Source: Loxodes magnus (lineage: Eukaryota > Ciliophora > Karyorelictea > Loxodida > Loxodidae). From it: 64,000 nucleotides of DNA. The notes under the pieces were generated by a model. The model was not told the DNA's origin. It saw only the letters and a list, made by a program, of their open reading frames with translations, and did no database searches. Positions 1 through 64,000 of the stretch are shown piece after piece. Where the stretch lies: NCBI GenBank assembly GCA_946699065.1, contig CAMPDV010000216.1:310001-374000 (forward strand), written 5' to 3'. The position numbers were made by a program, and so were the translations under genes. Position 1 is the stretch's first letter. Every line of letters begins with the position of its first letter.

Positions 1-308
1 TATGCATTAATATAATAAAGCTTCTAGAATAAAACTAACAGCTTATTTGAGTGGTTATAAAGCTAGCCCATCGAATATACTTAGCCATATTACAGTAATA
101 GGATAGACAAGGTTAAACAGATTTATCCATTTTTTGATATATAATCCTAATAAAATGCTAAATATTTCTTACATCTTCACCATAGTTAGCTTAAGTTTAA
201 AAGGTATTGTGATATGTTTAGTATTAATTCATATGAGGAATAAACGTTTTTATATAATGAGTTAATTAAAGAAAAAAGTTATAAAAATCTGTTTAAATAC
301 AGTATAAA

Positions 309-1500
309 ATGCAGGAATAAAGGGTATATCCTAAAATAGTCATAAAGCCGTTATAGAAATCTAGATCAATGCTTAGTCAAGTAAAGTCAAGGAAATTGTT
401 GATTGAAGAATGTGAAGACTAAGGTTAAGAAATTAACTAGAGCTTAATGGAATTGGAGGAGAAGAGGGAGTTTGTAAGCAGAGTAATAAAATAGTAGAAA
501 GGAAGGAATAGAGTTCAGAATATGAAGCATTTAAAAGTAAAACGTATTCTAGATAAGTGGCATCACATGCTCCAGATGGACTTTGCTGTAAATTAAAGAG
601 ACAATGAATAGCCTTAAGTAGGAGATCTGAAAATATTGAGATAATACAAGATTAGTGAAATGATGAAAAAGTAAACAAATAGTGAGAAGTAACTCACTCC
701 ATGTTACTAGTAGAGGAATTCTTTACTTGCTCCAGATTATAAGTATTAAGTAAGTCTTTAAGATAAAAAAGTAAAATAAAAAGAAAATTTATAGGGAATT
801 TAAAATGGATAATCAGATGCTATACAATAAGAGATGAAATGTTAAGAAAGAAGCTAATTGGATTCTTAAGGAGACGTCCCAGAATAAAAAGAACATTCTG
901 CCTTTGTAATTAAGAACTTTTGAAATCTTTAGAAATAAATTAAAAGCTCGTAAAATTCAAAATAAATAGGTTAAAATCTTTTGGTTGCAAATGAGAATAA
1001 AAAAATTTAAGACTCACTGGATAATCTATCTTCCATTGAATTAGCGTGAAATGAAAAATCAAACAGATCATTTTCGTAACCTTAAGAAAAAAAGGATTCT
1101 TTTTCCAGCCCTGACACTGCTAATACGAAAACTTCCTCAACGTCTTGGATCAGTAAAACTTTCAATTTCAATTCTTATAAAATAAACTCTTCATGATAAA
1201 GCTACGAAAATTTAGTAAACTTCAGCCAAGCTAGTAACAAAGTAAAGGACAAATGGTCAGCTGAATAGATAAATTTTTTTTGTTTCTGCATAGTGATTTT
1301 AATATCTTCTTACTTTTATTTGATAATAAAAGGATGAAGCAACAACATTTAATTATATATATTTTATATTTCTCTAATTCTTCCAACTTATTAATTAAAA
1401 TTACTAGCTTAGGCATGCTTATCATTATTTTTATTAAACTATATTTAAATAAAGTGTTCAGCTCGTATATTCCTAGAATAATCTCGCTAAGATAGAAATA
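309..1500 (+). CDS. Membrane protein with long hydrophilic N-terminus, copy A (3' end undefined)
   Basis: Family not recognised. Read with TAA/TAG=Gln and TGA=Trp from the ATG at 309. The first ~310 residues are Lys/Glu/Gln/Ser-rich, with a conserved block HLKVKRILDKW (about 522-563) and a Ser/Thr-rich stretch (about 1,090-1,170). A hydrophobic segment of about 20 residues follows (about 1,270-1,330), so a membrane protein with an N-terminal cytoplasmic or disordered region is inferred. The same start and frame are kept in copies B and C, with no indels in the N-terminal block compared, which supports real coding. Beyond about 1,380 copy A has a one-base deletion relative to B and C, so the C-terminal part may be frameshifted or the gene decayed. 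The end is not defined. The gene converges on the minus-strand gene starting at 6,301. Confidence 0.6.
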
Positions 1501-4123
1501 AAGAAATAAACAATGGAAGTAGAATTTTAAGGGTAATTGATTAAGTCAAGAATATTTGCATTTAGTTCAATATCTTTAATTATTTAAGTTAGTTAATATA
1601 ACTTAAGATCCTAAAATAAAGCTTAGTATATCAACCTACTTTAAATTGATAAAACAATAAGTTTTATAAACTTTGGCTAGCGTTGAATATACTTATTTAA
1701 ACCCTTTTCTGGCTATTAAATTTTTTTATAACTAATTACTTATAATTATGTTAAAAGAATAACCCTTTAAGGAACTCAATTAGCGATTAGTCTTTTAAAG
1801 ATCCACTAATGAGAAAAAAATTTAAGTAAGTTATATAAACAAAGAATTGAAGGCTTTACACAAAAACTTTCATTTTAAAAACTGTTTAATTCTATTCCTT
1901 GTTCGTATGGTTACATTCAGTTTAGCAATCTCAGTTCTATTAAGCCTTAGCATTCACATCTATATTTAAGATCTTTTTTTCTTGTTTCTTTAGTTTTAAT
2001 TAAAAGAGCCTACATTTCTGGAAGAACAAAGTGTCAGAAAATATTTCTAAAAATAAAACTTTTATACAATATTTAGTAGGCAATAGTTTAATAATAAAAT
2101 ACAAGTTAAATTTATTATTATTATCAACTTAAGTATTTCATTGCTATTAGCTTTACTCGTTTAATGGAATAAATTAACTAGAAGCTTTCTTTTTTTCTTC
2201 TTTCTTTTCCTTTCTAATTAGTAACTTTCTAACTCTATCTCTATTCATCCTTTTAAAGCTCACTATTTACGTTCCGTTTCTTTCTGTTCAGCAAAATTAG
2301 ATTCTAGAGTAATTTACTTTGAGTGCTTTTATCTTATATCTTATCTTTTTAATAAATTACTAAAGAGCTTTGATATTAAAATCTCAGGTTCATAGCATTT
2401 CAATCTTTCTCTATCCAAAAATAATTTTATCCTTCAACTTTTCTTTCTCTTCTATAAACTTACATCATAACCATTTTACTTTCTGATTTTTTCTGGTAAA
2501 AAGCTATTTTCTTGATTTATTAAAATTTTAATGTGATCAAGTTGGAAAGGTATTTTAGCCCTTTTCTAGCTTAATTTAGGTTTGCTCTTCCGAATATCTT
2601 TTAAGTCAAACTAGAGACTAAAATATATTTTAAATCCTATAATAGAATAATTATATCATATTGCTTACCATCGTATTTAAGATTATGCATTTTTACTCAC
2701 GTTCATCTAGCCTCTCACTCCAAAACGTCCTCCATTTTCCTTTCTTTCTTCGCCAGGAAGTGCTATGATCTCTTTTTCCCTTGCATCTACAAATTTCCTA
2801 CTAAGTTCATTCAGCATTTCATAGCAAATATCCTATTTAACAGTTAACTTTCTCTTATAGAGTTATACCATTAACTGAATACTAAAATATTCCAAAAGGA
2901 GAAGATGAAATATAATGAAACTGATGCTTAATAAGTTTCAGATGCATTGATTAAGAGCTTTCAGATTTTTAATTTATATCTTAGCAAAAAATTCACATCA
3001 AGCAACTAAATTAGCTTCAGATTTTAGTATTAAGAAAGAACCAAACGGAAAGCTATTGATATAAGAAGAGTTAAATAAAAGATGTTAGAAGCATAAATAG
3101 GAGGATTAAGAAATCAAATAAGACTGAGAAATGTGGTAATTGAAGTAGTATGAGTCAACTAAAGGTACGATCATATAGATATACAATAGTTTTTGTAATG
3201 AAAAGAAAAGTAGAGCTATTTATTTACTCTGAAGTTATAGCTTTAGAAAAAGAATCATTAAGATAAGAATATAGAACTTAAAAAGAATAATTAATGCAGG
3301 ATAGATAAAAGCAAGCAGAAAGGAATTTTATTCTGAAATTAAAAATATAAAGAAGGTAATTTTCGGAAGTAGAAGGTATTTTATATCTAGCTCTGAACTG
3401 AGAATCCAACTATTTATTAGTAACTGATAATTTTATTTATAAGACAGACTTGCAAGCTAATATAAGCGTTTAATGAGTATAGGAGAAATGTTCCTTAAAG
3501 TGATCTATTAATGAGGTGCTTATATGAAGCTTTATTAAGTGGGAGAAAGAAACAAGTAATAAAAAGGATAATGATCAACAATTAAATTCACAATATAGCA
3601 AAAAAAATAATGAAGGATAATAAAATCAATCAGTAAGACCCAGATTCAAAGCCTTTACTTACGATCATAAGTGAGACAATCTACAAAAAGCGAAACAATA
3701 GTATGAATAACATAGGCAAGGGTAAAATTTTTCAAAAGAAGGGATCTAAAGCCTAGACACAACTATTATATATGTTTATTTAAGCTCTAGCAAATAAAGA
3801 TCGTATTATACATAAATCAATAAAAAGAACTATCAATCATAAAGTTTAATAATGCTTGACTTATAGAAATTTAGTTATTTAATTAAGTTTAATTTAATTT
3901 TCATACCAAAATCGAATTTAATAAAGGGACTTATATTTAGAAATAAGGTATTTCAATTATCTACTAAAGTATATAGTTATTAATTATCTGCTTATGGCTA
4001 TATAAGTTATTAGTCTACATCTCTTTGAAATATCAATGTATTTTTTACTAGAAAGTTCTAATTTCTTTATTTAAAGTAATCGATCTTAGAGGATTATATT
4101 CATATAAAGGATAATTTAAATTA

Positions 4124-4253
4124 TCTAAATACATTAGAACACCTAGAGATCAAGTTCCTATTGGTTGGATAGGGAAGTAGGAAGCTCTTAAATAGACGAT
4201 CCTTCTTTAACACTTTAATTTAATTTAATTTAATTTAATTTAATTTAGTTTAA
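4124..4253. mobile_element. 130-bp insertion present only in copy A, flanked by 12-bp direct repeat
   Basis: TCTAAATACATT occurs at 4,124-4,135 and again at 4,254-4,265. Copies B (near 16,745) and C (near 59,040) have a single related site, so copy A carries a 130-bp insertion including one repeat. The insert ends in a (TTTAA)n tract at about 4,214-4,250. A small transposon or an IES-like insertion is inferred; no coding capacity is seen. Confidence 0.6.
4214..4251. repeat. TTTAA pentanucleotide microsatellite
   Basis: Seven or so tandem TTTAA units ending in TTTAG, inside the copy-A-specific insertion and absent from the other two units. Confidence 0.85.
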
Positions 4254-5229
4254 TCTAAATACATTGAAGTCTAAATGAATATTCTGCTAGCATTCTAACT
4301 AAAATCAGTTTTAAACTTAGACAGATTTTGCTTCTTTAGTATTCAAATAATAAACTTCCAGATAAATAAACAGAAAAATTGTAATTATTAAATAACTTAA
4401 TTTAAATTATCTCTATTAGTAATCTGATTAGTGATGAGCTATAAATTAGCTGATATATACAACTTATTAATAGTAGCTATGATGATAGTTCCTCAGCAAT
4501 ACTTGCACATATTATCTATATAGTAGTTAGAAATCAAGCTTTAAGTCTAAGTTTTGATGAAAGTATAAGCTAATATTAGTGTTTTAATCTTCACGTTTGT
4601 ATTAATTTGAAGATTATTACCTAAGTATAAGATACTTAAACTGAATAAGTGGAATATTAACTTTGCTTGTTATGTTTTAATATATTAAAAGGGAAATTTT
4701 AGGTTAAAAAATAGACATGAAATCATAAAGTTAAGTTTACTATCTAATAATTAAAATCTAAACTCATAAAGTTGTAAATATTGCTTAAATAGAGGCTAGT
4801 TATTAAGACTCTATACCTATTGATCCAATAATTTATAAAAAAAATGCAACATTTAAAGATGTTCTAGCTATTAGAAATAAAGCCATTATATAAAATTAAG
4901 CTTCTAGTTGCTAAAATTGATAATTGACTGTAATTATTTGGGGTGAAACTATTAAATATAAATCTTAAATCAAATTAACCTTAAGAGATATTAAGCTTAA
5001 ATGAACCATATCAATCATTTAACATGCTTAATCATTTTATATCACTCTAATGTATTTATCTGGCACTTTTAATATCTTCTTTCTCTTTGATTACTCATCT
5101 AGTGAAACCTATTGAAGCATATCTTAGTTATTTCGACATTTTATGTTCTAGTATTTTCTGATTTTGGGTATAAAATAAAAAGCACCATTTTATTAATACT
5201 AAGAAAATAAGGAAATAGGAGTTTAAAAT

Positions 5230-6301
5230 TGGAAAATGAAACAAAGCAGAGGAGTTTGATGATTAATAAGTTAAAAATATGTAAAGAGTTTCGAAAGCGA
5301 ATCACTCATGTACAGGCTACTAGGTAAAAATAAAAAAGAAATAAAACTACCATGAAAGAAAAAAGGAGAGCCATATAGTCAAATTCTTTTTTGCTTCCTT
5401 CTTCTGAAGCTTTTTACTCTTTTTCTTCTTTTTTAAGTTGAAGTAATAAATTAGTGAATGTTATATCACTAGAAAATCATTCTTGACTTTATTGAGATCT
5501 TTAAGTGCTTTCTTCACTGATAGTGCTTAGACTGGAAAATGAGCTTTAATTTTATAAAGGTTAAGTGCTATTTGCTTTTCTAATTCTTTCATTCACTTAT
5601 TCTAGGGGTACTTAGCTACCTTTTACCAAGACTTATATCTAAGGTATGTTTCTCAAACCGTTTAATTTTATTTTTTCTTTAGGCTTTTTTGTTTAAGTGT
5701 AAGGAGTAGTCCATTATGAAGTCATAAATTTTTATCAATCTTATGCTTCTTATTATTCCTTTGTTATCAAGCTTGTATTGCCAATTTTTGTTTCTAATTC
5801 GCTCTATTTTTATTATAAGAATACTTAAACTTTATTAGATGCCTTTTTTTAATTAACACCTTGTGAGTTATTCAGACTAGACTAGCCTAAATTACTTCTT
5901 TTTCTAGGGGCTAAATCAAAATTATTTGAGATAGATCTCATAATTTAGCTTTGCTTGTTCATGCTTTGATTTATATTCTTTAAATTACCTTTAAAAAGTT
6001 GATCTGAAATTTTAACCCTTTCATTTTGGGCCTTATTGTCACCATCTTACCAATCATCACTAATTTACCGCATCTTTAAATGCCATAAATTCTAAGTTTC
6101 AATACTCTCAAAGTTTTTCTATTCCACCTTACTCTTAAGCTTTTGCAAGGATTCCTTCTTCTCCTAACTCGTCCGTAACCAGCACATCTAGTCTTAGTTA
6201 TCCAATAAAAGTTTATTTTTCTTACCCTCTAATTCCAAACTTTTCTAATATTTTTCTACATTTATGCATTTTAGTCCTTCACCTGAATCTTGCTTCCACA
6301 T
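5230..6301 (-). CDS. Membrane protein with Gln/Ser/Lys-rich N-terminus, convergent partner, copy A
   Basis: Family not recognised. Starts at the ATG complementary to 6,299-6,301 and reads open for about 330 codons under the TAR=Gln, TGA=Trp code, with one frame kept from the start to the membrane segment. The N-terminal ~310 residues are hydrophilic. They include HLKMRQISDDW, which resembles HLKVKRILDKW of the plus-strand gene of the same unit, and a Ser-rich block ending in SSQEWFSSD-type sequence (TGA for W). An acidic EEGSKKE stretch then leads into a strongly hydrophobic segment with YFYLVA near 5,310-5,375. Copies B (18,763) and C (61,068) keep the same frame to this point. The C-terminal part and stop are not resolved; coding may continue to lower coordinates, where it meets the plus-strand gene. 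Confidence 0.7.
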
Positions 6302-8478
6302 TTGTTATAAAGAAAAAATGCTTACAGCAATTTAAATCTCACTGAAGGTTTAATTAAATACATAAATAATAAAAAACCCTTGACTAACTAAATGCTCAAT
6401 ATGGAGTGTAAATTAAAGGTAACTTAATTATTAAACATTCATATTGAATCAAAGTATGCTAGTAGCTATCATCATAGAGAGTGATATCATGTTGTCAATA
6501 AATGGCTAAGAGAATATTACAAGCATTTTGAGTAGACTGTAAAAGGAATATTTAAGGTAAGTAGTATTTTGAGTCGATTCATTCGCTAGGATGATAAACA
6601 ACAGATGTAAAATATGATTTCTTGTCACGCAATGAGTATTAATAGAATGACTAAGAGAGATAAAGAGATAAAGAGATATCATAACTAGTTAAATTAACGA
6701 CCCAAAGCTTTAGGAAATAAAAAAGTTGATACTTGTAACTGGTGAGGGTTATAAAATATAGGGTCAAAATTTCGAGCAAGGGAAGGAACATTTAACTACA
6801 CCAACTGAACATTATATGAATAATATTAGAGAGGCATATTAGTAAGAAAGAGATCCTGATGATGCTTAAGGATAAAACTGTTCTATTAAGAGATTTCATT
6901 AAAATTTTATTTATTCTGTATTGGTTTTATGTCAGTTATATAATTAAGTGATATCAACGTTTTAGAAATTAATTTATAAGAGTATTGAAACAGAATACTC
7001 TAGTAAATGATGACAGAATCTTCACTGTGAATTTAAGAGTAATTTTATTATTGATAATGATAACTTATAGTGCTTATGAAAAATATGACGATTTGCTTAA
7101 TAGCAAGAAACTTTTGTCTTGCTATTATTGCAAATCAAATTTTGACAAATTATCTTGTCAAATATGAAAATCAACGAATTTTAAAATGAGCTATATTCTA
7201 CTCATTACAAAAGTGTAGTCTAAAATCATTCTTACATTTCTTTTTGTTAATTCCCTAAATAGAAATACAAGCTTAACTAATTTCATCTTATGATATTTAA
7301 CTCCTCTTTTATATCTTATAAGCATTAAATGCATTTCATATGGCTTTTATTCTTTAAAGCTATTTTTTCTTTCAGTTTGCTTATAATTTGTCTTAATTGT
7401 ATCGAATATTCACCATATAATATATTAATTAGATCTCTATTTACTACTTTGAGAGCATTTTACGAAGCTTAGTAAAAAAATAGATTTTCTTATTCTTTAA
7501 ATTTTTAGATGAAATATTAGTTCTAATACCTGCATTTTCTTGTTAATAAGGTTTAGATTATGATTTAATACAGACATATAAGGTTAACTTAGGTTTTGTA
7601 AATAAAGGTATTTGATTTAAATTTATTTGATGGTTAATATGACTATGAATAACTGACTCTCTAGCAGAATTATTTAGAAAATCTCTTTAACTACATGTGA
7701 AGGCTAATTTCTATTTTAATTTTACTTTAATGAAGAAGATTCTTCAAACATAATGCTTCAACATATCAACCCAGTAATGCAGGTAGCAAGACCCTATATG
7801 AAATGTGAGATGATTTGGCGAGTTATGAAAAATACTACTATCAAACCGAGCCTTTAAAAATAAACCCTTTACTATTTTTCCAGAAACTTAGAAAAGATTA
7901 TAAATTTCTTTGTTGGTGATAAATCAAAAAGTATGAATTACTTATCCATTTAATTAATAATTTAAATATTATAAGATAAGCATTATCAAGATATAATAAA
8001 ATGTAAGCTTAGCTTATCCATAAGTATTAGCTAATTATTAAAAGATTAATTATTATTTATGCTAGTTACTATTAATTTACCCTAGTCAATAGCTATACTT
8101 TTGGAACCATAGTATCATCTTGAAGTTTTCCTTGCCGTTTCTTTCTATTTTCTTTTAAGCTTCTTATAATAGATTTTTCTGAAATAGTCTATTAGTTAGC
8201 TAGTAGACAATATATTTCTTACTAATATACTTATTTAATTATATCTAATAATAGTAGCTTTATTACTAGATACTTAATTAAATACCATTGTCTAAATAAT
8301 CCTATTTAATTATTAGCTATATATCATTATTTTCTTTTCCCTATGCAAGCAGATAATTTATCTGCTTTTTCTATACCTTCAATATAGGAATTACTAGTCC
8401 TAATACTCTGCTATTTATCAGGTTTATTATAGTTGCTTTTAATAGTAAGCCAGAGTTATTTAATCTACTCCTGATAAA

Positions 8479-9010
8479 TAAAATCTTAAAATGGTGATGA
8501 TGTTGTTCTTAAAGACGCAAGCTACTTAGAGTCAAATCTCAGATATTCTAAATATAAATTTTTTTACCTTTAAGGCTAGACCTTTTAATGGCTCTAGAGT
8601 CTAGGAATTCAAGAAGCTTAGTTTAAAAATCCTGATTATGATACTGAATCTTTTGAACCCTGAAGGATGAAATTTTAGCTAAGAAGAGGAACTACTTTGG
8701 CTAGGAATATAGACCTTAGCTCCTAACTGAAAAATAAAGATAAAGAAATAGAAACCAAATTATTAAGAGCATGATCTCTTATAGCAAAAAATCGTGAGTA
8801 ATAAAAGGTGCATATGGAAATATATAAGGACTAGGGAAAAGGCTTATTAGATTAATTTAAATAGAATTAATAAGGTTAAAATAAAGAATCTGAAGGTAAG
8901 CAAATTTAAGTTATATAAAGTCTAAAATTAACTTTAAAAATAGCTTCTAAAATATTTCAGCTAAAGAAACAAATTTTACTTCAATTGGTATTAAATAAAA
9001 TAATTTAAAA
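8479..9010 (+). CDS. Possible coding region near right of unit, copy A
   Basis: Function unknown. One frame starts ATGGTGATGATG near 8,493 and contains FNGSRVQEFKKL, which is matched by FNGSRVYNFKKL in copy B in the same frame. Slightly downstream a different frame gives a better-balanced sequence with IDLSSQLKNKDKE and about 100 following hydrophilic residues. The change of frame means either a short intron or a frameshift. Composition and copy-to-copy conservation suggest real or recently real coding sequence, probably the cytoplasmic C-terminal part of a larger protein. No catalytic motif was recognised with confidence. Confidence 0.35.
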
Positions 9011-10259
9011 CTTTAATAACCTTAAGCAATCATAAAATGTGGCTGTAATAAGGAACTAGAATAAATATAAAAAATAAAATATTAAAAATAAGAAATAAAA
9101 GCTTGATATGTATAGTAAAAGGTACTAATTTGAGACCGCCTAGTTAATCTGAAAAAGGGATAATACATTATAAAATAGTCCTTTGATATTTCTTTTTAAC
9201 TTTATATGTAAAACTAAATTAATTTAAGATTCAAAAGTTAATTTACAAAGTAAAGGATAAATCTAGTTTAAATATAGTAAAGGGTGTATATGCGTATTAT
9301 CTAGATTCTTCTAATTAAATTAGTATAAAGTAAGCAACAAAAGGCTAAGCTACTGGTTTTATAAATATCTATAATCTAATTTGTATATTTGGTTAAGAAT
9401 GACTTACTATAAAGGATATAAAAAGGTTTAAGTTACCATTTGTTAAATTTCATTATAAAAAGGGTAATAAATATAGCTACTAAGCTTTGTTTTATATAAA
9501 AGGCTAAGTTCATAAGAACATAAAGTTGCAGTATTTTAATTATAAAAACTAAATTTAAAATATTTGGGTAGAAGAATTATTTTTTAGTTTTGAATAGATA
9601 TATAATAATAAAAAGCGAAAGTGAGCTTTAGCTATTATTTTTAGAATCAGTAATCTAGTTAAGTTATTAGTATGTAAGATCTACTAAGGAAAATCTTTTA
9701 TTTAAGTCAAGGAAGAAAAACTTTAGAAAACTTAATCATACATTCAACGCGATTCTGAGTGAAGATTTAAGTAAGAAAAATCCCAAATTTATTAATCTTA
9801 TAGAGTTTTATAATAATCAAGGAGATTCTAACTAATTCTAAAATAAATATGAATCACATAAATTGATTTGACTGAAAGTGTAAAATTATTGTAAGTAATC
9901 TATTTACATAATGCAGGTATGTCTGTATTCAGCTATTTCGTATTAATAGTTCTTAGATAGTGCTATGAGAGATTCTAATTTAAGTTGGAAAAAAGAAAAA
10001 ATAATTGTCTTTAAGTTCAATATGAATAATGAATATACTTAAGATTATATGGCAAAAATCCTGGTAAGTTGAGTATCAGAATGTTATAATTAAAGAAGTA
10101 ATCATATGAAAAAGACTATAAATGCAGATGAATCTAATTTATGATTCAAATTCATTTAATGTATGCAAAAGACAAAATTTAGGATGGTAATTAGACTCTC
10201 ACAGTTTCTTTATTTAAGTAATTTTTATCATAAAGGTTGAAAAAATTAGCTTTAAGTTT

Positions 10260-10980
10260 CCTTAAAACACTTCTTTTTGGAAAAAGGAAGAATTGCATTT
10301 ATATTTTCAAAGAATATAGTTATAAGTTAAATGGTAGCAATCAAGATATTTATCAATTCAAAAAGTTCATGTAAAGTCCTACATTGCAGTTGGCATCTAA
10401 TCCATCAAGATAATACCGAAAAAAGTTGATTATAAAGCAAAATTTTTCAGTTAAGTTCAATCAATACTCTTGAAAATAAATTCAATTGGAAATTCTTTGC
10501 CCTCTAATCTCCATAAGACCAGCTATTAATTCAGTCCTTATAATTATTCAAGCAATTTTAATTCCTCTATTAATTTTAGCTTAAATCTCTTCAAAGTATA
10601 TTTAAATAGAAAAATAAAGCTAAACAAGGCATAAATTAATAAAATAGCAACCACAAAAAATTTGTTATATGCAAGCTCAAGTAAAAATAATTTGAGCCTA
10701 ATTAGCCTTTATTTAAATAACATTTTACCCTCTAGAAATTAATTTAAGCAAGTAGATATTTATGAAGCATGCTACACATTTAATATCACGACATTTCATT
10801 AGTAATTTCTTTGATAAGGTTATGAAAGCAAATGAGAGATAACTAAAAAAAAGTTAAACGAATTAGATTTTTTATGTGTATGAAAAGCAAGAAATATGAG
10901 GAGATCTATGAAATGGATTCTTGGCAAGTTTAAAAGGTGTAGACTAATTAAGATGATTTTAGACTTTCAATAGCTTGTTA
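10260..10980. other. Junction region between copies A and B
   Basis: AT-rich sequence between the last clear copy-A match and the first clear copy-B match. No gene, inverted repeat or target duplication was recognised here; open frames are uninformative under this code. Confidence 0.4.
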
Positions 10981-11568
10981 AATTGCCTAGCTTTTATTAA
11001 ACCAATGAAGAATTTCTAATAAACACATATTTAAAAGCATAGATATCAGTTAATAGATATTATATTATAAATAATACCAAACATTTTCAAAAGGAAAATT
11101 AGATCTTCTAGTTATAAGCTAAAATATTAACTATTTCTCATTATTTCAATAAAATGAGATATAAAGTATATTGATGCTACTTTCAAGAGAAAATATGCAA
11201 AGTTAGCATTTTTTATATTATAATAATTTTGCTATTCAAGGAAGTTAGATTAGTTTTGAGGATACATATCTATAATACCTTAATTATATAATAAAATCTG
11301 CATTAAATAATTGAATAAATTTTTATTTTTAAGTATGTTTTATATCCCTTTAAATGTATATATAATAAGACTCTATCATCTTTGAAGAATTTATCTTCTG
11401 GTAATTTTTCAAGCGAATTGCTAATAAATTGATAGCTCTTTAATCTAATCTAATTTAAATTATAAATAAACATTTGTCTTTGATTCCATTTTATTAGACT
11501 ATATAGATGTGATTTTCATATATATAATAGCAAATTAAAATTACTAAATAAATATGATTTTATTTCAA

Positions 11569-11594
11569 TTTCATTTATTTATTTATTTATTTTT
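11569..11594. repeat. ATTT microsatellite
   Basis: Five or so tandem ATTT units. The corresponding part of copy C (near 54,320) lacks the array. Confidence 0.7.
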
Positions 11595-13001
11595 AAACAG
11601 AGAATTTGTAACGTTTGATATTAAAAATCTCTTAGATTTTCGCTTTAATTACTCAAAATATCTCTATTTAAGAGGTATTACACCATTGATCATTTGTAAT
11701 TCATTGCATATGAAAAATTAGACTTGCTATTTATACCTAACTTACTTTTAATGCTCTATTATATTTAATTAATTTATTTATTATTATACCATATCACTTC
11801 AAAAAAGAGAAAGCAGCTAGTTTAGTTTCTAAGTAGCAGATTTCTGAAAATCTCTAATTTCTTGTTCTTAACCTCTTAATTAAATTACTTACATCATTAG
11901 GATATTTTATTTCTAGCCTTTAATCTAAAATTCTTACTCTTGCTTATCTCATATAGCAGTAAAGAGATATTTTGCTCCTGTTTATCTTTTTAACTCTATA
12001 TTTAAGAGTATTGTTGAGCACTTATCTCTATCACTCTATTTCTAGCTCTTCATTTTATCTTCAATGTCTTTACTACCAATAAATAAAAGTATGATTTGCT
12101 ACTTAAAGTTGATATTTCTGTCTCCATTCCTAGGACTTATTTTTCCTCTTAATATAATTAATGCTATCTAATTAAATGTAGAAGCTAATTTATTAGATAA
12201 TTTACATTTAGGTAAAACACTAGAACTGCTCTGATCATAAAAGCCATATCCTAATAATTAGCCTTCTACCTTTTCTTACTTACATATAATCCCTCAGATC
12301 TTTATTTATATTTAACTATCTAACATATAAATACCTGGCTTGACTATCCATAATTACACCAATATTGGGTAATTAATTATACCTAACTTATTTGAATATC
12401 AAAAGGCTGTTTAGCAGATAATTAGTTGTAACCAGAGTCAAATTAAACTAGCATAATAAGTACTAAAATGCCAGGTAAAAAATGGACTAACTTGGTAAGA
12501 TCTAATAAGGGGTTTATTAATGATTAGAGTAAATAAAAAACAGAAAAGTAAGAACTTAATTTCATATTTTACATACTCTGGTATAATAATAGAGTAGCAT
12601 CTAGAAACATAAGTTTGCTTGTAATTTGCATGATAAAAAAATGAATTAAAGTTAAAAGAGTATATATAGTAAATCTAAAAAAGCTAAATATGCATTAATT
12701 TAAATAAAGCTTCTAGAATAAAACTAACAGCGTATATGTTTGGCATATAAATCTAATTCATCGAATGCAAATAACCATATTACAGTACTAGGATAGTTAA
12801 AGTTAAGCAGATTTTTCCATTTTTTGATGTATAATCTTTTTAAGATATCAAGTAGTTCTTACATTGTAAACCATATTTAGCCTAAGTTTAAAAGTTATAT
12901 TTAAATTTGTAGTGTTAAATTGATATTAGGAATTAACGTTTTTATATAAACAGTTAATTAAAGAAAAAGGTTTATAAAAACCTATTTAAATACAGCATAA
13001 A

Positions 13002-14220
13002 ATGCAGGAAGAAAGGGTATATCCTAAAATAGCTGTGAAGCCGTAATAGAAATCTATATCAATGCTTATTCAAGTAAAGTCAAGGAAATCGCTAATTGAA
13101 GAATGTGAAGACTAAGGTTAAGAAATTAACTAGAGCTTAATGGAACTGGAGGAGGAAAGAAAGTTTGCAAGCTATGTAATTAATTAGTAACATGTGAGGA
13201 ATAGAGTTCATAATCTGAATCACTTGAAAGTAAAACGTATTCTAGATAAGTGATATCAAACACTATACATGGACTTTGTTATAAACTAAAGAGACAATGA
13301 GTAGCCTTAAGTAGGAGATCTGAAAATATTGAGATAATAAAAACTTAGTAAAGGTATGAAAAATCAATCATCTAGTGAGAAGTAACTCATTCCATGTTAT
13401 TAGTAAAATAATTCTTTACTTACTCCAAATTATAAGTATTAAGTAAGACTTTAAGATAAAAAAGTAAATTAAAAGGAGATCTTAAAGGGAATTTAATAAA
13501 ATGGATAATTAGATGCTATACAATAGAGGAAGTATTAAGAAAGAAGTTATTTGGATTCTTAGGGAGAAGTCTTAGAGTAAAAATAATATTCTGACTTTGT
13601 AATTAAGAATTTTTAAACTCTCTAGAAATAAATTAAAAGCTTGCGAAATTCAAAATAAAAAGGTTAAAATCTTTTGGTATCAAATAAGAATAAAAAATTG
13701 GTAGACTCACTGGATAATCTATCTTCCATAGAATTAGTGTGAAATGAAAAATCAAGCACATAATTTTCATAATCTTTTATAAAAAAGGATTCTTTTTCAA
13801 GTTCTGACACTGAAAGTGCTAAAAGTTCCTCAAAATCTTGGATCAATTAAACTTCCAATTTTAGTTCTTATGAAATAAGCTCTTCATGATAAAGTTACGG
13901 AGATTAAGCAAACTACAGTCAAGCTAATTTCAAAGTAAAAGACAAATGGCTAACTGAATAGATAGAGTGTTTTTTTCTCTGCATAATGGTTTTAATATCT
14001 TCTTACTTTTATTTGGTAGTGAAAGAATGAAGCAGCAAAACTTAATTATATATATTCTATATTTCTCAAAGTCTTCCTAACTTATTAATGAAAATTACTA
14101 GGTATGCATGATTATCATTAGCTTTTATTAAACATTATTAAAATAAAAAGTTAAGCTTGAATCTTCCAAGAATATTTTCGTTAAGATAGAAATAAAAGAG
14201 ATAGGAATGGAAATGTAATT
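13002..14220 (+). CDS. Membrane protein with long hydrophilic N-terminus, copy B (3' end undefined)
   Basis: Orthologous position and frame to the gene at 309; ATG at 13,002. The N-terminal protein matches copy A through the HLKVKRILDKW block. Here the W codon is TGA, while copies A and C have TGG, which is direct paralogue support for TGA=Trp. A hydrophobic segment with ISSYFYLVV lies near 13,965-14,030. After it, copy B stays in frame with copy C (SLPNLL) where copy A has lost a base. Function unknown; a membrane-anchored regulatory protein is inferred. The C-terminal end and stop codon are not defined. It converges on the minus-strand gene starting at 18,763. Confidence 0.6.
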
Positions 14221-17200
14221 TTAAGGATTATTAATCGAGTCAAGAATCGTTTGATATAGTTTACTATCTTTAATTATTTAAGTGTTATGATAACTTGAAA
14301 TCCTAAGATAAGCTTAATATATCAATTTACGTTAAATTGATAAAACAATAAATTTTCTAAATTTTGGTTAGTTTTGAAATTACTTATTTAAACCTTTTCT
14401 GGCTATTAGTGTTTTTAATAACTGATTATTTATAAATGCGTTAAGAAAATAACCCTTTAAGAAAATCTATTATCAATTAGTTTTTTAAATATCTGCATTT
14501 AAAGAGAAAATTATTTTTAAACAAGTTATAAGAAATAGAATTGAGGGTTTACATAAGAACTTTCATCTTTAAAGACTTTTTTATTTTATTCCTTCATCAT
14601 ATGGTTTCTTTAAGCTTAGTAATCTCATATCTATAAAGCATTAACCTTTATATCAATATTTAAGTTTTTTTTCCTTCTTATGCTTTATTAAAAGTACTTA
14701 AATGTCTTAAAAATCTTAAAATATAAGAAATTATTTCTAAAAATGAAAGTTTTTATGTAGCATTTTAATAGTAATGATGTAATAATAGAATGCCAGTTAA
14801 ATATATTATTATGATTATAAATTTTTCCGGCTAAATTGGATAAAATTAATTAGAAGCTTTCAGTTTCTTTCTTTCTTTTCCATCTTTTTAGCCTCACTAT
14901 TTACTTTCAGTTTCTTTCTGTACCGCAAAAATTAGATTCTAAAGTAATTTACTTTGAGTGTTTTCATTTTATAGCTTATCTTTTTTAATAAATTACTAAT
15001 GAGCTGTAAAAAAGATTAGCTGCTAGGATCTTAAATTTATCAAAATTTATTCTTGTTCTATCTAAAGTTCGTTTTATCCTCCTCTTTTTTTTCTCTTCTG
15101 TAAACTTACATCTAAACCATATCAGTTTCTGATTTTTTCTGGTAAAAAATTATTTTCTTTTTTATTAAAATTTAATGTGATCAAGCTGGAATTTAATATT
15201 TTAGCCCTTTTCTAACTGAACTTCAGTTTGCTCTTCAGAAAAGGCTTTAAGTCGAACTTAGATTCTTAAAACTATTTTCAATTTCTAAAATAGACTGAAT
15301 AGATCACAATACTCGCCGTCATATCTAAAATTATTTCTCATCTCAAACATTCTCCTAACCTTTCCCTTCAAAACATCATTCATTTCTCTCCCTTTCTTCA
15401 CTAGAAAATAAAATGATCTGTTTTCCCTTGTATCTACAAATTTTAATATCTAAATTAATTCAGAATTTCAGATAAAATATCCTATATAACCGTTTGCTTG
15501 CCTCTTATAAAATTATACTATTAGCCTAGCACTTTAATATTTCAAAGAGATTTGACACATAATGGAGCTGCAGTTTAATTAGATTTAGATGTACTTTACT
15601 TGTTTAAGAGCTTTCAGATTTTAGTTTATATCTTAGTAAAAGCTTCACATCAAGCAACTAAATTAGCATAAATTTTAGTATAAAGCTTGAACCAAAACGG
15701 AGAGATATTGATATCAGAATAGTTAAGGAAATTAAGATACTAGAAGCATAAATAGGATTAAGAAATAAAATAAGACTGAGAATATGATTGAAGTAGTATG
15801 AGTCAACTAAAGGCGTAATCATATAGAAATAAAATAGTGTAATGTAATGAAAGAAAAGTAGAGTTATTTATTTACCCTGAAGTTATTAATTTTAGAAATT
15901 GAATCATTAAGATAAGAACATAGAACTCAAAGAAGCTGATAAATATAGAGTAGATTAAATAAAGCAGTTTGGAAATTTTATTCTGAAACTAAATAGTGTA
16001 AAGAAGGTAATTTTTCGAAAGTTGAAGATATTATATAAATATCTTTGCTTGAGAATACAACTATATGTTAGTAACTGATAATCAGTTTCTAAGATAAATT
16101 TGCAAACTAATACCAATGAGCTAATGAGTAGTATTTTATTAGATGATCTAATATAAGCTTTACCAAGTGAGCAGAAGGAAAAATAATACAACGAATAATA
16201 ATCCAAAGACTAAATCCTCAATATCAGCTAGAAAATAATGAAGAATAATAAAATAAATCAGTAAGACTTAGATTTAAAATCTTTTTGAATGATAATAAGT
16301 GAAATCATAATTAAGCAGCTAAAAAAGCATAACAATAGCATCAAAAGGGCTAAAATTTTCAAAATAAGGGAACAAAAACAAGTAAATCTATTATACCTAA
16401 TTATTTATTGTTCTAGCCACATTATACATACATCAATAAAAAGAATTATCAATCATCAAGCTTAATAATGCTTGACTTATAGTAATTTAGCTATTTAATT
16501 AAGTTTAATATAATTTTAATATCAAAATCAAATGTAAAAAGGGAATTATATTTAGGAGTAAGGTATTCTAATTATCTACTAAAGTACATAGCCACTAATT
16601 ATCTGCTTATAGTTATATTAATTATTATTTTACATCTCTATGAAATATTAAGGTAGGTTTTAGTAGAAAATTCTAATATCTTTGATTAAAGTATTTGATC
16701 ATTTAAGATTTTATGCATATATAGGATATTTTAAATTATGTTAATACATTGAAGTCAAAATGAATACTCTGCAAGCATAATGACTAAAGTCAGCTTTTAA
16801 CTTAGACATATTTTTGCTTTTTTAATATTCGAATCATCAACTTCCAGATATATCAACAGAAAAATTACAAATGTTGAATAACTTAAATCAGATTATCTCT
16901 TCTTGTAATCTGATTAATGAAGAACTATGAAATTAGCTGATGTATATAACTTATTAATATTAGCAATGTTGATAATTTCTTAGCAATACTTTGCCTATAT
17001 TATCTATATAGTAGTTAGAAATTAAGTTTTTAGTCTAAGTTTAGTTGAAAATATAAGCTCATATTAGTATTTTAATCTTCACATTTGTATTATCTAAGTA
17101 TAAGATACTCAAGCTGAATGAGTGGAATATTAACTTTGCTTACTATATTTTAATATATTAAAAGGGAAATTTTAGGTTAATAATAGACATGAAGTCATAA

Positions 17201-17689
17201 AGTTAAGTTTACTATCTATATTTAAAATCTAAACTCATAAAGTTGTAAATAATTCTTAAATAAAGGCTAGCTATTAAGATTCTTTACCTATTTATTTATA
17301 ATTATTAAGCAATATATAACATTTAAATATGCTCCAGCTATTAAAATAAAGCCTTCTATTATATCAAATTAAGTTTCCAGTTGCTAAAATTGATAATTGA
17401 CTGTATTTATTTAAGATGAAGCTATTAATTATAAATCCTTTAATCAAATTAAATTTAATGACATTAAACTTAAAAGAACCATATCATGGATTTAACATGC
17501 TTAATCATTTTAAATCATTTTAATTTATTTATCCATCACTTTTAATATACTTTTTTCCTTTATTTACACATCTAGAGAATTCTATTAAAATTAAGTTAGC
17601 TATATCAACATTTTAGGTTCTAATATTTTCTGATTTAGGTATAAAATAAATAGGAACAGTTATGAATGCTAAGAAAATAAGAAATTAGG

Positions 17690-18763
17690 AGTTTTAAATT
17701 AGAATATTAAAAAAATGAGGAGTATGATGACTAATAAGTTAAAAATATGTATAAGTGTTCGTAAGCGAATCACTCATATACAGGCTACTAGGTAAAAATA
17801 AAATAGAAATAAAATTCCTAAACAAGAAAGCAAGAAAGCCACATAGTCAGATTCTTTTTTGCTTCCTTCCTCTGAAGTTTCTTTCTCGTTTTCTCCTTCA
17901 TTATTTTGAAGCAATAAATTAGAGAATGTTATATCACTGGAAAATCTTTCTTAACTCGACACAGATATTGAAGTGCTAACTTCACTAATAGAACTTGGAC
18001 TAGAAAAAGAGCTTTAATTTTATAAAGGTTAAGTGATATCTACATTCCTAATTCTTTCATTCTCTTTTTCTCGGGGAAAAAAAACATTTTTTGCCAAAAC
18101 TTATTTTTTAGGTATGTTTCTCAAATCTGTTAAGATTTTCTTTGGCTTTTTTGTTTAACTGTAAGGATTAGACCATTATTAAGTCATAAACTTTTTTCAA
18201 TCTTATGCTTCTTATTATTCCATTGCTATTAAGCTTATATTTCCAACTTTTGCTTCTAGTTTGATTCATTTTTATTATTATAGTGCTTAAATTTTGTTAG
18301 CTGACTTTTTTTAATTAATATCTTGAGAGCTACTTGAATTAGACTAGCCTTAATTACTTCTTTTATTAGGAGTGGAATCTGAATCCTTTGAGATAGAACT
18401 CTTAATTTAGCTTTGCTTATTTATTGTTTGATTAAGACTCTCTAAATTTCCTATAAAAGACTAATCTGAAACTTTAAACCTTTTATTTTAGATCTTACTG
18501 TCTACATCATACCAATCATTACAAATTTATCGCATCTTTAAATGCTATAAGTTCTAAGTTTCAGCACCTTTGAAGCTTTTCTATTCCATTTTAATTTTGA
18601 GCTTTTGCTCGCAGTCTTTTTCCTCATAACTTGTCCATAACCTGCACGTCTACCCTTATTTACCCAAGGAAAGCTTCTTTTTTTTACCTTCTGATCCCAA
18701 GCTTACCTATTTTCTTTCTACAGATATTCGTTTTAGACATTCATCTGAATCCTGCTTCCACAT
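17690..18763 (-). CDS. Membrane protein with Gln/Ser/Lys-rich N-terminus, convergent partner, copy B
   Basis: ATG complementary to 18,761-18,763, starting MWKQDS as in copy A. The frame is open for about 340 codons with many TAA/TAG (Gln) and a few TGA (Trp). Ser-rich stretches such as SNSSSSQD occur, followed by an acidic segment and a hydrophobic helix with FYFYLVA. After the helix it continues VACIWVIRLRTL, in the same frame as copy A's VACTWVIRFRNSL, so A and B agree where copy C is one base short. Charge pattern and membrane helix suggest a membrane-anchored protein with a large N-terminal cytoplasmic region. Family unknown; the 3' end is not resolved. Confidence 0.7.
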
Positions 18764-20618
18764 TTTATAAAAATAATGTAAATAGTAATTTAAATCTCAC
18801 CAGCAGGTAAATTAAATACTAAAATACTTAAAATACTAAAAAATCCTTGACTAACTATATGCTCAATATGGAGCATAAGTTAAAGGTAATTTAATTATTA
18901 AGCATTCACATTTTAATAAAAATATACTGGTAGCTATCATCATAGAGAACGAAGCCATTTAGCTTTTTACAAATAGCTAAGAGAATACTACAAGTATCTA
19001 AGTACGACTATAAAAGGGATATAGAAGGTTGATGGCATTTTGAGTTGATTCCTTAGCCAGGATAATTAACAACAGGTATAAAAAATAATATTTTGCTTTC
19101 AATAGCATTAAAAGAATGGTAAGAGAGAGATAAAGGAATATCATAATTAGTCAAATTTTAACAACCAAGAATAATAAAAACATTAATAAAAATAGCTCAT
19201 AGTACTTATGAAAATCATAACGATTTTAATACCCTCAATTTAGAAATTTTTGGCTTGATATTATTGAAAATAAAATATTGTCAATTTATCTAACCAAATA
19301 CATGAAGATAAACAAAATATTAATATGAATCATATTCTTATAAATACAACTGCGTTGTCTAAAGTCATTTTTATATTTATTTTTTTATTTTCTAAGTAGA
19401 GTGCAAACTTTAATTAGATTCAATAAATTATAATTAAGCTCCTGTTACATAGCTTATGAACATCAAGGACATTCACCTGACTTTTATACTTTAAATCTAA
19501 TTTTTCTACCAAATTTGCGTATAATTTTTCTAAATTGTATTGAATATTCAATAGATAATATATTAAATAGATATCTATTTATTACAAGAGATTATTTTAT
19601 TAAGCTTAGTATAAAAAATAGAATATCTTTGCTCTTAAAATTTTAGATTAAACATTAGTTTTAGTTGCTATTATTTTCTTGATTTTCAGGTTTAGATTAT
19701 GATTTAATACAGACATTTAAGGTTAACTTAAGTTTAATATATCAAGGTATTTGATTTAAATTTATTGATCATTAATATGACTATGATTAACTGACTAGAC
19801 AGCAGATTTCTTAAGAAAATCTCATTTAATAAATGTGAAAATTACCTTCTATTTTAATTTAACTTTAATGAAAAAGATTCTTAAAATGTAATTATTCTAC
19901 ATTTCAACCCTTTTAGCAATGCAGGTATCAAGACCTCACACAAAATGAGAGATGACTTGGCGAGATATGAAAATAACACTATCAAACTGAATCTAAAAAA
20001 GAAACCATTGACTATTTTCCAGGAACTAAAAAAATGTATAATTTCATTGTTGGTGATAAGTCTAACAAGATAAATTATTTATCCATTTAACTAATAACTA
20101 AGTAATTATAAGATAAGAAATTACCAAGCTATATTAAAAAATAAGTGCAACGTTTCTTATAGTTTATGTTTTTATTTAAAAGATTAATTATTGCTATGCT
20201 AGTTATTAATAATTTACCTAGTCAATAACTATACCTTTGGAATCTTAATATCATCTTTAATTATATTTAGCTTCTTCTTTTTAATTTTTTTAAACTTTCT
20301 TTATATTTTTCTGAAATAGCTATATTAGTTAGCTATTAGTCTATATATTTCTTACTCAGCATACTCATTTAATAATATCTAATAATAGTAGCCTATTTTA
20401 CTAGATAATTAAATAAATACCATTGCTTTAAGAATCCTTTTTAATTATTAGCTATATATCATTATTTTATTTTCCCTATGCAAGCAGATAATTTATCTGC
20501 TCTTTTGATACCTTCAATATAGGAATTACTAGATCTAATACTCTGCTATTTATCAGGCTTATTATAATTGCTTTTAATAGTAAGTCAGAGTTGTTTAATC
20601 TACTACTGATAAACAAGA

Positions 20619-21190
20619 TATTAAAATGATGATGATGCTGATCTTAAAGACTAAAGCTGCTAAGAGTAAAATCGCAGATATACTAAATTTAAATTTTATT
20701 TCCTTAAAGGTGAGATTCTTTAATGGCTCTAGAGTCTATAATTTCAAAAAATTAGCTTAAAAATACTAAATCTGAAACTAAATCTTTTAAGTCCTATAAG
20801 TATGAAAATTTAGCTAAGATAAGAAAATTCTTTAACTAGAAGTGTAGATCTTAGTATCCTAACTGAAAAATAAAGATAAGGAATATAAATAAAATGAATA
20901 TGATCGTTATTTCTTATATAAACAATTCGAGAGTAATAAAAAGATAAAATGGAAATATATAAGAACTAGGGGAAATGTTTTTTAGATTAATTTATGCAAA
21001 ATTAGCAAGAACAAATTTGAGAATCTGAAAGGTAGGCAAATTTAAGTTATATAAAGTCGAAAATTAACTTAAAAATAGCTTCTAAAATATTTCAGCTAAA
21101 GATACAAGCTTTGCTTAATAGATAATAAATAAAATAATTAAAACCTTTAAAAATCCTTAAGAAAGCATAAAATTTGGCGATAATAGGGGA
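20619..21190 (+). CDS. Possible coding region near right of unit, copy B
   Basis: Counterpart of 8,479-9,010. A frame beginning ATGATGATG (20,619) gives DILNLNF and FNGSRVYNFKKL, parallel to copy A. It continues as a Lys/Gln-rich hydrophilic sequence with VSQLKNKDKE and QKQLLKYFSQR; the latter is also present in copy A. Function unknown. The frame is shared over most of the length, unlike much of the rest of the unit, which argues for coding. The start and end are guesses, and the region may be the C-terminal part of a longer spliced gene. Confidence 0.35.
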
Positions 21191-21339
21191 CTAGAATAAA
21201 TATATATAAGTAAAAGATAAAAAATGAGAAATAGGAGCTTGATATATATAGCAATAGGTTCTAATACGAGACTTCCTAGTTAATCTGAAAAAGGAAATAA
21301 ATGAATTATAAAATGGTCCTTCGATATTTCTTTTTAATG

Positions 21340-23940
21340 AGTAATAATATCTTCTCAAATGAAGGTATAAATTTGAAAGGTCTAAAATATTAAATTAATT
21401 TAAACTTCCTATTTGGCTCAAGTAAAAAGGTAAATAATGTATTTTCTTTTAATTGTTGACTAATTATAAGAAAATGAATAATGAGATACTAAGAGTAGAT
21501 TTGATTGAGTTTGATAGCATCTTGATATGTGTATACTTAAATGAAATTTAAGTTTTGACTTGATCCCTTTATAAATATATTGATTTTAGCTATTATTAAT
21601 ATTTTTGGAAGTAAATTGAGAAATGAGTTTAAAGTTATAGCAGACTTAGTGAGAAAAGGAAAAGTTGAATAATATAATAGCTTAGCAATATAATTCTATT
21701 TTATTTAAAATTATATAATTAGATGTTCTGTGAATTCTAAATAATAGCTTCTTACGCTATTTATCTAGTTTTTTATTTATTTAAATTAAGTTTTAAAACT
21801 AATAAGCAGCTTTAATTTTTTACTATCTAGCTTTTATTCTACAGCCTTTAAATGTACTATATATTTTATCTAGAAAGAAAATTGCTAATAAAGCTTGTTG
21901 TATCAACTATAAAAAGTCGTAGTAGTTAATTTTAAAATTAGAAGATTTATTTGCATAAAGCAATAAACCTATTTTAGTTAATTATTTACAACTAACGAAA
22001 ATGAGAAATTGATACTATTTCATTATTAATCATTTCTAAGAAATATAAGTCTAAGTTCTTTCTTTTTATATCAAATAGCTTTTATCGAACACAAAAAAGT
22101 ATTTTAATAATTAAATAAATAAGCTTACTCTCCAGAAATGAACTAAATCTTAAAGTTGATATGATGAAGTTTAATAATGATAAGGTTGTATTATAGTTTT
22201 AATTTGATATATTGACTATTTAATAAAACGTTTAAATAACAAATGCTCTATGAATAATAAGAATATTACTGTTTGGATTGGAGATAAATTAAATTTAGTA
22301 TACTTGGTATAAAATAACTTTTAATTATTTTCCTTTATTGTTACTAACTTTTTTTAATTTCTAAGCATTTTCATATAATTTATGAAAGATAAAGTTAAGT
22401 AAAATTTAAAAGATAGATAAATTTGATCTAAGAATTAAAATTATCTGAATTTTAGTATAGTTGGAAATATACTAAATATAAAATTATAAGATAATTATAA
22501 TTTCAAATTTATTACTTGTTCCATTTAGAGCTATCTAAGTATTTCTTTATTCATATAAATCAACAATAAGATTCTAAGCTTTATAGAATAGGAGAACTAT
22601 CTTCTATGATTGTAACATTTTTATGGCAGTTCATGTATAAATGTATTTCTGCATATAATCCAAATAGACTTATATTATTTGCTAACATTTATAAATAACT
22701 ACCTTTTTATAAAAGAAGAAGCTATTATGTCACTTTATTCTTTTATTCAAACTATTAGTCTTCTGCCTTTAGATTTAATTATATTCCTTAGTCCTTCTAC
22801 TTTTTTAAATTTTATACCTTTTACTAAAAATATTCTATTAAAAACTCTGCTTGAATAATCTTTTAACAGTAACACCTTCTATAAGAAACTAAAAGAAGTA
22901 TTAAGTCATCTACCCAGAAACGTCTATGTTCATATACATTTTTTATACTAGATATAAATGGTAAAATTATTTAATCTTTAGGTGCAACATTAAGTAAAAT
23001 TGGGATTTAGCAGATTTTAAATAGCCTTTATTCATTTTCAATAATAATAATAATAAACAATAAGAATTTCAATGCTTCAAATATTGAGACATAATTGCCT
23101 AATTATAGGTAAATAACCATGCAAATTAGGCTAAATTTAAAAGTTTCTACATTTTTAATCCAGGCTCTCTTTCACTCTCATCTTGATTAGCTCATTAAAT
23201 GTATTTATGGCCTTCTTTTATTAGTATCCATTTCTTCTTCACTCTAGTCTTTAAAATTCTTTAATCTTCTTCTAAATAATTATTGATGGAATATTAATTT
23301 CTATGAAAGGTATAATTTAAAATAGTTTGAAAATATAAAAAAATTAATAACTTAAAGAATAAAATTAAAGTTTTAATTAAATTTGTCTTAAAATACATTT
23401 TTTATAGTTTTACGAAAAAAGTTTATCTTACTAATATTTTCCCAAATATATTTACTAGATTAAAAAATCTTTTAATATTTTAAAAATCTTAGTGTGATTT
23501 AAATCTCTATTTTTTAAATCCAAACAATATTATTTAACTAAGTGTCATATTTTTAAATCGAGTATGACTTAATTTTAAATAGCATTTTTTCAAACTTTTA
23601 AGATATCTTGATTTTTTAAATTTATAGTGTAAATTAAATAATGTTTGCCTTTCAGCTTAATAAAATAATTTTTATGATATCACTCTCATTCTGAAACTCT
23701 TAGGTCTTCATTATTGTTTTGATTTGATTTTTTTAGTTTAGTTTATCTTCTTCTTGTATCTTTGTTCATTCTAAAAATAATTATTTTAAGTCTTCTTTAT
23801 TCAAATATTACTAATGGATTTATTTTTCCCTCAATCATTCAAATTTATAGTGTAAACATAATTTTTATAAGTGGATTTAATTTTTTAATATAAGTTTAAA
23901 TAAATTTTTTATAAAAATTAAAGTATTTTAGATAAAATAA
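21340..23940. other. AT-rich stretch without recognised gene
   Basis: Follows the abrupt end of copy B. It contains simple AT-rich tracts and a short (AAT)n run near 23,041-23,055. No frame stood out by composition or motif, so I call nothing here. Confidence 0.4.
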
Positions 23941-23941
23941 A

Positions 23942-24760
23942 ATGACTCCTAAGAAAAAACCCATCAAGAATTAACAGGACATTGATTAATATAATATTCT
24001 CAATGAAATTTATTCCCCAGAAGAAGAAAAAATTGAAACAGTTATTCTAAGACTTATATTAACGAAATTATCCTCTAACTTAAAATTAATAACTATAAAA
24101 TGAAAACCATTGACTAATGGCAGAAATAAGCATTACGACCTTTAAGTCTCCTATTAACTTAGAATTAATAATTAGAAAGAATGGAATGAAAATAAAAGAA
24201 ATGAAAAGAGAAAATAATTATGAACAATTCCTTTAGCTTCTCAATTCCAATAATGATCCATGATAAAAATTACCTTAATAAAAACTTTTTCGAATCAAAA
24301 AAATTTACTAATGCTAAAAATGTCGAAAATAAGTAATTATTTGTGAAATTTCAAATCAAGATATCTCAATTTTTTAAGATGGGACATATATATAGAGCTG
24401 CAGATAATTCCAAAAAATTCAATAGTATAAAAATAAGAAAATATGGAAAAGCATAGCCAAATTATATTGCAAACGGATAAATATTTGGAGAAAACTATAT
24501 AATGAATATTAGCTTCTAGTATATATTGCTAATACTTAAGAGAGAAAAAATAGACTTATGTTTGGAAAAGAATGAAATTGGAGCAAGATTCTTATCATAA
24601 AAAAGAGACAAATCTCAACAAAAATAATGTAATTGAAGAAATTTAACCTGCATAAGATAAAAATGAATATGGACATTCAAATTAGCAATTTAAAGACTAA
24701 TCATGATCAATCTAATAAAAGTAGAAATCAATTAATAAATTATTAGTATTTCTATTATAA
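23942..24760 (+). CDS. Probable gene of unknown function, frame uncertain
   Basis: A coding-like block lies between very AT-rich flanks. From ATG 23,942 one frame (MTPKKKPIKN...) runs 272 codons to a TAA at 24,758, with eight Trp. Another frame, starting ATGGCAGAAATAAGC near 24,119, gives MAEISITTF and later a Cys-x2-Cys pair (YQCQKC) followed by a DGTY motif, which looks more like a folded domain such as a zinc finger. A third frame is also protein-like. With no strict stops I cannot choose between them without homology. One possibility is a transposon-derived DNA-binding domain, but no catalytic DDE-type motif was seen. It lies about 650 bp upstream of the GC-rich mini-element cluster. Confidence 0.4.
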
Positions 24761-25384
24761 AGTTTTTAAAAGATAAGCTTTAATATAATTTTTAATATGT
24801 TAGGTTTTTGAAAAAATTATAAATATCCCAGAATTTTTAAATCAAAAGTTTATATAATTTTTGTATAAAATTTTAAGGATTAGCAAACCCTTTTTAGTTT
24901 TAATTATAACAGCAGTTTCTAAATCTAAATGTATCATATCTTATTTAATTTTTTAATTTAAAATATTTTTTTAAGTATAAATGCATATAATTTTTTAACT
25001 TTAAATGAAATCAAAATTTTTTTTTAAGAATAAGTGTATCATATTTTATCTTAGTATAAGTGCAAAATAATTTTTTTTAATTTAAAACTTATCATTTTTT
25101 TAATTATACGTATAGAATTTTTTATTTATTTATAAAAATTTCACTTATTTCTAAAAGTCAATTAATTATAATTCTCTCAAAGTTAATCTATTCACTTATT
25201 ATACTTTCCTACTCTCTATGCGAATTAAAATGATCAGAATTTAGTAATAATTGCTATTTTCTAATAATTTCCCTCTTAAACTGACTGCTTTGGATGTTTT
25301 TCTTAAATATGAAGATGCTTTTCGGTTTGAACGTATATTTATTTCAGAATTTTTCCTTAAGGATATTTATGAAATAAAAATTTA

Positions 25385-25446
25385 TAAATAAATAAATAAA
25401 TTTGATTATAGAGCGCGTAGCACTCTCATTGGTGCGCAGCTCTTTA
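25385..25446 (+). mobile_element. GC-rich hairpin mini-element, copy 1
   Basis: An AT-rich tail (AAATAAATAAATAAATTTGA) is followed by the GC-rich core GAGCGCGTAGCAC...GGTGCGCAGCTCTTT. The core can fold on itself around the CAC...GTG arms. Related copies lie at 26,135 (opposite strand), 31,561 and 38,716 (opposite strand). The 26,135 copy shows that the element moves, because a paralogous empty site exists. Confidence 0.7.
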
Positions 25447-25454
25447 AAAAAAAT

Positions 25455-25590
25455 GTTTCATACTGACAAGAATGTTTGATACTGATAAAATTATCAGATA
25501 CTGATAAACCTTGTACAATACTGATATAATTATTCAGTACTGATAAAAATTTTCAATACTGATATAATTTTAGAATACTCGTATCTTTAA
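25455..25590. repeat. 19-bp tandem repeat array (7 units)
   Basis: TACTGA (last unit TACTCG) recurs at 25,461, 25,480, 25,499, 25,519, 25,538, 25,557 and 25,576, a steady 19-bp step with one of 20. The unit consensus is roughly TACTGATAAAATTATCAGA. It lies directly beside the GC-rich element. Tandem 19-mers are reported near the termini of Tlr germline transposons of Tetrahymena; whether this is related is untested. Confidence 0.85.
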
Positions 25591-25612
25591 TACTTGCTGG
25601 AGGTCCAAGGGC

Positions 25613-25893
25613 ATGGCAGAATTGTGTCTCATTGCATCACCAAAGCAGAGAACTACATGTGTCAATTATGGGTACTTAAATTCCCCACCTCTGATGAAGC
25701 TCGCAATATTATTTCTTTTTCGTTCCAGAATTAAAAATAAACTAAGCCAAGCCAGTGTCGAAGGTCTAAGAATCTTATGTCTTGAGGCCAAACCAAAGCA
25801 GAGGAAGACATAAGTCGATTATGGGTACTTAACTTTCCCAACCTCTGATGAAGACGACCTTGTTGTTCACCTTCGAACAACTATGGCGGTTTT
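25613..25893 (+). other. GC-richer block with internal ~153-bp duplication
   Basis: Two related stretches, from about 25,640 and about 25,793, share CCAAAGCAGAG, TTATGGGTACTTAA and CCTCTGATGAAG at matching offsets. Both can be read as protein in two frames (for example NYGYL and DYGYL, each followed about five residues later by proline), so coding is possible but not shown. A hairpin GTTGTTC/GAACAAC lies near 25,871-25,890. A related string (CACCAAAGCATAGAAC, then GATGAAG) occurs on the minus strand at 38,565-38,625, also next to a copy of the GC-rich element. The cargo may therefore belong to that element or be an RNA-coding unit. Confidence 0.5.
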
Positions 25894-25899
25894 AAAATA

Positions 25900-27510
25900 A
25901 TCTATATAATAATTTCTTTCTTCAAGTTACAAATTAATTAATCATCTTAACTGAATGAGGTAAATTATATGAGTAAACTAATACATTTACTTGTCTCCAC
26001 TAAGCTCTATATTTGTCATTATGTCTTCTGTTTTCAAGTTACTATTTTTGAGTTCTCTTTTACTATTTATTCCAACTTCATATAAATTTAATTATTATTT
26101 TTTTCATAGAATTAAAGCAAAAGCTCTTATATTAAAAAGAGCTGCGCACCAACGAGGTGCTACGCGCTATATAATCAAATTTGTTTATTATTTCTTTATT
26201 ATCTTCATTTCAAATGAAAACGTGCTATCTTATCAAAGATTCAGCTTTCTTCTTTCTGATTACATTCTAATTATCTTAACTCTAAACATTTCTTGTTGCT
26301 TAATGATATTTTTAAATAGCTCCTTAACTAGGTCAAACTTTATTCTTAAATAGAAAACTTTATTATTTTAATTTGATGGCTTTTTAAGATAGTAGGATTT
26401 ATTTAGTTGTATGCTTTACTTTCTGTTATAAATTTCATCATCAAAATCTTTTTTTGAATAAATGTATTTTTCTTTCTTAGTAGAACTTGATTTATTGAAT
26501 CTTGCCTATTTGGAATGTTGAATTTTAAAGTAGAATTTAATCAAAACTAGATAGGATTGAAATTTTAATTATATTTGCTTATCTTATCAGCTGATTATAA
26601 TAACTATGAATTATTTTCAAAGGTTCATACTTTTAATGTTCATTTTTACTGATTAAAAGTGAATAACTTTGAAATATAATTTTACTTTGTTGAATAAAAA
26701 AGTAATAGAATTTTTATGACCAAGACTATTTTATAAGAAAATGAAAAATTTTCAAAATGAGGACTTTCTGATTATTATAAAAGTTATTTTCAGAATAGTC
26801 TCTATGATAATTTCAAAAATTTCAAGACAAACTGGAGCGCTTTTACTAAAATAGCAAATTAAATTAAAAACAGTTTATGATAACTTTAAATAATTATGTT
26901 CAAAATAATCTAGTCACCTTTAATTTATTTATTTTAGAAAATAACCATTTATTAAATATTTAAATTTAAGCAGAATATAAATTTAGGTAATTGAAGCTAA
27001 AACTTAAAGAAATTTAAAAATTTAATTTAAGGAAAATTGATTTTTTAATTAATTTTTTAAAATTTAAGTATTTAAGGTATGTTTAAGAGTTTTAGGATAA
27101 TTTAAAATAGAAAAAATTGCAATAATTTATTTAGATACTACAAAAGAGATTAGAGAAATAAAATAAAAAATTAATTATTGTGCTTTAATAAAATAGAAAG
27201 ATGAAAAAATATTCATTAAATTAAAATATTAAATGCATACAAAAATAAGGATAAAAATAGAAAAAAATCATGAGACATAAAAAGGTTTTTAAGACAAAAA
27301 ATAAAAATAATATAATTGTATTAAATTAAATAAATCAAAGATATAAAAATAAGAAAAAGATAAAAGCCAAAGATTAAATAAAATGTAATTGCGAAATAAA
27401 AATATTTCTGAGAAAAACTAAATGAAAAATTAAAATACTATTAAAAAAAATTGAGAAAAGGAAAATGAATTAAAATGTAAAATGTAAAATATTTATAATT
27501 GACAAAATAT
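25900..27510. repeat. Segmental duplicate, left copy
   Basis: Matches 42,565-44,110 in the same orientation, often over long identical runs (for example around 26,640-26,850 and 43,200-43,440). The left copy carries a 67-bp insertion that the right copy lacks. No coding frame is convincing; the sequence is mostly AT-rich and is probably intergenic or an old element. Confidence 0.85.
26135..26201 (-). mobile_element. GC-rich hairpin mini-element, copy 2, with target-site duplication
   Basis: TATTA at 26,130-26,134 is repeated at 26,197-26,201. The paralogous segment at 42,791-42,795 has a single TATTA joined directly to the flanks. The insertion is therefore a ~62-bp element plus a 5-bp target duplication. 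Its core AGCTGCGCACC-AACGA-GGTGCTACGCGCT is inverted relative to copy 1. Confidence 0.85.
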
Positions 27511-29460
27511 ATTTAAAAAATAATACATTTTTTAATTATTTTAAAAGAAGAGTTTAGCTTATAATAGAGATCATATTCTTTGAAGACAAAATTTTTCAAT
27601 AAAAGATGTTTGAGCAAAGATAAAAAATTAATAAAAAGGCTTATCTATTAAATTTAATATGATGGATTAAAAAGTTCTGCCTTTCACTCATATTTTTAAG
27701 ATTTATTTTTGACTCTTTTTCTTTATTTCTTTTTCCTTTTCTTTCTATTTTAATTTCTAAAATTATACTTCAAAATTATTACAAATGAATATCCAGTAGG
27801 AAATTTTTTGTTTAACATCAAATTTAATATTTAAAAAGGAAATATTTAAAAAACGAGATCATATGGAATAAATTAGATATTTTAAGTCTTCTTACTATCA
27901 AAGCCACTTAATTCACCAATAAATTGGACATATTTAATTTTATAATAATAACGTCTTATCTTTCTCTTAATTACTATATTAAGAAAAATAAACTAAAAGA
28001 AATAGTAAAACACTTAAAAAATAAAGCAAATATAAATATCCTAAATAAATTAATGAGTAATTCATTCTATGGAAAAAAGATAAATGGTATACTAATATAA
28101 CGACATTAGTCATAGGGAATCCGATATTAAAACTATACGACAAGAAAAATTAAAATTCAAAATCCTAATAAACATCACTGCGAATTAGGGTAATTTAAAA
28201 CCTAAAAAAGATGCTAATTTAAAGAAATTTTGGATTGTAGTAAATCTAATTAAGTGAAGAAAATAATCCAAAGGTAATTGAATAATAGATTTACTTGAAA
28301 CTCAAAATTTAAGTAGAAAATATTGAGACATTGATATTGTAAATGTAAAGGGTATATGATAAGATAATTTTTTTAATTTCATAAAAATCAAGCGTAAATA
28401 GTAAAAAGGATTAGAGTAATATGTTTAAGATATATTGCATATCTTCGAAAACTCTATAGTGTGGTAATAAACTTTAATTATATAATTAAATACTATTCTT
28501 GATCTTTCTTATTTTGAAGCTTTTTTAATGTGGTAACTATGCTAAATATTGTAATCTGTAAGAAAGATTTTTTCATTATTTTTAATTATAAATGAAGTAA
28601 CTGTTTTAATTGAAATAAAAGTAAACAAAACATAAGAAAAAAAGAATGGTAAACTGGAAAATAATAGAACTGAGCATTTTATAATTGAAATGAGTAGCAA
28701 TTTGTTTTTTCTAATCTAAATCTTTTTTGAGAAGGGATTAATTAAAAAATGAAGTTTTCAAATTTTTTACCAGTTTTTCTTGGGTAAAGCTGAAAGAAAA
28801 AATTCTAATATTTATTGAGAAATATAAATTTCATCAAAATTTTAAGAAGAAAATAAATATTCAGCAGTTAATAGTTATGGTTTTAAACCTTTAAGAAGAT
28901 ATTTTAGAACTAAAAAGGAAAAATAAAAACTAAGAGATTAATTATAAATAAGAAACTATCAAATTTGGAAACTTATTATAAAAGCAAGAAATTTAGGCCT
29001 AAAAATTGAATGGCATTCAAATAAAATAGAGGAATTAAATAGAAAAGATGAGGGTAGAATTAGCAGATGTTAATGCTTAGCAATAATTAAAACATACAAG
29101 GAAAAATGTTTATATTGTTACAGTTAGTGACATTTAAACAAGAGTTGTTAAAATTTTAAGAAATTCAAGATTAAATATTGACAAAAAGATCAATATAATT
29201 GAATAGACTTTACTGAGATTAAAAAGATATGTATACGAAAACGAATTAAATAAAACTCCTGTTTGGATATTCACAAGAATGAGAAGTTAGTGAAGAAATT
29301 TAGTTGAATCCAGAGAATAGAAACCTATGAAAAAGACAATACAAAGCAATAGAGATATAAATGAAGCTACTTATTTTAAGGGGTAACTGAACTAATACTG
29401 GTATAGAATTTTTATTTGATTTATTTATAAAAAGAAGGACTTTTTAACTGTTTTATTATT
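27510..29460. other. AT-rich stretch without recognised gene
   Basis: Long A/T tracts with few GC-richer patches. Some stretches near 28,800-29,350 are hydrophilic and Lys-rich when translated and could be the 5' part of the gene interrupted at 29,711, but no motif supports a call. Confidence 0.35.
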
Positions 29461-29465
29461 AAAAT

Positions 29466-29727
29466 TAATATAAAAACTTTTTTTTGCTTAAGAGTTCAAT
29501 TTTGTCCTTCCAGAAGTTATTAAATACAAACATAATTTCCTCACAAGAAGCTATATTTGAGGGTTTATCTTCTCCTCATAACCTGAAGACAATATCAAGA
29601 CATCATCGAATCTGCAATTCTTCGAAGACATTGCGAAATGTTAGACTCAAATCGTCCTTATCTAAGCCTAATATTCCCAGTAATTAGCAGTATTTTTAAT
29701 AAAAATTAATTATTAAGTTAAACGATC
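29466..29727 (+). pseudogene. Coding fragment apparently interrupted by a LINE insertion
   Basis: A Ser/Leu/Asn-rich frame runs to KLND at the TATTAAGTTAAACGATC sequence. The same 17 bases, again readable as KLND, recur at 31,053-31,069, after which a frame reads on as PDLSKIKI. This suggests that a host coding sequence was split by the retrotransposon between the two copies. The product is unknown; the segment is Ser-rich and basic with no clear domain. Confidence 0.4.
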
Positions 29728-31069
29728 TATATGCAAGTCTTAATAAACCAAACGAATAGAGTTTTTACTTTAACCCATTTAAAGATAAATATGTCTAAGT
29801 GCGAAGCTATCTAATTTTTAAAAAAATTAAAAAAAACGAATTACAATTAAATCTAAAGATCGGCGATTAACCAATCATTTAAAAATAATAAGTCACATAT
29901 TTGGAGCTCTTCTAAAAATGAAATTTGTAAAATCACTGAAAGGAAACTGTCTTTAGGTATTTAACTGCTATGAAAAAAGTAGTATTTTCATTGCTTAGGT
30001 ATAAAAATGTGACTACTTGGTATTTCAAAACTTTGTCTAGACTTTTCACTCTTCCAAAAGCTGAATATGGAGGCGAGTTATACCTTAAAGCACATAAAAA
30101 GGAATCTCTGTTGTAACGAACAAAATAGAATCAAGTATACAATTCATCTCAAGGAAAGAATTTTAATCATCAGGATCCACATTTAGCGAATCGTTTTATA
30201 TTATCTGAATTGAATGCCCTTCAAGCCCATTATGGCTCAGATTCTTCAAATATTTTTATAAAATAAGAAGAAAGTATTGATTATCCACAATCATCTATTG
30301 GTACACTTTTCTAAAATAATTGGAAAGAAGGATATCAATACTTTGACAACTTAAAAAAAATGCTGCAAATTATAATATTCAATTGGATAACTCAGAATAT
30401 ATCTGCAGTTTAAAATCATTTTCTAAGCATATATAAATGCAAATTTAGCAGAAATTTTATACAACTGCAGCCTAAAGATTTAATAGAATGCCTAATGCTA
30501 AAATAAATACAGAATAATTTCAAAATCTATATTAATTTCCAGGAATTAACTATATTAAACTGAATAAATCATATAGAAGAGAAATTATAAGTATATATAA
30601 GCTCAGAACCCAATCATTCAATTTCCGAAAAGATCTTTAAGACCGTCATTACCCTATTGATAATCCTTACTGCATCTGTGGAGATTACGACACCTTTGAG
30701 CATATAATAGAATGTAACTACTATTCAAACATAAGGGAATGACTATAGTATAAGATTGGAAATTTTGAAATAAAACGTTTTATTCTTTATGATTAAGTTT
30801 ATATAAATATGCTTCCTAGCAATCAAGCATTAGAGTTAGATTTGCAAATCAAAATATTTCACCGATTGCTACTTGATCGAAGAATGGAGCTATTTAAAAT
30901 TGAAAAGAAGAAATAATCAGAAATAGTATAGTTAGGAAATGCTGATGAAGAGGAGGTGATGTGATGAAACTTTTAAATTTAAATGTCTTTAATTGGAAGA
31001 AGAAATTTTTACAATTAAAGATGTCCAAAAATCTTTTTAGTTTAAATATTAATATTAAGTTAAACGATC
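29711..31069 (+). mobile_element. 5'-truncated non-LTR (LINE) retrotransposon with 17-bp target duplication
   Basis: TATTAAGTTAAACGATC occurs at 29,711-29,727 and at 31,053-31,069, enclosing the C-terminal part of a LINE reverse-transcriptase ORF. Target-site duplications of this length and 5' truncation are typical of target-primed reverse transcription. No poly(A) tail is obvious at the 3' side; the tail is simply AT-rich. Confidence 0.7.
29728..30964 (+). CDS. LINE ORF2 C-terminal part (post-palm region and zinc knuckle), partial
   Basis: Non-LTR retrotransposon ORF2 protein, which carries reverse transcriptase and acts in target-primed insertion. Only the part after the catalytic palm remains, so no YADD box is present. 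Seen in order: a region like the LINE 'GxxLPxVxxxxYLGV' segment (IGDQPIIQKQQVTYLEL), a basic helical stretch, LPKAEYGGELY (the counterpart of LPxxxYGSExW), and a C-terminal CCHC-type knuckle. The knuckle Cys, Cys, His and Cys codons start at 30,671, 30,677, 30,701 and 30,713. Just after it, TGA at 30,740 reads as Trp in REWLQ. The frame ends with tandem TGA TGA at 30,962-30,967. The lack of the N-terminal half makes it a dead copy. Confidence 0.8.
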
Positions 31070-31564
31070 CAGATTTATCAAAAATAAAAATAATAATTAT
31101 TATTATTAATATAAAAAGGTAAAGAAGTATTAAATATTTAAGTTAGTAAAATATTTAAAATAAAATAGCAAAAAAGTTTTAAAATAAAAATATATTTGGG
31201 AGAAACTGAAAATTCTCTGGCCGTGATATCTAACTATGGAAACATTCAAATTATACTATAGGAAGAAAATACAAGATTCGATGCCTTTTATATGGAAATA
31301 TGGTTAAAAAAGTAAATTAATAATTAAATTTTAATTTAATATGATTAAATATTTATAAACTAATCAAATATCGCGAATTTTATTACCTTAAGCATAAATT
31401 TCTAAAAATGTAAATTAATATTGAGAAAAATAAAATTATTAAATACTGATTCAATTGAGAAGATAAAATATTAAAGAAAATATATTATTTAAAAATTTAA
31501 AGATTAAATTATAAAATAATTATCTTTATTAAATGTGATCGAATATTTTAAAGATAAAATAAAT

Positions 31565-31609
31565 GAGATTATAGAGCGCGTAACACCTCAATGGTGCGCA
31601 GCTCTTTAA
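31565..31609 (+). mobile_element. GC-rich hairpin mini-element, copy 3
   Basis: GAGATTATAGAGCGCGTAAC...CAATGGTGCGCAGCTCTTT matches copy 1 in the same orientation. It overlaps the 3' end of the coding fragment on the minus strand. Confidence 0.75.
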
Positions 31610-31865
31610 TAAAAAATTTTGAAGTTAAAAAATTCCTTGTTGAAGTTTTCCACATTGCTAGTATTCCCTTGTGAGTTTTGTATTTTATAGGGTCGCGATC
31701 GGAATGCTACCCTAAGAGACCTTAGTATCTGGCATCTTTCGTCATTAATGCTATTTGATGTCTCTTCGATCTTGCCTTCTCTTCTCTTGGGTGGTTCTTC
31801 ACCTATGGGGTACTTCCTGGTACCAGAGTTTAATTCAGCTTCAGTTGGAGGATTGCTCCTCCCTA
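31588..31865 (-). CDS. GC-richer coding fragment, function unknown
   Basis: This stretch has clearly higher GC content than its flanks. In one frame it gives about 90 residues of well-balanced sequence, Glu/Arg/Asn/Ser/Pro-rich (PPTEAEL, EEPPKRREG, QILRSLRVAF). It uses CAA/CAG as well as normal codons, with no in-frame TAA/TAG until the end and a TGA at 31,588-31,590. The C-terminal codons run into the GC-rich mini-element, so the natural C-terminus may have been replaced by the insertion. Upstream at about 31,960-32,000 a short ATGGGAGAT frame (MGDRYSSEEYQ) could be a preceding exon. No family recognised. Confidence 0.5.
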
Positions 31866-32059
31866 TTTATTTATATTTTTATAGTATTTTTTAAATAATA
31901 AATTTATCATAGAATATTAATTATTTTTTCTTTAGCTTTTCAGTTGATATTCTTCGGACGAATATCTATCTCCCATCTGCTTATACCATATTTTTTAGTA
32001 AAAGATTTTAGACACTGGAACATAGACAAAGAGGAATAAGTTTTTAAATTTTTGCTACT

Positions 32060-33371
32060 AACTTCAGTAAAAATTCACTGCTTGAGTAAGTCTAAACCTA
32101 TTTGACAAAAGAAATAATTAAAAAAAGGATAAATTTTAGTAATAAATCATAAACTACCTTTATGAAATTGAAAAGTATTAATTAAAGCATGATTAGAAAA
32201 ATTCTAATGTGGAAAAGCAAAAATGATGTAAAGAAGAAAAAAACCAAAATTTGAACACAAAAAATAAGGTTAAAATTGTGATGAGTCTATTAAAGGAGGA
32301 TTCACTTAATCTATTATTATAATTTAAATCAATTTTAAGATTTTAAATTTTATAGTTAATTTTTTTATTAAAAATTCTTAGAACTATTATAAAGTTTAAT
32401 GAACCTATCTTAAAATAACTATCAGTGAAGGTTCAATTTTAAAATTTTAATTTTATTAGAATAAAAGATTAATATTGAGAAAAAGTCTGGAGTTTAGGAT
32501 AAATATCGGTTAACGTAGAACAATTTTTGGTAAGATTTTTTTTGACAATTTTCCTTCTTTCGTAGGTTTCTTCTAGGCTGTACGCAATTCTAAGATCTTT
32601 TTTTAAAGATAGACTCTCAGATAGATATATGTCACTGGGTTCTTATATTTATTCTTCTGGTGTTAATTTTCTATAAATTTTCCCACTAGATCTCAACTTA
32701 GTCTTTAATATAAAAAATTTTTTATCTCTAAACCTTTTCTGCCTTGTCCTGCTTCAGCTCTAATTACTGCCAATATTCTCTTTTTTTATCTTAAAATTAT
32801 TTGCAGCTGAAAAAGTTTTAAATTTTAAGTATATTATTATTACTTTTATAAATTTTCTTTTTAAATTACACTATATAAGAAAAATTTTAAATTAGTATCA
32901 TTATTTCTATCTCAGGGATCCTTAATATTAATAATTTATTTGTTTTTTTAACTTTTTCAACTTTTTTATCATTTTGGTTATTTTTAAGTTATTTTTTATA
33001 ATTAAAACATGATTATTTTAATTTTTTTATCTATTAAACTTTTTAAAGTTTTAGAAAAATGTATTTTTGTCTATTTTTTTAAATATATTTTTATCTCAGT
33101 AATTATTTTATTCTAATTAAAAATGATTTATCCTTTTGATTGATAGTTAATTAACTCTTTCTAATATTTTTAGATTTTAATCAACTAACTTTTTTAGAGT
33201 TATTTTTTTAATGTATTTTTAATGATTTTTTTGGTTTTATAATACTTTGCATATTAAAAACAATGCTATTTTTTGTTGCAATAATTAAAGTAAATTTAGA
33301 TAGAATGTTTAATTTAAAACATTTTTATGAGATTTTATATGTAATACTTTTTAATTTAAGAGTTATTGTAT
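32060..33371. other. AT-rich 3' flank of channel gene
   Basis: Very AT-rich sequence between the coding fragment and the end of the channel gene. There is a modestly GC-richer patch near 32,540-32,770 but no frame with a recognisable motif. Confidence 0.4.
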
Positions 33372-36300
33372 TTAGGACTTTTTACTTAGCATCCCAATAA
33401 TTGAGTCCAATTTTACTTCAAGAGAGTCCATCTTTTGATCAATAGAGTTAGTTTGAACTTTAAGATGGTCAACTTCCCTCATTTTATCCCCAATTGAATT
33501 CATCTTTACTTCAAGAGAGTCTAATTTATTAATCTTTCCATTGATAGAATTAGTTTAAGTCTTAAGAATCTCCATTTCTTTCATTTTTTCCTCAATAGAA
33601 TTCATCTTTCCTTCAAGAGAATCCAGTTTGTTAATATTTTTATCAATTTTTTCGTTTATTTTATCGTCAGACTTTTTGATGCATTCTCTTACATCAGCAA
33701 CTTTTCCTTCCCATCCAAAGTTATCTTCTTAGTAATAATTATCACATATATGAAGATATTGCTCTTTATTTTTTGGACTCCATAGTGAAAAGATCTGCTC
33801 TATCTCAAAAATAACTTCAGTCATTTCTCGATAATCATAGTACACTTGCTAAATTTAGAACTCATCAAAAGAATCACCTAGAATTGAGATGATCATATTA
33901 AGCATTAGTATTACATTTAAAATAACTGCTAAGAGGAATGTAGTATACATTATATCCAAACCATCTCTATCAAAAACTTCTGAATCTCCTGTTAATAAGT
34001 CAAAAGAGGAAATCCAGACGTTTTTAAATGAAACTTAATCACCCTTTGCTGTAATATAAAGCAGGCCAAAAGCAAATGTAGTATAAACCATTATAGAAAG
34101 GAAATATCTTATTTTGTAAAGGGAATCTATTATCAGACTTATGTAATATCTTGTCTAAGAAAATGCTCTAAAGCCTGTAATTCCACGTAATACGTTTAAA
34201 AGTAGAACAATCCAATTAAATGTATCTATTTTGATATCACTAATGCAAAAGCAGATCCATGGAATCATACAGATAATTCTACAAATGTCTATTATATTCC
34301 AAGCATTCTTAAAATATTCTACTCTTGTTACTTTAATTTGAAGCAATTCCCAAGTAAGCAAAATAACATTTACGAACACTAATAAAACCAAGGCAAGGTA
34401 AAAGAATCAAAAGGGTTTAATCAGCAAGATAACAATAAGGAATAAATTTAGTCATATTAAACAAGAAGTAAAAAGGATTCATTATCATAGTTTGCTTCAT
34501 TTTAAATTAATATAACTTCTTATTATCTTATGCTTGTATAAGTCTTTATCTTAGGAGTTTAAAAAAGATTGTAATAATTCAATGCTTTAAGTAGAACCTG
34601 CGACAGAAGGTAATTTGAACCAAGAAGTAGATATTTTAAGATGCTCTTTAGTTAAATCAGTCGTTTATGACTAAGTGTCAAGAGTTTTGTCACCTTCTTA
34701 ACTTAATTATTTTTAAGAAGTTAAAGGTAAATCTTCCTAAAAAAGAGAGAAGCTTTACACAAACCAGTCATCAAACTTGATATGCTAATCTTATTCAATA
34801 TAAAGAAAGTCACGTAGGATTTTATCAAAGTAAAGCTGTTTATTAAGATAGGGACTCAAAAAAGTGGAAGAATTTTAAATGATTAATGAGAAATCCAGTT
34901 ATAGAGATAAATATGAAGCTCTATTTTAAAAATCACTTGAATCAAATTAAGACAAAAGATCTAACAACAAATCAGTAGTACTCTAATGTTGGTATGCAAT
35001 TGAGTAAAATAAAGGAGAATGACCAAAAATGTCAGTACTTAACTAAAGTTTAGAAATTTAGGAGAACATTTTTTTAATAACATCAGATTTTCCTAGAAAA
35101 CAAGCGAAATGGAGAGGAGTGAAGTCAAATTAAGTTAATCTGACGTTTCATTAAGGAATTTGATCAAATATATCTGATACAATGAAAGTCCAAGTGCTAA
35201 AATAAGAAACAAGAGAAACATTCTACAAAGGAATAATGTATAAGCCTCATAGAAAGCAGGAAATATTTGAAAATCAATCATACTAAAATTCAGGGTTATT
35301 AAATATTTTTTTATGAGTTTAGGGGTTTCAAAGTTTGATAGTGTTGTCTTTTGAAGAACTTGCAAGTATAGATATGCCGGGACTGAAAGCTACGAAGGTG
35401 ACAGAGTCTGAATGTCCTTAGAGAGTGGCAATTTCTTTATGCGTTTCTAGGTTTCAAAGTTTTACTGTTTTGTCATATGAAGAGCTAGCAAGTATAGATT
35501 TGTCGGGACTGAAAGAAACACAAGTTACAGATTTTTCATGTCCTTATAGAGTGACGATTTCCTAATGAGTTTAAAGGTTTCATAACTTGATAGTGTTATC
35601 TTTTGAAGAGCTAGCAAGTATAGATCCGTCGGAGTTGAAAGTAACATAGGTAACAATGTCTTAATGTCCTTCAAGGGTGACAATTTCCTAATGATTTTAG
35701 AGGTTTCAAAGCTTGATAGTATTGTCTTTTGATGAGCTAGCAAGTATGGATTCGTCGGGACTAAAAGCTACGCAGGTAACACAATCGTAATGTCCTTCAA
35801 GGGTGAAGATTTCTTAATTAGTTTTGAGATTTCAAAGTTTTATAGTTCTGTCTTTGGAAGAGCTTGCGATTGTTTAACCATTAGGACTAAAAGCAACATA
35901 GGAAACAGAATCTTAATGTCCTTCGAGAGTAACAATTTCTTTATGAGTTTCTAGGCTTCAAAGTTTGATTGTAGTGTCTTTTGACGAGCTAGCGAGTGTA
36001 GATCCACTAGGACTGAAAGTAACACTCGTAACAGACTCTAAATGTCCTCAGAGAGTGACGATTTCTTAATGAGTTAAGAGGTTTCAAAGTTTGATAGTAC
36101 AGTCCTTTGAAGAGCTAGCGAATATAAATCCATCGGGACTGAAAGCTTCACAGGTAACTAAGTCTTAATGTCCTCAGAGTGTAATAGATTCTTTTTAATT
36201 TTATAGACTTCAAAGTTTTATTGTTTTGTCATCAGAAGAGCTAGCGAGTTTAAATCCGTCAGGACTGAAAGTAACACATGTCGTAGAATTTTAATGCCCT

Positions 36301-38036
36301 TTGAGAGTAACGATTTCTTAATTATTTTAGAGATTTCATAACTTGATAGTGCAGTCTTTTGAAGAGCTAGCAAGTGTAGTTCCATCAGGACTGAAAGTAA
36401 TACTAGTAACTAAATCTTAATGTCCTTTGAAACTGACGATTTCTTAATGAGTTGCAATGTTTCTAAGTTTTATAGTGTTGTCTTTTGAAGAACTAGCGAG
36501 TATAGATCCATCGGGACTGAAAGTAACACTGGCAACAGATTCTTAATTTCCTTTTAGAGTGATAATTTCCTAATGAGTTTCAAGATTTCAAAGCTTGAAA
36601 GTGTTGTCTTTTGAAGAGCTAGCGAGTGTAGATCCATCGGGACTGAAATTAACACAGATAACAGTATTTTAATGTCCTTTGAGTGTAACGATTTCTTAAA
36701 GATTTTTGGTACTTCAAAGTTTGATAGTAGTATCTCATGAAGAGCTAGCGATTATAGATCCATCAGGACTGAAAGAAACACATGTAATTCAGTTTTAATG
36801 TCCTTTAAGGATAGCGATTTCCTAATACGTTAAGAGGCTTCAAAGTTTGATAGTTCATTCATTTGAACAAGAAGCTAGTATAGATCCATCTGGACTGAAG
36901 GTAACGCAGTTAACATGTTATTAATGTCCTTTGAGAGTGATTATTTCTTAATGAGTTAAGATATTTCAAAGTTTAATAGTGCAGTCTTTCGAAGAGCTAG
37001 CGAGTGTTGATCCATCAGGACTGAAAGCTACACAGGTGACAGAATCTTAGTATCCTTTGAGAGTAACAATTTCTCAGTGAGTTTAAAAGTTTCAAAGCTT
37101 TATTGTATTGTCTTTTGAAGAGCTAGCGAGTGTAAATCCATCGGGACTGAAAGTAACACTGGTAACTAAGTCTTTATGTCCTTAGAGAGTGACAATTTCT
37201 TAATAATTTTAAATATTTCAAAGCTTTATTGTTCTGTCATTTGAAGAACTAGCGAGTATAGATTTATCAGGACTGAAAGTAACGCAGGTAACAGATTCTT
37301 AATGTCCTTTTAGAGTAAAAATTTCCTTATGAGTTTAGAGATCTCATAACTTGATAGTGCAGTCCTTTGAAGAGCTAGCAAGTGTAGATCCGTCGGGACT
37401 GAAAGTGATATAGGTAGCAGTGTCTTAATGTCCTTATAAATTGGCGATTTCTTAATAAGTTTAGAGACTTCAAAGCTTGATAGTGTTGTCTCATGATGAA
37501 CTAGCAAGAATAAATCCGTCGGGACTGAAATGAACACAGGTAGCTATACTTTAATGTCCTTCGAGAGTGGCAATTTCTTTATGAGTTTCTAGGTTTCAAA
37601 GTTTGATTGTAGTGTCATATGAAGAGCTAGCGAGTATAGATTTGTCGGGACTGAAAGAAACACAAGTTACAGATTTTTCATGTCCTTAGAGAGTGACGAT
37701 TTCCTAATGAGTTTAAAGGTTTCATAACTTGATAGTGTTATCCTTTGAAGAGCTAGCAAGTATAGATCCGTCGGAGTTGAAAGTAACACAGGTAACAGTT
37801 TTTTAATGTCCTTCAAGAGTAACGATTTCTTATTGATTCGTAACGTTTCAAAGTTTTATTTTTCTATCTTTTGAAGAGCTAGCGAGTATAGATCCATCAG
37901 GACTTAAAGCAACGCAAGCAACTAAATTTTAGTGTCCTTCAAGAGTGCTTATTTTTTAATCTGCCAAGAGATTTTATTTTAAATGGCTTTTCTTCATTGA
38001 TTCAATTACGTTTTTTATTTATGTATGTTGTTGCAT
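33372..38036 (-). CDS. WD40(21)-ankyrin-TRP-like ion channel fusion protein
   Basis: A 1,554-residue membrane cation-channel-like protein in one uninterrupted frame (4,665 bases, a multiple of three) if TAA/TAG=Gln and TGA=Trp. Start chosen at the ATG complementary to 38,034-38,036 (MQQHT); an in-frame ATG at 37,997 is the alternative. Residues ~20-910 hold 21 WD40 units of exactly 42 residues (FSPDG, LASSSKD, TIKLW), enough for three seven-bladed propellers. An ankyrin-like stretch follows (TPLHFACF, ~971). Hydrophobic helices from ~1,190 include WNIID and LNVLRGITGFRAFS. A pore-like FDLLTGDSE lies at ~1,344, then an S6-type helix ending LNMIISILGDSF (~1,388), resembling the TRPV-style LNMLIALMGET. 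A Leu/Ile/Lys-rich coiled coil fills ~1,450-1,554. The stop is taken as TAA at 33,372. Role inferred: a scaffolded sensory or Ca2+ channel. Flanked by GC-rich elements at 31,565 and 38,716. Confidence 0.9.
35205..37980 (-). repeat. WD40-coding tandem array, 126-bp period, 21 units
   Basis: The Trp-codon complement TCA recurs from 35,328-35,330 to 37,848-37,850 in 20 steps of exactly 126 bp. Units at about 35,462 and 35,588 are nearly identical to those at about 37,604 and 37,730, 17 units away. One unit (near 36,460) has AGA (Arg) instead of TGA at the Trp position. Confidence 0.95.
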
Positions 38037-38039
38037 TTG

Positions 38040-38560
38040 ATTTTATACTTATTTTTCATTTTGTGTTTTTTTTTTTTCGTTTGCTTTAGTTTTTTGAAGT
38101 AAACTTTGATTAAGTTACGATTTCATATATAAAAAATTTAAAAATAAATTTAAATTGTTAAGTTATATGATAAATTAAATACTTTTTATTTATTTTATAT
38201 ATTAATTATTTTTAAATAAATCATAACTTTATAAAAATTTATTTTTAACTATTTAAAATTTTATATTAATTTTTACTTTAAAAAGAATTTAAATTTTTTA
38301 ATTTTAATAGCTTTGTAAAACTAAATTTAGAAATAAAAAAGGATATAATTTTTACTGCCGTTTCATTTCCTAAAGTTCGATCTATTCAAAATATGTTTCT
38401 CTTCTTTTTTCCAAAGACTTGATGTGTTAATTTGATTCTTAAAATTATTATATATTTTAGTTTAAATAGGGTAGAACTCGGTTTAAGAGGTTACTGAGAA
38501 GAAGTTTCCAAATGATGAACCTGACTAAGAACTAAAGACTATAATATTGAACTGAACTTG
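38040..38560. other. 5' flank of channel gene
   Basis: AT-rich upstream region with long T and A tracts (for example a T12 run near 38,065), becoming GC-richer from about 38,400. It probably includes the channel promoter, but no element was recognised. Confidence 0.35.
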
Positions 38561-38566
38561 TCTCTT

Positions 38567-38745
38567 CATCGCAGGTTGGTAAAAGAATCTGTAATCGCCT
38601 GTTGGCGTTCTATGCTTTGGTGACAAAGAGATGTAACCTTGCCCACAGATAGATGAAAAATCTCCGTGGGAATAATTTGATCCAGTGAAGCTTTAATAAT
38701 TGACTCTTTTTGCAGTGATGTGCGCCATTGAGGTGCTACGCTCAT
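38567..38745 (-). CDS. Short GC-richer ORF overlapping mini-element, doubtful
   Basis: An ATG at 38,745 opens a 59-codon frame (MSVAPQWRTSL...) without any TAA/TAG, ending at CGA TGA. If TGA is Trp here, the frame continues about 35 more residues. The first 12 codons coincide with the GC-rich mini-element. The copy at 31,565 reads in the same way (SVTPQW-like), and the copy at 26,135 less closely, so the element itself may be transcribed or translated. The downstream part shares CACCAAAGCATAGAAC with the cargo at 25,640. It could equally be the non-coding body of a short mobile element. No family recognised. Confidence 0.3.
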
Positions 38746-38750
38746 TAAAA
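38716..38750 (-). mobile_element. GC-rich hairpin mini-element, copy 4 (core only)
   Basis: The minus strand reads GAGCGTAGCACCTCAATGGC followed by GCACATC, matching the cores at 25,411 and 31,575. It is in inverted orientation relative to copy 3, so copies 3 and 4 bracket the channel gene. Confidence 0.65.
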
Positions 38751-39013
38751 AACTATGATATTTATTATTACTCAATTTTCTAAAATAGCCTTATTATTTT
38801 ATTAGATGTTGAATTATTAAAAAAATGTAAACATTTTATAGACTGTAATAATAGATTATATTTCCCGTTTATTTTTAAGTAATCAGTAAAATTATCTATG
38901 ATACTAAATTTACTTTTTACAAAAAATATAAATGCTGAAAATATTTCCATTTTGAAATAAAAATTAGATTAAAACTTGATTTTGCAGAATTATTTATAAT
39001 TGAAAATAGAACG

Positions 39014-39466
39014 ATGTGCCTTATCAGCCCAATAAGTTATCAGGTGCAGTGTATTGCAAAGTGCTCTTGTAATAGATACAACTGCGAATAAGTAAGAATT
39101 TGCTTTTTCTGTGATAGCCTTATTTATTCAAGGGTTCTCTTTTGCGATACGAGAAGCTTTCTAGGAGGCTCTGAATTTCAGGTTTTAGAGTTCTCCTGTC
39201 TTCACATATCGCTAAGCATGATAGGAATTGTAAAACCTATAGACATGAATGAGACCAGATATATATTTATTTAGAAAAATTTATTTGGACTGTGATATTA
39301 CGCAAAAAAACCGGAATATCCTCAAATTATTTCAAACTCCAGCCTTATGAAAGAATCACAATAATTAAGAGAAAAAAGTTAATCAATTTTGATTTAAAAA
39401 ACAGAGAAAAGAAGAAAATATGACCAAAAAGACCAGGTGAAAGTATCAGCATTGCAAGAATCTTAA
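39014..39466 (+). CDS. Small cysteine-rich protein, 150 residues
   Basis: ATG at 39,014; the frame runs 150 codons to a TAA TAG at 39,464-39,469, followed by an AT-rich tail, so TAA is probably the real stop. The N-terminal 45 residues are Cys-rich, with cysteines at 2, 13, 17, 19, 24, 30, 33 and 44 (C-x3-C-x-C-x4-C-x5-C-x2-C), a likely zinc-binding or disulfide-rich module. The C-terminal half is Lys/Gln/Glu-rich and probably helical. One TGA reads as Trp (LFGLWYYAKKPEYP). The GC content is higher than in the flanks, and an upstream TTTTGCAG could be a splice acceptor, so a 5' exon is possible. Function unknown. Confidence 0.6.
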
Positions 39467-39469
39467 TAG

Positions 39470-41880
39470 AAATAAAATTTTCTTGGTTTATTTTTTAATA
39501 ATTTTAATCCTAAAAATTTTTGCATCACATTAATTAATTAATTTTTTGATATATAATATAATTTGAGTTATTAATTGAATAATTAAACACTTTTTTATAT
39601 ATTTAATATCCAATAACAAAAAAATTAAAAAATTGAGTAAAAAGTTTATTAATTTTATTTATCAAAACTTTAATCCAATTTATTAAATTAAATAAAGCTT
39701 TGAATGCTTTTTAATTAAATGTTAGCATTTTATATATTTTGCTAGTATTTTAAATTTATATTTTTAAATAGTTTTTCTTTAATGTTATACATAACTAGTT
39801 AAACATTTTTTAAAGTTAAGCTTTTTTAATCTAATTTATGTAATTAACTTTTAGATGATCATAAAACTATTTTAGATTTATAATTATAATGCTTAACTAT
39901 TTTAAATTTGTTTTCTCTATTTTTGATAAATTATGTTTATTTCATTTCAATTATTCAAATTTAGATTTTATAACAGCAATATCTGCCCTTTTAAGATTTT
40001 ATTTATTTATGGTAAATTTTTTCAATAGTATTAAAAAAATATTCTCAAGGGCTATAATTTTAAATTGTAATAAAATAATGCTATAATAAAGCTAATTGAA
40101 CTTAAAAAATTTGTCTAAATCTAATAAAATAAAAGATATATGTCATTTAAAAAACAATAAAAAGCATAAAATAAAACTTTAAGATGAAGATTTCAATTTT
40201 CTCAATTAAAGAATTAATAATAATTAAATAGAACCTTAAAATAATAAAAGTTTTATTTAATTATTAGTTTTCAAATATTAATCATATTTAAATTATTAGT
40301 ATTTTTCTTTCTAATTTTCTTCTTATGTTTATATTATAATTATTTTAAATTTAATTGTTAAATCAAATTTTTTATTTAATTAAGCATATTTAAGTTTAGA
40401 ATAGATTACATAAATGCAAAATAAATTAAAAATTTCTTGGAAATTCAAATGTTTCTTCAAAAAGTTCTCTCCCTTATTACTTTAAAACCAGTTATATTCT
40501 AGGTTTTCTTTGTTTCTATTGATTAAGTTTCTTTTTATATTTTTTCATCAAAAGTATCGTAAAAGGGACCAAAGTCTTTCAAAATATCTTATAGAACATA
40601 TTTCATTTTTTAAATGATAAAAGCATCAGTAAAATAATAATAAGAATAATTAATTAACGTGATTAAGCCAATATTTAGCTCATTACGAATAAAAAGTTTA
40701 TTGTTGAATAAAAGCATTAATTTCAAATTTACTAGGATCTAGTTTATCATTCTTATTTTCTCCAGTTTCTTAGCACTTGTTTCTCAAAACTTTAAAGACT
40801 TGAGTAAAATACCTTTTAATCTCCTTTTTTTATTTTTTTATTGCTTCAATCAAAACTTATATTTTTTTGTTTTTTCTTTTTCAAACAATTTTTTTATTTA
40901 ATTTTTTTGTTTATTTGCAAATTTTTTTTCTCACTTTCTTTTGTATTTTAACTTGAATTTTTAATAAAAAAATGATGATTCTCGTTATTGACATTTTTTT
41001 AACTTTATTCATTTTTTAAAAACAAAATTATTTTTAAATCTTTTTTTAATTTTTTCTTTTTTTTACTTATTTAGCATTTTTTATTTTTGAACAAAAAAGA
41101 TCAGATTCTCTTAACATGTATTTTTCTTATATTATTTTAATCTTTTAAATTTTGTTTTTTACTTTTTTTAAATTTCTGCAAGTTTATTACTTTTTTTTTT
41201 CTTCTTTATTTTATCTTTTTCGCAATTTAAAAAACAATTGAATATATCTTTAATAGTTCTACACTATATACCTTTAATAATCTTTTTAATTTTTTGTTTT
41301 AAAAAAATTGTCTTTAAAAAAAAAATTTCTAATTTTATGTTTTTTCGTAAACTAGAAAAACAGTCAAAATACTCTTCATTCATATAAGAAATTTTTAATG
41401 AAAAAGATTTACTTTAGATTTTTTTAAAAATATTTGTTATACTTATTTGTATAGGTAAAGCAGCATTTCGTTGATTTTAATTAAAAAAAAACATTTTATT
41501 TTTCTTTTGGCTTTTTGTAACAATTAGTTATTTTTTTAAAAGTATTTATTTGTAATATAATTTCAAAATTTTTTAATATTTAAGTTAATAATTAATTTTT
41601 TTTCTTTAATTTCTATTTTTGAGATATATTTAAGTTTTTTTTTCTATTTAAGCTTATCAAACTTTTTTCACTTGAAAGATTATTTTTCTATCAATGAATA
41701 TTTTCTGATAATTCATTTATTTGTTTTTTTATTGAGTAAAATAATACAATTTCTTTATTTTTTTTTTATGCATTGAAATTAAACAAATTTAAAAGCAAAC
41801 TTTATGACATAACATAATTTATTAAAGTGATCTCATTTTTATTTGGTTAATCACAGAATTAGAGCTTTTTAAATTTTTTT
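39470..41880. other. Long AT-rich intergenic stretch
   Basis: Extremely AT-rich, with T8-T10 tracts especially at 40,830-41,780. No frame, RNA gene or repeat was recognised. Confidence 0.5.
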
Positions 41881-41884
41881 CTTA

Positions 41885-42560
41885 TCAGAAATCTTCGATT
41901 TAATATTCATCTGGTTTTTCCGGATTGTAAATTCTTTCAAATTGCTTATTTTGTCCTCTTGCTAGCGCTTGGAAATCAAATTCTACTTGTCATCTCTCAA
42001 ATTGTCTCATTGCGTGTAATCTTATGAGCTTCTAAGTAAGGTTAAAATCTTTTTTTAATAGAGTCTTCTGTTTGGTGTACAATAGATCTTAAATAGATTT
42101 TGAATTCCTCTTTTTGTTCATAATATTACTTTCCTTTAAATCTATAACATTGAATTACCTTATGTCCATGCTTTTTACTATTTCAAAATCTTATTTCTAT
42201 TTTCTAAAATGAGAAAGACGGATTCGGCACTCCTTTTGATTCTGGATCCGATAGATAATTAATTTGGATATGTTCAGATTAATTAATCCTCTAGTCAAAC
42301 TTTTGTCTTTAATTCCATTGAATTTGAGTAATTTATCTTTCCATCTATTAAGAAGATATCTGCTATTTTAATTGTTTCTAAGGATTTTATTCATTTAACA
42401 AATTGTTAATTGTTAGCATTAGAGATTAGGTTATTTATTTAAGATCTTAAACTTCTTTTGTTAGTTTTTTACTTGTCCAATTGTAGCAAATAAACTTCGT
42501 TAGAAAGGTCTAGTTAATTATTAGGATTTGTTGAAGAAGTTTATTTTTCTAAGGTGCCAT
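41885..42560 (-). CDS. Hydrophilic protein of unknown function, with apparent frame breaks
   Basis: ATG complementary to 42,558-42,560 (MAPQKNKLLQQ); terminal frame ends EDF followed by TGA TAA (TGA at 41,885-41,887). The middle is strongly protein-like but the best frame changes: a stretch with INYSNSMELKTKVWLEDQL, then LSDPESKGVPNPSF and FKIYLRSIVHQTED in the next frame, then MRQFERWQ and NPEKPDEYQIEDF in the last frame. No GT...AG intron fits the switches, so these are frameshifts (decay or assembly indels) or I have mis-picked frames. The protein is basic and Gln-rich. It ends just before the segmental duplicate. No family recognised. Confidence 0.45.
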
Positions 42561-42564
42561 TTTA

Positions 42565-44110
42565 TTATATAATAATTTCTTTCTTCAAGTTGTAAATAAA
42601 AAATAATCATCTTAACTGAATGAGGTAAATTATTTAAAATAAAATAATGCATTCAAATGTCTTCTCTAAGCTCTATTATTTTTCAATATATCTTCTGCTT
42701 TCAAGTTACTATTTTTGAGTAAACTTTTACTTTTTATTCCATTAACTTAATATAAATTTTTTTTCATAGTTATTAAAACAAAAACTCTAATATTATCTTC
42801 ATTTAAAATGAAACGGGTTATCTTCTCAAAACTTCAGATTTCCATCTTCTGATTATATTCTAACTATCTTAACTCTTGCTTGTAGTTTAATAATATTTTT
42901 AAATAACTCTTTAACTAGGACTTATTTTATTCTTAAATAGACAACTTTATTATTTTATCTTGATGGCTTTTTAAGATAGTAGAATTTTATTTAGTTTAAT
43001 GCTTTACTTTCTGTTATAAATTTCATCATCAGAATTTTTTTTGAATAAATACATTCTTCTTTTTTAGTAGAACTTGATTTATTGAAGCTTGCCTATTAAA
43101 TGTGTTGAATTTTTAAGTAGACTTTAATCAAAACTAGATAGGATTGAAACTTTAATTATATTTGCTTATCTTATCAGCTGATTATAATAACTTTGAATTA
43201 TTTTCAAAGGTTTATACTTTTAATGTTCATTTTTACTGATTAAAAGTGAATAACTTTGAAATATAATTTTACTTTATTGAATAAAAAAGTAATAGAATTT
43301 TTATAATCAAGACTATTTTATAAGAAAATGAAAAATTTTCAAAATGAGGACTTTCTGATTATTATAAAAGTTATTTTCAGAATAGTCTCTATGATAATTT
43401 CAAAAATTTCAAGACAAACTGGAGCGCTTTTACTAAAATAATAAATTAAACTTTTTTATTCAAATTAAAAAAGAAAAAGTATATGATAACTTTAAATCAC
43501 TATGTTCAAAATAACCTAGTCACCTTTAATTTATTTATTTTAGAAAAAAACAATTTATTAAAAATTTAAATTTAAGCAGATTATAAATTTAGATAATTTA
43601 AGCTAAAACTTAAATAAATTTCAAAAGTTAATTTAAGTAAAATTGATTTTTTTAGTTATTTTTTTTCCAAGATAAAATTTTTAAGATATGTTTAAGAGTT
43701 TTAGGATAATTTAAAATAGAAAAAATTGCAATAATTTATTTAGATACTACAAAAGAGATTAGAGAAATAAAATAAAAAATTAATTATTGTACTTTAATAA
43801 AATAGAAAGATGAAAGAATATTCATTAAATTAAAATATTAAATGTATACAAAAATAAGGATAAAAAATAGAAAAAAAAATGTGAGATATAAAAAATGTTT
43901 TAAGACAAAAATAAAAATATAATAATTATATAAAATTAAAAAAATCGAAGATATAAAAATAATAAAAAGGGTAAAAGCCTAAAAATAAAGATTAAATAAA
44001 ATGTAATTGTTTATAAAAAATATTTTTGAGAAAAGCTAAATGAAAAAGTAAAATAGTATTTAAAAAATTTGAGAAAAGGAAAATAAATAAAAATGTAAAA
44101 ATTAAAATAT
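42565..44110. repeat. Segmental duplicate, right copy
   Basis: Direct duplicate of 25,900-27,510. It holds the empty site for the 67-bp GC-rich element (TATTA at 42,791-42,795). Left boundary at TATATAATAATTTC; on the right the copies diverge after ATTTATTAAGATT. Confidence 0.85.
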
Positions 44111-45950
44111 TTATTAAGATTTATCTATTATTGAGTTAGATTAGAATGCTTGTTAAAAGCACAATTCTCCCATGAATCAATTAATTTATTTTTTATTTCT
44201 AAATTAAAGTTCATTTAATTTATTTTTTTAGGTTTTATAATTTTCTTAGCATGTTAAAATATTCACTTAGCATCTCCATTTAGAAATATAAATTTCTTTT
44301 TTGCTTTATTTTTTTAATTTTCACAGAATATACTCGAAGTCTTTCCAAATTCGTTTCGCTATCTTATGAAGATTAGTTACATGTCTAAGGAATAAAGAAA
44401 AAATATGTTTAAAATAAAAGAATAAGGAATTATAAATGAGAAAGCTATCTGAAGAATATAATTTGCTATAAGAGACCTGAATATCTTAATTAAGAAAATA
44501 AAAAAACTCATTATTTTTATCTATAAGCTCCTTGATAATTTAATCAATATAGGATTAATATCAGTAGAAGTTTTTACTAGGAACACTTAGAATTTAGCTA
44601 TAGACTTGTAAAAATTAAAATAGTTAAAGTAAAAAATCTTGGCTTATTTATGAAAAATACCTAAACTCTAGTTAAAGATTTAAAAGAAACTAGATATAAA
44701 ATAGAAGCTAAAGATAATATCTATATACAAGTATATATTTAAGAAAAATATTTCTTTATAATAGCATAAACATTTAAATTGAAATGGCAAAATAGATAAA
44801 TTTAAAAAAGGAGAGTTAAAGCCTTCTTTGCATTATTTTTATAAATGAGATAGAAAAAATGTTGATTTTAGATTCTCGCTCGTTAAAGATTATTTTAATA
44901 TCCAAAGCGTTTACTTATAAAACTACTAAGATAATACTTTTATTATAGATATTAAAGATATAGTTAGATATAATTGTTAATGCATTAATAATATTAGTAT
45001 GTTTAGATAGAGCTATATCCTAAGATAATTAATAACTATACATTAAATGAGGATAAGTTAGTAAGGAATCTATATAATTATAATATTGCTAAGAGAGCTA
45101 TTTCCAAGGGTAGTTAGTATTAATATAAAATGCTATTAAGAGAGCTAATTAAAAAGCATTAAAGCTTTTATCAAATTGAGTAATAAAAATTAATTTATCA
45201 ACCATTGATGTGATTGAATAACTATCTTAGATAATATTTACATAGAAGAGTATAAAAAATATATAAATCAAGTTAATTAAATAATAATTGTAAAAAATTA
45301 ATAAAGAAAACGTAGCTATGAAATATGTTAAAACTAGGTAAAAGATTAAATAATAACTAATGATTATAAACCTTAACTTTATGGCTAATAAAATCATTAA
45401 AGTTAGCTTTTCTAAAGATCAAAAAGCAAATAATTATAAAATATTCTAATTATTCTAAAAGATCTATTAAGGCAAAGTATTAAGGAGTCATTATGCTAAA
45501 AATATTTATTCTTTAGCTATTAATATAAATTATTAACTGCTAATTTTAGTGAAGTCTTCATATGTTTCTTTAATTTTAGGCGAATTATTAATTTATCCTT
45601 GCACTAATATATAATAATATCATAACTAAATATTTTAAATAGTCTAAGCTTATAGTAACTATAACTGAGCTAAGTATTAAATTATTATTTTTAAGCACTC
45701 AAAGCACTTTAAATTACTTATGATTATTAATAGTATAATCGCTTTCCTATTCTTTCTAGTATATTAGTATTAAGAGTCCTAAGCTTATAAATTTACTAAT
45801 CTCCTTTTCCTTCAATAAATAGCTTTTGTTAGTTATCTGTTAAAGATAATAGTAATTAGCTCTTTGGTAGTTATTTAACTATCAAGGAGAAATAAATTGA
45901 ATACCTTTAACTTGTTTCATTCCCTTTTAAATTTAAAGTTTATACCTAAG
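44110..45950. other. AT-rich stretch without recognised gene
   Basis: Rich in words such as CTATTAA and TAATAATA, similar in style to the middle of the large units (3,850-5,000) but without a clear alignment. No gene called. Confidence 0.35.
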
Positions 45951-46055
45951 TGACTGAAGCCTTTATGTAATTATTTTATTTAAGACCGAAAGTGAATTTT
46001 ACTTCAGTATCCGAGTGTTAATTCATTAGTAGAATAGACTACTAAGGAAGATGAA

Positions 46056-47900
46056 ATGCTACTATGATTTACTAGCATAAGTTTAATAAGAAAAGACATC
46101 AAAAGATTGCACATATACATTAGACTCTTTTGGCCCAGAGAAGACAAGAAGCCAGTTAAAATGTATTTGAGTTCTTACGCTCATGAGTGATAAATAAATA
46201 CAGAACAAGAGCATTTTTTGTCAAAGTTCACAAGGAAGTTGAAGAGCAGAGCTAGAAATCTCATTTCAAGAATAAAGACAAAATATAGAGTAATAAAGAT
46301 ATGAGGATTTCTTATAAGCATTTACAAGCGCTTGAAGATTCGCTTATCTGAAGACCTGCTAAAAGCTTTTGAATTCTTATTTTTACTCCTTGAAATTAGA
46401 AAATTTAAAAGCAGCTTACTACTTGTCCATTCGCTTTTTATTTCTTCAAGAAATTGCTCGATATACTTACAAATTTGTGTAATAAAAATCAAAGCTCTTT
46501 AATGAGCAAATGCTATTTTTTTAAATAGCTGTAAACAATTTTTGGATAGCTTCAGACTACGTCTATTGTATTTCTTTGCTTCTAGTTATTTTTACCTCAT
46601 TTCTCCAACGAGCTGGCTCGCCTTTCAACAGTCTTCTTCTGCTATTTACTTTGAAAATTCTCTTATATTTAATACTTCCTTCTATTTTCTTACTCTCAGT
46701 CATTGTTTTTTGATTAATAAATAGAAGGAGAAGAGGATTCAGCTATACTAGCATTAGCATATCTCTTACCTTGGGAGTCCAGATATGTTTGTAAATCAAT
46801 TATATTTATTTTAATATTTGCTTCTTTCTTGATGACTTCAATTCTTACGATAAATTGTGGTAATTCTTTAAGTTGAGTTCACCCATTTTAAAGATAATTT
46901 AAAGAGCAGATATATTTAATTCTAGCTTATCAGAAGAGTAAGCAGGTAGAAATGTAAATAAAAAAGTGGGATTTCGAGAATAGATTGAAGGAAACTGCTA
47001 ATCCCAACACTGAAACTGAGTTAAGTACATTTGTGGGCAAAACTTCACTTCTTATTTCTACATCTCAAAAGATTTATATTAGATATCTTCTTCTATTTTC
47101 TAAATTCTCTTCCTTATTTATTTAATATTTTAAGGCTATTTACTATAGTCTAGTATGTTTCTTTTAAATCTAAAGGATAAGCAAGTCTTGCTAATTTTAG
47201 CTTCTAAATCTATTCAGCGGTCTTAGAATTTAACTTTTGTTTATTATTCAATTTAATTTCCTATTACATATCTTTCTGCCTTTTTTTCTATCTCTTTAAT
47301 TTTTCCTGGATAGAAGGAGCGATTAGAATAGTATCAAAGTTGTAGATCACAGATTTTTTAAGTAAGAACTTATTCAGGTTTAGAGAAAAGACATTAAGAA
47401 TTTTTCTATTACCCTGTCAACAAATCTAATAGAGCATGCTTCCATGGTAAAGACTTGCTGATTAATTGAATAACTAACTAATTCTTAAATACAGAACTAG
47501 AAGTATTCAGCTTGGGGATATAATTTTACATGTGATTCTAAAATACATAATGCAAGATCTCTTACAGCCTAATACATTTTTACTCTTTCAATTCAGATTC
47601 CAAACGCATCTGTCCAAGTTATGGTTTAGTCAGAAATAAAGTTTATAGAATTTAATCAATCATGAAAAGCTATTAATGGCTTTATTACCCTATTTTAAAA
47701 GTTTCTATTCTATTTCTCCAGAAATTAAACTTAAATATAATAAAAGCGAATAAGAGCTTACAACAACTCATGAAAGGCAGCTTCGAGCAGCTTTAGCAAA
47801 TTTTGATTCAAGAATTTTTGGTAAGATTATTTTATCATTTGTAATCTTTCACTTTTATACTTTCAATGTAGCAAGCTAGATTTTAAAAAAATGCCTTTGA
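46056..47900 (+). CDS. Multi-helix membrane protein of unknown family, spliced
   Basis: A start is tentatively placed at the ATG at 46,056. The first exon frame gives FWPREDKKPVKMYLSS, a basic helix (SRARNLISRIKTKYRV) and hydrophobic helices up to FLTLSH. A 20-nt GT...TAG segment (46,705-46,724) then joins to EEDSAILALAYLLPWESRY in a second frame, followed by a hydrophobic helix, an acidic/basic soluble part (WDFENRLKETANPNTE) and more hydrophobic stretches. Around 47,620-47,680 the best frame changes again, to MALLPYFKSF and THERQLRAALANFDSRIFGK, with candidate short introns starting GTT. Several membrane helices and soluble parts suggest a membrane receptor or transporter-like protein. The 3' end is unresolved; no conserved motif recognised. 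Confidence 0.45.
46705..46724 (+). other. Candidate 20-nt spliceosomal intron
   Basis: GTTTTTTGATTAATAAATAG starts with GT and ends with TAG. Removing it joins two protein-like frames. Very short introns are usual in heterotrich ciliates (15-16 nt in Stentor and Blepharisma). Confidence 0.5.
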
Positions 47901-50900
47901 TTTAGTTAAATTTTCCATGCTTAAAGAATCAAGTAGCTTGATGTGAATTATTTAATTAATTAGCAATGTCTCGCTTATTTTATAAGCATATTTTCCCAAA
48001 TATTCCTACATTATTCAAAAGTCCTTAAGCATAAGAGATATCATATTCATTTTATTCCTATGAAGCCTTTTTTTACTCTTGCTAACTTGGATTTATTGAC
48101 TGCTGAATCTTTTTGCGATCTTCAAATTTTCTGTAGAATAAGTGAAAAAAGTTCTGCCTAATAGAATTAAATTAAAGATTTTGATTGTTTTCTTAAACTA
48201 TCACAAATAAATTTCTAGATCTTGAATAAAATTTGTAATTTTATCTAAAGTTTTGGAAAATATTCTAAATGAATTCAGAATAACAAATCAAATAGACTAA
48301 CTATTCATAATTAATGAGTTGTTTAAAGTTGCTTTTTTCTTTTTTAAGCAAACACTTTAAGAGTCACTCTCTGAAATACTAGAATAAATGAGAGGTCATA
48401 AGAGTTACAAAAGATCACTTAAAGGATGAGTTAGAAGGGAAATTTAAAGAAGTTAAGTCTTTAAACTATAGAAACTTTTCTTTGCATCTGTTGATTTTTC
48501 AAGGTATTAGATTGGTTTTCTGTCTTAGAAAATCTCAAGTTAATTTTGATTAGTTTTATGAATGAATATTGAGGAAAGAATAGAATGAGTATCTAGAGTA
48601 GAAGTAAAGCTAGTATTGATAAATAATTTTAAATAAGATATTTTAAAGTTTGGCTAGCAAAAATGAAAGAAGAACAAGAGTAGGCATAAGCACAATTGAG
48701 TAATAACAGTTTAAAAAAGCATAATCACCAAATTATTTTAGAAGGAAAAAAGAAGAATACTATAGTCCTTTATATTATATGAAACTCTGTCAGAACTTCT
48801 TCTCATCGTTTTAGCTGTCTTTTCTTTACCTACTTTTTAAGATACTTTAACTCCCAAGAATTGTATGAAAAGTTTTATATCTCATCTTTTAAGTTGTAAA
48901 TTTTTATCTTAGCCTTTTTTAAATGAAACTAAGGATATTAATATCTCTTAAATTTTTGGAAATTAAATCTTCATAAAGTAATAAATTTGATTAAAGTTTC
49001 TGCTTTATTAACTAAATTTAAAGGGTCTAACAATATGCTTATCATTAATATTAGATAAGCCTTACTAAAATCTAACTATCTCTAATAATATATTCAATAT
49101 TAGTTTATTAAATATGTCTTTTGTATCTCTCATGAAGATAAAATCTTATTAAATATATCAGTAAAAGGTTTTACTATATAAATAATTATTTTAAAAAGAG
49201 CGGTTAATTATTGAATTTAATTGAGATAACTTTATGAAGGTTTATCATTATTTTACTTTAATATCCAAATTTATTTAACTTCATAAATTATGAATCTTTT
49301 GACTGACTTAATTAATAATTAATATATTAATATCCTAATAAAATCTTTCTTAGTGAATATCTTTTATGAATTAATATTCTCTTAGATATTTTTACCCGCT
49401 TTTAACGCTCTCAACTTGATCTAACTCTTTAGCATTTTTTTACTGCTTAGATATTATTTAGCTTCTATTAATTAGTATCTCTAACTTTTCTCTTTCAATA
49501 GGATAATTTTATTATTTTCTCTTCTCTAACTTAAAATTTTATTATCCTAGCAAAATTTTCTATTTATCTGCTTATCCTAATTATTAAAAGCTCCTGCTGG
49601 AAGATTTATTAATAAATTCTAGAGTATGAGATTTAATTCTTTAAGCATAGACATATATGTGAATTTAATGCTAGATAATGCTTTTAAATTAGTATTGCTT
49701 TGAATAACTTCCTTCTGTTTTATTTTTTCCTTTGAGTTATTTGCCAATTTCTTAGTCTTATATATTTAAGCTGATTAAATTTGAAGCCATTGATTGCTTT
49801 ATACTATCTTAAATACTTTCTTAATTATTTTTTAACTAAAGTCTTAAACTGAATCTCTTTTGCTTGTTTGTAATATAAATACTCTTTTCCTCTTTTGAGC
49901 TATAAATCCACCTTTATTTTACGCTTACCTTATTATGTTAATTCTTAGCATGCTATTGACTCTAGATGTTTGTAGAAATACTCTTTTATCAGTTCTTAGA
50001 ATATTATTTAAGCTCTTCCTTATTTTCAATAGCTTAGTAAATTTCAATCTTATCTAAAAATACCTCCAAGCAATTTACTCATCCTAAAGTCATTTCTATA
50101 TCCTTTATCTTACTTGATTCAATTAATAGCTAAGTATTATTCGAAGAAACTAATTGAAATTTTTTTGAGGAACTTGCTTTACTAGTGTGACTTAATATTT
50201 TAAAGAATTAGCTTTATTTATTTTTAAACATTTAAGGATTTTCAAATTTTCATTCTTAAACTAGTAATTACTCTCCAAATATATACGCATCTAAACTATT
50301 GGAATTCTAATTTAATGCATATCTATACAATCATTCACCCTTTCAAGCCTTCTTTTTCCTGTAAATATAATTTCTTAGCTTTGTTATTATTGCCTTTTAA
50401 TTCGTGAAGCTCGATTATATTTAGTCGTTTTCTTATCTTTATGATCTTTCTTCTTTCTTCTACCTTCTGTCTATTATATCTATTACTATTTACTTATTTA
50501 TATAGCTCTTAATTAGCAAATCAATTTCTATCTTTTAAGACTTTAAGGAATATTAAGTAGTAATCCAAGGAGATTTATTAATAGGTAAGTTTCCAAGCTT
50601 AGATTTAATACTCTAATAGCCACCATTAAATAGCTTTACGCTTATCATAGAAAGAGAAAATATCTAAGAGATGTAATACTTACACTTAATGCCCCTTTCA
50701 CATAACTAAGTAAATCCCTTTTATCCTTCTATCTTGAATTTGTAAAATTACCAAAATCGAAGCAATATAAGTGCTAAATTATCTTTCTTAAGCTTGTTTT
50801 CTTAATAAATATCTTAGGCTTGAAAGTAAGTATTAGCAATCCTAGCTTAAATATATTTCAGTTGGCAGTCGTAAGATACAATAGAGTTATCATAAGGTTA

Positions 50901-52300
50901 ACTAAACAATAAAGAAAATAGCTAGACATGATAACTTAATTTGCTTATCTAGCAATATAATATAAAACTTTAATAGATCTTCTCTAGATAAGTTGTCTAA
51001 TTAAGATAAATATTGGGCTAGAAGTTAAAAGGATAAAAGACTTGCAAATCAAATAACCCTTAAATTATAAACTTTTGAAAAGATAAGCATTATTTAAGAA
51101 TTAATCTAACTCTCAGGCTTAGTATGTTTATTAATACTAATAAGTCTAATTTAAATTGCTATTAACTATTAAAAATGTAGAGCAATGATTCAATAAACCA
51201 TATAGTTAGTATTTTGTTCCTTAGGAAAATTATAAGAAATAGTTAAATCTTTAATGGAAGTAGACTTATAGGCAAGCTTGGCATTGAATTTATCAAATAT
51301 AAAATTTGCCCTAATTTAGTTAGAGCTTAGTATTATTAGTCTGTCTCCACTATTTTCTAAAGCTCTTAAACTATAAAAACATATTCACTCAGTAAAAGCT
51401 AGTTTATTAAACAAGAGGTGGAAATTGAAGTGACAAATGGAAACGCAATTTAAATTGAGTAAATTTCCTAAGCAAGTTTAATAATTTCAGGAGGATAAAA
51501 ATTTAGTTAAACTAGATTAGATATTTACAACTATAAAGGTACATAAAATTATAAGATGCAAATCTAAAGAAGTTTTCATAGAACAATCTTCAATAAAAGG
51601 AAACTAATTTACATCATTTCGGGAAGAGTTTACAACAACTATCTTTATATTGATGTACCGAAATGCGAAGTATTTAGTTTAGAGTCAAAAAAATTCGAAA
51701 GCATTTTGTAAATTCTAAATTCTGCATGCGTATTTGGATGTGACTAAGTTGATTCTAAGGTTTATACATTTGGAGGATATTTCATTAATAACAAGCTAAT
51801 ATAGATAAAATTTAGATATATGATTGTAAGTAAAACTAGTGAGTGATATGTAACTAGAAACTAACCCAAAGAGCATATGCTTCAGCAATTTACGTTCCAT
51901 AAAGGTAAAATTTTATTATTTATGCTAACTTTTCTTTACTAAATACTTAGATCTTTGACTTAAAATAAGTTTACTTAGAAGGGGAGAAATATCCTTTTAA
52001 TGATAAATTTGATTTTGCCTAGCCAGTATTATAAAGAAATAATATCTATTAATATAACTTTTATTGTGATCTAATGAACTACGACTTTTCAAGCAATAAA
52101 TGGTTAAGTATTGGCTGATTTAATAAACAAAACAGTTAGAAATAAAATAGATTAAGCTTTATATTGTTCATTTATAGTTAAATAAAATAGCTTTTAAACT
52201 AATAACATTTGTTAAACTTTAAATTTTATAGTTTGAGGAAATAAAGATGAAATGGTTAGTTTATAAGATTAAAACCTTAATAGAATAAAAAGAAAATATT
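47900..52300. other. AT-rich stretch, possible gene continuation, otherwise unassigned
   Basis: To about 48,600 several frames remain hydrophobic and may continue the membrane-protein gene. From 48,950 to 51,400 the sequence is rich in CTATTAA/TTATTAA words like the middle of the large units. Nothing here could be assigned with confidence. Confidence 0.3.
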
Positions 52301-52321
52301 ATATATTGAATTAACAAAAAT

Positions 52322-52495
52322 AAGAGTAAGACTGTACTCGTACAGGATCACTTCTATAGGAGATTCTACTCGTTTGCTCCAACAAACGAGACTCCAACCC
52401 AATCTAGGAAGATGATTAACGCACTTTTCCCAGCAGGAGTTATCGATGACGCTAAGGGAAGAAGTGGTTCTGACTAGATAATCAATCTAAACAAA
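52322..52495 (+). CDS. GC-rich coding island, about 58 codons, function unknown
   Basis: A sharply bounded GC-rich segment in AT-rich surroundings. The plus frame reads KSKTVLVQDHFYRRF, then TPTQSRKMINALFPAGV and IDDAKGRSGS, with C- and G-ending codons and only one TAG (Gln). After GSD it passes straight into AT-rich sequence. It could be a single exon, a macronuclear-destined piece in a germline-type sequence, or a transferred fragment. The reverse strand also has an open frame (SSITPAGKSALIIF), so the strand is not certain. No family recognised. Confidence 0.45.
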
Positions 52496-52499
52496 ATAT

Positions 52500-53720
52500 T
52501 TTAAGCAGTTGAAATAAAAAGGATTAATGTTTAAAAAAAAAGCATATTGCTTTAATTAAAAATTTATATTTAAATTTTAGTTTCAAGAATTAAACTTAGA
52601 TAGTTAGTGAATAAAAATCTCAATTTAATTTTAAAATTTGTTAACAATAAAATATTAAGGAGAATATACTTATATTATTAAAAAGAAACTAATAAATTTA
52701 TAAAATACTAAGGTAAGGTTTTAAATCTAAAATTTTATTCAAATATTAACTATACAAAATAGAAAGCCTGAGATATAGTATAATTAATAATTATTAAAAT
52801 AATAATACTCTTAAACTTTTTATTTAAATAAGAGTATTTTTCTTATTTAAATCATTAATTAATAGATGGCTTTAAGATAATTTAGTGAATATAAAAAAAT
52901 TTAGAAAAAATTGCATTAATAGACTACTTTTTATCTTTCTTTTTCGCTCAACAATATTAATAAGATGAATAAAAGATTTATACCCTTAAGTTTGTTATAG
53001 TTGCCTAATAATTGAAATTAAAAGAATATTAATAAAATATAATAAAAGAAAAAGTTAAAGTGTCTTAATCTTAATAATCTTAATTATTCTTTATTTAAAT
53101 AGTTTACTTATCTTAATATACTCTGCTATATCCTTTCACTTTTTCCTTTTATCAGCTTTTGATTCTTCTTGTTAAGGAGATAAAATTTACCCCTTTTAAA
53201 ATAAATTAAATCAAGTTTTTAGAAAATAAAATGCAAAGCTTTAAAATAAATTTAAACAAACCTTCATAAGGAAATATTATTATAGAGGAAAATGTATTAA
53301 GTTAAAATTTCAAACTCATAATAACCATTAGTTCAAAGAAAACAAACAAAAGAAAAGTATTAGTTACCAAGAAGTTATGCTTAAGTCTATTAAAAATTTA
53401 TTATATAACCATAAAAAATTAAAATTAAAAAGCTTTATAAATATAATAAAATTTGTATAATTCTGCTTTAAAATAAATTAAGATTGTAAATTTTAAGATT
53501 TGAGTAAAGCTTGAAAAACCATATACTACTATAATTAATAAAAGGCATAGATAGTTTTAAATATTAATGTAATTATATAATGAACATCTAAAAATTATTT
53601 TTGCTACCTTTTTAGTATATTCCACTATAATAAATTAATTTGCTAGTATATAAATAACATTGCTATAGAGCAATTTAATATCTTTTTATAATATACTTCT
53701 ATCCTCAAATAAGCAAGTGT
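52500..53720. other. AT-rich stretch without recognised gene
   Basis: Lies between the GC-rich island and the left edge of unit copy C. No motif, repeat or convincing frame was seen. Confidence 0.4.
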
Positions 53721-55687
53721 TCTACCTAGTTTATTAATAACCAATGAAGAGTTTATAATAAACATATATTTAAAGCATAGATACCAAGTAATAGATATTA
53801 TATTTAGTAAATTATATTATTAACAAAGCTAAACATTTTCAAAAGGAAAATTAGCTCTTATAGTAAAAAGTTAAAATATTAACTATCATCTCATTATTCA
53901 ACAAAATGAGACATAAAGTATATTGATGCTACTTTTATGAGAAAGCTATACTAAATTTTTTTAATGTTATAATCATTTTGCTAAACAAGGAGGGAAGATA
54001 TATTTTTGAGATTATATATCTATAATGTAATAATTATATAATAAAATCTGCATTAAATAATTTAATACATTTTTATTTTTTGAGCGAATTTCATGTCCCT
54101 GTAAATATATAGATGATAAGACTCTATTATCTTTGAAAATTTTATTTTCTGATAATTTTTCAATTGAGTCACTAAGAAATTGATAGATCTATAATCTAAT
54201 TATAATTACAATTAAACTTTTGTCTTTTGATTTGATTTTATTAGATTATATGGATGTGATTTTCGCATAAATGATAGCAGATGAAAATTACTAAATTTAT
54301 AAGATCTTATTTAAATTTAATTGTTTACCTATTTTTAAGCAGATTATTTGTAACGCTTGATATTAAAAATATCTTAGATTTTCATTTTAATTATTCAAAC
54401 TATCTTTAATTAAGAGAGATTACATCATTTATCATTTTTAGTTCAATGTATATTAAAAATTAGATTTAGCTATTTATTTTAGATGCTTTTAATGATCTAT
54501 TATATTTAATTAAGATAGTTATGATTATACCATATAACTCAAAAAATAGGAAGAAGCTAGTTTAGCTTCTAATTGCAAACTTCTAGACATATCCCTTATC
54601 TCTTAAATTTTAAGCTCTTAATTAAATTCTTATCTCATTAATATGTTCTATTGCTAACTATTAATCTCAGAATCTTACCTTTACTTATCTCAATAGTAGT
54701 AATGTGATATTTTGCTCTTGCTCATCTTTTTAACTCTATATTAAAGAGTATTGCTAAACACTTATCATCTACCACTTTATTTCTATTTCTTTTTCTATTT
54801 TTAGCAATTTTATCTTCAATATCCTTTTCAGCCATTTAATAAAATCTGACATGCTACTTAAAGTTTATATTTTTATATCTATTCCTTTTATTTATTTTTA
54901 TCTCAATCCTATTAATGTAATCCATTTCAATGTCGAAGCTTATTCACATAGATAATTTACATTTAGGTAAAAACACTAGAACTATTCTAATCATAACGAC
55001 CCATATGCAAATTATTAGCCTTCCGCGAATTCTTGCCTACATATGGTTACTTAGGTTTTTTCTTCTATTTAACTACCTAACATATAAATTCCAATCTTGA
55101 CTATCTATTATTATACCATTATTGGTAAATAAATTAAATCTATCTTATTTTAATATTATACAGCTATTTAGCATTTAACTAGTTATAACCAGAGTCAATC
55201 AAACTAATATATTAAGTATTAAACTTGCCATGCAAAAATACACTAACTAAGTAAGGTCAATAAAGGGTTTAAGCAGGGTTAGAGTGAATACAAAGCAGAA
55301 AGAGTAAGAATTTAGATAAGTATTATTATACCAATTGATACCATAATAGAATAACACCTAGAAGTATAAACTTATTTATGCTTTACATGATAAAAACGAT
55401 ATCAACAACACTTTAAAGCGTGTATATACAGATATAATGCTAGTCAATTAAAGATTAATAACCATACTACAGTGCTTAGATAGTCAAAGTCAAGCAGATT
55501 TGTACGTTTTTTTTAATGTATAACCTAATAAGATAGTCCATAGTTCTTATGGTGTCACCATATTTGGTTTAAGATTAAAAGGTATTTTAGAATTTGTAGT
55601 GCCAAAGTGATATGAGGAATACACATTTTTATATAAATAGTTAATTAAAGAAAAAGGTTTTAAAAACCTACTCAAATAAAGTATAAA

Positions 55688-56900
55688 ATGCAGGAATAAA
55701 GAATAAACCCTAAAATAGTCGCAAAGCCGTTATAGAAATCTAGATCAATGCTTAGTCAAGTAAAGTCAAAGAAATCGCTGAATGAAGAATTTGAAGATTA
55801 AGATTAAGAATCTAACTAGAGCTTAAATGAACTGGAGGGAAAAAGGGAGTTTTTAAGCAAGGTAATTAAGTAGTAGCAAGGGAGGAATAAAATTCAGAAT
55901 CTGAATCATTTAAAAGTAAATCGTATTCTAGATAATTGGCGTCAAATGCTACAGATGGACTTTGCTATAAACTAAAGAGACAATGATTAGCCTTAAGTAG
56001 GAGATCTGAAAATATTGAGATAGTACAAGCTAAGTAAAAATATGAAAAATCAATCTTCTAGTGAGAAATAACTCATTCCATGTTAATAACAAAAGAATTC
56101 TTTACTTACTCCAAATTATAAGTATTAAGAAAGACTTTAAGATAAAAAAGTAAATTAAAAGGAAACTTTATAGGGAATTTAAAAAGGATAATCAGATGCT
56201 TTACAATAAGAGATGAAGTACCAAGAGAGAAGTAATTTAGATTCTTAGGGTGAAGTTTTAGAGTAAAAAGAGCATTCTGCCTTTGTAATTAAGAACTTTT
56301 GAAATCTCTAGAAATAAATTCGAATATTGCGAAATTCAAAGTAAGAAGGTTAAAATATTTTGGTACCAAATGAAAATAAAAAAATAAAAGATTCATTTGA
56401 TAAATTATCTTCCATTGAATTAGCGTGAAATGAAAAATCAAACAGATCATTTTCGTAATCTTATATAAAAAAGGATTCTTTTTCCAGTCCTGACTCTGTT
56501 AGTGCTAAAAGTTCCTCAACATCTTGGATCAATAAAACTTTCAATTTCAATTCTTATAAAATAAGTTCTTCATGATAAAGCTACGGAAATTAAGCAAGCC
56601 TCAGTCAAGCTATTTGCAAAATAAAGGACAAGTGATCAACTGAATAGATAGAGTTTTTTTGTCTGTGCATAGTTGTTTTAATATCTTCTTACTTTTATTT
56701 GATAATAAAAGGATGAAGCAACAAAACTTAATTATATATATTTTATATTTCTCAAAGTCTTCCAAACTTATTAATTAAAATTACTAACTTATGCATGCTT
56801 ATCATTTACTTGTATTAAGCTATTTTAAAAAAAGCTTGGCTTGCATATTCCTAGAATAATCTCGCTAAGATAGAGATAAAAGAAATAAGAATGGAAATAA
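55688..56900 (+). CDS. Membrane protein with long hydrophilic N-terminus, copy C (3' end undefined)
   Basis: ATG at 55,688 in the same position as in copies A and B. The N-terminal protein aligns without indels through the conserved block (here HLKVNRILDNW with TGG), and a hydrophobic segment with SSYFYLII follows near 56,650-56,710. After that the frame reads SLPNLLIK as in copy B. The protein is rich in Gln encoded by TAA/TAG, with clusters of Lys and Ser. Family unknown; a membrane-anchored protein with a large soluble N-terminal domain is inferred. It converges on the minus-strand gene at 61,068. The end is not resolved because no codon is a strict stop. Confidence 0.6.
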
Positions 56901-58045
56901 AATTTTAAAGGCCATCGATTTAGTAAAGAATATTTGCATATAGCTCAATATCTTTAACTATTTAAGAGAGTTATGATAACTTGAAATCCTAAGATATAGC
57001 TTAATATATCAGTCTATGTCGAATTAATAAAGCAATAAGTTTGATAATTTTGGCTTGTTTTGATTTACTTATTTAAACTTTTTCTGGTTATTTGGGTTTT
57101 TAGTAGCTGACAATTTATAAATGAATTAAGAGAATAACTCTTTAAGAAACTCTATCATCAATTAGTCTTTTAAAGATCTGCATATAAAGAGAAAATTATT
57201 TTTAAGTAAGTTATATTAAATAGAATTGAGAGTTTACACAAGAACATTCATCTTTAGAAGCTGCTTAATTTAATTTCTTGATTATATGGTTTCTTTCAAA
57301 CTTAGCAATCTAGCAATCTCATATCTACTAAACCTTAACCTTCACATATATATTTAATATATTTTTCTGTTTCTTAATTTTTATTAAAAGAACTTAAATA
57401 TCTTAAAGATCTTAAAAAGTAAGAAAATATTTCTAAAAATTAAAATTTTTATATAGCACTTTAATAGTAATAGTTTAATAATAAAATACAAGTTAAATAT
57501 ATTATTATGAATATAAGCTTTTCCGGTTTAATGGGATAAATTAATTAGAAGCTTTCAGCTTGTTTCTTCTTTCTTTCCCTTTCTTATTAGAAATTTTCTA
57601 TCTATCCATCCTTTTGAATTATTTAATTTCAGTTTCTTTCATTTAAGCAAAAATTAGATTCTAAAGTAATTTGCTCTGAGGGCTTATACATTATAGCTTA
57701 TCTTAAATTACTAATGAGATGACAATACAGCTTTGTTGCTAAAATCTCAAGTTCATAATATTTATTTTTGCTCTATCTAAAAATCGTTTTATCCTTCTAC
57801 TTTTCTTTCTCTTCTATAGAATTACATCTAAACCTTTTTTTTTCTATTTTTTTCTGGTAAAAAATTATTTTTTAATTATATAAAATTTTAATGTGATCGA
57901 GTTGGAAAAAAATATTTTAGCCCTTTTCTAACTGAACTTCAGTTTGCTATTCTGAAAAGGTTTTAAATCAAGCTTAGAGTCGTAAATCTATTTTCAATTT
58001 CTAAAATACGCTGAATGGATAACATTATTTCAGTCATATCTAAAA

Positions 58046-58076
58046 TTATAACTCATCTCTCATCTCTCATCTCTCA
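58046..58076. repeat. CTCTCAT microsatellite in copy C
   Basis: Tandem ATCTCTC-type units, present as a single interrupted motif at the matching positions in A and B. Confidence 0.7.
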
Positions 58077-59999
58077 CGCTCACCTAACCTAACCTTTTCC
58101 TCTAAAAAATCATCCATTTATCTACCTTTTCTTCACAGAAAGTATCATGATTTCTTTTTCCTTTGCATCCACAAATTTTCATATCTAAACTCATTCAGTT
58201 TAGCGTGCCAGGCCAAATATCCTATATAACCGCTTACTTGTCTTATAGAGTTATAACATTAGTAGAGCACTTAAATATCTCAAAGGAATACGATGACACA
58301 TAATGAGACTGCAGTTTAATTAGTTTCAGATGCATTTGACTTGATTAAGAGCTTTCAAATTTTATTTAATATCTTAGTAAAAACTTTACATCAAGCAACT
58401 AAATTAGCTTCAGATTTTATTATTAAGCATGAACCGAAACAGAGAACTATTGATATCAGAAGAGTTAAAGGAAATTAAGATACAAGAAGCATAAATAAGA
58501 GGATTAAGACATCAAATAAGATTGAGAATTGAGATTATCGAAGTATTATGAGCCTATTAAAGAAACGATCATATAGACAAACAAAAGAGACATACAATGA
58601 AATAAAAATAATCTATATACCCTGAAGTTACAGCTTTAGGAATTAAATCATTAAGGTAAGAATATAGAACTTCAAGAGAATGGTGAATGTAGGATAAATA
58701 AAAGCATGTAGTTAGGGAATAAATAAGTAATACAAGGGATAATGATTCAACTACTAATTCCTAAATATCTAAATAATGCTTGATTATAGCAATTTAGCTA
58801 TTTAATTAAGTTGAATTTTAATATAAAAATAAAATGTAAAAAGGGAATTATATTTAGAAGCAAGGCATTCTAAATATATAACTAAATATATAGTTATTAA
58901 TTATCTACTTATGGTTATATAATTTATTAGTATACATCACTATGAAATATTAGGTAGCTTTAATAGAAAATTCTAATGTCTTTGATTAAAGTATTTGATT
59001 ATTTAAGATTATTCAAATTAAATAATATTTTAAACTATGCAAATACATTTAAGTCAAAATGAATATTCTGCAAGAATAATAACTAAAATCAGTTCTTAAG
59101 CTTAGACAAAGTTTTATGTTTTTTAGTATTCAAATCATCAAATTCCAGATCAATCGACAGAAAAATAGCAAGTGTGTAATAACTTAAATTAGATTATCTC
59201 TACTAGTAATCTGATTAAAGAAAAGCTATAAAATTAGAAGATATATACAACTTATTAATACTAGCAATGTTGATAATTTCTTAGCAATACTTTGCACATA
59301 TTATCTATATAGTAGTTAGAAATTAAGCTTTTAGTCTAAGTTTAGTTGAAAATATAAGCTCATATTAGTATTTTAATCTTCACATTTGTATTATCTAAGT
59401 GTAAGATACTCAAGCTGAATGAGTGTAATATTAACTTTGCTTGTTATATTTTAATATATTAGAAAGGAAATTTTAAGTTAAGTATTAGACATTAAAAAGA
59501 TCATAAAGTTAAGTTTACTATCTAATAATTAAAATATAAACTCATAAAGTTGTAAATAATGCTTAAATAGAGGTTAGTTATTAAGACTCTTTATCTATTT
59601 ATTTTATAGTTATTAAACAATATATTACCTTTAAATATGCTCCAGCTAGTAGAAATAAAGTCTTTATTATATAAAATTTAGTTCCTTGTTTGCAAAGTTG
59701 ATAATTGACTGTATATTTAAAAAAAGGTATTAAATATAAATCCTCTAATCAGATTAACTTATGTTAGTCATTTTGCTTAACTGAATATTATCAGACATTT
59801 AATATGTTTAATCATTTTAAATCACTCTAGAGTATTTAACTGACACTTTTAATATCTTCTTTCGCTTTTATTACTCATCTAGTGAAACCTATTGAAGCAT
59901 ATGTTAGCTATATCGATATTTTAGGTTCTAGTATTTTCTGATTTTAGGTATAAAATAAAAAGGGACATTTATGAATTCTAAAAATAAGGAAATACAAGT

Positions 60000-61068
60000 T
60001 TGAAATTGGAATATAAAACAAAAATGAGGAGTATGATGACTAATAAGTTAAAAATATGTATAAGTGCTCGTAAGCGAGTCACTCATGTACAGCTACTAGG
60101 TAAAAATAAAATAGAAATAAAATCGCCAAGAAAGAAAGTAAGAAAGCCATGTAGTCAGATTCTATTTTGCTTCCTTCTTCTGGAGTTTCTTTCTCGTTTT
60201 CTTTTTAATTTTGAAGCAATAAATTAGAGAATGTTCTATCACTCGAAAATCATTCTTAACTCGACTGAGATATTGAAGTGCTTTCTTCGCTGATAATGCT
60301 AAGACTGGAAAATGAGCTTTAATTTTATAAAGGTTAAGTGCTATTTACTTATCGAATTCTTTCATTCACTTATTCTAGGGGCACAAAGCTATCTTTTGCC
60401 AAGACTTATTGCTTAGGTGTGTTTATAAAATCTGTTAAATTATTTTCCTTTAGCTTTTTTGTTTAACTGCAAGGAATAAACCATTATGAAGTCATAAATT
60501 TTTTCCAATCTTATGCCTCTTATTATTCCATTGCTATCGAGCTTATATTGCCAACTTTTGCTTTTAGTTTGCTTTATTTTTATTATTAGAGTGCTTAAAC
60601 TTTGTTAGCTGGCTTTTTTTAATTAATATCTTGAGAGCTACTCGAATTAGACTAGCCTTAATTACTTCTTTTATTAGGAGTGGAATCTGAATCCTTTTAG
60701 ATAGATCTCTTAATTTAACTTTGCTTATTCATTGTTTGATTAAGGCTCTCTAAATTTCCTATAAAAGACTGATCTGAATCTTTAAGTCTTTCAATATAGA
60801 ACGTTCCGTCAGCAGCATACCAATCATCGCAAATTTATCGTATCTTTAAAGGCTATAAGTTCTAAGTTTCAGCACCTTTGAAGTTTTTCTATTCCACCCT
60901 ACTTTTAAGCTTTTGCTCGCAGTCTTTTTCCTCATAACTCGTCCATAATCTGCACGTCTACCCTTATTTACCCAAGGAAAGCATTTTATTCTTACCTTCG
61001 GATCCCAAACTCACCTATCTTCTTTCTACAGATATGCTTTTTAGACATTCACCTGAATGGTTGCTCAT
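60000..61068 (-). CDS. Membrane protein with Gln/Ser/Lys-rich N-terminus, convergent partner, copy C
   Basis: ATG complementary to 61,066-61,068 (MSNHSGEC, where A and B start MWKQDS). The frame is open for about 340 codons and has the most balanced composition of any reading in the unit: VSLGSEGKN, DDWYAADGTFY, SNSSSSQDINQKK, FVPLEQVNERIR and an acidic ETPEEGSKIESD before a hydrophobic helix with FYFYLVA. A one-base deletion relative to A and B right after the helix (GTAGCTG versus GTAGCCTG) changes the downstream frame, so this copy may be truncated or decayed there. The similarity to the plus-strand partner (SER-rich region, W-containing motif, acidic lead into a helix) suggests that both belong to one family. 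Confidence 0.7.
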
Positions 61069-64000
61069 TTTTATTATAAAAAAATGTATATGGCAATTTA
61101 AATCTCACCGGCAGGTAAATTAAATACATAGCATATTAAAAAACCCTTGACTAACTAAATGCTCAATATGGAGTATAAATTAAAGGTAATTTAAGTATTA
61201 AACATTCAGATTTAATAAAAGTATGCTGGTAGCTATCACCATAGAGAACGAAATAATTTAGCTTTTTCTCATAAATAGCTAGGAGATTATTACAAGTATC
61301 TAGGTACGACTATTAAAGGGGATATAGAAGGTAAATAGTATTTTGAATTGATTCATTAGCCAGAATAACTAGCAACAGATAAAAAATGATATTTTGCTTT
61401 CAATTAATATTAAAAGAATGGCTAAGAGAGAGATAAAGAGATATCATAATTAGTCAAATTTTTACAACCAACAGCTCTAAGAAATAGAAAAGTTGATAAT
61501 TATAACTGGTAAGGCTTATAAAAATATATTGGTGAATTTTGATTAAGGGAAAGAATATTTAATTAAATAAGCTGAGCATTATATAAATAGAGTAAGAGAG
61601 GCATATTAGTAAAAAAAGAGATATTGATAATGCATAGTGTTTGGAGTGTTTTATTAAGATATTTTAATTAATTTTTAAATTTTAAGTATGTAATTTTGAG
61701 TTAGTTATATATTAAAGTGATATTATCTTTTAGAAACTAATTTATAAGAGTATTGAAACTGAGAACTTTTATTAAATTATACCAAAACCTTCATTGTAAA
61801 TCCACGAGTTATAAATACATTGATAAAGATAATATATAGTGCTTATGAAAAGCATGAAGATTTTAATACTCTCCACTAGCAAGAAACTTTAGCTTGCTAT
61901 TATTGCAAATAAAATATTGCCTAATTATCTTATCAAATATATGAAAATAAGCAAAATATTAATATAAATTATATTCTACTAAATACAAATGTGTTGTCTA
62001 AATTTATTTTTATATTTCTTTTTGTTAATTTCCTAAGTAGAAATGCAAACTTTAATTAATTTCAATAAATTATAATTAAATTTCCTGTTGCATAGCTTAT
62101 GAACATCAAGGACATTCACCTGACTTTTATACTCTAAAGCTAATTTTTCTACTAATTGGTTATAATTTTTCTAAATAGTATTGAATATTAATCATATAAT
62201 ATATTAAGTAGATATCTATTTATTGCAAGAGATTATTTTATTAAGCTTAATATAAAAAATAGAGTATCTTTCTATTTTGATTTTTAGATGAAATATTAGT
62301 TTTAGTTGCTATTATTTTCTTATATTCAGGTTTAGATTATTATTTAATACATCATATATGGCTAGCTTAGGTTTGTGTATTATGGTATTTTAATTAAGTT
62401 TATTTGATGATTAATATAACTATGATTAACTAACTAGACACCAGATTTCTTTAGAACATTTCATTAGCTACATGTGAAGGTTAATTTCTATTGTATATTA
62501 TTATGATGAAAAAGATTCTTCAAATATAATACTTCTACATGTCAACTCTTTTAGCAATATAGATATCAAGACCTCATACAAAATGTGAGATGGCTTGACG
62601 AATTATGAAAAATACCACTATCAAATCTAGCCTAAATATAAACCCTTTATTATTTATTACAGGAACTTAAAAAGATTATAATCTTAATTGTAAGTGATAA
62701 ATATAACAGGATAGATTATCTATCCATTTAATTAATAATTTAAATATTATAATATAAGTATTATCAATTTATAGTAAAATGTAACTTTAACTTATCCTAA
62801 AGTATTAGCTATCTATTAAAAGATTAATTAATGCTATGCTAGTTTCCATTTTTTACCCTTGCCTATAACTATACCTTTAGAAACATAATATCATCTTGAA
62901 GTTTACTTAGCTGTTTCTTACTATTTCCTCTTAAACTTTGTTCTTATATTCTTTCATTCTGAAATAGCTATATTAGTTAGCTATTAGTCTATATATTTCT
63001 TACTCAATATACTTATTTAATAATATCTAATAATAGTAGCCTATATTACTAGATAATCAATAAACACCATTGCTTAAAGAATCCTTTTTAAACTATTAGC
63101 TATATATCATTATTTTATTTTTTCCCTATGCAAGCAGATAATTTATCTGCTTTTTCGATACCTTCAATATAGGAATTGCTAGGTCTAATGCTCTGCTATT
63201 ATCAGGCTAATCATTATTACTTTTAATAGTAAGTCAGAGTAATTTAGTCTACTACTGATAAATAAAATATTAAAATGATGATGATGTTAGTCTTAAAGAC
63301 TCAAGTTGCTTAGAATGAAATCTGAGATACTAAAATAATTTGAATAATTTGAAGATTAAACTCTTTAGTGTCTCTAGAATTTAAAAATTAAAGAATTTTA
63401 TACTAAAATTCTGATTCAATCTTTTGATTACTATAAGTATGGAAACTTAGCTAAGAAAGGAACTTCTTTGGCTAGAAGTATAGATCTTAGTTCCTAACTG
63501 AAAATAAAGATAAAAGAATAGAAATAAAATGGATATGATCATAATCTCTTATATAAACAAGTTGAGAGTAATAAAAAGAACATATTGAGATATATAAGAA
63601 CTAGGGGAAGGCTTAGTGGATTAATTTATGCAAAATTAATCAGATTAAAATTGAGAATCTGAAAGGTAAGCAAATTTAAGTTATATAAAGTTTAATATTA
63701 ACTTTAAAAATAACTTCTAAAATATTTCAGCTAAAGATACAATTTTGCTCAATAGGTATTAAATAAAATAATTTAAGTCTTTAATAATCTTAGCCAAGCA
63801 TAAAATATGACTATAATAAGAGAACTATAATTAAAATAATTAAGATTAAAAATGAGAAATAGAAGTAAATATATGAAAAATATTATAGATCAAATGAATC
63901 TAACACTTAAGATTAAGATTCATTTAATTTATGCAAAATACGAAATCTAGGCTTTTAATAATGTTCTTACAGTCACTCTATTTAAGTAGTTTAATATCAT

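Follow-up and report, generated by a model that had tools for sequence, protein, structure and literature searches.

A gene on the minus strand of the window (the whole 64-kb stretch of Loxodes magnus DNA analyzed here) appears to use TGA for tryptophan and TAA and TAG for glutamine, readings supported by comparison with its paralogues. A code in which TGA is both Trp and stop is already in print for Loxodes magnus (PMC11441545, in excerpt). What is new is comparative evidence suggesting that UAA also ends Loxodes genes, the window gene included. The best explanation, which we consider very likely when taken as a whole, is that TGA specifies Trp and TAA and TAG specify Gln inside the gene, that the gene family would end at UAA, and that the product is a WD40, ankyrin-like channel protein belonging to a large family under purifying selection. 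The genome behind the comparisons has 705,730,643 bases in 7,843 contigs. The features of the gene are as follows.

33375..38036, minus strand: coding region of 1,554 codons with 21 WD40 units, a weak ankyrin match, an ion-channel domain, and a coiled coil (open frame, Pfam, coding composition)
35305..37947, minus strand: WD40 array made of 21 tandem 126-bp units, with 27 TGA and no TGG (Tandem Repeats Finder, translation, Pfam)
36462..36464, minus strand: AGA at the Trp position of a single unit (translation)
34956..35135, minus strand: stretch resembling ankyrin repeats, matched by Ank_2 with E 3e-4 and short of Pfam's own threshold (Pfam, PDB matches)
33849..34472, minus strand: Ion_trans (channel) domain, E 3e-6, 27.0 bits against a cut-off of 25 (Pfam)
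33372..33374, minus strand: TAA, codon 1 past the conserved C-terminus, the proposed true stop (TAA in 49 of 50 family loci, TGA in one)
33363..33365, minus strand: codon +3, TAA in the window gene and TGA in 28 of 50 family loci, a proposed backup stop (paralogue comparison)
33096..33098, minus strand: nearest in-frame TGA past the conserved C-terminus, at a distance of 92 codons (translation)

The first-pass annotation had placed its observation at 35205..37980 and had claimed that a 1,554-codon gene stays in one frame only if TGA is sense. Read with TGA as Trp and with TAA and TAG as Gln, the frame is indeed intact over that length, and the gene is longer than those coordinates, running from an ATG at 38036 to a last codon at 33375. 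It contains 35 TGA, or 2.3% of its codons, and 79 TAA or TAG (114 changed codons minus the 35 TGA). The top coding-composition segment of the window also ends at 33375, as scored with a training set that included the second half of the gene itself. Translation of the minus strand bears out the earlier count for the conserved WD40 Trp codon, which is TGA in 20 of the 21 units and AGA in one (36464-36462). Seven further TGA in the array lie off this site (37493, 37076, 36857, 36791, 36737, 36176, and 36050), three of them at positions where Trp is unusual in WD40 repeats, so TGA encodes every one of the array's 27 Trp. TGG, said to be used elsewhere in the gene, occurs 10 times, always outside the array. 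Eight TGA follow the array (35276 to 34409), and the last seven Trp codons of the gene are TGG only. A trend of falling TGA and rising TGG toward the 3' end was considered and dropped: TGA persists in 25 of 28 paralogue rows at a column ~200 codons from the end.

Because the units arose by duplication, the 20 TGA of the array are not 20 independent events. Copying of units from one another, with a TGA to TGG change being silent, may account for an array that is nearly all TGA. Evidence beyond the array came from an alignment of the gene's channel part with that of 29 loci; because two of these 30 sequences are repeats of a third, the alignment has 28 rows. Every row has Trp at seven of the columns, and the only codons found there are TGA and TGG. 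Three of these columns are always TGG, one is always TGA, and three are mixed (TGG:TGA of 23:5, 19:9, and 3:25). Two further columns have Trp in at least half of the rows, one with 14 TGA alongside GGA, GTA, TTA, and gaps, and the other with 11 TGA and 7 TGG alongside AGA and TTA. A motif search of 32 sequences located 158 WD40 Trp sites, where the codon is TGA in 150, TGG in seven, and AGA in one, a count that excludes seven loci of the window gene or its near-identical copy, keeps L010 of that copy, includes two loci (L008 and L017) overlapping by ~600 bases, and draws on many close copies. Family sequences are related and some are near-identical, so these counts are not independent. In an unrelated family, the Trp of the tubulin motif HWYTGEG is TGG in four loci (L094, L095, L096, and L098) and TGA in a fifth (L099).

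One could suppose instead that the array is a decayed pseudogene and its TGAs ordinary stops spread by unit duplication, since tandem duplication is able to multiply a mutation and the family has many genomic copies. The frame, however, is unbroken through 1,554 codons, and dN/dS for the channel part of the gene is 0.22–0.35 against 26 paralogue rows (0.51 against the near-identical L010, with very few changes). Where a column is Trp in every row, moreover, TGG is the one codon that TGA swaps with, and we judge a pseudogene to be refuted by these columns and give it next to no credence. The AGA unit, which encodes Arg at the Trp site, raises the question of whether TGA might specify Cys, Arg, Gly, or Ser, and in Euplotes UGA does specify Cys. 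The Pfam WD40 model scores the protein at 813.7 bits with TGA as Trp, but at 713.8 as Arg, 689.7 as Gly, 683.7 as Cys, and 681.9 as Ser, a deficit of 100–132 bits, and the exchange with TGG alone at columns that are Trp in all rows likewise makes another residue exceedingly improbable. The proposal that TGA encodes Trp is thus upheld by the paralogue columns, the WD40 profile, tubulin, and dN/dS. The companion proposal, that TAA and TAG behave as Gln, holds inside the gene: of 13 columns with Gln in at least half of the rows, eight show TAA or TAG exchanging with CAA or CAG, and 10 contain more than one Gln codon. The Gln reading probably does not extend to the terminal TAA, which on comparison is most likely the stop of the window gene.

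Both the WD40 and Ion_trans assignments are above Pfam cut-offs, and channel activity is predicted. WD40 was matched in 21 stretches with 796.6 bits against a cut-off of 27, and the array is followed by the weak ankyrin match, the channel domain, and coiled-coil-like matches. Among the 60 PDB sequence matches listed (of 159), the ankyrin part alone is covered, and the NOMPC channel is one of the entries. Viral contigs scanned with a 125-residue linker of the gene yielded no relative, and papers on WD40, ion channels, ciliates, and TRP channels, judged by title and abstract, gave no account of the window protein.

The end of the gene was compared across 50 loci (the window gene and L010–L058) out of 128 channel matches. 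These include near-identical copies: L033–L035 are identical over the channel part, L018–L023 are close, and L010 is almost the window gene. A terminal codon was accepted only as TAA, TAG, or TGA, and all 50 loci passed. The codon directly after the conserved C-terminus is TAA everywhere except in L039, where it is TGA; at the Gln columns above, by contrast, 10 of 13 are mixed in their Gln codons. At codon +3, the 28 TGA are accompanied by 21 TAA and one ATA (L043). Distances to the next in-frame TGA were scanned with a narrower motif, without L033–L035 and L039. This TGA lies 92 codons past the C-terminus in L010 as in the window gene. In a distant subfamily of 14 loci (L041–L054), it lies at +8 in L043 and at 21–77 codons in ten, and the other three have none in the available 17 (L044), 32, and 134 codons.

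The flanks of the terminal codon were compared in two subfamilies, A and B, the latter being the distant subfamily. Downstream, 430 of 514 pairwise gaps in subfamily A (16 rows) and 151 of 183 in subfamily B (ten loci) are not multiples of three, and the first frame-shifting gaps appear ~25 and ~45 bases past the terminal codon, respectively. Upstream, subfamily A has no gaps at all; subfamily B has 32 gaps of nine bases and 30 of five bases, the latter where the alignment begins raggedly on its left side. In A, mean identity falls from 0.87 upstream to 0.74 downstream; in B the two sides are about equally similar (0.90 and 0.89), which counts against an end at UAA. Since most downstream gaps are not multiples of three, the downstream DNA keeps no frame, from which we infer that translation stops at the UAA directly after the conserved C-terminus.

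Codon choice ahead of the terminal codon differs between the subfamilies. Among the 36 rows of subfamily A, 33 have a Gln at –27, in the final coiled-coil repeat, and all 33 encode it as CAA; at equivalent positions further upstream, 34 of 38 Gln are encoded by TAA. The last 30 codons of this subfamily contain 50 CAA and no TAA, TAG, or TGA. The 14 loci of subfamily B carry 13 TAA within a conserved stretch at –11 to –20, so that nearness to the end would not by itself separate sense from stop. From these comparisons, UAA and UGA may each be read as sense when distant from the end of the mRNA and as stop when close to it. Fixed UAA stops with a single UGA swap, together with many UAA-Gln codons upstream, would give UAA two meanings. 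It is probable, though less firmly so than the explanation as a whole, that UAA is the second dual-meaning codon in Loxodes and that the nuclear code is intermediate between tables 27 and 28.

A strict application of table 27, with UGA as the sole stop, would make the terminal TAA a Gln. The TGA at +3 would then be the stop of many paralogues, and members with TAA at both positions, the window gene among them, would have lost theirs and run on. The published description of the Loxodes code agrees with this (PMC11441545, in excerpt), as do the TGA at +3 in 28 of the 50 loci and the predominance of TGA at gene ends in other families (below). Stop loss would, however, have to be fixed in the window gene and in the copy nearly identical to it, again in three further subfamily A lineages (L040; L033–L035; L055), and also in 13 of the 14 distant-subfamily loci, and the downstream gaps shift the frame that such run-on would have to cross. 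The only replacement of the terminal TAA in 50 loci is by TGA, a change from Gln to Trp if these codons were sense, and two histone H3 variants involve the same TAA/TGA swap. UGA as the sole stop is therefore regarded as unlikely, and an end at UAA is preferred. In two cases, L043 with TGA at +8 and the H3 variant L064 with TGA at +5, translation could end at UGA.

Gene ends were read in five other families and assigned by eye. Among histones, 20 of 31 matches were read, of which 17 end in TGA and two in TAA, and the end of one was not reached. The two with TAA are H3 variants, L064 (LTDM-TAA, with the TGA five codons on) and L067 (LTDM-TAA-TAA-TAA); their sister L065 has LTDV-TGA. TGA ends all 10 actins read (of 96 matches), nine of 10 tubulins (of at least 150; the tenth is without a clear end), all 11 HSP70s (of 68; in L100 and L109 it comes directly after TAA), and 24 of 26 EF-hand genes (of at least 150), where L127 is unclear and L129 has TAG-TAA. 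Over the five families, 77 ends were read and 74 could be assigned, 71 to TGA and three to TAA or TAG, so UAA stops would be a minority. L129 is the one candidate for TAG as a stop, and it is unclear. As a separate observation, TGA is absent from the interior of the best 44 actin (of 96), 25 tubulin, and 31 HSP70 (of 68) matches, sets with many near-identical copies and uncounted Trp codons, and is present in lower-ranked ones. That highly expressed genes avoid UGA is only a guess.

The first-pass annotation had pointed to nuclear codes of the Condylostoma or karyorelict type, and this fits: the 706-Mbp macronuclear assembly of Loxodes magnus is described as using table 27, with UGA as the only stop and with a depletion of coding UGA and UAA ~20 codons ahead of that stop (PMC11441545, in excerpt). 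Table 27 covers Loxodes and Parduczia, and in the latter UGA codons average 0.120% (PMC4967479, in excerpt). The genes analyzed here share with it UAA and UAG as Gln and UGA as Trp inside genes, and UGA as a stop at gene ends (excerpts of PMC11441545 and PMC4967479). The difference is that UGA does not appear to be the only stop, given the terminal TAA that comparison points to as a stop in the family of the window gene and in two H3 variants. Condylostoma magnum (table 28) is similar in that all three codons are sense inside genes and UAA is a stop near the mRNA end (PMC4967479, in excerpt), and in having a tRNA-Trp with a CCA anticodon and a 4-bp anticodon stem (PMC13092985, in excerpt). It differs in that UGA is the main stop here in the conserved genes checked; by comparison, the stops here would be UAA and UGA, with the one unclear candidate for UAG. 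In Blastocrithidia, UAA is likewise both sense and stop and UGA is Trp (PMC12153298, in excerpt), but UAR is Glu and the organism is a trypanosomatid. A search of the literature for stop-UAA in karyorelicts found no paper. A paper on karyorelict codes in Peer Community Journal (2022) reportedly states that stop-UAA may occur in a small minority of transcripts, and this would anticipate the present finding on UAA.

With its 35 TGA Trp codons, the window gene strikingly illustrates a code whose stops depend on context. If UAA also stops translation, gene models permitting only UGA ends would overrun and mis-annotate whole families. Paralogues with TAA or TGA at one terminal site would provide natural tests of how ribosomes distinguish sense from stop.

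A tRNA-Trp with a UCA anticodon had been suggested as a check on the reading of TGA, and none was found among the matches listed for the one pattern form used; the tRNA-Trp genes seen have CCA. The UCA pattern, with at most one mismatch, gave 203 matches (23 for a reversed control), among them CCA genes as one-mismatch hits, and its two exact matches, both on contig C421, are not tRNA-like by eye. A pattern allowing either anticodon gave 128 matches. All of the 100 listed have CCA, and all but one of these lie on two contigs, C67 (with a period of ~187 bp) and C148 (~241 bp). In the one gene examined per array, positions 27 and 43 do not pair with each other (A.C and T.C), which leaves a 4-bp anticodon stem; a tRNA-Trp gene on contig C110 has a full 5-bp stem. 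A tRNA-Trp of this kind, with CCA and a 4-bp stem, was previously reported in Loxodes (PMC13092985, in excerpt). By extension from the literature, UGA would probably be read by the amplified tRNA-Trp with its normal CCA anticodon and shortened 4-bp anticodon stem, of which the present data give the shape of the gene. A search for the eRF1 family returned three matches. The first, on contig C2, is presumably the surveillance factor pelota and not eRF1, and the second, on contig C196, is eRF1-like and keeps the NIKS motif.

Of the 128 genomic matches to the ion-channel part of the WD40/channel gene, 23 have equal or near-equal scores (on C151, C552, C1186, C1807, C1924, and other contigs). Several of these are spaced ~35 kb apart. 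Together, the like scores and this spacing suggest that the matches are near-identical copies inside large tandem or mobile segments; sequence was read for one match (L040), at its 3' end.

Genes for tRNA-Trp occur in two long tandem arrays, at C67:482313-491196 (period ~187 bp) and C148:155454-169190 (period ~241 bp), which hold 48 and 51, respectively, of the 100 pattern matches listed. A tRNA-Trp CCA gene at C110:470055-470170 has a full 5-bp anticodon stem, in contrast to the array genes. High copy number was also seen for another tRNA (63 scored among 42,786 first-look candidates).

Locus C196:19650-20200, which we take to be a probable eRF1 gene, has an intact NIKS motif. The family search of the genome placed a second match with a nearly equal score 35 kb from it.

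Further features, in the window itself, are:

5336-6340, coding-like segment
17813-18763, coding-like segment
60121-61032, coding-like segment
52328-52479, plus strand, U3 small nucleolar RNA gene (Rfam RF01848, 73 bits)

The three coding-like segments are similar (sample sequence: TCRLWTSYEEKDCEQKL) and look like an interspersed repeat family.
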